A model generated the notes under the pieces. The model searched no databases and was not told the DNA's origin. It worked only from the letters and a program-made list of their open reading frames with translations. This document shows, one piece after another, positions 1 to 64,000 of a stretch of DNA of 64,000 nt. A program made the position numbers and the translations under genes. Positions within the stretch are counted from its first letter, which is position 1. Every line of letters begins with the position of its first letter. The stretch comes from Bolinopsis microptera. Its lineage: Eukaryota > Ctenophora > Tentaculata > Lobata > Bolinopsidae. The stretch is from the NCBI RefSeq assembly GCF_026151205.1, contig NC_087083.1:744001-808000 (forward strand). Direction: 5' to 3'.

Positions 1-440
1 CCCCAGTATTCTAGGAGTAAATCGGATAAACAGTCGTTTCTTAGGGATGGGTTGATTCAACCCACCCCCAGTATTCTAGGAGTAATTCGAATCAACAATC
101 GTTTCTTAGGGATGGGTTGATTAAACCCACCCCCAGTAACCTGAGGATTAATTAGATCAACAACCGCTCCTTATATGGAGATCATGGATCACTTTGAGGC
201 CTGTATCATGTGATAAACTTGTGATATCCCACGTGATTTCTCAATTAACGCAGGAGACTATCTTGTGCACTTGTGCACTATCTGGCCCTTTAGAACATAA
301 TGAGTCTTGTAGAACTAAGTATAACTAGAGCATTCCACTTTTTGTGGTGGCTGAATACCGTCTAGAACCAAAGTTATTAGGGATGGGTCCTTTCAACCCA
401 CCCCCAGTAATGAATGAGCTCCAAGCACCCCAGTATGATA
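1..440. repeat. Short tandem repeat, ~65-bp period, with hairpin core
   Basis: The motif CCCCAGTATTCTAGGAGTAA occurs at position 1 and again near 66, and a diverged copy starts near 131, giving a period of about 65 bp. A fourth partial copy lies near 381-410 (GGGATGGGTCC then CAACCCACCCCCAGTAA). Each unit contains GGGATGGGTTGATTCAACCC, which can fold into a short hairpin. The array is cut by the window start. No coding potential is seen. Confidence 0.6.
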
Positions 441-1460
441 AGGGTTAATAATCTACCGTCTCTGAAAAAATTAGGCGTCCAGCATGTTCAGAGAAAACAA
501 TAGAGGTGTTTTAATATTTAATGGGGATGGTCTAAAACGACGGAATCTTCGAGTTCGAACCAGGAAGTACAGTATGCCATATTCTGCAAAGCAACAGCTC
601 TCAAATATAAAACATGGCGGAGCTATTATGGCCAACGTATGCCCACTGACTTTTGGCCCATCCTGTATATTTTCAAAAGTCTGTCCCATTTTTAAATATG
701 AAATTTTCTAAACACAAATTTGACCGATTGGATTTATTATCACGTGTTGACCAGTTTTGTTTTGATCTCTATTCACAATGCAGAAGTTTGAAGAAATTAC
801 TAACTGCAATGCGCCAATTAGGGAGTGCTTTCAGTGGAGATATATTTATAACCTGCCCTATGAAAATAATTGATACACTGAATGCGACACGGCATTTTTT
901 GGAAATCGCGCGCGCATACAATCGGACATAGTTAGTGCGTTCTGTCTCTTTGCTTTCGTTGAAAGTTTAAATCACCAGCACATTCATGCGCAACGTTGAC
1001 CGCGATCTATAGATCACGTTGTATTTTTTTTCAGTGCTCAATTGTGATAAAATGTTTATCGGTGTTTTTAGGATGGATTCGTTTTCCGACAAATTTTTGC
1101 TATTCCTCAAATCCAGTTTTATCAAGTTCTGCACTTAATAGTTTACTAAAATTAAACTCGAATTTTTTCTGCTATTATAACTGTAAACGAATTAGATCAA
1201 TAGTCAAATAGATTTTATTACAGACATGTCCCGTTTTTACTTTATGAATTCTTCATATTTGGGGTAATTTTGATGTATCCAACACACGAATGAAAAATAT
1301 GATACATGTTCATTCTGCGCATTTATATTATTTATGAAACATTTTCGATACAACACACAGGTAATATTTAGCAATAAATAAAAAAGGAAACACATTTAAA
1401 TAATGTAAAACTTAGGTTAGTGGTGAAATTATTGCAAGTCATAATTGCTAGCCTTAATAT
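441..1460. other. Unassigned AT-rich sequence
   Basis: Only short ORFs of under about 95 codons without recognisable domains are present. No tRNA, splice-supported exon or repeat array is recognised here. Confidence 0.5.
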
Positions 1461-1467
1461 AGTGTAC

Positions 1468-1548
1468 AAATGTACGCTCAGTGGCGTATTTGGCTGATAG
1501 TCTTGCCCATTATCCCGAGGTTGCGAGTTCGAATCCCTGTTGGGTCAA
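1468..1548 (+). repeat. tRNA-like sequence, possible SINE head
   Basis: An A-box-like segment (GCTCAGTGGCG, about 1475-1485) is followed about 40 bp later by a good B box (GAGTTCGAATC, 1525-1535). This is the spacing of an internal RNA polymerase III promoter. The acceptor and T stems do not pair convincingly, so this is not an intact tRNA. A tRNA-derived SINE head or a tRNA pseudogene fits better. Confidence 0.4.
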
Positions 1549-1559
1549 AATTTCGAAAT

Positions 1560-3210
1560 CGTCAATTAGTTCATAATAAAACAATAGCCACCACATAAAG
1601 GCTTGTGTAAACATGTTTTTCTGAAAAATTAGAACTAGTCACCCACCAACGTTTTACACAGTAATATAAAATTTAATGCGCCATCTAATACGAGCAAAGC
1701 TACTCAGTTTACGTAACAAACGTTACATGTCCAGTGTATCGTCTAATGTTTCTACCCACCCGTGGGAATATAAAAACAGAGCATAAAACACGTGCTCCTG
1801 ATAACGCTAAGGAAAGTGAGTCAGGTCCTGCCCTCACTGTCCCCCTCACTGTGTGCAGTACTATTACAGCTGCCACTGAGCAGATAACTAGCCCAACCTT
1901 GTTTACACACTGCATTACTATCAGTGTTCCCACATCTCATATTAACACTGTCCTAACTAGTGGCATTACAACTACTATGCATCAATAACGATACCTATAT
2001 CAGAATGATTTAATCCATCCGGAACCCACAATCCTATCTAATTCCATTATTAATTACATGCATACTAACTAGTAACATTGAAAATCATAAACACATGCAT
2101 ACAGGTAAATGTAACCCGTGTATGAAATGTCCTTGTTAATTGTGTAGGTAAAATCATATCCTAATACATCAGGTATTTCTTGAATAAAATTCTCTAATTG
2201 TTCCTCTATTACACAAAGATGTCATATAAATCACATGTGTGTCTTAGGCTCATTGATAAACGTACCAACTGAGTGATGATAGTCTGGACATATATCATTT
2301 CTAGTCTGTCAATTGATTTCTTGTTTACTCAAATTCCAATAACCCTTTGCCATGATCCTATGCCAACCATGACAGTTGCACTCTAACAGAATAACAACTT
2401 TCCATCATACACTACACTCCTCAGTGAGCTGATATTTATTAACACCTGTATAGCAACATTAAATATGTACAGTTGGTCTCAGCACTGATGTACAATTAAC
2501 TTCTGTATACCCACGTGTTATCTCTACAATGATACTTTACACTCACTCTCTGATATTAGAGTAACTAGTTCTGTGCGACAGACATGCTGGTCCTCTCGAT
2601 ATCCCTACACATGCTTTTTCCTAAAGCACGCTGTTAAAGCTGACAGTTTTTACCATCAAGTCACCGCCGAATTTGAATAACACAAACTTTATTTTCCTCA
2701 TTAAGTGTACAAGTTTTGATTATTCGACCGCACAGTATCACACTTTTTCACCGCTCCCAGCGGGTTCCAATAATCCACATCAGATTCTCAGCTCTGATTC
2801 GAAACGCTTCATATTGTTCTACTGTCAGGTTCTCCACCTCAACAAGTCTGATAACATCAGGAGCTTGTTACAACTCCAGGATTCTGTAACACGAGTCTTC
2901 ACTTTTTTTTGGTAAATGTAAATTTTCCTGATCGAGCCGTTCCTCAATGTTTAATATTCAGTTTGCTAAACACATTTCGATTGATCGTTAGTTTTTATCG
3001 TAGCCCAGATAGCAATTAACATATTTTCTAACTTTCTGAAAGGCATCCATGATTAATTCTTGTATCTGAGCTATTGTTGCGTTTGTTATACCATCCACCA
3101 AAAAACCAATACTTGATAGTCCTTCGTCTGATGAGATGTCATCCAGGATAAGTCCTCGTCTGATGAACATCATCGCTAGAGAATTTGTCTTTCTGTATCA
3201 CTGGCTCCGA
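1560..3210. other. Unassigned AT-rich sequence
   Basis: Several ORFs of 60-85 codons occur but none has a recognisable motif. A 61-codon minus-strand ORF at 2988-3173 is acidic (LDDISSDEG) and ends in a possible amphipathic helix. I cannot assign it and no splice context supports it. Confidence 0.4.
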
Positions 3211-3211
3211 A

Positions 3212-3290
3212 AAGCACCCCTCAAACAACTAAAAAACCAGCCCCTCAAACAACTAAAAAACCAGTCCCTTAAACAACTAAAAAAACCGAG
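3212..3290. repeat. Triple ~23-bp direct repeat
   Basis: The unit CCCCTCAAACAACTAAAAAA is repeated three times with small changes. It sits between two short minus-strand ORFs (2988-3173 and 3277-3579) of unknown nature. Confidence 0.6.
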
Positions 3291-3579
3291 ATAAATAATT
3301 TTGCTCTTCTTCAGGCTGCTTTCTCTGATTTCTGTGGATGTTACCTGCAGTTATTGGGTTCCCTATTATTGTTTTCGTTGATCTTGTTACCATCGACAAT
3401 GTCCTCATGAAATACACTGTTGATACTTCTGAATCGCTTAGCTGAAGTTTTTGTATCTTCACTAGCTGGAACTTCCTTTTAAAATTGTTTATGAAATTAG
3501 GATACCAGTGAACAGTCGAGATTAGTTTGTCTTGTCTATCATTGAAATCAGATATTTCTAAACTTCTTTCTCTGCTCAC
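3277..3579 (-). CDS. Hypothetical ORF, 100 codons
   Basis: A basic, Gln/Lys-rich open frame of 100 codons. No domain, signal peptide or membrane segment is visible. The minus strand upstream (about 3580-4030) has other interrupted open stretches, one with several Cys residues (LCDQTEFICRDKKTCKGC at about 3775-3830). The region could hold a decayed gene or transposon. I do not recognise it, and it may be a chance ORF. Confidence 0.15.
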   Translation of the reverse strand: MSRERSLEISDFNDRQDKLISTVHWYPNFINNFKRKFQLVKIQKLQLSDSEVSTVYFMRTLSMVTRSTKTIIGNPITAGNIHRNQRKQPEEEQNYLSRFF

Positions 3580-5150
3580 TGACTTTTTGAACGTCCAGAT
3601 AATGCCGGAAGTGCTCTTCCTCTGTCCAACCGCAACATCATCGATTTCACAATGTGCGACATGTTCTTAACACGATTATAACAATGGAGCCTGACATAAT
3701 ATTAAAAAATCCACATTCCCGTTTCCCATTCCTTATTCGACCTAGTCCTTGCACCCTTTGCACGTCTTTTTGTCCCGGCAAATGAACTCTGTCTGATCAC
3801 ACAAACAATATTGGTGGTGCGTGAAATTCAAAGTGATGAAGAACGACGATCTTACCGTCCGGTAATTCTCCCATGCCCTATACACCATAACTTCGGCCCA
3901 ATAATCAGACTGACGTTGTCTTGGTCTCTGAAACCACTACTTTTCCGGGTACCTGTCTAATACGTCTGATCTGAGACTCTTGGCAGCATAGTGGGTCGTT
4001 TGTCATCCAAAGTGGTGCAAACATGAGGAATATATCTTGTCCTTCTTTAAATAGTTGTCCAGTGTTCCGCAAATCAGATATTCTGAGATAAATTAAACTG
4101 TTTAATAAGTTTAAAGTTTTTTACTTGTCGCAACAACCGGATAAAGATAAATTTACACAAATTAAACTTTAAAAAGCGATATGTATTATGTAGTAATCAT
4201 AATTTGTAAATAATGAGGCACCAGGTGTTCCAGGATAAAGTACGGTTTCATTTATTAAGAGGACTGGGGCGTTCTGAGTGTTGATATTACGTACAACTAA
4301 TACCTTAAAATTGAAATAAATGTTGATCCTTTAGTAGAAAATATCGGAAACGCAGCTTAATCTCTGACCGGACTCTGGTACTAAAATATATTCTCATGTC
4401 AATTATTTGGCGAGCAATGTAGTTCATTTTTTGATAAGTTGGACTACTGATGTTGATCTGATTATTTTAAATTTATTGTTTAGGATGAAGAATGAGAGCC
4501 GTAAAATAGGAGATGACTATAGTCTAGATTAAAGACTTATATTGAATATCAACTTCAAGATCTTGTAAAACAGCAACCCCAAGTGCTAGTAAAAACAACA
4601 TATTCTTACCTTGATATCGAATCGAGGTTGTTCTCTTTCTTAATTTAGAAAGAAAATGGAAGACGCGGCATGATCGCTGACGGATTTCGGTTACCTAAAA
4701 TATAACATCTTGTTACTCACTGAAGCATCTGATACGAGCACTGAACGAGCAGGTTAATCATTTTGTGATTGACATATCAAGCTATTACAAATGCGAACAT
4801 AAAATAACGATTTAACGAAATATGAGAATAACTCGTTAATAGAATTTTGAAAATAAATACAGAGAGGCTTTAAAAATGCAACGATAATGAAGAGTTGTAA
4901 ATCTAAGAATTAACCCGAGTTTGCACTAAGGTACCTCTCTCGAGAAGTTTCAGTGATTACACAGTATGAAAAGATTGCATATCTCAGTAACTGAACGTGT
5001 CTTCAACAAATATTTTCTGTTTTTCAACACTGCTGACTGTAAATGTTAAGGCGAAGCATCATGATCCGCCATTATGTGTACATCTAATTAAAAGGAGATC
5101 GATTCTAATTTTATACATATATTAATTATTATATCGCCCGATGGTAAAGC
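3580..5150. other. Unassigned AT-rich sequence
   Basis: No ORF above about 60 codons and no recognised RNA gene. The only suggestion of former coding sequence is the interrupted minus-strand stretch at 3580-4030. Confidence 0.4.
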
Positions 5151-5270
5151 GGGCTCCCCTCTATATCAGCGGGCTTTAACAGCGGGCCGGGATATATCAG
5201 GTCTTCTACCCTCGCGGGCTGCGGGGCCTGCTGGTGCAAATATAAGCCCCGCTGGTGATATACGATACAT
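5134..5270. repeat. GC-rich patch with GCGGGC direct and inverted motifs
   Basis: Within very AT-rich DNA, this patch repeats GCGGGC and its near complements (CCCGAT, AGCGGGCT, AACAGCGGGC, CTCGCGGGCTGCGGGGCC). It can form several short hairpins. It may be the remnant of a small foldback or MITE-type element. No coding function is inferred. Confidence 0.35.
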
Positions 5271-5477
5271 ATTGCATGACGTTTTAAACTCAGAAATTTG
5301 ACTCAACATATTTGTTAACACCCGACCAAATAAATATCGACGCTGCGGATAATTAAGTTGGTAAATAGGAGAGCACAATGAAAATACGAGGACTAGAGAG
5401 AACAGAGGTTGATCAAACGACTTTGTTAGAATTATTCAAGATGTAGAGTAATGTAATGAAATGGATGAGTCACAGAT

Positions 5478-5545
5478 CACGTGGTACTGTCACGTGGTGT
5501 CACGTGGTGTCACTTGGTACTGTCACGTGTGTCCTACGTGGGCGC
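5478..5545. repeat. CACGTG-rich short repeats
   Basis: GTCACGTGGT and close variants occur four to five times in about 65 bp, so several palindromic CACGTG hexamers (the E-box core of bHLH factors) cluster here. Whether this is regulatory or simply a tandem repeat cannot be told from sequence. Confidence 0.5.
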
Positions 5546-5734
5546 TGCAATGATTTCAGGCTATCAATGTTTACTTTACTCTGCAATCTTGCTAGAATGT
5601 GGGTTCTGCAATAGCAAATAGTACTAAAAATTAGTCATCTTTATCATGTTTTCCCCTCACAACTGATCGTGGCCACGAGTTTATTATTATCAATTATGAT
5701 AATTGTAATCTTGCGTGAGCAGATTGTTATGTAC

Positions 5735-7195
5735 ATCCGAGCTGAGTTAATGCTGTTTAAATCCTGTTTAGATGCTGTGTCAGTAGCTGAATCACTGCAC
5801 GTGAAGCTAATCTAAAAAAAAAAAAAAAAAAAAAAATCTACTGTTAAATCCAGTGTAGATGCTGTGTCAGTAGCTGTATCACGTGTAGCTAATCTGCTTT
5901 AAATCCTGTGTAATGCTGGTCAGTAGCTGTATCACGTGTAGCTAATCTGCTGTTAATCCTGTGTAGAGCGTGTCAGTAGCTGTATCTCGTGTAGCTAACG
6001 GCTGTTAAATCCTGTGGGAGATTGCTGTGTCCTGTATCTGTATCACGTGTAGCAATCTGCTGTTAAATCCTGTGTAGATGCTGTTTCCAAGTAGCTGTAT
6101 CACGTGTACTAATCTGCTGTTAAATCCCTGTGTAATGCTGTGGTCCAGTATCTGTATCACACGTTTGCTAATCTGCGGTTAAATCCGGTGTAGATGCTGT
6201 GTCGTAGCTGTATCACTTAAGCTAATCTGCTTTTAAATCTCTGTGTAGATTGCGTTTCATTAGCTGTATCATGTGCGTGTAGCTAATCTGCGTTAAATCC
6301 TGTGTAAGAGGCTGGTCAGAGCTGTATCACGTGTAGCTAATCTGCTGTTAATCCTGTTAGATGCGTTGTCCAGTAGCTGTATCACGTGTACTAATCTGCT
6401 GTTTAAATCCTGTGTAATGCTGTGTCAGTAGCTGTATCACGTGTAGCTAATCTGCGTTAAATCCTGTGTAGATGCCAGTGTCAGTAGCGTATCAGTATCA
6501 CGTGTAGCTAATCGGCTGTAATTCCTGTGTAGATGCTGAGTCGTATCGTGTATCACGTGTAGCTAATCTGCTGTTAAATCCCTGTGTAGATGCAGTGTCC
6601 ATACGTACACGTGTTAGCTAATCTGCTGTTTAAATTCCTGTGTAGATGCTGTGTCAGTAGCTGTATCACGTGTAGCTAATCTGCTGTTAAATCCTTTGTA
6701 GATGCTGTGTCAGTAGCTGTATCACGTGTAGCTAATCTCTGTTAAGATACGTGTAGACTTGTCAGTACTGTATCACGTGTAGCTAATCTGCTGTTAAAAC
6801 TGTGTAGATGCTGTGTCAGGAGCTGTACACGTGTAGCTAATCTCTGTTTAATCCTTGAAGAATGCGGTTCAGTAGCTGTATCACGTGTTAGCTAATCGTG
6901 CTGTCTGTTAAATCCTGGTAGATGCTGTTTCAGTAGCTGTATCACGTGTAGCTAATCTGCTGTTAATTCCTGTGGTAGTGCCTGTGGTCCAGTAACTGTA
7001 TCACGTGTAGCTAATCTCTGTTAAATCCTGTGTAGATAACTGAGTCAAGCTGTATCTACGTGTAGCTAATCTGCAGTTAAAACCCTGTGGAGATGCTGTG
7101 TCAGTAGCTGTATCACTGTCGCTAATCTGCTGTTAAATCCTGTGTGGATGCTCTGTCATAAGCTGTTATCACGTGTAGCTAATCCTGCTGCAGCT
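5735..7195. repeat. 56-bp minisatellite, about 25 copies
   Basis: The unit is about 56 bp and contains GCTGTATCACGTGTAGCTAA followed by TCTGCTGTTAAATCCTGTG and TAGATGCTGTGTCAGTA. Roughly 25 copies run head to tail. A poly(A) run of about 23 bases interrupts the array near 5814-5837. Almost every copy differs by 1-3 small indels rather than by substitutions. That pattern suggests either consensus error from noisy long reads or unusual indel-driven divergence. Each unit carries CACGTG. Confidence 0.85.
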
Positions 7196-7494
7196 CATTT
7201 AATAGATTACTTATTCTACGTCTGATATTACACCACCCGAACATCAGTATTATTATTGCGAAACTCACACCCCTACTCATCACACACAGGTGAAATATTG
7301 ATATAAGAAATGTGAAATGAGTGCTTTTCGCAAGTCCCAAGAGGGCATTAGAGTTACTTTAAGTTACAGTGGTTGCTTATAACTTGTATAATGATGTCAT
7401 AATAATACGTGTACATTTCAAGTGAGCCATTTACTTCGTTGAAAACTCCATTTGGACAAGTTGGTATGGCAACTCCCAACAAATATGAAATGTT

Positions 7495-7985
7495 AATTAT
7501 GCCTCGTTACGATATCTACATAATGCAAGCGAGAGGAAATTATGCCTCGTTATGTAATCACATAAAGCAAGCGAGAAGAATTTATGCCTCGTTACGTAAT
7601 CTACATAATGCAAGCGAGATGAATTATGCCTCGTTACGTATATCTACTAAAGCAAGCGAGATGAATTATGTCTCGGTACGTATATCTAATAATGCAAGCG
7701 AGATGAATTAGGCCTCGTACGTAAAATATCCCATAAAGCAAGCGAGATGAATTATGCCTCGTTACGTATATCTACATATGCAAGTGGGAGATGAATTATG
7801 CCTCGTTATGTATATCTACATAATCAAGCGAGATGAATTATGCCTCGTTACGGTATATCTACATAATGCCAACGAGATGAATAATGCCTCGTTTACGATA
7901 TCGACATATTGCAAGCGAGAAGAATTATCCGCGTTACGTATATCGTACATAATGGCAAGCGAGATGAATTATCGCCTCAAGTTCA
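7495..7985 (+). repeat. 43-bp minisatellite, left block (~11 copies)
   Basis: The unit contains CGTTACGTATATCTACATAA followed by TGCAAGCGAGATGAATTATGC, about 43 bp in total. About 11 indel-rich copies are present. The array stops at the left end of the palindrome and resumes in the same orientation at about 12655. Confidence 0.85.
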
Positions 7986-8689
7986 AGGGGGCTATATTCT
8001 GAGTCGCATTTTGAACTTGATTTCGCTTGGAGAATTTTTCTCTTTCGACTCTTAACTTGCGAAACAATTGAATCAGCAAACTTTAGGCTAGAAAACTTTA
8101 TTGAATAGAAATAATCATTCCACGTAACAACGTCTTCATAGTTCTGTAATAAAATTGTTATAACAGTGGAAAAATTAACGACGGAAAGAAATTTAAAATA
8201 ACATAAAACCAAAACAGAGAAATAAAATTTACGAAATATGACCCAAAAATGTATTGCAAAAAATTGTCCCCAAAACAAACCCCAAAATAAAAAAAAAATT
8301 ACCCCGACCCCAAAAGAAGGAATTGTAAGCTAATACAACTAAACACAGTACTACTCATGATACTAAACTTAATTAGTAAACGTAACTGGTTTGTTCAGAA
8401 TATCACAGTTCATGTGTAAAATCAATGATAAATCAGCACTTAAGCAACGATAACTCGGTAGTCATGTTACTATCCAAATATCCTACACTACAAAATTAAC
8501 TAGTTAATTAACATCGCCTCAATATTTGTTACAAATAACTCAACTCAGAACGATCATTCCATTTCAGGACTTAATCCTCAATATATACATCGATTTCTAC
8601 AATCATTATCTACGAACAGTTTAACTCTGTAAATCAAGTAACTTAAAAGAATAAAACTGGGGTTCGGTTATATGTAGAGATGGCGGTAA

Positions 8690-10320
8690 GTGCTGTCCAA
8701 CACCATCTCTGGATGTGCTCTCCTATGATTCCTCGCAGCCTAGTCTGTGCTCCATCAGACGAGCATGCAGGCTTCTCTCATTATTCCCCACAGTATCTCT
8801 TACCACATAACTCGCAAGTAACTTAGTAAATAGCTCATTAGTTGAGCAGTTGTTTTCCTGAGAGTCTAGGCAGATCCACAATTGTATAGGGTTCCAATGT
8901 CAACAAGTCTTCTTTTATCCAGTGACGAAGCGTCAGAAGATGTCCTGAAACGTCTACCAGGTGTAAAAATAACTCGGATGGGGAGTTTTGTTTAGAATTG
9001 ATGTATTGCGAATCTTATTACAAACTGTTCCAGAGATAATGGTAAGGTGAGTGGGACAGAAGTCAGGTGGGTTTTGACGTCTTCTCCTAGTCCAAGCCTG
9101 TCCTTGCGTTATGACTCAGAAGGTTGGTGTCCATTTTTTCTTTAAGAGATCATCAATGATCTTAACTGAAATGATCGATTCCTGGGGTCCTGAGGAAGGC
9201 CAAAGGTGGCATACGGTAAGAAGTTCTTCTAACACTCCTCCTTCACTGAGTCCGGGTGGTGTGACTTCGGTGTAATGTTATTCCCCTTGTTCTGGGTTTT
9301 CCTGTAGAATCTGTGGAGCACTTTCTCCTCATCGACCGAGGATGTCCGTACTCAGGAACGGGACAAAATCCGCAGGGGTAGACGTGAACTCGATCCTCCA
9401 CTTGATTCTCTTTAATCGGATCCTGGTCGGCTATGCGTTGTAACCTATCCAGTGCTTCATCTCTGGATTTGGCTAAGGAACCAGCTCATCTACATACCGT
9501 TTGTATATGAACCGAACAGGGTTACTGAGGTACTAACGTCTAAAGATATACTATTACGCTCGAATTTCCACATTCTTAATAATCGCTACAGGAGGATGGT
9601 CTACAAACCCATGAAGAAACCCTAAAAGTTGTTTATAAAGTCTCCCATTAAATGTAAACTAAGATTCGTCAAAACTACTGTAAAGATACCCTCTAATTTC
9701 TGATAAACTTAAACAATACGTACTTAACTTACTTTTCCCCAATGTTCTTGCAGCAAATACAATAACTGTCTCTAATACACTCATTGGGATATTCAAAATT
9801 CCGTATACAAAGCTGATACATCCGCTGTAAAGAAACTGTAAACCTTTAAGTTCACTCTCTGGTAGCCTACAGAGGAATGCCAGGTGGTGTAGATATCCGT
9901 ACATATGATAGGTACTTCTCTCAACAAAGGACTGATTAATGTCGGTAACTAACCAAGCCAACTCTCTGTATGAGAGCCACAACACGATACTATTGGTCTA
10001 ACTTTCATATCCTCCAAGGTTGATACGATGAGTAGTAGTAACAGGTGGGACCTTGTGTGTCTTCAACCAGGGTGTACATAGTAGTAATGGAAGAGTACGA
10101 GCTAATAAATAAATCCTCATACGTGAGTTCTAATTCCATATGGTACTTTACTGCAAATAGTCCCGCCACAACCATTACCACTCTGATTCAATATCTGCAC
10201 ATTTCTTTTAAATTTGATTCTATACGTTATAGGATAGTCGTGAACAGTCTGCGTACTCCTAACTCGAACGGTGGGCTCTACCCATGTCGAAGACTCCCAA
10301 AGTCTCATGTCAGGTGTTTT
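8690..10320 (-). pseudogene. Penelope-like retroelement pol, left copy (RT + GIY-YIG), decayed
   Basis: Read on the minus strand in shifting frames, this arm shows the series of motifs typical of Penelope-like elements. They are CTPWLKTHKVP (about 10057-10079), MKVRPIVSCCGS (about 9972-10012), YFTFNGRLYKQLLGFLHG followed by PPVAIIKNVE (about 9565-9670), YKRYVDEL (about 9487-9520, the RT motif C region) and YRKTQ...SHHPDSVKE (about 9238-9310). Near 8735-8825 come CELCGKRYCG and RSLHARLMEHR, the Cys-containing GIY-YIG endonuclease core. The longest open piece is 9659-9985. Several frameshifts and stops make it non-coding. The family is known for TPRT-type retrotransposition with a non-APE endonuclease. 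Only the exact clade (Neptune or Penelope proper) is uncertain. Confidence 0.75.
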
Positions 10321-10399
10321 CGAATCGTTAGCGTCCGGTACGTATCAACACTAGTCACGACAAAACAGTGTTGTTGACGTACCGACGCTAAAACGATCG

Positions 10400-12030
10400 A
10401 TACACCTGAACAGAGCACTTCTGGATCTACGAAAGGGTAGAGCCCACCCGTTTTCGATAGTTACGGAGTACGCAGACCTGTTCAACGACCTACTCCCTAT
10501 ACGTATCCAGAACAAATTACAAGAAATGTGCAGATATTGAATTCAGATGTAATTAGGTTGTGGGCGGACTATTTGCAGAAACCATATGGAATAAGACACA
10601 CGAATTGAGGGAATTATTATTAGCTCGTAACTCTACTTACCTACAATGTACACCCTGGTGAATGACACTCTAGTTCCCACCGATACAGACTACTCTCGTA
10701 CTCAACTGAGGATATGAAAGTAGACCCATCGTATCGTGTTGTGCTCACTACAGAGAATTGGCTTGGTTAGTTACCACATTATCAGTCCTTGGTTTAGAGA
10801 AGTCACCTACTCCATATGTACGATATCTAACAGCCACTGACATCCTCTTAAGGCTACCAGAGAGTGAAACTTAAAGTTTACAGTTCTTTTACAGCGGTGT
10901 ATCACTCTTGTATACGAATTTGAATATCAATTGAGTTATGAAGACAGTTATTGAATTTGCAAGAAAACATTGGAGTAATTTAGTACGGTATTGTTTTTAG
11001 TGTATCAGTAAATTAGAGGTATCTTTACAAGTAGTTTTGACGAATCTTATTTTACATTTAGGGGAGACTTTTATAATCAACTTTTAGTTTATTCCTGGTT
11101 GTAGACCATCCCCTCCTGTAGCGATTATTAGAAATGTGGAAATTCGAGCGTAATAGTTATATTTTGACAGTTATTTACATCATAACCTGTACAGCAGGTT
11201 TCTTATACAAACGGTCTAGTTAATTGATTCTGGTTCCTTAGCCCCAAATCCAAGAAGAAGCCTGGATATGTTACAACGCATAGCCGACCAGGATCCCGAA
11301 ACAGAATCAGTGGGAGATCGAGTTCCCGTCTACCCCCGGCGGATTTTGTCCCGTTCCTGAGTACGGAAATCGGATCGATGAGGAAGGAAAGTGCACCACA
11401 GATTCTACAGGAAAACCCAGAACAAGGGAGTAACATTACACCAAAGTCACACCACCCGAATCAGTGAAGGAGAGTGTAAGAAGAACTACTACCGTAATTC
11501 CACCATTGCTTCCTCAGGACCCCAGAACCTCGATCATTCAGTTCAGATCCATTGATTGATCTCTTAAAGAAAATGGACACCAACCTCTGAGTCATAACGC
11601 AAGAACAGGAAGGACTAGGAGAAGACGTCAAACCACACCTGACGCTGTCCCACTCACCTTACCATTCATCTCTGAACCGTTGTTAATAAGAGTCGCAACT
11701 ACATCAATCTAACAAACTCCCAGCAAGTGTATTTTTACACCTGGTAAGAAAGTTACAGACGACTTCTGCCGCTCTCGTCCACTGATAAGAAGAATTGTGA
11801 CCTTGGTAACCCCTAACAATTGTGAGATCTGCCCTAGACTCTTCAGAACAACATGCTCAACAAAAGGCGTATTTTACTTTAGTTACTTGCGAAGTTATGT
11901 GGTAAGAGAGCCCTGAGGAAACAGAGAAAGCCTGCAAGCTGGCTGTTGGAGCACAGACAGGCTGCTAGAATCCTAGAGCACATCCAGAAATGGGTTGGAC
12001 AGCACTACGCATCTCTACATCCTAACCGAA
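10400..12030 (+). pseudogene. Penelope-like retroelement pol, right copy (RT + GIY-YIG), decayed
   Basis: This is the inverted partner of the copy at 8690-10320 and carries the same motif series on the plus strand. The GTAGACCATCCCCTCCTGTAG segment near 11100 matches the RT motif region ending PPVAII. TTACTTGCGAAGTTATGTGG (about 11882) matches the Cys pair of the GIY-YIG domain, and GCTGTTGGAGCACAGAC (about 11943) matches its ARLMEHR helix. Its indels fall at different places from those of the left copy, so each arm has drifted, or been mis-called, independently. Neither copy has a long intact frame. Confidence 0.7.
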
Positions 12031-12654
12031 CCCCAGTTTATCTGTTTAAGTTACTTGATTTACAGAGTAAAACTGTTCGTAGAAGATTGTAGAATGCGTT
12101 GTAATATATTGAGATAAGTCCTGTAAATGAATGATCGTTTCTGAGTTGAGTGTTATTTGTACAAATATATAGTCGTGTTTAACTATAATTTTTGTAGTGA
12201 TAGGACTAAAATCCCTATTTTTTTGGATAGAAACCTGACAACCGAGTTATCGTTGCTTAAGTGCAGATTTTTATCATTAGTTTTTTACACATGAACTGTG
12301 AATTCTGACACCGTTTTAACGTTTACTAATTATTATATCATGAGTAGTACAGTAATTTAGTTGTATTGCTTACATTTCTTCTTGTCGTATTTTTTGTTGT
12401 TTGACATTTTTGCAATTACATTTTTGGGTCGATATTTCGTAAATTTTATTTCTCTGTTTTTGTTAAATGTTATTTTAAATTTCTTTCGTCGGTTAATTTT
12501 TACACATGTTTAACAATTTTATTTACAGAACTGAAGAAGACTTTTTACGTGGGAATGATTATTTCATTCAGATAAAGTTCTACCTAAAGTTTAGCTGCTT
12601 CAATTGTTCGCAATTTAAGAGTCCCTAAAGAGAAATTCTCCAAGAGAAATCGAA

Positions 12655-13455
12655 TTAGCTCGTTACGTATATCTACATAATGCAAGCGAGATGAATTATG
12701 GCCTCGTTACGTATATCTAACATAATGCAAGCGAGATGAATTTATGCGTCGTTACCTATATCTTACATAATGCAAGCGAGAAGAATTATGCCTCGTTACG
12801 TTATAACTACATAATGCAAGCGAGATGAATATGCTTCTTTAACGTATATCTACATAAAGCAAGCGAATAATTATGCCTGGATAACGTATAACTACATAAG
12901 CAACGAGATGATTAATGCCACGATACGTACGATCTACATAATGCAAGCGAGATGAATTATGCCATCGTTACGTATAGCTACATAATGCAAAGCGAGATGA
13001 ATTATGCCTGGTTATGTCTATCTACATAAATGCAAGCGAGATAATTTGCTCGTAACGTATATCTACATAATGCAAGCGAGATAATAATGCCTCGTTACGT
13101 AATCTACATAAAATCAGCGAGATGAATTATGCCTCGTTAACTATATCTACATAATGCAAGCGAATGAATTTATGCCTGTGACGTATATCTACATAATGCA
13201 AGCGAGGATGAATATGCCGCGTTACTATATCAACAAAATGCAAGCGGAGATGAATTATATGCTCGCGTTACGTATATCTAACAGAATGCAAGTGAGATGA
13301 ATTATGCCTCGTTACTATATCTACAAAATGCAAGCGAGATAAGTAATGGATCGTTACGTATAACTACATAAGCAGAGCGAGATGAATTTATGCCTCGTTA
13401 CGTTATTATCTACATAATGCAAGCAGATGAATTATGCCTCGTTACGTATAGCTAC
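12655..13455 (+). repeat. 43-bp minisatellite, right block (~18 copies)
   Basis: Same unit and same orientation as the block at 7495-7985 (CGTTACGTATATCTACATAA then TGCAAGCGAGATGAATTATGC). About 18 copies are present with frequent single-base indels. Because the orientation is the same on both sides, the array is not part of the inverted arms. The palindrome looks inserted into, or assembled into, a single array. Confidence 0.85.
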
Positions 13456-13459
13456 ATAT

Positions 13460-15360
13460 AACAATACAATTGACTCTTTAAATGGACACGAAAAAAGCTC
13501 GCTGTATATCACCTCTTCTAGAATATCCTTCAATTCTAGAATTGAAAAAAATGTCTGTCCCTTTCAGAGCAATTGAACTAACAGTAGCAATACACGAACA
13601 CGATAACTGCATACAAATACACTAATACACGGTCAATGCCCTGAAATTTCTCACAGTTAGCCAAGGTCGAACACAGCACTAAGCAGGGAGGGGCACAAGG
13701 AGCGATAGTGCACAACAATGAGTCTTACTAAAACAAATAAAATAGAAGGAAGACGATTCGTCAAATTCTATAAACGTTTACATACCTGATACGTTGGGTG
13801 AGGAGAGAGTCTTTCAGAAGAATAGATACCATTTTAGAAAGTAGTTTTGCTCGAATAATTGTTGTGTCCTGTACTCTTATCACTGAAATTCCTCCGCTCG
13901 AGTTTTTTTATTTTAAAGCTTGTACAATAGGACGCGGCAGTCCCGTATTCTAAATGTACTAACTCAGATTGTCCCTCACATAACTCGAGGAATTAATTAA
14001 CTGATATTAAGTAGGTAATTAACTAATCAGAACACCCCGTAGCCAAGATAATCGCCATGGCCAGGCGAGTCCCGGCCGGACAGCAGGGGACGTAGAAGGA
14101 AACCTTTTAGAGAAAAAGTAGAATAATTTTCACGTTTATCCTGCATTAATCACACGTTATCCTGCCTTTGCCTTAGATTTTTTGAAAAAAAAGTCGGAAA
14201 CTGCCAGCTGTTCTGACATTTGGTAAACTTTAAGAAGGCTTTCTACCAGTGTACAACGTGGAAAATGTTTCAAGATTCTATAGGCTTCGCATTCCAGTCA
14301 AAATCGTAACAGCTTATACGGCTTATGTACGAGGAAGACAACGGCCAAAGTCTAATATAACTCCAGGACGAGAGACTGTTGTTCGAGGTACTGAGCAGGT
14401 GAGTTACAGGTGAAACCTCTTAGCACCTACCTTTTGCACTAGGCATCGACTACTTTATGAGGCAAGCCATAGGTGATGATGGCGGAGCGATTGGACTCAC
14501 TCCTCGAACGGGTTAAAAAAGCAGAAGAGTGGGGCCCAAGATCCTCACCGATTGTGGACGTTGCAGTGATATACCACTTATTTCTGAGACATGGCACAGC
14601 CACTAGTCCACAGTCCTGCTCCGAGTAGAATCGCGGCGGCAGCGAGCGTATTGCCAACTTAAACGAAGGCAAGAGGATGATGATTTAATCACTCTACACT
14701 CGACTGTCACGTGACTTTTTCAACCCGTTTCCTCTAGCTGTCTCTAGCTGCTGGCCCTGAACGATATTCGAAAAACCAACCAGAAACCCTCATATCTGAG
14801 CCCTACCCTAACCCTAACCGCAATCCCTAACACAAGTCAAATGCTGAAACCCGAACCGAACGAGAAATTCGACTAACTTCCTTATACGCACGGTCATATA
14901 CTCGCAGCTACAGCTTGGTTTTATACGGATACTAAACACTGTGTATAACAGATCAACGAATGCCGACAGTAGCAGAACGTTCAAATTTGACTTAGTAGAG
15001 ACCGATGGAACAAAAGTTCCCTACTTGATACCGTGAAACGTGTTAAAGTCGATTGTGTTCAAGAACTAAATCATGAGAGCTGAACAAAAAGGTAACAATG
15101 GGATTTAGGCGGCAAATTTTTTGCAAGCCAATTGCAGCTCATTGAGAGACAGCATAACCATTATCATAAATCAGAGGGTACACGTTAGTCATATCAGGCC
15201 GTAAGATACAGCTGCAGGAACCAAGTTATAAAACTAACAAGGAGCAACTATATTCTCGCAAAAGAAGGACTTTCTAAGGCGATAAGTTTAACGAACATCT
15301 CAAGACTGAGTTTTTTGAGGGGTTTCAGAAGAATCAGTTCAGTTAAACAAAGTTTTATGC
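13460..15360. other. Unassigned intergenic DNA with a short CCCTAA run
   Basis: No convincing gene. ORFs up to 77 codons (for example 14439-14672 minus) have no recognised motif. Near 14803-14835 there is a short CCCTAACCCTAACC stretch resembling the metazoan telomere repeat, just after a TCACGTGA motif. A similar pairing recurs near 24480-24560. Confidence 0.4.
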
Positions 15361-15439
15361 GATTGGGTGAAATCCGGTAGTAACGAGAACTCAGCTGGCG
15401 ATTCTACAGAATCCATTAAATCAGTTGCCAAAGACAAAT

Positions 15440-15860
15440 TGCTTTGGAGGAGGAGTCGGGTAGGAACATCACATGGTCTTTGGCTATGCGAGGAGTCAAT
15501 GAGGAAAGATCAATACAAAGCATCGCTGAAGTATTTGGAATCATTGGAGAGAAACCCCGAGTTGAGGCTTGTAGAATCGGCAAGCAATCACACCGTCAGC
15601 TTGCAAGGAACCGGTAAAGTTTCCTTTTCCAGTTCATCGATTGTGCAACAAATACTGGAAGAAGTCGAGTAAACTGGCGAACCAGAGAGGATATAAGAGG
15701 GTGTTCCGTAGCTCCAGATCGTACAGCAAGAGAGAAGAGCTCAGCGTAAAGAACGTGTCCGAAGCTAAAAAGAAGAGCCCTTGGGGGGTATTGAGAAGGA
15801 CAAAAAACTCTTCATCTCGTGAAGGGAAGATTTGTACCTTGAGAGCAAAAAAATGAGTTT
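15440..15860 (+). pseudogene. Decayed LINE ORF1-like fragment
   Basis: Across at least two frame changes the plus strand reads VEACRIGKQS, then GKVSFSSSSIVQQILEEVE, then KLANQRGYKRVF, a decayed (A)PDRT, KREELSV and finally REGKICTL. This order (R-I-G, V-x-F-S-S-x-x-V-x-x-I-L, V-F-x-x-P-D-R-T, R-x-G-K-I) matches a domain common in ORF1 or the N-terminal region of invertebrate non-LTR retrotransposons. The two largest open pieces are 15367-15672 and 15641-15856. It is broken by frameshifts and no RT follows, so it is a 3'-truncated relic. Confidence 0.5.
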
Positions 15861-16167
15861 CTAAATATTTTTCGTGTTGTGAGCAAATCATAAAAGTTTA
15901 GCTCTATGGAGTATGTTGTCTTCTGTGAGCTTAGTTTTTGTCGAAGGAACTAACCTTTTTATTTTCACTTATACAAAAACTGTATATTTCAAGGGATTAA
16001 TCTGGTTTTAAGGCGAATCTTGTCAGCAGATCGCTGTTTCATTACTCTTAGTCAGCTGGTGCAGGCCTTATACATGTATATATACAATTTTTAAATTGCT
16101 GTTCAATATCTATTTTTAGTAAACATTAACTGGATAGTTAAACCCCGTTCCCAATCAATCTAATCAC

Positions 16168-16330
16168 GTGATCAAGCGTTTTTTCGCCAATATCTTGCAG
16201 GGAGCATTTTTACCTAATTCATGGGGGTTTGCTTCTGAATCAACGTCGAAAATACATCGATTCAAGCTTGTTTTCACTGTCAGGGGGGCCTTTAAGAACA
16301 ATCTCGAAGATCGACTGTTTAGCACGCTCA
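16168..16330 (+). repeat. Dispersed repeat, copy 1
   Basis: The segment ATCACGTGATCAAGCGTTTTTTCGCC...CAGGGAGCATTTTTACCT...GAATCAACGTCGAAAATACATCGA resembles, with substitutions and indels, the segment at 24553-24720 in the same orientation. It is an unclassified interspersed repeat without coding capacity. Confidence 0.5.
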
Positions 16331-16369
16331 AAGGCAAGACCAAGGAATGACATTGAAATTGAAATATGT

Positions 16370-16875
16370 AGGGGAGAGAGAGGAGGGGAGGACTGGGGGG
16401 GGGGGGAGGGATGGGGAGGAGGGGGAGGGGGGGGGGGGAGGAGTGGGGCGGGGAGGGGTAGGGGGTGTGGGGGGAAAGAGGGAGGGGGGAGTGGGAGAAG
16501 GAGGGGGAGGGGGGGGGGGGGAGGGTAGGAGGGGGGGGGGGGGGGATAGAGGGTGAGGGGGAGGAGAGAAGGATGGAGAGGGGAGGGAGGGGGGAGGGAG
16601 AGGGGAGAAGAGGGTGGGGAGGGAGGGGGGGGGGTGGGAATGGGATGAGATGGAGGGGAGGGAGGGAGGGATGGGCGGAGGAAGGGAGAGAGGGGAAGGA
16701 TGGACGAGGGTAGGAGGGAGGGGGGGGGGGGAAAAGGGAAATGGGGGGGAGGGGAGATTGGTGGGATGGAAGGGAGTAGAAGAGGGAGGGATGGGGGTGG
16801 GGGAAAGGAAAGGGGAGGGAGAGGGATGGGAAGTGGGAGGGGGGGAGGGGGGGGAAGGGGTGAGAGAAGAGGGAA
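16370..16875 (+). repeat. ~500-bp polypurine G-rich tract
   Basis: A nearly pure G/A stretch on the plus strand is dominated by GGGGAGGG-type runs with many runs of 5-14 G. Open frames across it are Gly/Arg/Glu-rich artefacts of composition. The strand asymmetry allows many overlapping G-quadruplexes or H-DNA. Homopolymer lengths are probably not reliable. Confidence 0.9.
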
Positions 16876-16879
16876 TTCG

Positions 16880-18910
16880 ATTAGCGACCTCTAAAGCAAG
16901 AGGTGCCCTACAATGTAAGTTACATAGACGATAGGGAATAAGGGTTAGAAAGGGAAAAGCAGGGGTTGCCTACAATAGGACTGAAGGATATTTGGAAATT
17001 CAAAACCCTGAAAGAGCTTTAAAGCGATCGTCCATCATTTAAATCGATTTATTAATTTACGTTTCCATGACCGCTTATACGCCCCTGTTACAACATGCTT
17101 CTCAATTCCCACCAGCACAGAGGTCCCAAAAATAGTCACACACCGAGTTAAGCGCCCGTAACGATTTCACAGCACGCCATGAGGATGCATGGAGAGGTTA
17201 TGTCTGCCGTGGGGCAATCACTTAATATCGTGTATAAACAGGACACAGATTACTAAAATCATCGCATATCTCCATTGTGGTTGTTTGGTTTGTTTCCGGG
17301 TTTTGACCTGAGAGTACTGTAAAGTCGATTTTCAGTTCATTTCTCCAGTAATAACTGGCATAAACCATCGTTAGATTTGCTTTTCTATTTTTTGCGGATA
17401 AATCAGAAACTGGCATTTGCTTTTTTCAATTGTAGTGACTACTGTATTAGTTTAACGATTTTCTCACAGCAGGACGAATTTCTTTCGTGCGTTTTCAATG
17501 TAAATATCGGTCTACTTCAAGGTTAACATATAACCGTAATTTCTTGTACCATCAACTTGCCGTGTTAACATTAACAATATCTACCGTACTTTTTTGATGT
17601 GGTACCGTGAAAAAGTACCTACGCATGCCAGAAGAGGAGTAACGACATTTTTAGCCAGAATTACACAGCCGGGTTCAGATCACCCAATGATAACGAATGG
17701 GACGACCCCTCCCCCCCAGCATATGAAGAGACGAGGACCTGGAGCACCCGAGGCTGACTACTCTCGGTACGCTAACATAAATCAAGACAGGCTTCATCGT
17801 CCCGTTGAAGCGTGGTGTTCATGCGGGAAGGCAAGCTGATGGAACACAGAGAAGGAGCACGTTTCTGCAAACGAATCGCCCTTTCTTACTGCGCACCGAG
17901 GAAGCATCGTTGCTCAGCAGGTTGGGGATGTTTAAAAGAACTTGTCGTCAGTGAGCTGGACTAGTTTACCAGTAGGTAACATGTATTCAATAACATACAG
18001 ACCCTGGAATAAAAGAAGATAGTTTCTCAAGAAGAAGTTGAACCAAAGGAACTACGCTTCATGGCATATAGAACCTGAATCAAATATGCGATCATTCCGA
18101 GATTTCGATAGGAAATGTGAAGTTATTTTGCCTGCATGTGTTTGTCAGCCCAAATCAAGGGCCAAGTTTCCGAATGAAAACGAGAACCCACACAGGCTAC
18201 GTTTTCGCACAAGTCGAAAGATTGGCAATCGTTGCCCCTAGACATTGTAATATAACATTGATTTAATCAAATTAGAAATTACGTTGTCATAACCGTACCA
18301 GAACGTAAGGAAAAGTACTTTTCCTGAAAAAAAAGTATGACATTTCTTTTCTTAAATTTCTGATAATAATGTTCCGTATTGGTCAATGCTTGTTTACAGT
18401 AACGAAATGCAATTATATTACCGCTTCCAGCCGTAGTATTGTGTTTGTGAAGTTAGTGTTGGCCCGACTCCAGTGAAATCGATGCCTCCTCATTTCGTAT
18501 TACCGCGCTCGCGAGCGTGATAGTAACTACTCCCGGATTCTAAATTACGTGCTACAGGGAGGGTGCGGAATTCTAAATTTAACTACATGTAGGATGTTTA
18601 TCGGGCTACAAGCTACTCTAAAATGTGCAATTTTTTTCGGGTGCCAAATGACAACCATTCGCTTTAAGATAATGTTCATAGCGGCATGATGATCAGTATG
18701 CAGTACTGCTCTAAACGGATCAGAAACCTGTAAACTGAGACGAAGGCTCAAGAGAAAGTTTGGACGGGACATACACAAAGATGCGCGTATGGCGCTGGTA
18801 TCTACATGGAAAACAAGTCAGCAATAATAACTTTTTATGGGAGCCTACAAGGCATCAGTTATTCATTAGGTAATTTGACCGACGCCGAGTAGGGCTTCGA
18901 AGCAGGAGAT
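16880..18910. other. Unassigned region with scattered short ORFs
   Basis: ORFs at 17594-17839 (81 codons, Pro/Arg-rich) and 18038-18241 (67 codons) are on the same strand as the LINE tail at 18916-19137. They could be worn pieces of the same element. I see no RT or endonuclease motif in them, so this is only a suggestion. Confidence 0.25.
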
Positions 18911-18915
18911 TAAAA

Positions 18916-19137
18916 ATGGCAGGGACACTGCAATCAGAACATCCTAAGCAACTTGCTAGTGATTTAGTCTTATGGGAACCTATGCATGGAAGAGCACAGC
19001 AAGGCCGACCAAGACAAAGTCTACATGTCTATGTACTGAAGGAATTTTGTGACAACTCAAAGAGGAAACTGCGAACCCTGATGCGGGACAGGAATATATA
19101 TGGATGGGGGATCTGGCGCTTCGCCAAGTTCCTGCCT
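18916..19137 (+). pseudogene. LINE reverse transcriptase C-terminal remnant
   Basis: The 74-codon frame includes LVLWEPMHGRAQQGRPRQS followed by a helical segment and LRTLMRDRNIYGWGIWR. The H-G-x-x-x-x-G-R-P-R-x-S/T motif followed by a conserved D-R-x-x-W/Y region is the usual C-terminus of several non-LTR retrotransposon polymerases in invertebrates. The catalytic RT part is missing upstream, so it is a 5'-truncated relic. Assignment to a clade is not possible. Confidence 0.5.
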
Positions 19138-19139
19138 TA

Positions 19140-20618
19140 ATCTTATTGCTGGCAACGTGGCTGTCAAGAACCAATAATAGTGGGAGAAAAATTGATATTT
19201 GTGCTGTCTAGCGATACTGAGTATCTTAATCGCATCAAAATACGCTGGCAGTCGGATTCTTTAAATGGTATTGGCACTTACGTAAAATAGGATGTCCCTT
19301 AAAATTAATCAGAGCATATTTAAATAATTAAAAAGTAATATAAAAGAAAGATTAAGTTTGTTTGTAAAACCATTCACAAACCTGATATTTGATAACCTGG
19401 GGTAGGACGAAGTCTTCACAAGGAGGTCCAAAAGATTAGTTCGGAATAAGGAAACAGTTTCTTCTCAAAAATCGTTTTTCAAGTTTCTTGAAACTCAGTC
19501 ACGAAAAAACATTTTCAATCAAAAATTTATTGAAAAAAGCGTACCAGTAATATACTTATAACTAGGTAAAATCCGGATTGGAGTATTGTTTTGAGTCGCC
19601 TGGTAGCGACTATTGTATAAATTTGTATATGATCCCGTTTGAAGTTATAACGCTGTACATGTAAAGTGGTAAGTGTCCCAGGCCCCACATTTGCCCACAA
19701 ACACATAACTTACTGGGCGTAAAGTCCCTATTATTGGAGCAGTACATTGTTTAGTGCTCCAGGCCCCCCAGCTTTATGCCAGGTAAAAATCTATATTAAA
19801 ATTCACGGAACTTTCCAGTAATCCAGCCATAATAACCCCAACTGAGACTAATATAGGATATGTGTTTGGGGGGTTTTGAGGGGGTGGGGGAGTGAGGTGT
19901 TGGGGGGGGGGGGGTGGGGTGATGGGGTTTGTGTGTGGGTGGGACATCTGCATTGTATTGGTAATTTATATTATGTAGGAAGTTACACGAAAAAGAAAAG
20001 AACAGTACAGCAACCCCCGAGTTTATAGCTGAATGCTAAACTCGGGGTTTAGTAAGTAGCTGAATTTAGCTGAGTATTATAACTTACAAAGAAAGTCTTC
20101 ATGTTAGCGGAGATCATAGTCCGGGCGTGTGTCCAACGTACCGTTGCCAAGAAGTATAATGTCCTCGTCAACAAAGATCGGTCGCGATTAAAAGGCACTG
20201 TAGCATGCACTCTACGATCTGCTACGCAGTGTTTTAGGGTTTTGAGGCAGATCCTAGAAGTCAAGTCTCTCAGGCGTGTTTGAATAAGAAATAAGTCAGT
20301 CATCGGTGCTGCCTCACCAACGTAGAGGGTATACTCATACACTTACTGGCATTCCAATCGGTGAGGTCCCCCCCCCCTGCTGTCGTCTGTCTTGTAAATA
20401 CAACTTCAAAAATCTAAGCATCAAACCATCAATACCATATAAATTGTGAAGGATTAAGTTTAAATTTGACACACTGTCAAATGCTTAATGCTTATATACC
20501 ATATGAGGCGTACAATTTTGACAAATTGTGACGGTATTTATCAATCTATTCAGTGTACTAAGAGTTCAAAGTGCATGTAGGCCGACTATTTACTTTTACT
20601 GGACATGCTGGCCTCTAA
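19140..20618. other. Unassigned DNA, with a G-rich stretch at 19867-19940
   Basis: No gene is recognised. A G/T-rich stretch (GGGGGGTTTTGAGGGGGTGGGGG and further runs) at about 19867-19940 could form G-quadruplexes. CAACCCCCGAGTTTATAGC and AACTCGGGGTTTAG near 20010-20052 form a short inverted repeat. The 97-codon minus ORF at 20049-20342 has no recognised motif. Confidence 0.4.
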
Positions 20619-21166
20619 GGGGCCATCTACTTAGGACGTCCGGCAAATAGGGAGGGGGGTGTGGTTTTTGAATTTCGGACAAATCCGGACAGGGGGAGGG
20701 GGATGGTTTCCGAAAATCCGGACGTCCGGAAATTTTGGCAGAATTAACGAAAAAGTCCCATTTATTTCAACTCTTTGGCACTAATTACTTTGTAAGTTTA
20801 GATCCTTATATTTTGAAGGAGAAGTCGATTCCCAGAACAGCTCATGAGAGCTAGCCGAGACACAACTCGCATATTCCCCAACTGCCTTAAAACGTATGTA
20901 TTTGATTGCATGGCTACACTTAAATGTAACTGTGCTAAAGTTGTTCGACACTAAATGTATTATTGTCTATTTCAAATAACTACAAATTTTATTAACATTG
21001 AATTTAAGTTGGTTTTATTTGTACTTTTAAAAGTAACTGGAAATCCGGACGTCCGGCCGGGGGCACGGGGGAAGGGATGGTTTTGAAAATTCGGACACAC
21101 CCGGACAGGGGGAGGGGGTGGTCTGAAAATATGCGATTTTGGCGGACGTCCTATGTAGATGGCCCC
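20619..21166. mobile_element. 548-bp MITE with terminal inverted repeats
   Basis: The left end, GGGGCCATCTACTTAGGACG followed by TCCGGCAAA, is matched in reverse complement by the right end (GGCGGACGTCCTATGTAGAT then GGCCCC), with one or two mismatches over about 28 bp. TAA flanks both sides (20616-20618 and 21167-21169), a possible 3-bp target-site duplication. Subterminal parts are also partly symmetric (several CGGACGTCCGG and GGACAGGGGGAGGGGG motifs). No transposase ORF is inside, so it is non-autonomous. TIR and TSD length would fit a PIF/Harbinger-type family, but this is tentative. Confidence 0.75.
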
Positions 21167-21169
21167 TAA

Positions 21170-22600
21170 AGATCTGCCTTCATTGTGTTTATAATAAATG
21201 CAGCTGTGCACCTGGTCACCAGCTGATGATTTTGTTTTTTGAAACTTAAGTTATATTGGCAACATTCGTGACGTTGATGAAATGAAAGATCTTGCAAACA
21301 GCAATAAATGTCTGGGAATTTAAACTATTAATTAATAATTGCTATTAGATTATCTTTATCAATTAATTTGCTTGTAAAATCCTGTTATATAATCTTATAA
21401 TGATAATTGGATAGGCGACTCCATATTTTGCTGGCTTTTGCCTTTCCTTCGTTATACCTAAGGCTAAACTACATAAAGAGCTCTTAAACTGGATCGTGCA
21501 GTATTATAATTAATTTTTTCTCGATAAAGCTCAACTGCTATCATCAGGAGCATAATAGTCTGAGTCTAAATTAAATTGTTTAAGTTCCTCCGAATCAATC
21601 ATTCTATTTCTATTTCTAATGAGAAATCTAAAAGTTTTGCGTTTCGTGCTTCTCGTGTGGCCAAGCTTCTTTTAATAAAATTAAATCTGTACTTGAGTTC
21701 TAGTTCTCTGCAAATAGCTACGCTTCACTTCATTCATAAATTATTGGGGCTCGCTGCATTGCACTCGAGTTCCCATATTTGGTTTAATTTTCGATCGTAT
21801 AACTCAAACTGCTATAACATACTACATTTACATTGTACATAACATCAGTACTAGTAGTTCTTTGTAATATTTGAAATGCACTGCTACGAACCAGTCAAAC
21901 AACAATCGGTTTGACTGGCTCGCCGTCCGGCCACACTTTAAGTTCAACCACTGCACTGTTGCGAGCACTATAAGTATTATTATGTACATCAACATGCGTG
22001 CGAGTTTAAAGTTCATACCAATACATGAGTATAATTATATGGACTTAAATTCAACTTCAACACTTTTCGGTTTCCAAAATGCAATGCGTGGCCGTGGGGA
22101 TTATTTAAAATTACACATGAGATCTTTTATTTTTTGTGCGTGTTCGCGAGTGGGAGTTTTAAAGTCATAATTAACTGTCAGCTGCCTTTGCAACCTAGAC
22201 TATACATAAATCCTTCGTCAAGTTTACCTGGCCCGGCCTGGGGACCTTAGGTTTAAAAGTTTATAGCTCTGCTGAAATGCTGTTATTGCTAACAGCTTAT
22301 ATATGTCCATTGCATTTTGATTTACGGTCCAGGCTGGTAATTGATTACTAAAACGACTAAATTGTTAATATATAATTGCCAGCTGTTACAATGTACAACA
22401 GTTTGAAATATTTACCTTTCATTTTGTTATTAATGTATAAACCAAATTTGTAGGCATAATTATAATATGCATGCAATACTAACATGTAACGAGGAAATGT
22501 ATAAACTCTACTACTACACATTTCGTTTTGAACCCGTTTATGCAGTCAAACGCTCATTCTCAACATTAAAAAGTACATTCTTCTCTCATTTCCCGCGATC
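21170..22600. other. AT-rich intergenic DNA upstream of the 22.6-kb gene
   Basis: ORFs of 60-100 codons overlap on both strands without recognised motifs. No RNA gene or repeat family is recognised. The 3' part may contain promoter or upstream exons of the following gene. Confidence 0.35.
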
Positions 22601-22605
22601 AGGAT

Positions 22606-23725
22606 ATGTTGTTTTTCAAGCCATTCTGGATCTTTGGAACTGTAACATTCTGGATGCAGTGCAGGTAACTGGTTTTTCCTTTTTATATAGGATATTAATT
22701 TTGTGCACGGCCGCTAAATTTACATTTTTAAAGCTTGTAAAAGTTTTAGAAGTTTTAAAACTTGTATAACTTCTAAATCTGTAAAACTAAAGGGAAAGCT
22801 AGCAAAACTTGTTAATTTCTAAATCTAAAATTTCCAAAAACTTTCAAAACTTCAAAAAGTTTCTGAAACTTCCAAAACTTCTAAAACTTCTAAAACTTCC
22901 AAAACTTCCAAAACCTCCAAAACTTCTAAAACTTCCAAAACTTCTAAAACTTCCAAAACCTCCAAAACCTCCAAAACTTATAATACCTCCAAAACTTCTA
23001 AAACCTCTAAAACCTGCAGGAGACGACACGTGTCCACCTCCGCAGAACACGACACTTCAACCTTAAACACCATCCTCCTGACAATGACAATAGCCTTTGT
23101 CCCAATAGAAAGCTGGGTTATACAACGTAACCTAGAATGGGAGACCATGTTCCTTCTCCCGGATATCACCGACTCCTCAGCCTCCTCCATAGTCTCCACA
23201 GCCATGTTCTCCCAAATAGTCTCTATACTTGTTGGATACAAGGTCGGTCTCTACCTCTTAAAATCACACGGGCTCCAGTCTCTGATCAGAGCATCTACCA
23301 TTACACTCAGTGTATTCTTCACTGCAATTGGTCTCTTCTACGATACGCTCCTCTACCCGGGCTCCAGTGAGGAGTATCACAGAGGAGACACTGCAACTCT
23401 CCAACAGTTCCTTCTCTCTCAGAGGTGCAGGGATGCTTACATAACTTTCAGTTTGGTCTTTGGTCCTCCTTTCTTCTACCTCTCCCTCTGCTGGAACAGC
23501 GGCTACAAAAAAGAAGAGAAGTTCTCCTTCATCTTATCCCTCTACAAAGAAGTTTTCCAAACCGGTCTGATGATCAACCTGGTGTATTTGTTATTGTGGG
23601 GGCTAGGTGCAATGCCTCCCTCGTATGGTATCTACAGATTAGCGGTGACTAACGGAGTGTTCTTTGCTGCTCACTTCAGCTACATTACTCCTTTACTACT
23701 CTGCTCCACTCAAAAGGAAGAGTAA
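22606..23725 (+). CDS. Unknown multi-pass membrane protein, two exons
   Basis: Exon 1 (22606-22664) begins with ATG and encodes the hydrophobic MLFFKPFWIFGTVTFWMQC. It ends at a consensus donor (TGCAG|GTAACT). Exon 2 starts after CCTGCAG at 23020 and the frame joins cleanly (AG|G = Arg, then RRHVSTSAE), running to TAA at 23723-23725. Total is about 254 residues. About seven hydrophobic segments follow: exon 1, TILLTMTIAF, IVSTAMFSQIVSILVG, ITLSVFFTAIGLF, ITFSLVFGPPFFYL, LMINLVYLLLWGLG and VFFAAHFSYITPLLL. I do not recognise the family and see no GPCR signature motifs. Using ATG codons within exon 2 alone (23084) gives a shorter alternative. Further upstream exons are possible. Confidence 0.55.
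22855..23012 (+). repeat. 9-bp intronic minisatellite (AAAACTTCC/T)n
   Basis: About 17 copies of AAAACTTCC, AAAACTTCT or AAAACCTCC lie inside the proposed intron, directly before the acceptor. The frame of exon 2 stays open through it (KTS repeats) but has no ATG before the TAA at 22826-22828, so it is more likely intron than coding. Confidence 0.75.
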
Positions 23726-24950
23726 TGACATTAACAATGTGAACACTATGATCGGATCAGAATTATAAATCTAACTTAAGATTTTTTTTCTCCGTGAACG
23801 GTGGCTGATAAAATAATATTTTAAATGTTAAACCTACGCATATGCAATATGGAGCCAAGTTTTGAACTGAACTTGGAGTGACCCTTATGTTTCGTAACTT
23901 TAAGCGACCATAATTCAGGAATATTCCTGTACAAACACGCTTGTTAAATTATAGCACTTTGACTTGCCACGTGTTATTTGATTGTTATGTTTAAACTGTA
24001 AACAAATTCAAGCTGTGACCCTGATATTGTTTGTCATACGTTGTATGACCCGCCGCGCACGAGTGCGCGGCTCCCCCTGTATCGTCGAAACTCTACACTA
24101 TAGTGAAGCGACCGTGGGGGTCACCACGTGATACAAAATATTGTGTTATTTGATTGTCATTATATTTATAATAATGATGTTTGTGTGCGAGTGTACACTG
24201 TACTTGCTGCGGAGACTCCTATTAATTCAGATCATTGTACATTTATTCAAATTTAAGGTTGTTCATTTATTCGAATGATCCTGCAACTCATTTTGAGCCT
24301 TGACTTAAAGTATGGTATTTGCAATATATATTCAATATAAAAATAAGCATAATATATACTATATTAATATAGTATATGTATTACGGCTCTTACTAAATCG
24401 CTCGCCCAAAAATTATCACATGACTTTGGTTTTTATTGTTTTGCAGCCGAATGATACGGTTTTACATAAAAACGCAACCCCACCCTAACCCTAAGTGTAA
24501 CTCTGGAGCTATCCATAACGAACCCTTAACATTCGAATTCGTGTTTTACTAGCCTGTCACGTGACCAGAACGGTTTTTTGCCCATAACTCTCCAGGGAAG
24601 CATTTTTATTTTTTACTCTACGTCAGCCTACTATACGTACCAGGGGGTGATTCGGAATCAGCGTCCAAAAATACACCGAACTAGATCACTTTAATACCCT
24701 CAGGGCCTTTTCACAGGAAATTTTAAGTGGGAACGCGAGCGATTCATTGCAGTAGAGTAAGAAAGCAACATAATTGTTCATTATTTTTGGCTACGTGGTT
24801 TTAACTGTTGTGAAAAGTATGCATTTTTGCTTTTGTTGTTCTTATACTTATAGCTGTTGGAATCAGATAGGAGCGCCAATTTGATTAATGGCAAACTCTG
24901 ATGACATTTCAATTTTTACGTTTAAATGTACTCATAACTCAATTTTTGGT
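23726..24950. other. Intergenic DNA with hairpin and dispersed repeat copy 2
   Basis: Near 24052-24074 CCGCGCACGAGTGCGCGG forms a perfect hairpin in AT-rich DNA. CCCTAACCCTAAG occurs near 24483. The segment 24553-24720 (GTCACGTGACCAGAACGGTTTTTTGCCC...CAGGGAAGCATTTTTATT...GAATCAGCGTCCAAAAATACACCGA) is the second copy of the interspersed repeat also found at 16168-16330. No gene is recognised. Confidence 0.45.
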
Positions 24951-24956
24951 TTTGGA

Positions 24957-24983
24957 TATGAAATGAAATGAAATGAAATGAGG
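24957..24983 (-). repeat. LINE 3'-terminal simple repeat (ATGAA)n
   Basis: Four to five copies of ATGAA (TTCAT on the element's sense strand) sit exactly where the 3' end of the minus-strand LINE is expected, past its 3' UTR. A terminal simple repeat in place of poly(A) is usual for CR1/L2-type elements. Confidence 0.65.
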
Positions 24984-25329
24984 TATTTATATCCCGCTCA
25001 TATGATTAACCAACAACACAAGGAAGGTGGTTAACCATGTCAGAGCGGCTGACTGTGAGTGATGTGAGCAAAAGTGTAAAAAGTGAACTAAAGTATAACT
25101 CAGCATAAGGCAAAGACAAAATTAAAACATCTTTTATTGTAAACCACACTAAACTAAAAGAAGCAGAAACCATACAGTACATGTAGGTATAATAAAGGTT
25201 AGTACAGTGACATAATCAATCAAGAAAGAATCAGATCCAAGTAAGTAAGAGATCAAGGCATAAAATGGAGTGCGGTAAAAAATAAAAGCCAATGTGTCTT
25301 GCAAAGTGAAGACAATGGAAAGAAAAACA

Positions 25330-25756
25330 TCAGAACTGATTATATAAATGATTCTTTAACATTCGCTTGAAACAGTTGGTATCAGTGATACATCTCAACA
25401 TCAGGGGAAGAGAGTTCCATGCAATCGGTGCATGGCTTGAGAAACGTCTGTCATCAATTTTGGATCTTTTATTCTTTGGTACCTTGAGCATGAGATGGTC
25501 ATCAGGTCTCTTCGACCTGGTCATGGTCATGGTGTTTGAGAGTTCTTTATCCACTACATCCACATCCAGTAGTGCTTTGAGGTAATCAGGTGCAGTACCG
25601 TGAACTGATTTGTGGGTTAAAAGACAAACTTTAAAGAAGATTCGTTGGTCTATAGGGAGTATGTGGGCCTTCTTATAGAAGGGAACCAAGTCCGTGGTCC
25701 TCTCTTCTATGTTATAGATGAAACGAACTGCCCCATTAAGGGTTGATCTAAGTTTG
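25330..25756 (-). pseudogene. C-terminal end of the LINE ORF2, out of frame
   Basis: The 119-codon frame (HILPIDQRIFFKVCLLTHKS, then HGTAPDYLKALL, then RRFSSHAPIAWNSLP) is the standard C-terminal region of CR1-like polymerases. The main ORF2 stops at 25757 after NLPKTRF. Shifting frame by one base there reads NLPKPDFNKLRSTLNGAVRF and continues smoothly into this segment. A one-base indel in the CCCAAAACC run therefore separates the two pieces. Confidence 0.8.
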
Positions 25757-28669
25757 TTAAAATCTGGTTTTGGGTAGATTCATGTAAAGAGAATTACAGT
25801 AGTCTAATTGAGATATGACCAGTTGTTTCACCAGCATCAATTTAATGCCTTCATTAAGGTAACGACCAATGGTTCTTAGATTCATCATTGTCCAGCTGCA
25901 TTTCCTTTTGACATTATTGATCTGTCTTTCCATATTTAGAGTTTCATCAAATTTGACACCCAGACTCTTCCAGCTGTCTCCTTTACACTCCGTAGGCAGA
26001 ATTTCAGTGCTTCCAAATTGCAGTCTGACACTGAGTTCACACTTTTTTAGAACATGGCTCTTTCCTAACACCAGTAGTTCTGTCTTTGTTTCGTTCAGTT
26101 TCATGTAGTTGTTCACCATCCATGCTTTTATCTCTGCAAGACATTTGTTTGTTCTGTCTTGGACATCAATGAACTGTACCACACGGTTTGGTTTAAATGA
26201 GATGTACAGTTGAGAATCATCTGCATAGAGCTGTATATCAAGACCATATTTGGCCGCAATTTTCTGGAGAGCTTTGATATAAAGGATGAAAAGAATAGGC
26301 CCCAAGAGTGATCCCTGGGGAACTCCAAACAGCAGCTCCAAGAAAGATGAAAGAGTATCATCAATCTTAACACAGAAGTGTCTTTTCTCAAGGTAGGACT
26401 TTATCCATTGCAGTGCACTTCCAGTAATTCCATAGTCCTTCATAAGCTTTTCCAATAAGACTGTGTGGTCAATGGTATCAAATGCTGCACTTAAGTCGAG
26501 AAGTACAACTATAACAACATTCTCAGCTTCAATTTCTTTGTTTAGATCATCACACATTCTAACAAGTAATGTTTCACAGCTATGATTAGGGCGATATCCA
26601 GATTGGACTTTTGAGTAAAGGCTATGGTTCGTTAGATGGACATTAAGCTGGTTTAGTACAATTCTCTCTAGGATCTTAGAGAAGGCAGAAAGGTTAGACA
26701 CTGGTCGATAGTTACTGAGAATATCAACATCAGCATTTTCCTTCTTCAAAGTCGGTTTGATGACTGCTTTCTTCATATCTGAGGGAAAGACTCCAGTCTT
26801 CAAGGATGAGTTCAATACATGAAGTAAAAAAGGTGTTAGTTCATCGACACAGTTTTTTAAGAGAAATGCTGGGATCGGATCCAAGCAGCAGAACTTGTTG
26901 GACATCTTTGATACCAGGTCTTTGAGTTCATCAGCTGTTATCTCAGAGAAATTATCAAAGATGCAGTCTTTATCAAGAACAGGATCTTTGTCTTTGTCTT
27001 TGTCTTTGTCTTTGTCTTTGTCTTTGTCTTTGTCTTTGTCTTTGTCTTTGTCTTTGTCTTTGTCTTTGTCTTTGTCTTTGTCTTTGTCTTTGTCTTTGTC
27101 TTTGTCTTTGTCTTTGTCTTTGTCTTTGTCTTTGTCTTTGTCTTTGTCTTTGTCTTTGTCTTTGTCTTTGTCTTTGTCTTTGTCTTTGTCTTTGTCTTTG
27201 TCTTTGTCTTTGTCTTTGTCTTTGTCTTTGTCTTTGTCTTTGTCTTTGTCTTTGTCTTTGTCTTTGTCTTTGTCTTTGTCTTTGTCTTTGTCTTTGTCTT
27301 TGTCTTTGTCTTTGTCTTTGTCTTTGTCTTTGTCTTTGTTTTTGTCTTTGTCTTTTCCTTCCTTCTCAATGGCTTGTCTGATGGTTGCAACCTTTTCAGC
27401 GAAGAAATCTTTGAAATCTTCTGACAGTTTCACAGGATCCTTGTAGTTTGGAAGGTTTTGGGTGTCATTTCCTAAAAGCCTGTTGACTTTTTTGTACAAC
27501 GCTTTAGTATCCCCTGAAGAGGACCTAAGAGAGGTTTTGTGGTGAGCGCATCTTTTGACAAACTCTAGTCGGGAAAACTCATCTCTTAGCTTAACATAAT
27601 CCGATCTCAGGTACTCAGATCTTGCACTGTCTATATCATCAACTTTATCTTTTCTCCACGCACGTTCAGCAGTTCTTCTCTTTCGCCTGAGAATACGAAG
27701 TTCCGGGTCTAACCAAGGCATTGGCTTCTTAGTAATCTTCTTTTTTATGTAAGGACAGTGTTTATCCATTAACTGAGTGAGCACGGTGTTGTAAAGGACA
27801 ACAGCATCATTCGGAGACATGTCTTTAGGGAAGTTTGTCAGTTTTGAAATTAAAATATCTTCTTTAAACTGTTCTGTATCAATTAAATTAAAGTTTCTGT
27901 AGTTCATGAATTTTGCGTCTTCTTTGGTCTTTGTCTTGATGTCTGCATCGAAGAGGACAAGGAAGTGGTCAGATTTGGTTCTAGAGGGACAGATTTCGAA
28001 TGAAGTCAGTTTTTCCTTGAAGTATCGGTTAGTCACAACAAGATCTAGGGTTCCACCTTGGTCATGGGTTGGTTCAAGGGGAACGTGTTGGTATAGATCA
28101 TACTCCTCCAGGAGTTGGTAGAGCTTCTTTGGGTAGTGTTCTTCAGGCTTTTCCATGTGAAAGTTGAAATCTCCAGCAATGATGGGGAAGCCAGGTTTGA
28201 CTGTGAGGTCTTTAAGGTAGTCTTCGAATTCTTCTAAAAAGGCACACTCCGTGTACCGAGCCTTCTTGGTATAAGGAGGCCGATACAAGTTCACAAGTCT
28301 CACAATATCTTGTTGAGATTGTAGCAGTGATTCCATCACTTGGAAGGATTTGTACTTCATGACCTTACTATTACACTTTAACTGGAGCACATCACGAAAT
28401 AGCATAGCTATACCTCCTCCTCCTCTGTGTTTTCTTGGATCCGAGAGTATATTCCAACCAAGGTCTTTGATCTCCTTTATCTTAGCTGTGTTTCCATCAC
28501 GAAAGAAGGTTTCTTGTACAAAACAGATGTCACAATCAACTTCTTGAAGATGCTCTAACACTCCGACTGTTTTGTTCACTAGGGATCTAACATTGAACGT
28601 TCCAATCCTTAAACTCTTCCTAGGCGTAGTTTGGTCTCCTTTGTCTTCTGTATGTACCAGTTTTTTGCA
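25757..28669 (-). CDS. LINE ORF2: APE endonuclease, (KD)n linker, reverse transcriptase
   Basis: The frame is open from about 28669, with no ATG at the expected start, and reaches FNVRSLVNKT (28597 region), the start of an APE-type endonuclease. Endonuclease motifs in order are FVQETFF (catalytic Glu), GGGGIAMLF, NLYRPPY, IIAGDFNFHME, QGGTLDLVVTN and TKSDHFLVLF. A Lys-Asp repeat of about 60 dipeptides follows (26985-27354). The RT then shows NYRPVSNLSAFSKILERIV, SGYRPNHSCET, LLDLSAAFDTIDH, GVPQGSLLGPILF and the catalytic YADD. These mark a CR1/L2-group polymerase that copies its RNA at a nicked target. A frameshift near 25757 detaches the C-terminus. Start by reinitiation or frameshift from ORF1 is likely, since ORF1 ends at 28609 within the ORF2 frame. 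Confidence 0.85.
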   Translation of the reverse strand, partial: CKKLVHTEDKGDQTTPRKSLRIGTFNVRSLVNKTVGVLEHLQEVDCDICFVQETFFRDGNTAKIKEIKDLGWNILSDPRKHRGGGGIAMLFRDVLQLKCNSKVMKYKSFQVMESLLQSQQDIVRLVNLYRPPYTKKARYTECAFLEEFEDYLKDLTVKPGFPIIAGDFNFHMEKPEEHYPKKLYQLLEEYDLYQHVPLEPTHDQGGTLDLVVTNRYFKEKLTSFEICPSRTKSDHFLVLFDADIKTKTKEDAKFMNYRNFNLIDTEQFKEDILISKLTNFPKDMSPNDAVVLYNTVLTQLMDKHCPYIKKKITKKPMPWLDPELRILRRKRRTAERAWRKDKVDDIDSARSEYLRSDYVKLRDEFSRLEFVKRCAHHKTSLRSSSGDTKALYKKVNRLLGNDTQNLPNYKDPVKLSEDFKDFFAEKVATIRQAIEKEGKDKDKNKDKDKDKDKDKDKDKDKDKDKDKDKDKDKDKDKDKDKDKDKDKDKDKDKDKDKDKDKDKDKDKDKDKDKDKDKDKDKDKDKDKDKDKDKDKDKDKDKDKDKDKDKDKDKDKDKDKDKDPVLDKDCIFDNFSEITADELKDLVSKMSNKFCCLDPIPAFLLKNCVDELTPFLLHVLNSSLKTGVFPSDMKKAVIKPTLKKENADVDILSNYRPVSNLSAFSKILERIVLNQLNVHLTNHSLYSKVQSGYRPNHSCETLLVRMCDDLNKEIEAENVVIVVLLDLSAAFDTIDHTVLLEKLMKDYGITGSALQWIKSYLEKRHFCVKIDDTLSSFLELLFGVPQGSLLGPILFILYIKALQKIAAKYGLDIQLYADDSQLYISFKPNRVVQFIDVQDRTNKCLAEIKAWMVNNYMKLNETKTELLVLGKSHVLKKCELSVRLQFGSTEILPTECKGDSWKSLGVKFDETLNMERQINNVKRKCSWTMMNLRTIGRYLNEGIKLMLVKQLVISQLDYCNSLYMNLPKTRF
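26985..27354 (-). repeat. Hexanucleotide microsatellite (AAAGAC)n inside LINE ORF2
   Basis: About 61 almost perfect copies of GTCTTT (plus strand) lie in the linker between endonuclease and RT domains. One copy near 27339 has a G-to-T type change. The unit is six bases, so expansion keeps the frame and adds Lys-Asp pairs. The same array gives a spurious (Leu-Ser)n frame on the plus strand and (Lys-Thr)n in another minus frame. Confidence 0.95.
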
Positions 28670-28833
28670 TTCTCACATCCTGCTGTTCTATTCATTATTC
28701 CAGTCCGTTCTCTTACATACGAGGGACATAGGTTATCAGAGGCTTTATGGGTCTTTGCTGAGTTCTTCTCCGAGTGTTTACTACTTTTGGCGCAGTTAGA
28801 GCACTTTATCTTTTTTACATTATTTTCACTCTT
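28609..28833 (-). CDS. LINE ORF1, 3' part (third zinc knuckle), separated by insertion
   Basis: Beyond the left edge of the nested element, ORF1 continues with KKIKCSNCAKSSKHSE, then HKASDNLCPSYVRER and ends at a stop near 28609. CX2C followed by HX5C-P is the last zinc knuckle of gag-like LINE ORF1 proteins. Removing the insertion and one copy of the 10-bp duplication restores a continuous frame from DCNNKSE to NNVKKIK. The end overlaps the ORF2 reading frame by several tens of bases, as in many two-ORF LINEs. Confidence 0.75.
   Translation of the reverse strand, partial: KSENNVKKIKCSNCAKSSKHSEKNSAKTHKASDNLCPSYVRERTGIMNRTAGCENAKNWYIQKTKETKLRLGRV
28824..28833. repeat. Target-site duplication, left copy (TTTCACTCTT)
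   Basis: TTTCACTCTT here is identical to 30256-30265 and flanks the plus-strand LINE. It is one copy of the 10 bases duplicated when the element inserted into ORF1 of the older LINE. Confidence 0.85.
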
Positions 28834-30255
28834 ATGAAAATTACTGTCAATGATTACCCTAAAACGTATCCAAGGCAAGCTAGATCAGTACACCGGTCCT
28901 ACACAAAGTGCTTACAAGAGAGGCAGAAGTTGTGGCGACATAATTTGGTCTCAACGTATGCTAACCTCAGTGGTACTTAGAAAGCATTGGAGCTACCACA
29001 GAATGAGTATAGACATGTCAAGTGCCTTTGACACCATCAGCAGAGAAACAGTACTCAATGTTCTTGAAGATGCTGGCTGTACTAGTGATGAAATTAGGAT
29101 GGTACGGCTCCTACTATCAAACACAGTGTTGAAAGTAAAAGTCAATAATACTGTATCAATCGAGTTCCAAAGCACAACTGGAGCATTTCAAGGAGATGCA
29201 CTATCAGGTAATCTATTTACTGTTGTTGAAGCCGCTGCACTTATTCACCTCAGATCTGTACTCTCCCAAGTATCATCAACACCTTACCCAGTGAATCATC
29301 CAATCCCTAATCCTCCTATCTCAGAAAAATTCATGCCACTCGAAACAGGATACTCTGATGATATTGACTTTAATAACACTGAACTTGCTCCACTCAAAGA
29401 AATGCTTCCTATCGCTAAAGATATATTCCAGCAGTGGGACCTTCATATCAACTCTTCCAAGACTGAATTTGTCCATTTTTATTTAGCAGATCCTAAACCC
29501 ACTGTTAAACGCAAGGTGATTGTTGGCAAAGTGTATAGAGGTGATGAAGAGTGGCGCTCTAACAAAACTTTAGGATCGTTGATGTGCACTGTTAAGGATA
29601 TCAAGAATCGAATATTCCTTGGTAATGTTGCCTTTAGTAAATTTCAGAAAGTTTGGATGAAGAGCAAGATTTCAGTCCAAAGAAAGATCAAAATCTACGA
29701 GGCACAAGTAGTCTCTATTCTACTCTACAACTGCAACTCCTGGGCTGAACCACTAGCTTCGTTGAATGAACTTGATATTGCTCATCGCAAACACCTCCGA
29801 AGAATCCTCAACATCAGATGGCCTACTGGGGTTATTTCTAATGAGGCACTCTATGCTCGTTGTTATGTCACTCCCTTGTCTGTGAGAGTCTCTAAGTTTC
29901 GATGGAGAATGTTAGGACATATCTTAAGAGGACAGGAAGACTCACCAGCATACACCTCTATGTTATTTGCTATAAATTCTGATATTTTTATGGAAGGGAG
30001 ACGGGGTAGACCATGTTTAAACTTATTAGATGTTATTAGAAAAGACTTGACTAGTAGAAATCTTGATATTAGACTTAAGAATTTGACTGATTTCGAAGAC
30101 CTTAGATTTTTAGCTTTAGATAGGGAGGAGTGGAAGAAGTTAGAAGATGGTTGATGTTTTTGTTTTCTTTTTATGCGTTTTGATATCTATAAGGTGCCTA
30201 GGATGCTCTTTTAAAGAGATATTTCGTACTTTGAAAGATTTACTACTACTACTAC
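28834..30255 (+). mobile_element. 5'-truncated LINE inserted into another LINE
   Basis: A 1,422-bp insertion flanked by perfect 10-bp duplications (TTTCACTCTT). It starts inside the RT domain (5' truncation, typical of LINE integration) and ends with a (TAC)5 tail at 30241-30255. The insertion lies between the second and third zinc knuckles of the host LINE ORF1 and is in the opposite orientation. Confidence 0.85.
28850..30154 (+). CDS. Reverse transcriptase, C-terminal two thirds, of the nested LINE
   Basis: A 434-codon frame begins at ATG 28850 after truncation within the RT. Motifs seen are TQSAYKRGRSC, MSIDMSSAFDTISRE (RT motif A), GAFQGDALSGNLF (motif B) and ETGYSDDIDF (motif C, where the usual Y-A-D-D is Y-S-D-D). 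Later come INSSKTEF, TLGSLM (the thumb), HRKHLRRILNIRWP, RWRMLGHILRG and GRRGRPC near the C-terminus. The R-W-x-x-L-G-H and G-R-P blocks are those of Dong/R4/Proto2-like or RTE-like polymerases, and I cannot fix the clade. The frame is intact apart from the 5' truncation, consistent with a recent insertion. It cannot retrotranspose alone, because the endonuclease end is missing. Confidence 0.75.
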   Translation: MITLKRIQGKLDQYTGPTQSAYKRGRSCGDIIWSQRMLTSVVLRKHWSYHRMSIDMSSAFDTISRETVLNVLEDAGCTSDEIRMVRLLLSNTVLKVKVNNTVSIEFQSTTGAFQGDALSGNLFTVVEAAALIHLRSVLSQVSSTPYPVNHPIPNPPISEKFMPLETGYSDDIDFNNTELAPLKEMLPIAKDIFQQWDLHINSSKTEFVHFYLADPKPTVKRKVIVGKVYRGDEEWRSNKTLGSLMCTVKDIKNRIFLGNVAFSKFQKVWMKSKISVQRKIKIYEAQVVSILLYNCNSWAEPLASLNELDIAHRKHLRRILNIRWPTGVISNEALYARCYVTPLSVRVSKFRWRMLGHILRGQEDSPAYTSMLFAINSDIFMEGRRGRPCLNLLDVIRKDLTSRNLDIRLKNLTDFEDLRFLALDREEWKKLEDG

Positions 30256-30265
30256 TTTCACTCTT
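30256..30265. repeat. Target-site duplication, right copy (TTTCACTCTT)
   Basis: Second copy of the 10-bp duplication, immediately after the (TAC)5 tail of the nested LINE. Confidence 0.85.
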
Positions 30266-31303
30266 GTTATTACAATCTTTCGACTTGTGGCTTCCTGCAC
30301 AGAAGAAACATGTTGGGTCTTTATCTTTGGCTTTACAGTACATGGAATTGGCCATGTGACCAAATTCCTGGCAATGATAACATTGAATGACATGAATTCG
30401 GTCTGTGACATGGTGTTCCCTGAGGTCAATGTGTATATAGTCTCTGTTTTGTCTGATTACCTCACGCATTGCTGCAGTGACACGGATGACAGCCGATTTC
30501 TCAATCTCATCGAAGAAAACCACTTTTACTGCATCGTCTTTTCCAGAAGAGGACTTCAGTATTTCATTCTTTTCCAAAAGTTTCTCTAGCAATGTCTCCT
30601 TGTTTGTGATGTCAGAGGGAATATTCCGAATAGACAATTTGGGGTCCAACTTCTTTCCTGGTTCAGATTTTGATGATACTTTGTATTTATCTTGAGATTT
30701 AAATACTGTCTCAGCTTTCTGAAGTTGATCCCTGGTCACAAACTTGAAAGTTGCAGTATTTCCGGACACTGTATAGTTCTTCACTGGGTTGACTTTAAGG
30801 GAACCTTTCATTTCCTTTTCATCCTCCTTTGTAATGGGTTCTTCAGAACTCCCAGTCTTTTTCTCCACTGTGAGAATGTGTTTTTCTGCGAGCTTCGTTT
30901 CTTCTTGAGTCTTCTTTTCTTTGGGTAGTGTTGCCACCACTGAAGTCAATAAATCGGGTAGTATTGTAGGGAGTACTTCTGCTAGTACCTCTTTGAGCTG
31001 TGTCTTTATAATTTCTTTGAAATCTGGAGATTCCTGTTTGGTAGAAGTTGTGGCTTGTTTTGTTCCCAGAACAGTTTTTGTTAGTTGAAGAGCATTTTTG
31101 GAGAAAGTGTAAATATCCTGGATAACGACAAGCATGTCTGGTTTGGAAAATGAACCTAAAAGGTCCCCACTAGCCGCGGATTCAATAGTTATCTTAATCT
31201 TATTATATTTATCATCTTTCTTACCTTTAAACTTCAGTGAAGTGCAGTTTATCTTTTCCAATTGTTCCTCCATCTTTTTCAGGTCCAACTCCATCTTTTC
31301 CAT
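30266..31303 (-). CDS. LINE ORF1, gag-like nucleic-acid-binding protein, 5' part
   Basis: The best start is the ATG at 31303 (MEKMELDLKKMEEQLEK). It begins a charged, coiled-coil-like N-terminus followed by a long Lys/Glu-rich region. An RRM-like stretch (LSIRNIPSDITNKETLLEKL, then VKVVFFDEIEKSAVIRV) precedes two zinc knuckles, CYHCQEFGHMANSMYC and CFFCAGSHKSKDC. This is the usual gag-like ORF1p that coats LINE RNA in ribonucleoprotein particles. The frame is broken at the 10-bp duplication. The apparent extension to 30140 reads into the inserted element. The rest of the protein is at 28609-28833. Confidence 0.8.
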
Positions 31304-31483
31304 GTTAAACACCCTGCTACAAAGATCAAGGACCGAAAGACAAAATGACAAATTGTCAGTTCTTAAAAAAACTAAACAACTGCTTTGTAATAATTCGATA
31401 CCTCAAATTATTTGTTATATAGTAGTGTTGAAAGTATATGCAAACATAAAACAATTGGATAAGCAAAACTCTATTATGTTTTG

Positions 31484-31771
31484 TTATAAGAGTAATAATT
31501 TATTTCTACTAAAACGTAGAATAGAATAGATTAAAGCCATTGGGGAAAGACACCAGCCGAGGCTGTATTGTACAGTAGAGAGGAAGTTGAGCCAGAGTGA
31601 TCCTACAATCCCTCCGTCAGCTGAGTGGAAGTACACTCTCACCTTATCGCCGCTCCCCAGCTCACTATTAGTGCTAATTTCTAAAGGTGTCGACTCAAGA
31701 TCCCACTCTATTTCCACGTCACGTACGACTGGTCCCCAATTACCTGTTAATTGTATGTTTAACTCATGACT
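31484..31771 (-). CDS. Candidate terminal exon of unknown gene
   Basis: The minus frame runs ...IQLTGNWGPVVRDVEIEWDL, then ELGSGDKVRVYFHSADGGIV, then GSLWLNFLSTVQYSLGWC. It looks like real beta-rich protein sequence rather than chance, with an alternating hydrophobic pattern and a single Cys near the end. A possible acceptor (GCTCAG) precedes it near 31772 and AATAAA lies near its end (about 31500), which suits a last exon. No family is assigned and no partner exon was found. It lies just upstream of LINE ORF1, so it could also be a captured sequence. Confidence 0.3.
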   Translation of the reverse strand, partial: SHELNIQLTGNWGPVVRDVEIEWDLESTPLEISTNSELGSGDKVRVYFHSADGGIVGSLWLNFLSTVQYSLGWCLSPMALIYSILRFSRNKLLLL

Positions 31772-31789
31772 ACTGAGCAACGATTAATG

Positions 31790-32440
31790 AATATCATGAA
31801 TTTAAAGAAGAGGTGTTCTAGCAAAATTGTAAAGGAATTGTAAGAATGTCGCCCATAGTTTATTCTCAGAATTTAAGGGCCCGACCATACTATGACTGTT
31901 GTCACCATGAGGCATGACTGTTTTCATGGTGCGGTCAGATGTAATGACCATAGGTACATATTGTGTTTATAGCGCATGCCAACGATACGTGTCAACTCCT
32001 CAGGCACGTCGCGCACGGCTTTTCAAAAGCCCCGCCTAGCTAAAAATCCGTGCCTCACGTGACTGCAGGCACAGTCTACTCAGTACTCGTGCCAACTGTC
32101 ATGGAAAAGGTGACGTCACGATTACCTTATAAGGTCTATATTTTGCGTGATATGGACATTGGCAGCGCAGAGTGCAAACGATAGAATCATAGTACAGCTA
32201 CAGAATCGTCTGAAAAATCGATCTACGACACAAAAAGCTCCAAGGATTTATGACTTTTATTGCTGACTAACTGTTCCAAATTTTCCACATGTATTAATAG
32301 CACTTTTTGCTACTTTTGCTAACTATACCACCTTCCTTGTTTGTTCAAATATCTTCAGCTATGAACATCGTAGAAGGTTACAAATAAGTCGAGGGTTTTA
32401 TCGTATCGACGAGAAGAACTTTTTGTCCGAAAAAAAGTTC
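31790..32440. other. Intergenic DNA, CACGTG-containing
   Basis: No gene recognised. It includes CTCACGTGACTG near 32056 and the inverted pair CATACTATGACTGTTGTCACC / GACTGTTTTCATGGTGCGGTC near 31888-31935. Otherwise it is featureless. Confidence 0.4.
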
Positions 32441-32444
32441 ACGA

Positions 32445-32610
32445 CAGACAATCAATTAATTTGATAATACTAAATTAGCTAATTACTAAATACCAAAAAT
32501 TAATAAAAAAGTTTACGTATTGGCTCGAGAATTTTTCGAAAATTTGTTCACTTACACCTTTTTGAGACTTGACAAAATTTTGACAATTTTAAAATATCAT
32601 TTTTATAAAG
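32445..32610 (+). repeat. Partial copy of the ~780-bp repeat
   Basis: TTCACGACAGACAATCAATT to TTTTAAAATATCATTTTTATAAAG matches the junction part of the tandem repeats at 34145-36320 (for example 34755-34925 and 35555-35725). It is separated from the main array by 1.5 kb of unrelated sequence, which therefore looks inserted. Confidence 0.65.
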
Positions 32611-32666
32611 TTTTTTCGAAGCTCAGACCATGGTTTGGTGGCCGCACCGCATCATAAACCGAAATT

Positions 32667-32740
32667 GGACCCCTTGGAATCAAACCCCAGTCGTCCGGTG
32701 AGAAGCCAAATGTATTAAACCCACTAAACCACCCGGCCGA
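32667..32740 (-). repeat. tRNA-derived SINE-like head
   Basis: On the minus strand a tRNA-like segment reads GCCGGGTGGTTTAGTGGGTT (A box TGGTTTAGTGGG), followed about 40 bases later by CTGGGGTTTGATTCC (B box GGTTTGATTCC) and a GGGGTCCA acceptor-like end. It preserves the pol III internal promoter but the stems pair imperfectly. A SINE head or a tRNA pseudogene is likelier than a working tRNA. It lies inside the 1.5-kb block that separates copies of the ~780-bp repeat. Confidence 0.55.
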
Positions 32741-32744
32741 CGTG

Positions 32745-34145
32745 ACAGCACCACATTTAGAGCTTTTACTATTTATCCCAATGTTCAAAGTACTGTTTAC
32801 TTGATAAACAGGAAATAAACAGTTAAACATGGGAATTAAACAGGATTAAACATGAAATGACCAAAGAGAACATAACGAACTCGTTTTGAATATCTCAATC
32901 ATAGAGTTTAATTTTACTTGATCCAATTATGTCGAATAAGTAATAACTAAAATATGCCGATATTGAACGTTGAATCGAAAAAGATTGAAATGATTTAATT
33001 AAATTGATGTACACGCCGATAAAGTTATGACAGTAAGTTCGTTTCTAAAATTGGGCAAATTTTGTTTTCATGAATACCAACTAGTAATTACTAATTTTGA
33101 ACATCTCCAGTTGTGAGGATAGGTAGGAGGTTTTCATTTTATATAATCGATAAATTGGTTGCTACTTTGGAGAATAACAAATTTAATGCAATTAGCTTAA
33201 TAAATCAATCAGTACAGTGGTTGTACTTTTAATAGCAATTGCTTAGTAATCGATTAGTTAGATCTTAAAATTCCCAAAAAAAAAAGTATTTAAATATCAT
33301 TCATTGTTAACTGGCAAAAAAAAAAAAACGTTATTTTTTTTTGGGGTGGTAACGTTCAGGCCTCCCGGTTCCATAATTATAATATACTAGAAAGATTTTA
33401 CCTAAAAAATGTTACCTTGACTGATGACCACAGTAGGATCGTCAAAACACGAGGCTATAGCGTTATCGTCATGACGTTTTTAACACTCACATACAACATG
33501 ATAAAAATGAAACAACGTAATATTTTATCATTATTTATCATTTATAATGTACTCATTATTTTATACACTAGAATAAGAATAATAAAAATTATGTTTCATC
33601 ATTTATATCAGGGAAATCTTAACATATTTCTGGAAATTTTAAGTATATTTTTAAGTTCGATTTCTCCCGTTCAATTTTCGTAAGATCGTCAAACTATGCC
33701 GAATCTAGCAAGTTAAGTAAATTTTTAATGTATTAAATTGAATGGCTTTTTTAAAATAGTAAATATACTTAAAATTGTGCCTATTTTGATATTTTCAATC
33801 CCTAGCTTAGCAACCGTAAATAAAACAACGTAATAAAACAACGTTAAATAAAAAAACGTAAAACAAATCAACGTAAATAAAACCATGTAAATATAGGAGG
33901 CCCAGCTGCAGAAAATCCTGTCTATGTCGCGTAAGATCATATTTCAAGCCAAATGAATCTATAAGGAGAATTTGCGAAAACGAATTTTATGGTTAATATC
34001 AGTCTGCACCCAAGACATTTTATACTGTCCTCCAGGATCATTATTTCAATATAAAAAGCACCGCTATCATCTAATTTGATAATTGGAGAATCAAGAAATA
34101 ACAACAAACTCGGTCTTAACCTCAATATTAAGTTTGTGCAATGGC
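32745..34145. other. AT-rich DNA between repeat copies
   Basis: No gene recognised. ORFs of 71-88 codons are of AT-rich low-complexity composition. ACGTAAATAAAACAACGT-type short repeats occur at about 33815-33890. Confidence 0.4.
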
Positions 34146-36320
34146 CTACAATAATCATAATAGAGTGAAAATGAACATATATGCAACACATACAAATGCA
34201 AATTCGATAAATATCGAATTTTTATCAAAAAATAAAGTTGCGACGAATCACCTCTTTAAAATTGTTGGGCTGCAGGCTTGGCTACCCTGTTCTCATAAAT
34301 AAACCATATCCATAATCCTTCTAGAATATTCTGAAATATTTATTTTACTTTTAGTTCAGGAACGGTCTATCAAAATGAGTTTGTAACCAGTACGATTATA
34401 TTTTGTTAAATTCTAGCTTTCTCTCAGAAAGTGATCAGGCTTTCATGGGAGGTAATTAGAATTACAGCTTACATTCACATTCTCAGATTCAAATAAAAAG
34501 CATGCGAGATCACCTGGTAAAATGTGCGGAAACGGAGAACATGAAGCCAGTACGTTAAGATTCACGTGACCTCAGGCTTCATAATCACGTGAACCTCCGA
34601 CCCGATCATTGGGTTCTAGTCTTGTCACACCCCTGTTACCTGCCTAATTGAGGTGACGTACGACACCACGTTAATTCTATAAATTTCCGAGAAAGCTGCA
34701 AATTTTCACATTCCCAGCACTTAAGATCCTAAGGATTGTGCAAGAAAAATGGTTCAACGTCAGACAAACCAGATAATTGGATAATTAGCAATTAGCTTAA
34801 TTATCTAATTACAAAAATTATAAAAATGTTTACGTAATTGGCTCGAGAATTTTTCGAAAATTTTCACTAGACAATTTTTGAGACTTGACAAATATTTGAA
34901 AATTTTAAAATATAATTTTTATAAGTTATAATTATATAATAGAGTGGAAAATGAACATATATGCCAACAATAACACTGCAAATTCGATAAATAACGAATT
35001 TTTATCTAAAAATAAAGTTGCGACGAATAAAACTCATAATATATAATTGTTAGGCTGCAGGCATGGGCTAACCCCTTTTCATCATAGAATAATCCAATCT
35101 CCATAACCTTCTAGAATATTCGTGAAATATTATTTTACTTTATAGTTCTGGAACGGTCATTTCAAATGAAGTTTGTAACCAGGTCGATTATATTTGGTTA
35201 AATTTCTAGCTTTCTCTCAGAAAATGATCTGGCTTTCTAAGGGAGGTAATTAGAATTACACTTACACACTTCCCTCATATTGCAAAAAAAAAGCATGCGG
35301 AACACCTGGTAAAATGAGCGGGAAACGGAAACATGAGCTTCTGGTGAACGTTATAGTCAACGTGCCCTCAGGCTCATAATCACGTGACCATCCGTCCCGA
35401 TCATTGTTCTGTCTTGGTCACTCCCTGTTACCTTGACCTTAATTGAGTGACGTACGACACCTCCGTTAATTCTATAAATGTTCCAGAAAAGCTGCAAAAT
35501 TTTCACATTCCCAGCACTATAAGATCCTTAAGAGTTTGTGCAAAAAAAAAAAATGTTCACGTCAGACAATCAGATAATTTGATAATTACTAATTATCTAA
35601 TTATCTAATTACCAAAATTATAAAAATTTTACGTATTTGGCTCGAAATTTTTCGAAAATTTTTCACTTAGACATTTTTTGAGACTTGACAAATTTTGAAA
35701 ATTTTAAAATATAATTTTTTATAAGTTATATATATAATAGAGTGGAAAATGAACATATATGCAACAATAAAAATGCAAATTCGATAAATATCGGTAAATT
35801 TTATCTAAAAATAAAGTTGCGACGAATAACTCATTATAATTTTTAGCTGAAGGCTTGGCTACCCTGTTCTCATAGATAATCCAATATCCATAATCTTCTA
35901 GAAATATTCCTGAAATAATTTATTTTACTTTAGTTCCAGAACGGTCAACAACAATAGTTTTAACCAGGTCGATTATATTTTGTTAATTTCTACTTTCTCT
36001 CAGAAAATTAATCTGGCTTTCATGGGAGTTAATTAGTATTACACTTACATTCACATTCCAGATTCAAGTAAAAACATGCGAGACACCTGGTCAAATGAGC
36101 GAAACCGGAGAACATGAAGCTCTGTTGACGTTTAGTCACATGACCTCAGCTCTAATCACGTGACCTCCGAACCCGATCAATTGGTTTCTGTCTTGTCAGC
36201 TCGATCCTTTACCTGACCTTAATTGATGGACGTACGACACCCTCGTTAATTCTATAAATGTCTAGAAAGCTGCAATTTTTTCAAATTCCCAGCACGATAA
36301 GATTCTTAAGGAGATGTGCA
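34145..36320 (+). repeat. Three tandem copies of a ~780-bp repeat
   Basis: Anchors recur at a spacing of about 780-800 bp. AGAGTGGAAAATGAACATAT is at about 34162, 34941 and 35741, and AAAGTTGCGACGAAT is near 34230, 35015 and 35815. Copies also share CATGCGAGACACCTGG, TCACGTGACCTC, GACGTACGACACC and GGCTCGAGAATTTTTCGAAA. The third copy is truncated at about 36320. Copies differ by many small indels. No ORF is conserved, so this is a non-coding satellite-like tandem duplication. Confidence 0.85.
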
Positions 36321-36404
36321 AGATGACGATACATAAGAGGCCGCAGAATTATGAGACTACCAGGCCTTACTATATACAAGTACTGCGGCAGCTGCTATTT
36401 TAGA

Positions 36405-36508
36405 TTTCAGATTTTCAGATTTCAGATTTCAGATTTCAGATTTCAGATTTCAGATTTCAGATTTCAGATTTTATAGATTTCAAATTTCAGATTTCAGATT
36501 TCAGATTT
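36405..36508 (+). repeat. (CAGATTT)n microsatellite
   Basis: About 14 copies of CAGATTT with two interruptions (TTATAGATTT and AAATTT). No coding relevance. Confidence 0.9.
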
Positions 36509-36509
36509 C

Positions 36510-39500
36510 GAAAAAGCAAACATTTGATTTTTGTTTCGGCGACTGAATCGTCGATGCCACAATTGCAAATATTTGTTGTCCGAGTAGTGTTAAAAACTCC
36601 ATATTAACATGATTATTGATTTAATTTAGAATTGTATATAAATTAACTTTGACCACGTTAAATTGTCAATGAGAATGCACTCCAGCACTAGCGCGCGCGT
36701 CGGTTTTTTTTGATGTTAGCGCCACAAGCTAGGCAGCTGCCAGAAAAAATGCGCGCGCTTCAGTTACGGCTTTTTTGTTTTTGAGAATTGTACAAATGAC
36801 AACGTGCTACTTTAAATGATAATTAATGGAATTTCGATATTAATTTATAATTCAATATTTATTGAATTCTTCTGTGAAAATAAAAATTTGTTATTTTACT
36901 TAAATTTTATTTTACATAAATTTTAGTAAGTTAACTTAAAATTGTATTTTACTTAATGAGTACATTAAAAATTTGTTGTTTTCATATAAATTTGTTGTTT
37001 TCTTAATGTCGCGCGCGCTAAGACAACCTACGTGTACTAGAAGGGCCTCACTACACGAAAGAAAATATATGCTTAAAACATATATTTTTCGTAAAGGCCC
37101 CTTCTCGAACATGGCTTTGTGTACGATAATGTGCCTGCGCGCAACGCCACTGGCGCGCTTGTCACGTTTATATAAAGTTGTTTCGCCGTTACTACTATGG
37201 ATAAGCGCATTGCAGACTATTTTTACAAATTGAACAAGATAAACCGGACACAAAAACCATCCTGATGATTACTGAAATACGACAGAATCTGAATGACGTC
37301 ATGATGAACAAGAACACAGGAAATTAATTTTATTCTGCATATGATCGCATCAAATAAAGAAGCAAATGCAATGATGTCCGAGTTACCCCTTGCACCTTTC
37401 AAAACGAGTGGATCCAAGCGAGAGCATTTGCGGTGAACCTTTTAAAATCCTTTCTCATCATAACACTATCAAGAGTTGAAAGGTCTTACAATCATCCCGA
37501 AAAAACATTTGATTGTCTGATACCTATTTTAATGTAACACCCTGAATCGATATATCTGCGTCATGGTCCATGAGAAATTTCAAAAACCAGTTTTAGTGGT
37601 CCCAAATGCCTATTTGGGCCCTTACATCAGTAATCTTGTCAGAATGGTTTAGGTGCAGTTTCATTGCTGAACATGTCGAGTTGATTTTACTAAAATGCAA
37701 TCCCAGAGGGCACCACAAACACCAAATCTATGTTCTCGTGACCGGTCTCAGTCGCGCTAAATCACTCTACAGTCCGATTCTCAGTCGTTTCAAAACGATA
37801 ATCATCTTACAACAAATTTTAAAATCCTGCGGCACAGGATCCTGTTGTTTTCCTACCCTGCCTCACCAAACCCCTCTCTTCCTCGCCTTCTTCAGGCTTT
37901 TTCTACAATTTTTAATTAGTAGCAATATATTTCGTTTCGAATGTAGTAATGGCATTATACATTATTGGTATCGTATGTATGTTGGTTATTGATTTGCTAA
38001 CTAGGTATGTGCTATAAATTTATTTGAAGAATTTTGATGGCTCACGACGTCCTCGTCCCATGGTTTAGTTCAAGCTTAGTATATGTTCAAATCGCCTTAA
38101 CTTCGTAATGGTGAAACATCGTCAGGTTTTGCCTTGACCTTTCGGACGAGTGTTTGCCCACACGGGATCCAAAATATGATCACCATGAACATTACTTGAC
38201 ACGTGAACTTATCAAACGACTGTAATATCCATTAAATTTTCTTAGTACATCATGCAGCTGCAGAAGGCTGACGATATTGAAAAATTATCTTGATGTTGGT
38301 ACAAATTGACATAAAACAATCTAAGTAAGGGTTTCCTTCCTTAGGAATTATCTTAAAGACCTAATTGGACACCACTAAGCTGTTATTCCCGCTGCAATTA
38401 TATTATCCAATGTTGTCTTCCCTATTAATACAATAAAACATCTGATCAATACATGCTAGCACTACCAACAGCAGCCGTTCCCTTTTTTCCGACTCCACGG
38501 AGTCCCTGAGGGACTTTTGTTTACTTTTGAAAAATTTGAAAACCCGCAACCTTTCTTCTCGAAACACAAACCTACTGTAACTTCTTACATATTAAATAAT
38601 AAAAGCAAATCAGGTGAATATATACTACGAAATAGATGCTATAGACTGTTTTCCTTAATATTAATACCTATGATGTTTGAATTTGTATAATTAATTTTAA
38701 TGTGAAGCGTTACTCTTCCCCCCCGCAATTATTAAAAGTTAATTAATGACAATAATTGCCCAAATGGAACGTAGTAGATATAAATTCAATGTTGTAGAGT
38801 GATTCCAAAGTATGGTCCAACAGGGGTCCGAAAAAGCCGTACAGGCACGTGGTCCTTACCGTCACATAGTCCCAATTGGATTCACTTTACACAAAACCTG
38901 AACTTTACAATTTAGGACGACACATTGGCACAATTTATTTTTGAAACAAACAGTATAAAATAATACGTGCGTGCGCTGCCTTAGCCCTCCGCATAACAAT
39001 TTATGCGTTAAGGGCTGGAGTACGCGTGTTTACAGATTAATGAATGTTGCATTGTAAATATTAAAGTTTTGACGATATATATGATTTAATAGTAAATTTT
39101 CAAAGCTGGCTTTTGGACTTAGGTAAAATTATATTTTATTTATTTAAAAGAAAAAACCACGGATTAGTTTAAATTCACATAGTCGTATAACTATAATAAC
39201 TAACAAGTTTTTAAAATTGTTGCTATAATTGATTTAAATAAAAAAAATTTGTTGTTTTCTTGAAAATTTTTTGTTTTCTTGATAATCAAGTTAATCCTGT
39301 TTTCAAGAATGCGCGTCTTTGGCGGCCAGTTATTGACATGTAACATAAAATTGAATTTAAAATAGAAATGTGAATGTATTAAAATTTAAAACTTTCAAAA
39401 CAGGCTTCTAAAATATAGTATTATATTGATTTAAAATAAAGGATAAAATTTTAAATTTGTTTCACTAAAATTTGTTCACTATTAAGTGGTTAATATCCTA

Positions 39501-40550
39501 CATAGCAAAGAATGTTCTATATTTTAATAATCGCCTTAAAGGCCAGAGGGGGGGTAAGGGTCAAAAAATTCTACCAAAATATTATTTTCTAAATCGATTT
39601 ATTTTTGAATGACAAAAAACATTGCCGCTAATTCACCTATTTTGTAGCTGATTACTTTATTTTATAATTGAGTTAACCGGATTTTCCAAAATTGACCATA
39701 CAAACATTGAGGTTAATAAAATTGGGGTTAATATTTTATTCCACGCCATAATTTTTCGTATTTCGGTCAGCAAATGTAAACTCTAAATATTAGGTTCATA
39801 ATTTATCAGAAAAATTTAAATATCCAAACGTGATTAAAATGAGGTTAACCTCGTCTTTTAGATATACGAAATAGTCTATGATAGAGTACCATTTTCATCG
39901 TAAGTTTTAACGGTATAACACATTTCTAATAGAATGAGCGTGTCGAGTGACTTCTTTCTCTTGGGAAAATGAAAAAAATGATGTTAACCATCACTTTGGT
40001 ACCGTAGGAGTAATACATACGATTCTTACTTATGTTATGTACCACAATATCGAAAGAGGTATCTATTGGTAGCACAATCCTACAACTATAATCACGTGAC
40101 AAAGTGATTTGAACTGATACCATATTTTTAGAGAAGATTTTAACCCGTAAATGGCTAAAAATGAGGTTAACCTCATCATTTTTTGAATACTGACCCATCA
40201 ATTACATTTAACCTCAAAAAACTTAAACGTTAAACTGTGCAAATGTTTACGACATATATATAACATATTGATAAACCAATCCCACTATATATTTTCGAAA
40301 GCCGAGGTCAACAACCAAATTATAAGCAGTTAGTTTTACAGGAAATCTTTGTTAACCTCAATTTTTACAATACAAAAGGGGGACATTAACTACTGAAAGT
40401 GCTAAAATCATTTAGGGACGGCTAAACAGGTCGGATCAAGCAAGACGTTATTAATGTATACAAATCCTAACTAACAACTGGATACATTCAAGTGAATATT
40501 TCAAAATTGAAAATCAATAAATTGCATCTATCTCAAACACATTTTGGACT
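36510..40550. other. Long AT-rich region without recognised gene
   Basis: ORFs up to 128 codons (for example 37606-37992) carry no recognisable motif. A 105-codon minus ORF and an 86-codon plus ORF overlap around 36936-37253. Between 39690 and 40380 the motif GAGGTTAACCTC and parts of it recur about eight times (for example near 39843 and 40160), giving many small inverted repeats of unknown origin. Confidence 0.4.
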
Positions 40551-40556
40551 TTCAGT

Positions 40557-40827
40557 TTTCCTTAGTTGAGAAAACCACCACTCCTGATATGAGATTTGTT
40601 ACAGTGGTTCCTTGGACAACAATCTAGCTATTAGATGCTTGTCGATTTTTTTATTGACCTCGTTTCTCGAATTATGAGGTAACCAGCTAAATTTCCGAAT
40701 TTTTGACTGTTAACCTCATAATTCGAGAACTGAGTCAACTAAAAATCGCTCATCATAAATAGGATAATTGTCCAAGGAACCAGACCAAACCCCAAGATCA
40801 GATTGGCCGTTTTCTCAACTAAGGAAT
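40557..40827. mobile_element. Small foldback / MITE-like inverted repeat
   Basis: The left half begins CCTTAGTTGAGAAAAC, then TTCCTTGGACAAC, then CTCGAATTATGAGGTAAC. The right half carries the reverse complements in order (GTTAACCTCATAATTCGAGA, GTCCAAGGAACC, GTTTTCTCAACTAAGG). The whole 271-bp segment can fold into a long hairpin with its centre near 40692. No ORF. Flanking duplication was not identified. Confidence 0.65.
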
Positions 40828-40829
40828 CG

Positions 40830-42600
40830 AAATTCAAAAAATTTACCGCGTTTAAATTCCCTTTAACAGTAATTACAGTAAACCTCAAATTGAGCGCGCG
40901 ATATCTTCAGAAGCGCAAGTCAATTTGAATCCTTTTTTTTTCTTTTGCTCGTCTCCAGTAGCTATTACAAATATGCAAAAACTACAAAATCCATTTACCC
41001 CCCCCCCTTCTGGCCTTATAAGACTGATGCCTAAAATAATAATTCGTGTTCTTAGAATGTGTTTCTCAGACTTTTTAACTCGAGACTTAGATCCTGTAAT
41101 GGAACTTCTAACCAGACTGGCTTCATCTCAACATGAGAGGAGTAGGTTATAGTCCACTTGCTTAAGTTTTGTTGTAAACGAACACAGTTATTTTTTGACA
41201 GGTTTGTAAATAAATTTTCTGAATTTAAAATCTTTGATCTTTTCTTTCATTTAATATTTTGATTAAGACGTTGCGCCCTAAAATTAAAACTCAAACAAAT
41301 CTCTGATTTATCTTTTTCTCAATTTTATGCCTCCTATTCATACTTCGTCACTGCCATTTTCCCATATGTTAGACAATGATCGTTTTTAGACTTCGAATAG
41401 GTCCTTTTTTGCATGCAAAAGCCTCGTACACTAGTCAAGAAATGCACATATACATATCAACACACGTTTATTTACCTAACACAATTTACACATCAAGTCC
41501 CCTACACTCCACACATCAACCCACACTCTCATAATCATATTTTTCTCTTTCTATTGCACCTTCATCATGACTTACCTCATCCCTATCTTCTCATCCACAA
41601 CAAGTCCAAGGAACACCGTATTCCCCCTAGATTCTAATATTCATTCCTCTCTACTCCTTGACAGCCCACGTTATCTTATACCATTTCTTGCTTGCTCCAT
41701 ATCAAACATTTTCTTTGTAATTATCTTCCTCAGGTTATAAGAAAAAAGTTCTCTCCCTGGTAAGATTAAAGAGTCAAGTAGCCCGCCGCCACAGGCGTCT
41801 AATATCTTTATTCATTCTTTGGTTTTCCTCTTCTCTCTTAACTTTCCTTTGATAACTCTTGTTAATCCTTCTATGCTAATCCAGCCCAACTCCCTATCTG
41901 TCACTCTACGCAAAATGTCCAAGGTCTTATTCCTTTCAGTATCCTAAGCTCCTCCCATCCCCTTCTTGATGGTAATAAGAGATTCCGAATCAGTCCTTGC
42001 TAACATAGAGCAGCCTGTTTAATAACTTTCAGCACTACTATATAACAAATATTTGAGGATGTACCCATGAAAGCACAATTACAACCATGAATCTCTAAAC
42101 ACGTTGGCAATGGGGTAGCCTGTGTGGAACCTGCAGGTGTGAAACATAGACTTGCTGATGGCCCTGGCTTGAGAGTTTAATAACTTTTTGTGCTGTTGTT
42201 ATGTAAAACACACCTTCACTCATCCTCACAGTCAACCACAGTCACCCACACCTGATGCTCACAGCATAAGTTTATTCATGGTGCACCCTCCGGCCATCAT
42301 TAAAATATATGGTTAAAGTAAGGCAATTTATCTTAACTGTTCTTATTGAAATATACCCAATTAGATATTGAATAAGTAACACTCTTTCGCTTTGCTATTT
42401 GTGCTTGCCAGCCCCCCTCACTTTCCACAACATCCTCCATACCATCCCCTCACAACAATCAACCCATACCATCTCACTTCAAATCATTCCTTCCTACGTT
42501 GGTATGTCCATGTGTTCAGTCTATGGATTCTTATTATAAATTATTTCCTATATATCTATAATATCTCACATTCTTATTCACGTTGCTCATTATTAACTCT
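40830..42600. other. Unassigned DNA
   Basis: No gene recognised. ORFs of 74-78 codons (40925-41152, 41413-41637, 42392-42628) are pyrimidine-rich low-complexity frames. Confidence 0.4.
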
Positions 42601-43990
42601 ATACTACTCTTCTCTCTCCCAGGCCTGAGGCCTGTCTGACCGGACACCACCGGAACGGGCCACCGCTGCCCCCGCCTCTACTGATAATGGGTTAATAGCA
42701 AACAGAAACACAACAAGAAGAAGCTCAGCCTGAATAGACCGAAGTTCAAGACGCCAAAATCCGAGTCCAATGGACGCAAAATCCCAGGATAGCACCATCA
42801 CGGAGCATCCAGAGTGAAGTGACCGAAGAAGTTAGACTCAACATTAGCTACCACACCGACAAGTCAAGAACCGAGCCTTTGCAAGTATCCCTCTCAACCG
42901 CAACGGGAGTATCCCAGGAATATCACACTACAACCCCCTTCTCAAGACAGAAAGCAGAGACTCAGCCTCAGACAGCAACAGTGCATCACCGAAACCAAGC
43001 CCAAAAGACAATGCCCCTGCAAGGCAACTTTCAGGCTGAAGTCTTGGCTCCCTTGACATGTTCGCGCTGTTTACCAAGTCCTGGCATTCTGCTTGTCAAC
43101 CTAAGGCAGTGAACTAGCTGGCCAGAAAGCCATTGATGAAATACTTCAGAGATGGGAATGCCCTTGGTGCTACCATGCCCTCATCCCTGCCCAATACACA
43201 GTAATCTGCAAACTTGCATTAAAACTGGAGTCTTTATCAAAGCAAATCAGGTGTCAGCATCATTATTGAATCTCTTGACGGCATGCTTAAGCAAGATTTG
43301 CAGAATCACCCAACCAACCAAGCAATCTGAGTGAATAGTATCCAAACAACTCAGCTCCCTGTCAGATCAAGGAAAGTCCATCAGATCCCTCAGCACACGC
43401 CCCGACCACCCTCTGAAATGCCTCCTACACTTATGGCAGCAGCATCAACCAAGAGCACTCCTTCATTCAAGGATTGAAGTAAAGGATACCCCCCTTACTC
43501 ATAATTTTAAATGCATAATGGGATAAAGGAAAGTTCTTACTCCCTATGAAGAGATACTCACAACTTTCTCAAAGCTAGAGTTACACTAAGAAGGTAAGAG
43601 CATGCCACAATCCAGTATGGCAACATACCTCTACATGGGTGCTAAATCGAAACCAAGCCCATGCCCCCCCGAATGGCAACATCCTGAAACGTCTTAACAC
43701 GAATTCACCTCCACACACCCCCAGACAACCGTTTCCAACTATGACCTAAACTCCTGCCTGGTTAACAGGTATGGCAGATGAATGAACACTTCCTGAACAT
43801 TCAGACACGAGGGAGACATTAATTCGGGTGTCATCGATATTCACCAGTTTTCCTTAACTCATGTCGAACACTTAGCGTTTCGTGAAACTCATACAGATAA
43901 GATTACGGAGATTAAAAATGTCAGGGTAAAGCATGTACCATATGACCAAAAGCAATCAGGAGTTTTTTACACACTCAATCAAGCCTGAAA
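42600..43990 (+). pseudogene. Possible decayed LINE ORF1 region
   Basis: Composition changes here to C/A-rich sequence with Pro/Gln/Ser-rich open stretches (42819-43112). They are followed by an interrupted frame with LAGQKAIDEILQRWECPWCY and QYTVICKLALKLESL at about 43105-43220. It lies directly upstream of, and on the same strand as, a decayed LINE pol, so it may be the ORF1 part of that element. No zinc knuckle is clear, so the assignment rests mainly on position. Confidence 0.35.
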
Positions 43991-44947
43991 CGGTCTGATG
44001 AAGTAGGAATGCGATATAGGTCCCCAACCTTCGCTCAATCCACTTCAATTTTTAACTCCACAGTGCTTTGGAGATTTCAAACTTTGGACAAATCTAACTT
44101 TGTACAGGTCTGGAAAGAGGGACAAGCCACCCCTGGATTCGCCTCTGGCAGCTTACGGTGAGAGATCGATCCCTTTCTTGTTAGTTTACAGAACGTTGTC
44201 ATCATGGAAGGAACCAACAATTAAAATAGATGAACGATGAAGAGAGTTGTATACCAAGTATCAGAACAAAATCGCTCAGATTAGGAAGATACAACCCAAC
44301 GTTGTAAACTGAAATCTGTCCTGAGCTGCCAACAAGGTCGCATAAGATCAATCGAAAAGTTAATGTTTTTTTAACCAGTATTTGTTAACAACGATCTCAG
44401 TCAATCAATCTTAACGTTCTAATTGTTGATAGCTTTTTGACATTTCTAGATAAAACCCAACCTGCTTAAGAACAGTCCTCAAATCCTGATGTGAATTGAT
44501 AATCTCATATTAATGCAATGGGCGTTTGGTGCAACAGTCAAGTTAATTAAGAACGTATTTTTACATCCAAGGATCATAACAATTAGTTATAGATTGTACA
44601 GCAACACACTAAGAGGAGGACCGCCAGATTGCAGTCTGATATAAATGTGAGTAAGATTAACTCAACTAAAGTGAAATGCGATGCTTAGCAAAAACATTAA
44701 TATGGCCAAAGATTTCTTGTGTGCCAAAGTTGCCAAAATATTATCCACAAAATTTGTTTCAAAACAATCTGAATTCAAGCTGACTTAATTCCATACCATT
44801 TCTCTGTACTACTTCTCTGTAAAGTTTGCTCACAAAGAGAAAACTTAGATTTACAACCCCTTTAAGGACCTTGTGTACCACAAATGAGACTCTTCAGGAT
44901 AAGCGAGAATGACAAATTTTTTTACCTCCGAAAATTGGTGCTGAGCT

Positions 44948-47900
44948 ATGGAAGTCTTCAGACTGCCTCCTCTATCTGGGACAAATGCACTATATAGATT
45001 GAAATCCTTACACCCGCACACCCCTGAAAACTCTGGCTTAAAAACTTTATTTACAACATTGAGTAATAAATCGGAATTTCGACTTATTCCTCTCGGAACT
45101 TGCCACTCAAAAAACGAATATTTCTATTCTGCTTTTACGGAAACAAATACAGATGCGGAGAACTGTGATGTGTATGCACACATGATATTCACACTTTTAC
45201 GGAAGAAAACTCAAGGCAAACTAAAGGCTCAGCGTGTGCTACGTATATTCCATGAATCCTAATGCAACAATTAATGACCATCTTTGCACAATCACACCAA
45301 ATTAGAAACCCTATATGTAACTATCAACCATGGAGATACAAAACTCAAATGTTGGGGTGTGTACCATCTCCCAACGGAGACTCCAGTCAAATTTGATGAA
45401 AAAACACACAATTAATGTCCCAAATTTCCAAAAAATTGCAAAAACTATAACTCTTGAGATTTCAACTACGATTCCTTAAAAATCAGAGTAATAAAAAAAA
45501 CAGTTCAATTTTCGAGGAACACATCACCTCTTATGGTTACTTTCCTCTTATATCTCTTCCCACTCATCTCATTAAATGTAGCCCCAGCTCCTGCATTGAC
45601 AACATTTTTACTGATGAAGATTGACTTGGTAACCCTCTCTGATTATTGAAGACACTTCTTCCCATCAAAACAATCTTTGCTTCATTGACATCAGTCATTT
45701 AACATCGAGAAAACTTCCCCTAAGCCTCAGCAAATTGCAAAGCTATGATATCACAAACCGAAATGTTGAACTACTAACAAAAAACACTTGCTATCTAAGA
45801 AATGCATACTAACAAACAATGATAATCCTATTGAATTTGACGAATTTTTTGAATTTTTAGCTCGCTATTTGACTCATGTTGTAAACTCGACAAACCCAAA
45901 CTCACAAACGAAATCCCTATTAGTAATCCCTGATATCCGACACTAATTGAACAATTGAAAAGAAAGTCTCTGTATATAACTGGGTGAACTCAAAAAGCTC
46001 CCTGACTTCAAGCCATTTGGAGATCCTGAAACTCCACAAAAATTTTTCGTGATTACAGACGCTGTCTTTAAAAAGATATAAAAACAAAAAGAATACTATA
46101 ACTGTAACAAAAATTCTGAAAATTCGATAGTTTCTAAAAAGATGAGGGAAGTAATAAATGAGATAAGAGGAAAATGAAAAAGACCATCAAAAACCCAATT
46201 TTTATTGTAGAATTGGAGTCCCGTGTTTGTTGAAAGAACGGGTGATAGCAACAAATTTAATGATCTACTTTGCCTCTATTGCCTCAAAATGAATGAAAAT
46301 AACTCATAATGGCCTTCATTTAGTAAACCCCTCTTTCCTCTTTCCTCGAATTCATGCCACCCAAAAACTCTCATCAATTACTTCCATGACTGTAGTGAAG
46401 ATGAAATTTCTAGAATTATAGCCAACTTGAAGAGTGGCACAGCTAGCGACTTTCCTAAGAGTAATCACAAAACTATCGGTTATTCTTAGCCCAACTCTTG
46501 TTGTTCAATTTAATCGCCTAATATCTCAAAGATATTTCCGACAGTTCTGAAGCTTGGCAAACATAACCCCGAATAAATACAAAAAAGATAACGAAGAACT
46601 GATTGAAACTATCAGTCCTGTTTCCTCCTACACTTCCAATTTTTGTAACATATTTTGAAAAGATAATATACAAACTCTTTACAGCTTCTTGGTTATCAAG
46701 GAATCCTTACGACAGCAATTGGATTCCGAAAGAGTCACTTCAACCCACAGTGCACTTAACTACTCATTTTTTTCACATCCAAAAGGCCCTAAAAGCAAGT
46801 CTCAGTTAAGGAATTTTTATTGATCAAGCAAGGCCTTTGACACCATAGACCAGCAAAACAATTTTGCTGAGAAACTGGAATATAGGGATTAGAGGAGTGG
46901 CCACTTAAGTTACTGAAAGTTACTTGTCGACAGAGACCGTGTGGGTGTCCGTCTGGCGAATTATCAAACAGACATCCAGTTCTCTATTGCGTTCACAGGG
47001 AGCTGAGCCCTTGGCCTCTCCTGTTTAATATACATACATAAGACTTAACAAACTCTCAACTCGATAACACTAGCTATGTCCTATTTGCTGAAAGATACAA
47101 ACATATTTGTAGTTGCCAAAACTAGAGCAGAGCCTACAATAACAAATAGGGTCCTACTATCAGTCCACGATACACATTGGCTAATAAAGTACATGTTTAA
47201 CGCCAGAAAAAGTTGCAACATAGAATTCAATACAGCTAAAAAGAAAACTTGATGATCATCTTTATTAATTGAAAATAGGACTTACCTCAACGGCCTACCT
47301 CTCTCAAAGGTGCAGGAAACGAAATTCCTGGAGTAATAGTCGACGAAGGCCTAACTTACAATCCCAATAGAGACAAACTAGTTAGAAACTCTCGTCTGTC
47401 TGGAGCATATACATGATTAAGGTATAAAATTCCATCATCTATCCATAAGGACCTTTACCACACACTTTTTTGAAAGTCACCTATCTTATGGCATAACCGT
47501 TTGGGGAGTGCAAGGTACTAATAAACTTCAACCACTATTTTTGAAGCCCAGAAAAAGTGGTTCGTATCATGTTTTGGTGACAAAACACTTACCTTGATAA
47601 ATTTATTGACAAGGGCAGTACTAACCTATCATGAACAAAACTTAACTACAAATTTCTTGTGAGAAGAGAGCACACCAAGCCATTTTTGCCCGTCAATCAC
47701 TCATGACATTGCATAATTTATAACCGGATCACTGCTGCAATGAACTTTTTAAAGTCTTTAAATATCGACACCAAATGCACTATTTGAACTTCTGTTTGTC
47801 AAAAAGACACGGCAATGAACGCTTCTTATAACAACCATGCCCACAAACAGTTTTCGTTACAAATCTAGTTGCCTTGGAAATTCATTCCGTCAGATGTTGG

Positions 47901-48110
47901 CACTGAACGACCTTGAAATCACTCATGGTTTATTCAAATCACAGTAAAAAAATCATTCCCCTCTCGTTCAGGGAAGGTGACAAGAATAACCTGGGCCCTT
48001 TGGCAAACTTTCTGACCTCAGGCAGCTTGAAACGACTAAATTTGAAAAAATAAAAACGTCTGTCTAAAATGAACTATTAAACCTCAAAAGCTGATCGCAT
48101 GTCTCCGCTA
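44948..48110 (+). pseudogene. Decayed CR1/jockey-like LINE pol (endonuclease + RT)
   Basis: Through many frame changes the plus strand keeps the order of a non-LTR polymerase. Endonuclease parts include INHGDTKLKCWGVYHLPTET (about 45320-45380) and CSPSSCIDNIF (about 45575-45610). The inter-domain region includes LKSGTASDFP (about 46425-46455). RT motifs include FEKIIYKLF (about 46655-46680), SKAFDTIDQQN-like (about 46830-46860), GVSVWRIIKQ-like, GPLLFNIYI-like (about 47010-47040) and SYVLFA(D)D-like (about 47075-47100). The thumb GVIVDEGLTYNP lies near 47335, and MPTNSF(R)YKSS with NSFRQMLAL in the C-terminal tail (47830-47910). There are dozens of stops. The longest clean piece is 44948-45262. 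It is an old, inactive copy whose likely 3' end is near 48440. Confidence 0.7.
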
Positions 48111-48436
48111 CAAAATTTAATGAGCCCAATCACTCACACTTAAACAGTTAATCTTCAAAAGTGATTGTACAAACTAGGTTGTTTTAAGTAGCTGTTGATA
48201 GAGTAAAACAGGATGACTTGACGTTTTCATATAACTTCGATTTACAATTTGTTACCATAATAAAACGAGCTCTGCCCATGGGGTACAAAAAGGTTCATTG
48301 TAAGCCTCCAGCGTAATGGTCCAAGTCTCTGGCCCCATGCATGCCTTCACACAGCTAACAGAATAAAAGGCCCTAACATAACGATCACGCCACAAATTAG
48401 TTCTGTTAATGATTTAATATTGTTGAATAAAGAGAT

Positions 48437-49645
48437 TTGAAATATAATATTTGTTTTTTATCTGACATAATTGCCCTAAATGAGACTTGCTCAAAAATCA
48501 ATTTTAAGCACGAAATCTTTCCTTCTTCACATAGAAATCTCCGCAATGACCGCACGAGAAAGACTCATCCTCAAGGATCTAATAACCCTAAAAAGTTTAG
48601 GGAAAATGGGAGGTGGTGTTCTTTGGCGGTTCGTCTGATCTTCGATGCCACTACAACCCGACTACCATTAGACCTAGGTGCAGAAAGCTTGCCGTTAAAA
48701 TTGCTTTTCCTAACAAAGAGAGTATTGTAATCGACTTGGTATAGAGTAGGAACTCTGGTTACCTAATCATGATTCAAATTAGTTATGATTCGCAAGCTAG
48801 TTTCCAAAAGAAGCCCCCTAAATCTATGTTATTGGATTTAGATCCTCCCCATACAGACAGGCTATCTTCATCCAGTACCGTACCTATTTGACAATCCTCA
48901 TAGATTCTATCAGTGATCTTTCTCTCTCCCAGTTTGATCACATCACCCACCCAAAACGTGGTAAAACATTAGACATTCTTCTCAAATTATCATACACAAT
49001 CGATACCTGAATGTCTGTGAACCTCATTCCGTGTGCAAATCTGATCATTTTTCCTGTCACTTTTTTTCAATAAAAGCTCTTTTCTCCCGCTAGAACACTC
49101 CTAAACGTAAAATGCTAAATTATAAGAAAGCTAACTGGGACAATGATTAATCGAGAATAGGGCTCGATTAATGCAAGTCCTAGAATGCCTAAGATCCTGA
49201 TTGCGTCCTTGGAAGTTAGTTTAAATACTGCATGTAAATGATTTAGTTGTTATACATAGTCCTAAAGTAACTAGTAAACAGAGTTTCAACCCCCGTGTTC
49301 GACAGTGAACTTTTTTCTTCATGTCGTAAAAAAGAGAGACTCAGCGCTAAATTTAAAATTTCTGGTTCTATTTCGTGATGAGTTAAAGTTTGTTACTACC
49401 GTACAGATTTTAAGAGCTTTCATCAGCCAAAATAGAGACAATCTTTTCATATGTTGATCCTACGCTTATAACAACGAAGTTTTGGTCCATGTAATATAAA
49501 TCTAACTCCTGCCGTATTCCTAATTGTGTTAGTTATTCTGGACAGCTTCGTTCAAACCAAAGCCTCAAGCTGGAACTTTTCAATTCTTTTCCTTTATAAC
49601 CCTTTTTTCGGATACTTCCTTTAGGACACTGACATCTCCTATTGG
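48437..49645 (+). pseudogene. Second decayed LINE fragment: endonuclease and linker only
   Basis: An endonuclease domain starts at LSDIIALNET (about 48455). It continues with FPSSHRNLRNDR, a degraded GGG-V-LAVR block (about 48610-48640) and FNLPSFDHITHP-like sequence (48925-48960). It ends with HSVCKSDHF (about 49030) and KRKMLNYKKANWDND (about 49105-49150). A linker follows: FDSELFSSCRKKERLSAKF, then SNSCRIPNCVSYSGQ and ALELFNSF-like sequence near 49570. The RT is absent and the fragment ends at a microsatellite. It is a separate element from the one upstream, because an endonuclease cannot follow the RT of the same copy. Confidence 0.65.
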
Positions 49646-49654
49646 TAAAGGCTT

Positions 49655-49720
49655 GGTCTGTATGCTTGGTATTTCTGGTATGCTTGGTATTTCTGGTATG
49701 CCTGGTATTTCTGGCACCTT
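49655..49720 (+). repeat. 18-bp minisatellite (TATGCTTGGTATTTCTGG)n
   Basis: Three to four copies abut the 3' break of the LINE fragment. In one frame it codes Gly-Met-Leu-Gly-Ile-Ser, but no gene is inferred. Confidence 0.8.
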
Positions 49721-49776
49721 GGCCTTGGTAGGGTTATTGTATTGTCACAAATTCGTATACTGTAATAGCTCATACA

Positions 49777-49833
49777 GTAAAACCCCGAATTACAGTACCC
49801 CAAATTTAACCTATAGTAAATCAGGGTTTTACT
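49777..49833. mobile_element. Short hairpin with mariner/pogo-like ends
   Basis: CAGTAAAACCCCGAATTACA opens the segment and the inverted TCAGGGTTTTACTG closes it, giving 10-11-bp perfect ends around a 57-bp piece. CAGT-A-x-AACCC ends resemble pogo/Tigger-type MITEs. This is too short for confidence. Confidence 0.35.
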
Positions 49834-49839
49834 GCAGTA

Positions 49840-51600
49840 TAATGCAATCAGAGCATTTTTAATTTAGCCAGGTTTTGGATGGGAATAGCTCGCCTTGCAT
49901 TGGTTATTTTTAAAAGCTCGAACCAATTAGCAAGAAATAATTCCAATTATGGGACTTTTATACGATTATAAAATAACTAATTTCAGAAATTAAATAAATC
50001 TTTTAACCCAAGATAAACACATACAAAATATCTGGGCTCCCAATTAGCCTGCGCCCAATTAGCTCTCATTATCTAGGACACGAGGTTTTATGATCACAAA
50101 AATACCGTTTAAACACCAAATTAGTAATTATGAAAGTTTAGTTCAGTCTTTTGGTGATTTTTATTTTTATACTGTGTTGATCATGTAAGGTCGAGCGTGA
50201 TTTCGTTACAGATGGCACGTATTATTTCGTTACATATGCTGGTGTAATAGCGTGCACGTGCAAGGTTAATTGGTACGACATTTTTATCGATTTTGTTTTT
50301 TCTTACCACTTTTGTACCGTTAGTGCCCGCAGTTTAGTTAAGGGCTAGAACAGATCTAACAATATGTTCTAATTTCTCTTCGCAGATTATTGTAGTAGCA
50401 TTATAAATTGTGATCGTTTTTTGTGATTATGTTGTTTTTAGACTGTTTTACATATTATTAGTCGGCTGTATCTCTGGTAATTACTTTATTATGGATATTT
50501 TTAATGCACAGCAATCATTTTTTATCGCTTTTTTAATCATTGTTCGTGATTACGTTCAGTTTAGTCTGTTTTGCCTTTACATAATAATTATCTGTATATT
50601 CGGTTGGGTGTTTTAAATTCGATTAAATCAGACTATCACGTGGCCACGTGGCCACAGCTACAGACTTGTAACTAAGTTTCTAGTCTACTTTATAACTCGA
50701 ATATTTCAGTTTTTCTGTCTGACCACCCACGTGCAAATTTGGTGAGGATTAAGAAGTAATGGTGAGGATTGAATAGTAATGAGGGTGGAAACGCGCAACT
50801 ACACAAAAATCATTAGCTTCCTCCCTGTGACCACAGGCTTTTTTGATAGCTGTCTGCTTAAGTGCTCTTACCATTATGACTATATCCAAAAGTTAACACA
50901 AGATTTTCTAAGCGGAGTGCTGGATTGCAAGCGGAGGGCTGGGTTGCAAAGGTAGACTGATGTATATGTCAAGGAAGACGGTGTCTTTCTTTTTAAGGAA
51001 GCATTCATAAAATTAATTCTTTGTTCTATTATTGATTTATTGTTCATAGATAATAGGCGTACAAGCATTGATAATTAGATTAATATTCTTTGATCATTTG
51101 ATCTTCATTTGCTAATTTTGTCAGAGTGTTGCATCCATTTTAATTTTGTATCCTTTTCATTAATCGCTAAGTTCAATAGATTTCGAATTGATGCTTTTTG
51201 GTGCGGTAATATTTTGCAAATAGTGCAGTTTTTCACCTGCCTAAAACTTGTTTATGTGCGGTAAATTTGGCGACAAAAAACACAGCAATTAAATAGAACA
51301 ATTCGCAAAATTTGCAGCCTTTAGGTTGGCTTATTGGACAGCGTAGTATGTAACGTTGCCTTACACGATTGTTGAGTTACTAAAACAAATAACCAACAAG
51401 GTCTTACATTGAGATTCCTGACAATTCAAGATGTACAAATCTAGAATTACGGTCCTAATAATAGAAGATTTAACAATTAAACGGGCAGGGGCTCACTAGT
51501 TCACTAGTTGAGAAGGTTGTGAGCATAATAATATTATATCAGAGTAGTACAACAGATTAAAATTTCCAACACATTGTCCAAATTCAAACACATTATAATA
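49840..51600. other. AT-rich intergenic DNA
   Basis: No gene recognised. The 68-codon ORF at 50410-50616 is hydrophobic but made of T-rich low-complexity codons. TCACGTGGCCACGTGGCCAC near 50636 is a notable palindromic cluster. Confidence 0.4.
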
Positions 51601-51639
51601 TTATGTACATTGTACAAGCTTAAGCTCTTAAGTGACTTA

Positions 51640-51777
51640 AGTGACTAAGTGACTAAAGTGACTAAAGTGACTAAAGTGAATAAAGTGACTATAGTGAATA
51701 AAGTGACTAAAGTGACTAAAGTGACTAAAGTGACTAAAGTGAATAAAGTGAATAAAGTGACTAAAGTGACTAAATTT
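51640..51777 (+). repeat. 9-bp minisatellite (AAAGTGACT)n
   Basis: About 15 copies of AAAGTGACT with GAAT variants. The open frame through it reads (Thr-Lys-Val)n and continues to a stop near 51999 without recognisable domains. It is probably non-coding. Confidence 0.85.
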
Positions 51778-52121
51778 CAATCTGTTGAGGAATTGCAATC
51801 CAGCATGACAAGTTCGTTTGTACCAAGATTCACCCCCGTTTGTTTTAAAAAAATCAAAATTACTAATAGTATTGAAAGTCGATGCATTATCAACTTGCCA
51901 TCTGATAATAATAATAACGAAATTTCTGGTAATATTTTTAGGGAGGAATATTATTGTTCTTTGTTATACGGTTGGGCTGCAGATGGAGTTTTGCCCTGAA
52001 ATTTAAACACATTTTGAATACCACACGATTTCAGAAGTTTTAAGTTATAAAGTCAATTTTGAGTTATTAACAAAAGTCACTTGGGGGTCTTTTAGAGACA
52101 ACCTCTTTATGTTTAATTATC

Positions 52122-54701
52122 ATGTATACCACGGACAGAGGTGCAATCTACACTAAGTTGGAAGGCCTTCCTGAGGCCAAGCCCCCAGTAGTTAAGTTCG
52201 AGCTGACAAAGCTGGACAAGGAAGATTTCGATGCAAAGCTGAAGAGCAGGCGTAATAAGTCATCCTCTGGTCCAAACGGTGTACCATATGTGGTGTATAA
52301 GAGATGCCCGAGAACCGCACACATGATCTTCCAAACCCTATCTACCCTGTGGGACAAGAAGATAGTGCCACTACAATGGCGATTTGGTGAAGCAGTCCTT
52401 ATCCCAAAGACTGAGGATCTGTCAGACCCAAGCAAGTTCAGGAATATTACAAAGACGAACACCAGCGGCAAGTTGAACATGGGAATTCTAGCAGACAAGA
52501 TGCTGGATTATATGGTGTCTAATAAGTACATAGACAAGTCAGTTCAGAAGGGCTTTCTGAAGAAGACTCCTGGTTGTCTTGAACACACCCAAGTGCTTAT
52601 GGAAGAACTAAAAGACGCCAAATCTACTAGACGTCAGATATTCGTTGTCTGGGTGGATTTAATGAATGCATATGGCAGAGTCCCACACAACTTGATCCTC
52701 TATGCCCTCCGGCATTACATATTCCCTGAATGGCTCATAGATTACATGTTTAAGTACTATGATGAACTGATTGTAAGGGTGGTAACCAAAGACTGGAAGT
52801 CAAATTGGTTCTACTACATGTTAGGCCTCTTTCAAGGAGACCCTCTTTCAGTAGTGTTGTTCCTGATTGTATTCAACTTACTGTTAGATCTTCTACAAGA
52901 TCAAAAAGAACTGGGTTATAAGCCCTCCTTTAGCTCGCAACCTACATCGAATCGGGCTTTTGCAGATGACCTAACACTTATGTCCTCCAGACTAGAGAAG
53001 GTAAAGAAGCAGATAGAGTTGATGGAGCAGTTTTTGGATTGGAGTAGGAAAATGAAGGCCAAGCCGAGCAAGTGTGTCTCCCTGGGAATGAAGGTGATAG
53101 ATGGTACGTACCAGGCTTATGACCCAGAGATATTGATTGACGGCCAGATAATCAGCTATGTAGGAAACAACCCGATTAAGTTCCTGGGCCACTGGATCTA
53201 TGTCGATCTAGGGTTAAATGACACTAAACAACGGATTGAAGACAAACTAAAAACTCTGTTTCAGACAGTGGATGAGTGTGGTCTCAACGGTGTCATGAAG
53301 TGTTGGATCTACAATAACATGCTGACTAGCAAGATGTCCTGGGATCTGATGATTTACAACCTTCCTGTAAGTTTTGTGTACGAACTGGATGCTATCTGCA
53401 CCAGATTCTTGAAGAAGTGGTTGGGTGTTACTAGATCAATTACTGTGACAGTCCTGTACAGGAGCAAGGATTACTTCGGGCTAAACTTGAAGAAGCTGAG
53501 TGACTTATACAAGTCTCTTCAGGTATCAAAGGGACACGCCCTGAAGAACAGTGATGACACCAAAGTTGTAGAAGCCTATAATAACAAGAGAGAGAAACAG
53601 GAGAACAGCCCGAGATGGTCTTATACAACGGAGCTGACGGCAAGAGAGCGAGATCTTTACTTCCAGGAGTTGGTTGGAGTAGTGACTAAAGATCGAGTAG
53701 GACTCGGATGCAAACCAAAGTTGACTGAGAGGCAGAAGCTAAGGCAACTGGTAGAATCGGTGTCAGAGAACGACATGCTAGTCACCCTGGTAAACAAGGG
53801 AGTACAGGGCAAGTTCTTGACATGGGAGAACACGATGCAGTTAGACTTAGGATGGAATAGCCTTATCTACAACTACAAGATGAGCCCGGCTCTCCTTAAA
53901 TTCCACCTAAACTCGACACACGACGTGGCTAATACCCCTGCAAACATGAAATTGTGGAACTACTCGAGTACAGGAAATTGTGCACTTTGTGGATGGAAGA
54001 CGTGCAACATCAAGCATATCCTAGCCGTCTGCAGTGTAGCAAGAAACTCCAAAAGGTACAACTGGAGACATGACAACGTCCTACGTGTTATAGCCGGAGC
54101 CTTGCTTGACCAACTCAAGATGTACAATTCCTCAGGTTCCACGACCTCCGACAAAGAATGGATACGGTTCAAGTCGAAGGATGGGAAGTATGAACACCCA
54201 AAGCCAAAGTTGAGGAAGGAGAGGCCCTTTGAGAGAGCGAAAGACTGGAAGCTGATATGGGACGAGGATACACTACCTGCCCAGTTCCCACAGCACATCT
54301 ACAACACAGCGGAGAGACCCGACATTGTAGTATGGTCGGATAGTTTGAGAGAAGTAGTTCTGATTGAACTGACTTGTGGTGACGAGAGTAACTTCAGTGA
54401 CCAAGTAGCACGTAAAGAAGCACGCTACAACAGAGAGCTGATTCCTGGCATCGACGGGTGCGGTTGGAAAGCTCTGCTCTTTACGGTAGAGATTGGGTGT
54501 AGGGGCTTCTGGCACCATACTGTACCAGCTCTATTTAACTACTTTGGATTGGCGAAGAGGACGAAGAATAAAGCCCTGAATGAGGCTGCTTTGGTCGCTC
54601 TTCGATGTTCCTATACAATCTGGTTAGCCCGCGACAACAAGAAATGGTCTACCTGCTACGACATCGCAAGGAGGCCAGAAGTCATAAACTGTGAAAGCTG
54701 A
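52122..54701 (+). CDS. LINE polymerase with restriction-like endonuclease (R2/NeSL/HERO-like)
   Basis: An uninterrupted 859-codon frame. The RT starts near residue 40 (SSSGPNGVPY) and has VWVDLMNAYGRVPHN (residues 177-190, motif A), LGLFQGDPLSVVLF (234-247, motif B) and AFADDLTLMS (279-288, catalytic Asp pair). After the thumb (KFLGHWIYVD) comes a CCHC knuckle C620, C623, H632, C637 with spacing CX2CX8HX4C. The C-terminal restriction-like endonuclease follows, with RPDIVVWSD (732-740) and IELT containing E749, then KEARY near 765 (PD...E...K pattern). This layout belongs to early-branching LINEs that nick specific targets and lack an APE domain. No N-terminal zinc-finger or Myb region is seen before the first Met, so the copy is probably 5' truncated. 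The domestic or active state is unknown. Confidence 0.85.
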   Translation: MYTTDRGAIYTKLEGLPEAKPPVVKFELTKLDKEDFDAKLKSRRNKSSSGPNGVPYVVYKRCPRTAHMIFQTLSTLWDKKIVPLQWRFGEAVLIPKTEDLSDPSKFRNITKTNTSGKLNMGILADKMLDYMVSNKYIDKSVQKGFLKKTPGCLEHTQVLMEELKDAKSTRRQIFVVWVDLMNAYGRVPHNLILYALRHYIFPEWLIDYMFKYYDELIVRVVTKDWKSNWFYYMLGLFQGDPLSVVLFLIVFNLLLDLLQDQKELGYKPSFSSQPTSNRAFADDLTLMSSRLEKVKKQIELMEQFLDWSRKMKAKPSKCVSLGMKVIDGTYQAYDPEILIDGQIISYVGNNPIKFLGHWIYVDLGLNDTKQRIEDKLKTLFQTVDECGLNGVMKCWIYNNMLTSKMSWDLMIYNLPVSFVYELDAICTRFLKKWLGVTRSITVTVLYRSKDYFGLNLKKLSDLYKSLQVSKGHALKNSDDTKVVEAYNNKREKQENSPRWSYTTELTARERDLYFQELVGVVTKDRVGLGCKPKLTERQKLRQLVESVSENDMLVTLVNKGVQGKFLTWENTMQLDLGWNSLIYNYKMSPALLKFHLNSTHDVANTPANMKLWNYSSTGNCALCGWKTCNIKHILAVCSVARNSKRYNWRHDNVLRVIAGALLDQLKMYNSSGSTTSDKEWIRFKSKDGKYEHPKPKLRKERPFERAKDWKLIWDEDTLPAQFPQHIYNTAERPDIVVWSDSLREVVLIELTCGDESNFSDQVARKEARYNRELIPGIDGCGWKALLFTVEIGCRGFWHHTVPALFNYFGLAKRTKNKALNEAALVALRCSYTIWLARDNKKWSTCYDIARRPEVINCES

Positions 54702-54872
54702 GTGTTGGGCCCATAAAACATGTTGAAAGCTGCAACCAGGATCACAAGTACTGGTGGAATACAGAATGACTTGCTAATCAGATTGATAGATGGAGTTGCT
54801 ATCGAAAGATATAGAACTCAGGTAAACATCTAACCTGTAATAGTTTATTGTTGATTTTTCTTTAGGCTTATA
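54702..54872 (+). other. Probable 3' UTR of the R2-like LINE
   Basis: About 150 bp of mixed composition follow the stop codon before the sequence becomes AT-rich. The 3' end and any target-site duplication could not be fixed. Confidence 0.35.
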
Positions 54873-55035
54873 GGGGTCGTTCACATATTACGTAATCAGC
54901 CGAGGGGGAGGAAGGGGGGTTTCCAAATGATACGTTATTGTAATTTTGACACAATAGCTATGTGTAAAACTGATTACGGAGGGTGGGGGGGGGGGTTAAA
55001 AATTCTCCGAAAAGTGATTGCGTAACAACGGTCCC
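54873..55035. mobile_element. MITE-like element with imperfect inverted ends
   Basis: Left end GGGGTCGTTCACATATTACG TAATCAG is mirrored, imperfectly, by the right end (TGATTGCGTAACAACGGTCC C). ATA flanks both ends. The interior has two G-runs (GAGGGGGAGGAAGGGGGG and GGGTGGGGGGGGGG). About 163 bp, no ORF. Confidence 0.5.
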
Positions 55036-55039
55036 ATAT

Positions 55040-56062
55040 TGGTAAATATTGTTAAAACAGGCGCATATAACCTTTACCTGCAGATATTTTGACAACATGA
55101 TGATACAATATGTCAGTATTAATGCTTTTCATACAAAGTTACAACAAAGTCAGTATGTTTTTAACATTAAAATTGTCTATGATATTACAAAGTTACAAAT
55201 TTTGTCCTCACAAGGTTACCTGTTTCCAATAGTGAATTAGCCGTATGTTTAGTGTGTTTTCCTTTTTAATATCAGCCATTTCTAGTCATTTACTACTACA
55301 CAACCAGGGAATTATAATTCCTGGGCGAGTTGCACTTTTCGAGTTGCACTTTTCACGTTTGCCTTGTCAGAGAAACTTTATAAAAGCAAGGCAATTATAA
55401 TTGTTGGAAGAGTTGTGTGTTTATTTGCACTGTCAGCCAATCAAGGAACTTGTTTATAAGTTAGGGATAATTTATTAATTCATGTAATTTATTAATTTAT
55501 ATGAATGCCACTCCATGGGGTGCAGGTGGCTAGTCCCCATACATCGTGGTCCGGTAGTTTCATTGCGTCTTAATATAAAACTATTGACAATGTCATCTGC
55601 TAAAACCAGGGTGAGTTTAACTCGACGCACCAATAACGTCGAACACAAAATTTAGACATGACAATTATAGATTATTCTTAATCATGCTTGCTGCATGATG
55701 ACTTCATGATAAAATTCAAACATGCCCTTTTAATATTTTAATATAGTTATCGGTGTTTAATAGTGAATTAGACAATATTTAATATAATTACAAATGGCAT
55801 CGTCTTCCTTACAAAGTTACAATGATAGTCATTTCCTGTCAACGCGTTGTGTAACCTAGTTTAGTCAATGTTTTACTTTAAAATGGAACCAGATTTTTAA
55901 ACTTCTCATTACACAAATATATTATACAGATTCTGTTTATTTTTGTGAGTATTGAGTTTCTCCACTGACACTTGACGTCATTAAACTGTCACGTGACACT
56001 TTTGAATCTTATTATGCAAAGCTGACTTCTCATCTGACCCCCCTTATTGACTCACAGGAACC
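55040..56062. other. Upstream region of the GPCR gene
   Basis: AT-rich, no ORF of note. GTCACGTGACAC near 55989 lies about 70 bp before the start codon. CTTATTGACTCACAG|GAACC just before the ATG looks like a 3' splice site, so an untranslated first exon may lie upstream. Confidence 0.4.
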
Positions 56063-57187
56063 ATGAACACATCTGACGTCATCATCAGAGCACTCCCCCC
56101 TCGCTCGGACCTCTACAATCCCCACATTAAATCCTACCCAGACTACCCTGGTATGGCAACACCATTTACACCTCTCGACTTCTCACTCGGGTCCCTTCTC
56201 TTTGTCTGTGCTCTGGTCGGTATCCCTGGTAACATCTTCGGACTCTTCTACTTCAACTTTAAGACGCGCAGAGACAGGGTTACCTTGCTTTACATTGTTA
56301 TCTGCGGTGTGGACACTATGACATCCTTCAGCCACCTCCCGGTAGCTATAGCGCTGTTCCGAGGTAGAAAACCAGGGGTTTTTAACAACCATCTCTTCTG
56401 CGCCCTCTGGGAATCCCTCTACACAATCCTCCAGAAGACCTCTATATTCCTAGTCCTCCTCCTCAGTGTATCCCGTACCATAGCAATAGTGAAACCCTTC
56501 TATAAAATCCGGATTATCACCGTCATGTGCAGTTTGTTGGCGTACGTGTTTATCTTAATCCTGATTCCGGTGGTTCAGTACGTGGTAATCCCACTCCGGG
56601 GCGAGTTCAAGTACTCGTGGGATGGTGCTTACTGTTACTATAACTTTGAGATGAAGTTCGAGCATGCTGTTAATCTGGTGATGGTGGGGCTGCCTCCTAT
56701 TCTTACTTTTATCTCCTTTTTAGTGTCCATTATCAGGCTGACAGCGGATAGGAAGAAGGTAGGACCAGGAGCAAAGGCGAAAGAAACCCAGAAGTGGAAG
56801 TATCGAGCGAGTGTTACGATAGTGCTGTTCACCACGTTGTTCTTAGTGTGTAATCTCCCCCTTTTCATCAACATGTTACACAACATGACTACACGTTTCT
56901 TTGGGGTGGACTACCCCGGGGTATATTTCGGTACACGGTTCATGTACTGGTATTCTTGGCATGTGGCCAAGATGGAGAGTGTGGTGGTGAATGCGGCTCT
57001 CAATCCTGTGCTGTATTTCTGGAGGATGAGCAAGTTTAGGGTGTGGTGTGTGGATGTGGTTATATGTAGGGGTTTGAGGAAGGAGGAGGAGGGGAACAAA
57101 CCTGGTTTTACTCAGGTACAGACCTCGACGGTTTTTATGCCGGAGAAAGTGGAGTTAGAAAAAGTGTTGGAAAATGTTGAGAGTTAG
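56063..57187 (+). CDS. Class A (rhodopsin-like) G-protein-coupled receptor, orphan
   Basis: A single 374-codon coding exon, ATG in good context (AACCATGA). An N-terminus with an N-glycosylation site (N2-T-S) precedes seven membrane spans. TM1 has GIPGN (N57). TM2 carries D84. C113 before TM3 and C191 in the second extracellular loop can form the usual disulphide. TM3 ends S137-R138-T139 in place of D/E-R-Y. TM6 has C263-N-L-P266 in place of CWxP. TM7 ends with N314-P-V-L-Y318 (NPxxY-like), followed by a short C-tail with basic and acidic runs. The retained R138, P266 and N-P-x-x-Y support a folded receptor that couples to G proteins at the plasma membrane. The ligand is unknown. The many receptors of this style in cnidarians suggest a lineage-specific orphan family. 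Confidence 0.85.
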   Translation: MNTSDVIIRALPPRSDLYNPHIKSYPDYPGMATPFTPLDFSLGSLLFVCALVGIPGNIFGLFYFNFKTRRDRVTLLYIVICGVDTMTSFSHLPVAIALFRGRKPGVFNNHLFCALWESLYTILQKTSIFLVLLLSVSRTIAIVKPFYKIRIITVMCSLLAYVFILILIPVVQYVVIPLRGEFKYSWDGAYCYYNFEMKFEHAVNLVMVGLPPILTFISFLVSIIRLTADRKKVGPGAKAKETQKWKYRASVTIVLFTTLFLVCNLPLFINMLHNMTTRFFGVDYPGVYFGTRFMYWYSWHVAKMESVVVNAALNPVLYFWRMSKFRVWCVDVVICRGLRKEEEGNKPGFTQVQTSTVFMPEKVELEKVLENVES

Positions 57188-57189
57188 CA

Positions 57190-58031
57190 TGTGGTCAAAT
57201 TATCGGTTGAAGTGTTGTCGATTAAGCCAGTTTTATAGACGAGCTAGAGCTTTCAGTTATTATTGATCGTATTATTTTGGGATAAATCATAAATATAAAA
57301 TGTTTTAAATGGTCCTTAAAACTTTAAAAACAAGTTATTTCGTTCCTAATCTCGCTTAAATGACTTGAATGTACATCTACATGTTGAAGCGTGTAACAAT
57401 ATTAGAACTTGCTTACGACTGTAGACTTAAGACTGTATAAATAGTATTTATGAAATCTCTATGTTTATAGGGATATTGAATATTAATGAATAAAATTCAT
57501 CGAAAAAAGGACTTGTTTTGAAATTTGATACAAACTTGATTTTAACTCAAGCTTGAGTTAAAACTTTATTAACCCATGTTCCATAACAGCTAATGGTTCA
57601 TTTTGTTACTCAAAAATATATAACTTATAAGATGTGATTTAGACAAGCTGTTTTCTTAACATTATTAGATAATTATATAATAATGTATAATAATAACGTG
57701 CATTTTTCAACCCTTTTTATAACCCTAAAAGCCTCAACTAAAATCTGTAATTGAATCAATCTTGAAAAATATTATCAAAACGTCATAAAGATTGGGTTTT
57801 ATTTTTCTTATCTTTTAACTTTAACAAACAAGATAAATATAAAACCCCTGATAAAAATAAAATCATTCCCCTTTTCCCCGCGCCCCCCCCCCCCCCCCCC
57901 TCCCCCCGGGCCTCCACCCCCGCAACAGACCTATTAAATCTAAGAATGTACCAGTTGTACCTGCTGATGCCCCCCCCCCCCGGACCCCCCCCCCCCCCCC
58001 CCCCCCCCACCCCCTTTACTTAAACACATAC
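57190..58031. other. Intergenic region between convergent GPCR and VPS11
   Basis: AT-rich, then two C-runs (about 57883-57910 and 57970-58012) with homopolymers of 10 or more C. GTACCTGCTGATGCC at about 57957-57971 duplicates the 3' edge and donor of the last visible VPS11 exon (58030-58043). No exon for the rest of the VPS11 RING finger was found here. Confidence 0.5.
57489..57494 (+). terminator. Polyadenylation signal of the GPCR gene
   Basis: AATAAA about 300 bp after the stop codon is the first canonical signal on this strand. Confidence 0.5.
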
Positions 58032-61000
58032 CTGCTGATGCCAGGAATGTTTACAGAGGAGATGAACAGCAGGTAGGTTCAGTTTCTTCACACACTGAGT
58101 ACACTTGTTAGTTTGGAAGATTACTGGTTCTGTCTTTAGCTTCTTTATCTCTTCCCGCATTTTCTGGGCAAATAAGAAAGAATATTTAAGCTATAAAATA
58201 TTAAAAATGAAAAATAATCCAATCATTACCGAACCACTTTTAATCATTTCACGGTCGAAAATACGTCTCCCACCCACTCTGGTTAATTACTAATTTCTAA
58301 TTAAATTACTAATTACTCACAGTAGCTTCCTCAGAATATTTCTTGATCAGGATCTCATTCTCATTTGTCTGTTCTTCCTCTATCTGTATGTGTCGTGTTA
58401 TGTAGTTCATCAGCACTGATATGGGAGTTTTAGCGTTCTCTGATAACGCTTTTACCACCTGCAAAAAGGGAAACATTGGTTATTTTTTAGCTCATATTAT
58501 ATTACTACATACTCTATTAACAGTTTTTGACCGATTTGCACAGCAGATCGAAGCAAATTATGTACTATTTTTATTGTACAGTATTGCTGTGTAAATTTGA
58601 TTCTAATTATAATTCTAATTCTAATATCTGGGTATTTTAGATTTAGGAAAAATAACATTTTATAATTTAGTTATTATGCTTTTACTACCTGCGAAATCTT
58701 ACTATATATAAAGCGAGACGATATATATGGTTCCGTGCCATTTTACTGACACCACGGCATCAACTTTAACGCGAATTTCCGCAAAAACCGTAAAAGATAT
58801 ACAACTGAAGCTTTTTTGACTGGGTCAAATGCTTTAATGGCCTTCAAATCAGCATGAAAAAATAAAAAATTGGCCAAGGAATAGGAGTTTTAGAGCCTAA
58901 AATTTGGACCCCCAAGTGGTGTCAAAAACGCGAATTAAATAGGTACTAATTGTTTTAGTCTCTTGAGTATAAGTATTGACACCATTTTAGGGTTAGACGG
59001 GTTCCTGCTAGTAATAATAAATAGCAACAAAGCCAATCCTCAGTATTAAAAAATCGAAAGCGAAACCGTTGACCGATGAAACACTACATACATCGTTTAA
59101 TGTATTATATTATGTAATCAATTAGCAATCAATTAGCAATCAATTAGCGAACCATTAGAGGAGGAAGAAGGTTCTTCTGTTCGATGTACTGTAGGATCTC
59201 AGCCACGTGTTCTCTACTCTCCTCGTCCTCCCGAACTGCAAAATACCTGGACAAAACAATTAATAAATTGGGAAAATGTATTAATTAGTTTAATTAATTA
59301 ATTAATTAAATACGGTGAAATGTCAGTCACCCTTCTCTCCTCGTCCTCCCGAACTGCAAAATACCTGGAAAAAACAATAAAACTTAAATAAAAACGTATT
59401 CCTTATAATAATAACATTGTTATTATTTGATTTGATGTATTCCTCGGACAGGTAATAATAGCAAGTCATGCCAGATCCAGAATGAATCATTTCAATTCAA
59501 TTTAAATTAGCTAATTGACTATTGACAGCTGGTATTGCTAACCTGAGAGCTTGTACCCAGAGTGATGCCTCCTCAGTACCACGCCTCCAACACAGGTCCA
59601 TTATACTCCTGCAATAAGAGTGGGTAGAGAAGACAAAAACAGGAGAAGTAAATTTAAAGAAATATAATAAATACATAATATATAAATATAATCCGATATA
59701 ATACGGTTCAAACTAATAAAAAACATTTAAGGACAACAGGGCTCCTATTCTCAATATTTCGGTATGGTTATAGCTCAGATCATCACAAAAACTGTAATAC
59801 CTCGTGGTAAAAAAACAAGAAAGTGACTATCACGAAACTATCACGTGACTTAAGTATACACTAACTGAAGTATCACGAAACTAACTTGTACTCGTTGTCC
59901 TCACAGTAACAATCCAATACGTGTTGGTAAAGACCACGCTTCTCACAGAGTATAACAATACCAGGTTGGAGTCTGTACAGCTGCATTAGGAGCAGGGCGT
60001 GGTCAGGGTCATACCTGGTAATTAGCGGACAATTAGTGTGCAATTAGTGAGCAATTAGTTGCAGATTAGTGAGCAATTAGTTGCCGATTAGTGACCAATT
60101 ACTGACTTTTTACCCCATTAAGCTATTAAGTATAGACAGGTAATCGACTGTTTGGCCATCTCCTTTTTTAAATAGTCAGCAATTACCGAATTCACTAATT
60201 AACCAATTAACTAATCGACCAATCAACTAATTAACTAATTAACTAATTAACTAATTAACCTTAATTAACTAATTACCTAGCAGTGTCGTTCTGCAGCATC
60301 TCCACTACTTGTTCTGTTCTCTTCTCCCTACACTCTTCCTTCTGGGAATCTCTCAAGTACAGCTCCAGCAGCGCGTTATAAACTGAGGAAATTGGGAAAA
60401 TTAATTAATCAATTAATTAATTAATTAATTAATTAATTAATACATTGAAATGTCAGTCACCGGATCAGCCTACTCGGAACCAGTCAACTATCGGACCATC
60501 AAACTTCTAGAAATTTTCAAAAGGTGCCGAAAATTTGATTCCTGGTTGCTGCCGGATTTATATTCAACGTCTTAAAAACTGTTATTCTAGTTGAAGCAAC
60601 TCGGACCAATAAAGTCCCGAATTTAATGTCTTTCGGACCAACTTATTCGAGAAGTGCGTTATAAACTAAGGAAATTGGGGATCACAATATAGTTTATTGC
60701 AGTATTGGAATTTGGATATTATAATGTTTTAAATGTTACGCAGTTATGCTTCAATTTCAGCCCAGTTTCTGATAATCAACCCACTTGCTGAATATCAGTG
60801 TAATATTCACTAATAAAGTAATGCATAGCACAATATAACAAAACATTAATTAATAAGATCACCTTGAGAAGACGATTCAGGTTGTCTATCCACGATAGCT
60901 TCGAGAAACAGTATCAGACAGTCATTCCTGCAGGAGGATGGAATGTTACTGTTAGCTACAAAATACCACAGGGCACCTTAAAGTCAACCTCACTCTACCA

Positions 61001-63823
61001 TCAACATATTTTATCCTGATTTCATTCCACTAGTCAACCTTTCTTCACCTCGCTTTACCTCACTTTACCTCACAAATTAACCTCATTTAACCTCACCTGT
61101 TGTCAAAGAGAGGTATGAACTCCTCTGGTGGAGGTGGATCCTCAATCTCCCCACACAGCTGTACTAGTTAACCTATCTTTACCTCACTTTACCTCAATAA
61201 TTAACCTCATTTAACCTCACCTGTTAACAAAGAGAGGTATGAACTCCTGTCGTGGAGGTGGATCCTCAGTCTCCCCACACAGCTGTACTAGTTAACCTCT
61301 CTTTACCTCACTTTACCTCACTAAATAACCTCATCTAACCTCACCTGTTAACAAAGAGAGGTATGAACTCCTCTGGTGGAGGTGGATCCTCAGTCTCCCC
61401 ACACAGCTGTACCTTTCTTTACCTCACTTTACCTCAATAATTAACCTCATTTAACCTCATTCAACCTCACCTGTTAACAAAGAGAGGTATAAACTCCTCT
61501 GGTGGAGGTGGATCCTCAGTCTCCCCACACAGCTGTACTAGTTAACCTCTCTTTACCTCACTTTACCTCAATAATTAACCTCATTTAACCTCACCTGTTA
61601 ACAAAGAGAGGTATGAACTCCTCTGGTGGAGGTGGATCCTCAGTCTCCCCACACAGCTGTACTAGTTAACCTCTCTTTACCTCACTTAACCTCACTAATT
61701 AACCTCATTTAACCTCACCTGTTAACAAAGAGAGGTATGAACTCCTCTGGTGGAGGTGGATCCTCAGTCTCCCCACACAGCTGTACTAGTTAACCTCTCT
61801 TTACATCTCTTTACCTCACTTAACCTCACTAAATAACCTCATTTAACCTCACCTGTTAACAAAGAGAGGTATGAACTCCTCTGGTGGAGGTGGATCCTCA
61901 GTCTCCCCACACAGCTGTACTAGTTAACCTCTCTTTACCTCACTTTACCTCACTAAATAACCTCATTTAACCTCACCTGTTAACAAAGAGAGGTATGAAC
62001 TCCTCTGGTGGAGGTGGATCCTCAGTCTCCCCACACAGCTGTACTAGTTAACCTCTCTTTACCTCACTTAACCTCACTAAATAACCTCATTTAACCTCAC
62101 CTGTAAACAAAGAGAGGTATGAACTCCTCTGGTGGAGGTGGATCCTCAGTCTCCCCACACAGCTGTACTAGTTAACCTCTCTTTACCTCACTTAACCTCA
62201 CTAAATAACCTCATTTAACCTCACCTGTTAACAAAGAGAGGTATGAACTCCTCTGGTGGAGGTGGATCCTCAGTCTCCCCACACAGCTGTACTAGTTAAC
62301 CTCTCTTTACCTCACTTAACCTCACTAAATAACCTCATTTAACCTCACCTGTTAACAAAGAGAGGTATGAACTCCTCTGGTGGAGGTGGATCCTCAGTCT
62401 CCCCACACAGCTGTACTAGTTAACCTCTCTTTACCTCACTTAACCTCACTAAATAACCTCATTTAACCTCACCTGTTAACAAAGAGAGGTATGAACTCCT
62501 CTGGTGGAGGTGGATCCTCAGTCTCCCCACACAGCTGTACTAGTTAACCTCTCTTTACCTCACTTAACCTCACTAAATAACCTCATTTAACCTCACCTGT
62601 TAACAAAGAGAGGTATGAACTCCTCTGGTGGAGGTGGATCCTCAGTCTCCCCACACAGCTGTACTAGTTAACCTCTCTTTACCTCACTTAACCTCACTAA
62701 ATAACCTCATTTAACCTCACCTGTTAACAAAGAGAGGTATGAACTCCTCTGGTGGAGGTGGATCCTCAGTCTCCCCACACAGCTGTACTAGTTAACCTCT
62801 CTTTACCTCACTTAACCTCACTAAATAACCTCATTTAACCTCACCTGTTAACAAAGAGAGGTATGAACTCCTCTGGTGGAGGTGGATCCTCAGTCTCCCC
62901 ACACAGCTGTATTAGAAACTCTGTCATGTCCTCAGGAAGGTGGTCCATCAGCTGGGAGGACAAGTTTACCACAATTAGTGAGGTTAAGTGAGGTAAAGTT
63001 GGTCAATCAGGCTATTGTGCACACTGTGCAGCTAATCAGAGTGTAATCTTATTAATCAATTAAATCTGATTATTTAGAGTCTAATCTAGTACTAGATGTT
63101 AATTCTTTAAATTTACTAGATAACAGTTATTTTATAGACTATGCAAAAGATACTGCTGTTCATTGCAATATTCCCAAGTCAATCTAGCTTACTTACAGCC
63201 ATCAAATAGATTGAACAAATTATATGATTAACAATTACAATCAGTCGAACTTCAGCCTAATTCGACTACCATGCCTAGTATTAGAAGCAGATTATAACGT
63301 ACACAGCAAATTATACTTTTTTAACTTTTTAACATTTTAACTGTTTAACTTTAATTGCTTTTTTACCTGTTTTCCGAAGTTCTTAACGTTTTCCTTCTTC
63401 TTATCCAGGCTAGGTAACTCATTAATGTAATCAAGTGCAGTTCTGTAGTCCTGCTTATCTTCTATTTGTATGTGAACGTACCTGTCGGGTAAATAAGTGA
63501 TTAGCTAATTGGATAATTAGCTAATTGGATAATTGGATAATTGTATAATTGAAGAATTGACTGAGCAGAATTTGTATGTATCATAACAAAATGATAATTC
63601 GTCAATCATCATGATCTGATGATGATTGACGAATTTTCATATTGTTATGATACATTTCGGAAATTCTGTATGATTATTCAATAAAATCTCGTTTTTCTCT
63701 TGAAAATGTCGTTAAAACTTTACTTATGTTATATTACAAACTGAAGACTAGTAATTATCTTACCAATCGTATTGGTTGAACTTCTTGGCCAGGTAAGCAG
63801 CGTCATCAAAGTAAGTAGCTTGT
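58032..63823 (-). CDS. VPS11 homologue (HOPS/CORVET subunit), C-terminal ten exons
   Basis: Exons in transcript order, all with AG acceptors and GT donors and consistent phases: 63764-63823, 63367-63481, 62845-62951, 60863-60927, 60277-60382, 59886-60014, 59543-59608, 59153-59246, 58321-58458, 58032-58163. The encoded residues follow VPS11: FNQYDWYVHIQIEDKQDY, LMDHLPEDMTEF, EEFIPLF, YNALLELYLRD, YDPDHALLLMQLY, WVQALRYFAVRED, EQKNLLPPLMVVKALSEN, then a coiled-coil and the first half of a RING-H2 (KCTQCVKKLNLPAVHLLCKH). VPS11 is the scaffold core of the HOPS and CORVET complexes that tether endosomes and lysosomes. The visible part is the alpha-solenoid plus half the RING. The N-terminal propeller lies beyond the window. 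The second half of the RING is missing from the visible exons. Intron 3 contains an array of partial exon-3 copies. Confidence 0.9.
59335..59370 (-). repeat. Partial duplicate of VPS11 exon 8 acceptor edge
   Basis: CTCTCCTCGTCCTCCCGAAC followed by TGCAAAATACCTGGA repeats 59217-59252, which holds the first ~30 bases of exon 8 and its 3' splice site. The copy is about 118 bp upstream in the gene, giving a second possible acceptor. It lacks the rest of the exon and any donor. Confidence 0.85.
60650..60682 (-). repeat. Partial duplicate of VPS11 exon 5 acceptor edge
   Basis: GTGCGTTATAAACTAAGGAA followed by ATTGGGG resembles 60372-60396 (GCGCGTTATAAACTGAGGAA then ATTGGG), the acceptor edge of exon 5. 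A changed base turns the acceptor AG (CTG on this strand) into CTA, so this copy should not splice. Confidence 0.7.
61096..62840 (-). repeat. Tandem array of 14 truncated VPS11 exon-3 copies
   Basis: Copies start (donor edge) near 61096, 61219, 61344, 61467, 61593, 61717, 61850, 61974, 62098, 62222, 62346, 62470, 62594 and 62718. The true exon edge follows at 62845. The last eight are spaced exactly 124 bp apart. Each holds 62 bases identical or nearly identical to the 3' part of exon 3 (encoding LCGETEDPPPPEEFIPLFVN) plus a spacer of about 62 bases (TTAACCTCATTTAACCTCAC type). Each copy keeps a donor (AACAG|GTGAGG) and an acceptor-like TTAACTAGTACAG before CTGTGTGGGG. The copy farthest from exon 3 is most diverged. 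Confidence 0.95.
62990..63365. other. VPS11 intron 2
   Basis: AT-rich intron between exons 2 and 3. It begins GTAAAAAAGC after exon 2 and holds no other feature. Confidence 0.7.
63490..63660. repeat. VPS11 intron 1 with perfect inverted repeat
   Basis: GATAATTGGATAATTG-type short repeats at 63500-63550 are followed by GTATCATAACAAAATGATAA TTCGTCAATCATC and, inverted, GATGATTGACGAATTTTCAT ATTGTTATGATAC (about 63576-63652). This gives a long hairpin in the intron. It may be a tiny foldback element. Confidence 0.6.
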
Positions 63824-63844
63824 CTGCAAACCTTAGCAGGGTAC

Positions 63845-63945
63845 AATATTACATTACTTACAATATTACATTACTTACAATATTACATTACTTACAATAT
63901 TACATTACTTACAATATTACATTACTTACAATATTACATTACTTA
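63845..63945 (+). repeat. 18-bp tandem repeat (ACAATATTACATTACTT)n
   Basis: About six near-perfect copies just upstream of the first visible VPS11 exon. The ORF through it is a composition artefact. Confidence 0.9.
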
Positions 63946-64000
63946 ATTATTATAATATTGAATAGGTAAATTAACTATATAATTAACTGTATATTGTGCG

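Follow-up and report, generated by a model that had tools for sequence, protein, structure and literature searches.

Recursive splice sites are known as single sites in long introns, where a polypyrimidine tract and CAG|GT stand together as a zero-length exon, with no exon in between. Sites of this make-up are present at the locus described here, which also resembles three published systems. The polyubiquitin gene UBC is described as having tandem AG|GT units able to serve as both 5′ and 3′ splice site (PMC10809524). In the account of intron gain in a potato RdRp gene, the duplicated segment spans a splice boundary, carrying splice signals with it (PMC4974935). A study of novel introns in recently duplicated human genes reports 27 intron modifications after manual inspection, and its segmental duplications include tandem units lying across a splice junction, with copy number varying between gene copies (PMC2812944).

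Here, we analyzed a window of 64,000 nucleotides from the ctenophore Bolinopsis microptera, in which one side of an exon of VPS11, together with its splice donor, is repeated in tandem within the adjoining intron. A narrow search of the open-licence literature found no report of such half-exon arrays as a genome-wide feature.

A half-exon satellite beside VPS11 exon E5

Over residues 3-346, a draft protein of 434 residues matches the VPS11 TPR/clathrin-repeat domain (Pfam PF23356, E=2.9e-81), which identifies the gene as VPS11, and the reading frame is open throughout a 12-exon model. Its exons within the window lie on the minus strand and include E4 (63367..63481), E5 (62845..62951), E6 (60863..60927) and the last one modelled, E12 (58032..58163). 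Exon E5, supported by its open reading frame, PF23356 and the 12-exon model, is 107 nt long, with its true donor at 62844/62845 and its acceptor at 62951/62952; the acceptor of E6 closes the 1,917-nt intron that follows. The earlier note had called E5 exon 3, counting from the window edge, beyond which four further VPS11 exons lie upstream (E1, E2 and two others). The N-terminal PEP5/VPS11 domain PF23341 had no match in the genome profile search, and a PDB search with a piece of VPS11 returned no match.

Most of the E5 intron is occupied by 14 extra half-exon units (61047..62844, minus strand; defined by TRF, the unit table and shared length). TRF reports 61047-62915 as a tandem repeat of period 124, with 15.0 copies and 95% matches, and thus bears out the claim of a 14-copy partial-exon satellite in VPS11. 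The units are mostly 124 bp, with two deviating in length (126 and 134 nt), and consist of the 3′ part of the exon, the donor, and then about 57 nt of intron, so that each crosses the splice junction. A comparison of shared length showed that exon and copies are typically identical over 67 of the 107 nt of E5, and not over 62 bases as previously stated. The donor CAG|GTGAGG is kept in all 15 units (the exon unit and its 14 copies), as had been proposed. The branch-like motif said to stand before each copy, TTAACTAGTACAG, precedes 13 of the 14 and is absent for the copy starting at 61406. The unit edge reads CTAGTACAG and the matching position in E5 CTAATACAG. It had been suggested that a latent 3′ splice site at this position may have set the unit boundary; from the two sequences, we infer instead that the edge looks like a microhomology breakpoint rather than a splice-site cut.

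Tandem duplication of the whole exon, as in mutually exclusive exons, was rejected, since the units carry 67 of 107 exon nt, lack E5's own acceptor and have an edge acceptor score of only 1.76. An introner or other dispersed element is not supported: apart from the two VPS11 copies described below, no place with whole units was found, and contig C11 gave short matches, in a genome search that scored only the best candidates and skipped very common words.

The copies show no detectable constraint on their exon parts. The exon parts, 868 nt in all, contain 7 changes, and the 682 nt of intron sequence contain 11 (P=0.16); the counts are, in the array of the second gene copy 3 in 310 nt and 1 in 186 nt, respectively. 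Among the exon-part changes, 5 of 7 in the window array and 1 of 3 in that of the other gene copy are nonsynonymous, where 77% would be expected at random, although these numbers are small. We therefore attribute the intact donors to youth and homogenization, and not to a proven function. Units 1-5 are identical to the exon unit, and exon-part differences grow with distance from E5 (Spearman 0.60, P=0.024, 14 units). The greater homogeneity noted earlier beside the true exon is thus confirmed, and the trend supports directional growth on the exon side; the corresponding trend in the second copy had P=0.58 over five units.

Recurrence in a second VPS11 copy and in other genes

A search of the genome (264.65 Mb, 232 contigs) located a second copy of VPS11 on contig C12, at a distance of about 250 kb and about 95% identical overall (aligned pieces about 90-98%). 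The two are collinear from C12:543983 to at least C12:611349, with large insertions on both sides, and the left flank of the second copy had no counterpart near the window. The fetched VPS11 stretches contain no N. Exons E2-E12 differ between copies by 12 synonymous and one nonsynonymous change; pS is 0.049 and pN 0.0011, and the coding sequence has therefore been maintained in both. A broken pseudogene was rejected, as the compared exons contain no break. The second copy is either a paralogue or a misplaced allele.

The E5 array of the second copy (C12:554991-555732) has five extra units, giving 6 units in total vs. 15 in the window, so that copy number differs between the two genes. The most distal units of both arrays carry one common odd intron end, whereas the exon-proximal units are unlike between copies. 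This pattern points to an array that predates the split of the copies and would then have regrown independently on the exon side of each.

Three further half-exon arrays were found in VPS11, one of them in the second copy only. A donor-side array of 55 bp (3.7 copies, 21 exon nt) lies at 64272-64488 in extended coordinates, and the second copy has one too. The array confined to the second copy is a donor-side array of 40 bp with 15 exon nt, found in two stretches (C12:557641-561768 and 600001-602544), one at each end of an intron that measures about 45 kb. The matching intron of the window copy is 572 nt long; the window copy has a single copy of the array sequence and a 320-bp repeat insertion. 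The third is an acceptor-side array of 72 bp with up to 53 exon nt, present 74 times in the window copy (83900-89231 in extended coordinates) and 58 times in the second copy. Its exon was assigned to VPS11 by position and by a weak match to PF23341 when searched alone (E=0.0037, below the cut-off); we also take it to resemble human VPS11. The VPS11 frame runs open through 55 of 56 extra units of the second copy and through 72 of 73 of the window copy, where the unit adjoining the exon has a TGA. Single acceptor-side half copies of two other exons lie on the minus strand of the window, one of E10 at 59332..59381 (original 59214-59263; 94% over 50 bp) and one of E7 at 60647..60679 (original 60364-60396; 88% over 33 bp, with 10 exon nt exact). 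The earlier note had missed that such arrays recur within VPS11 and elsewhere, that the second copy has a different copy number, and that a strong acceptor-like site stands at the end of E5.

The survey of other genes covered kinesin, CCT and myosin exons in 35 genes, with 87 of 109, 29 of 35 and 61 of 73 family matches, respectively, scanned for local copies. Exon edges were taken from the family matches and are approximate, and exon annotation is incomplete. Requiring at least 9 nt of true exon in the array units, we counted arrays at 5 of 87 kinesin, 0 of 29 CCT and 1 of 61 myosin exons, i.e., 6 of 177 exons in five genes, which rejects a peculiarity of VPS11 alone. The units measure 33 bp (L032), 21 bp (L033), 35 bp (L034), 49 bp (L035), 53 bp (L041) and 40 bp (L051, the myosin); the genes with like arrays are located on contigs C2, C12 and C13. 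Each counted array spans one splice junction, and no unit holds an exon with both sites. Throughout the strict and VPS11 arrays, the copies are downstream of the exon when donor-side and upstream of it when acceptor-side. The strict count leaves out L046 (an 8-bp intron array where the family match ran into the intron), L042 (a whole-exon pair), a 41-bp array in L035 (7 exon nt), a 26-bp array in L032 (3 exon nt), weak matches, the loose overlaps L025, L030, L032 (7 bp) and L044, and L050, an acceptor-side array of three copies beside what may be an exon without annotation.

Local copies were found for 33 of 158 random non-exon segments, matched for length and taken from the same genes, vs. 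8 of 177 exons; by our reading, these eight include both members of the whole-exon pair and the false L046 row. Local repetition is thus a general property of introns in these genes. Because segments are what this control counts, and long arrays take up much of an intron, seeding rates are not compared. Under uniform seeding, 3.0 of 40 arrays would be expected to overlap a junction; the strict criterion gives 6 (P=0.07) and the loose one 11 (P=7.5e-5). Junction-crossing arrays may therefore be commoner than uniform seeding predicts, and a cause linked to splice sites may exist. Strong targeting to splice junctions is not established.

Splice-site strength and competing explanations

Splice sites were scored with a model trained on 75 donors and 61 acceptors of the same genome, chosen near survey exon edges by a generic seed score, which makes the training partly circular. 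The E5 array donor scored 9.68 (65th percentile of the training donors). The unit-edge acceptor, preceded by a purine-rich stretch, scored lower than any of the 61 training acceptors, whose minimum is 4.0. Its score is reached by 17% of 5,138 arbitrary AGs from 12 loci; the corresponding site inside E5 scored 3.95. Low scores are not exclusive to the copies, as two of 12 inferred VPS11 acceptors are under the training minimum, and the inferred donor of E10 is weak too (4.75). In contrast with the unit edge, the AG at the end of E5 scored 9.0 as an acceptor (33rd percentile of 61), a value that 1% of the arbitrary AGs match or exceed. It outscores E5's true acceptor (6.19), falls under the acceptor of E6 (11.57), and is the best acceptor-like end among the 12 modelled VPS11 exons. 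The end of E5 is thus a back-to-back AG|GT scoring high on both sides; its first array copy, ACCTCTCTTTGTTAACAG|GTGAGG, lies at 62715..62738 (minus strand; junction 62720/62721; acceptor 9.0, donor 9.7). As modelled, each E5 unit is a poor decoy exon and a fair zero-length-exon site.

In the other donor-side arrays scored, donors are mostly good (7.4 to 11.3), the exception being E1 of the second copy (5.5), and a strong acceptor is mostly absent from the 60 nt that precede the donor. Acceptor-like sites occur, as exceptions, at the exon ends of E5, second-copy E1 and L051, and inside L041, where an internal AG scores 9.7. In acceptor-side units, donors are weak throughout (up to 6.8 within 60 nt), although some inferred VPS11 donors are equally weak.

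The explanation that we consider probable is that tandem duplication is frequent and local in this genome, and that selection would filter its products down to units lacking a partner splice site. A short segment across the E5 donor junction may have been duplicated in tandem, probably through a few bases of microhomology, and then amplified and homogenized from the exon side. The array would survive because its units are donor halves without the exon's own acceptor, leaving the copies mostly inert and removed with the intron. Such a habit would extend to the whole genome, with local arrays abundant in introns and tolerated where they extend across one splice junction. Correct mRNA would then require the spliceosome to pick, from up to dozens of identical sites, the one nearest the exon. 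Against an account built on site weakness, the 73 extra acceptors of the 72-bp array score the same as the real one (12.8), with all 74 nearly alike; weakness therefore cannot explain their neglect.

The main rival is recursive, dual-specific splicing, in which CAG|GTGAGG would be used as an acceptor and then as a donor, in steps of 124 nt that leave the mRNA unchanged, so that AG|GT arrays would erase themselves. The scores at the E5 end (9.0 as acceptor, 9.7 as donor), the equally strong AG|GT of the myosin array L051 (10.45 and 8.95) and the precedent of UBC, described as spliced at a tandem AGGT array (PMC10809524), all speak for it. However, splice scores do not demonstrate site use, and the shortest of 11 modelled VPS11 introns is 157 nt, which leaves 124-nt steps unproven. 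Nor would the mechanism be general: donors are weak in the other AG|GT arrays, at second-copy E1, in the 72-bp array (4.6), in the 26-bp array of L032 (5.5) and in the 49-bp array of L035 (2.9), and three of four kinesin and myosin donor-side arrays have no AG before GT, which rejects AG|GT as a requirement for arrays. We regard recursive splicing as unlikely, while giving it appreciable weight. The copies could also be decoy (poison) exons, a possibility that the earlier note raised, calling them splice-competent-looking; 62-nt units would sometimes be included, and premature stops would cut VPS11 output. All donors are indeed intact, and inclusion of 1 to 6 units leads, for every number tried, to a stop 73-76 nt beyond the exon. 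Three extra copies do keep the length in frame, as was claimed, but the second of these units then hits a stop. What weakens the proposal is the lack of constraint on the copies together with the low edge acceptor, its purine-rich context included, although the inferred acceptor of E8 scores even lower (1.73). We consider decoy exons improbable.

Two further explanations carry very little weight. An RNA-structure effect is predicted from an upstream-intron stretch (62973..62998, minus strand) that is the reverse complement of 24-26 nt of the units' intron part. Pairing would loop out E5 and favor its skipping or circularization, and extra units would multiply the pairing partner. The stem enclosing E5 has an MFE of -87.4 vs. 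-69.2 ± 4.8 in 200 shuffles (z -3.8), and the arm is matched exactly by nine units and with 1-2 mismatches by six. However, the second copy differs by eye in bases of both arms, so that perfect pairing is not kept. Motifs of this kind also recur elsewhere as short repeats, and chance relics may account for both arms; we consider this explanation very improbable. An assembly artefact, with repeats collapsed or inflated, is the most improbable of all. Copy number is uncertain in any assembly, but an array with diverged units is present in two gene copies whose stretches are free of N, and like arrays occur in genes on three contigs.

Implications and comparison with known systems

We tentatively propose, as a possibility that we rate below even chances, that in this early-branching animal a few percent of conserved-gene exons have had a junction amplified into a satellite of tens of identical competing sites, and that the correct mRNA would be made by position alone, through either exon definition or recursive AG|GT erasure. 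A comparison of animal transcriptomes that included one ctenophore links exon skipping to exon definition (PMC6142364). The arrays bear on whether pairing across exons works in early-branching animals and on how the spliceosome chooses among identical sites. If this proposal is true, intron growth from exon edges would be almost unrestricted, as in the VPS11 intron of 572 nt vs. about 45 kb, and the arrays would offer a simple route for introns to lengthen with the protein unharmed. Copy number could likewise vary between gene copies or alleles without coding cost.

The locus would be a natural counterpart to minigenes, in which a constrained housekeeping exon is accompanied either by extra donors, 5 or 14 of them depending on the gene copy, or by dozens of additional acceptors. 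Half-exon arrays would also mislead short-read splice mapping and gene annotation. Aligners are described as creating false introns between repeats (PMC10632439), and short junction reads cannot place the E5 donor because the last 67 exon bases are identical in most copies.

Each of the systems introduced above differs from the arrays described here. Recursive splice sites stand singly in long introns, whereas in VPS11 they would form a tandem array inside an intron of 1.9 kb. The potato RdRp case, as reported, comprises one duplication and a new intron (PMC4974935), in contrast with many copies in an existing intron. The UBC units, according to their description, are each a complete coding unit, 228 nt long and in frame (PMC10809524), whereas those of VPS11 are 124 nt long, intronic and out of frame. 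Compared with the human segmental duplications as presented in that study (PMC2812944), the arrays of B. microptera reach at least 74 units and are also found in kinesin and myosin genes.

An inverted arm at exon E5 and an array at another, probable VPS11 exon

Upstream of VPS11 exon E5 (minus strand, window 62845-62951), whose 3' part is repeated together with some intron in the mostly 124-bp array units of the next intron, lies a stretch (window 62973-62998) whose reverse complement matches the intronic segment of those units (62801-62824). Folding predicts that E5 and its flanks form a long stem (z -3.8). A near-perfect 80-bp palindrome occupies a VPS11 intron at window 63576-63655.

Another exon, probably also of VPS11, carries a 72-bp array whose units cross the acceptor junction and lie upstream of the exon. 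It is found in the window copy of the gene (83900-89231 in extended coordinates, which run on past the window end; loci L012/L014) and in the second copy, about 250 kb away (C12:607016-611194; loci L013/L021). The coding frame is open in 72 of the 73 units in the window copy and in 55 of 56 in the second; in the window copy, the exon-adjacent unit contains a TGA.

Mobile-element-like frames and other repeats

An 876-aa frame (window 52071-54701) looks by eye like a reverse transcriptase, and the second copy lacks a counterpart of the stretch at window 52126-54870. Between two VPS11 exons, an open frame of 2,721 aa (extended 68202-76364; loci L006/L012) resembles, on visual inspection, a Helitron-type helicase protein. 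A repeat of ~320 bp occurs twice, inverted, in the window copy of VPS11 (window 58696-59012; extended 64866-65185), and is missing at both corresponding places in the second copy. Elsewhere, a high-copy repeat (window 44001-48473) shares ~90% identity with many copies on other contigs, and a near-perfect TCTTTG hexamer array (62 copies, window 26985-27355) sits within a 971-aa frame (25760-28672).

Arrays and an exon pair at surveyed loci

At a surveyed kinesin locus (L032 2686-5596), a 26-bp array of 112 copies immediately precedes an exon; its units start with GT, end with AG at the acceptor, and have only 3 nt in common with the exon. A 30-bp pyrimidine-rich array of 61 copies at a CCT locus (L015 4348-6175) ends just upstream of an exon and contains no exon sequence. 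At a myosin locus (L042 2612-3085), two adjacent myosin-head exons are 83% alike over 101 bp, and they are possible alternative exons.
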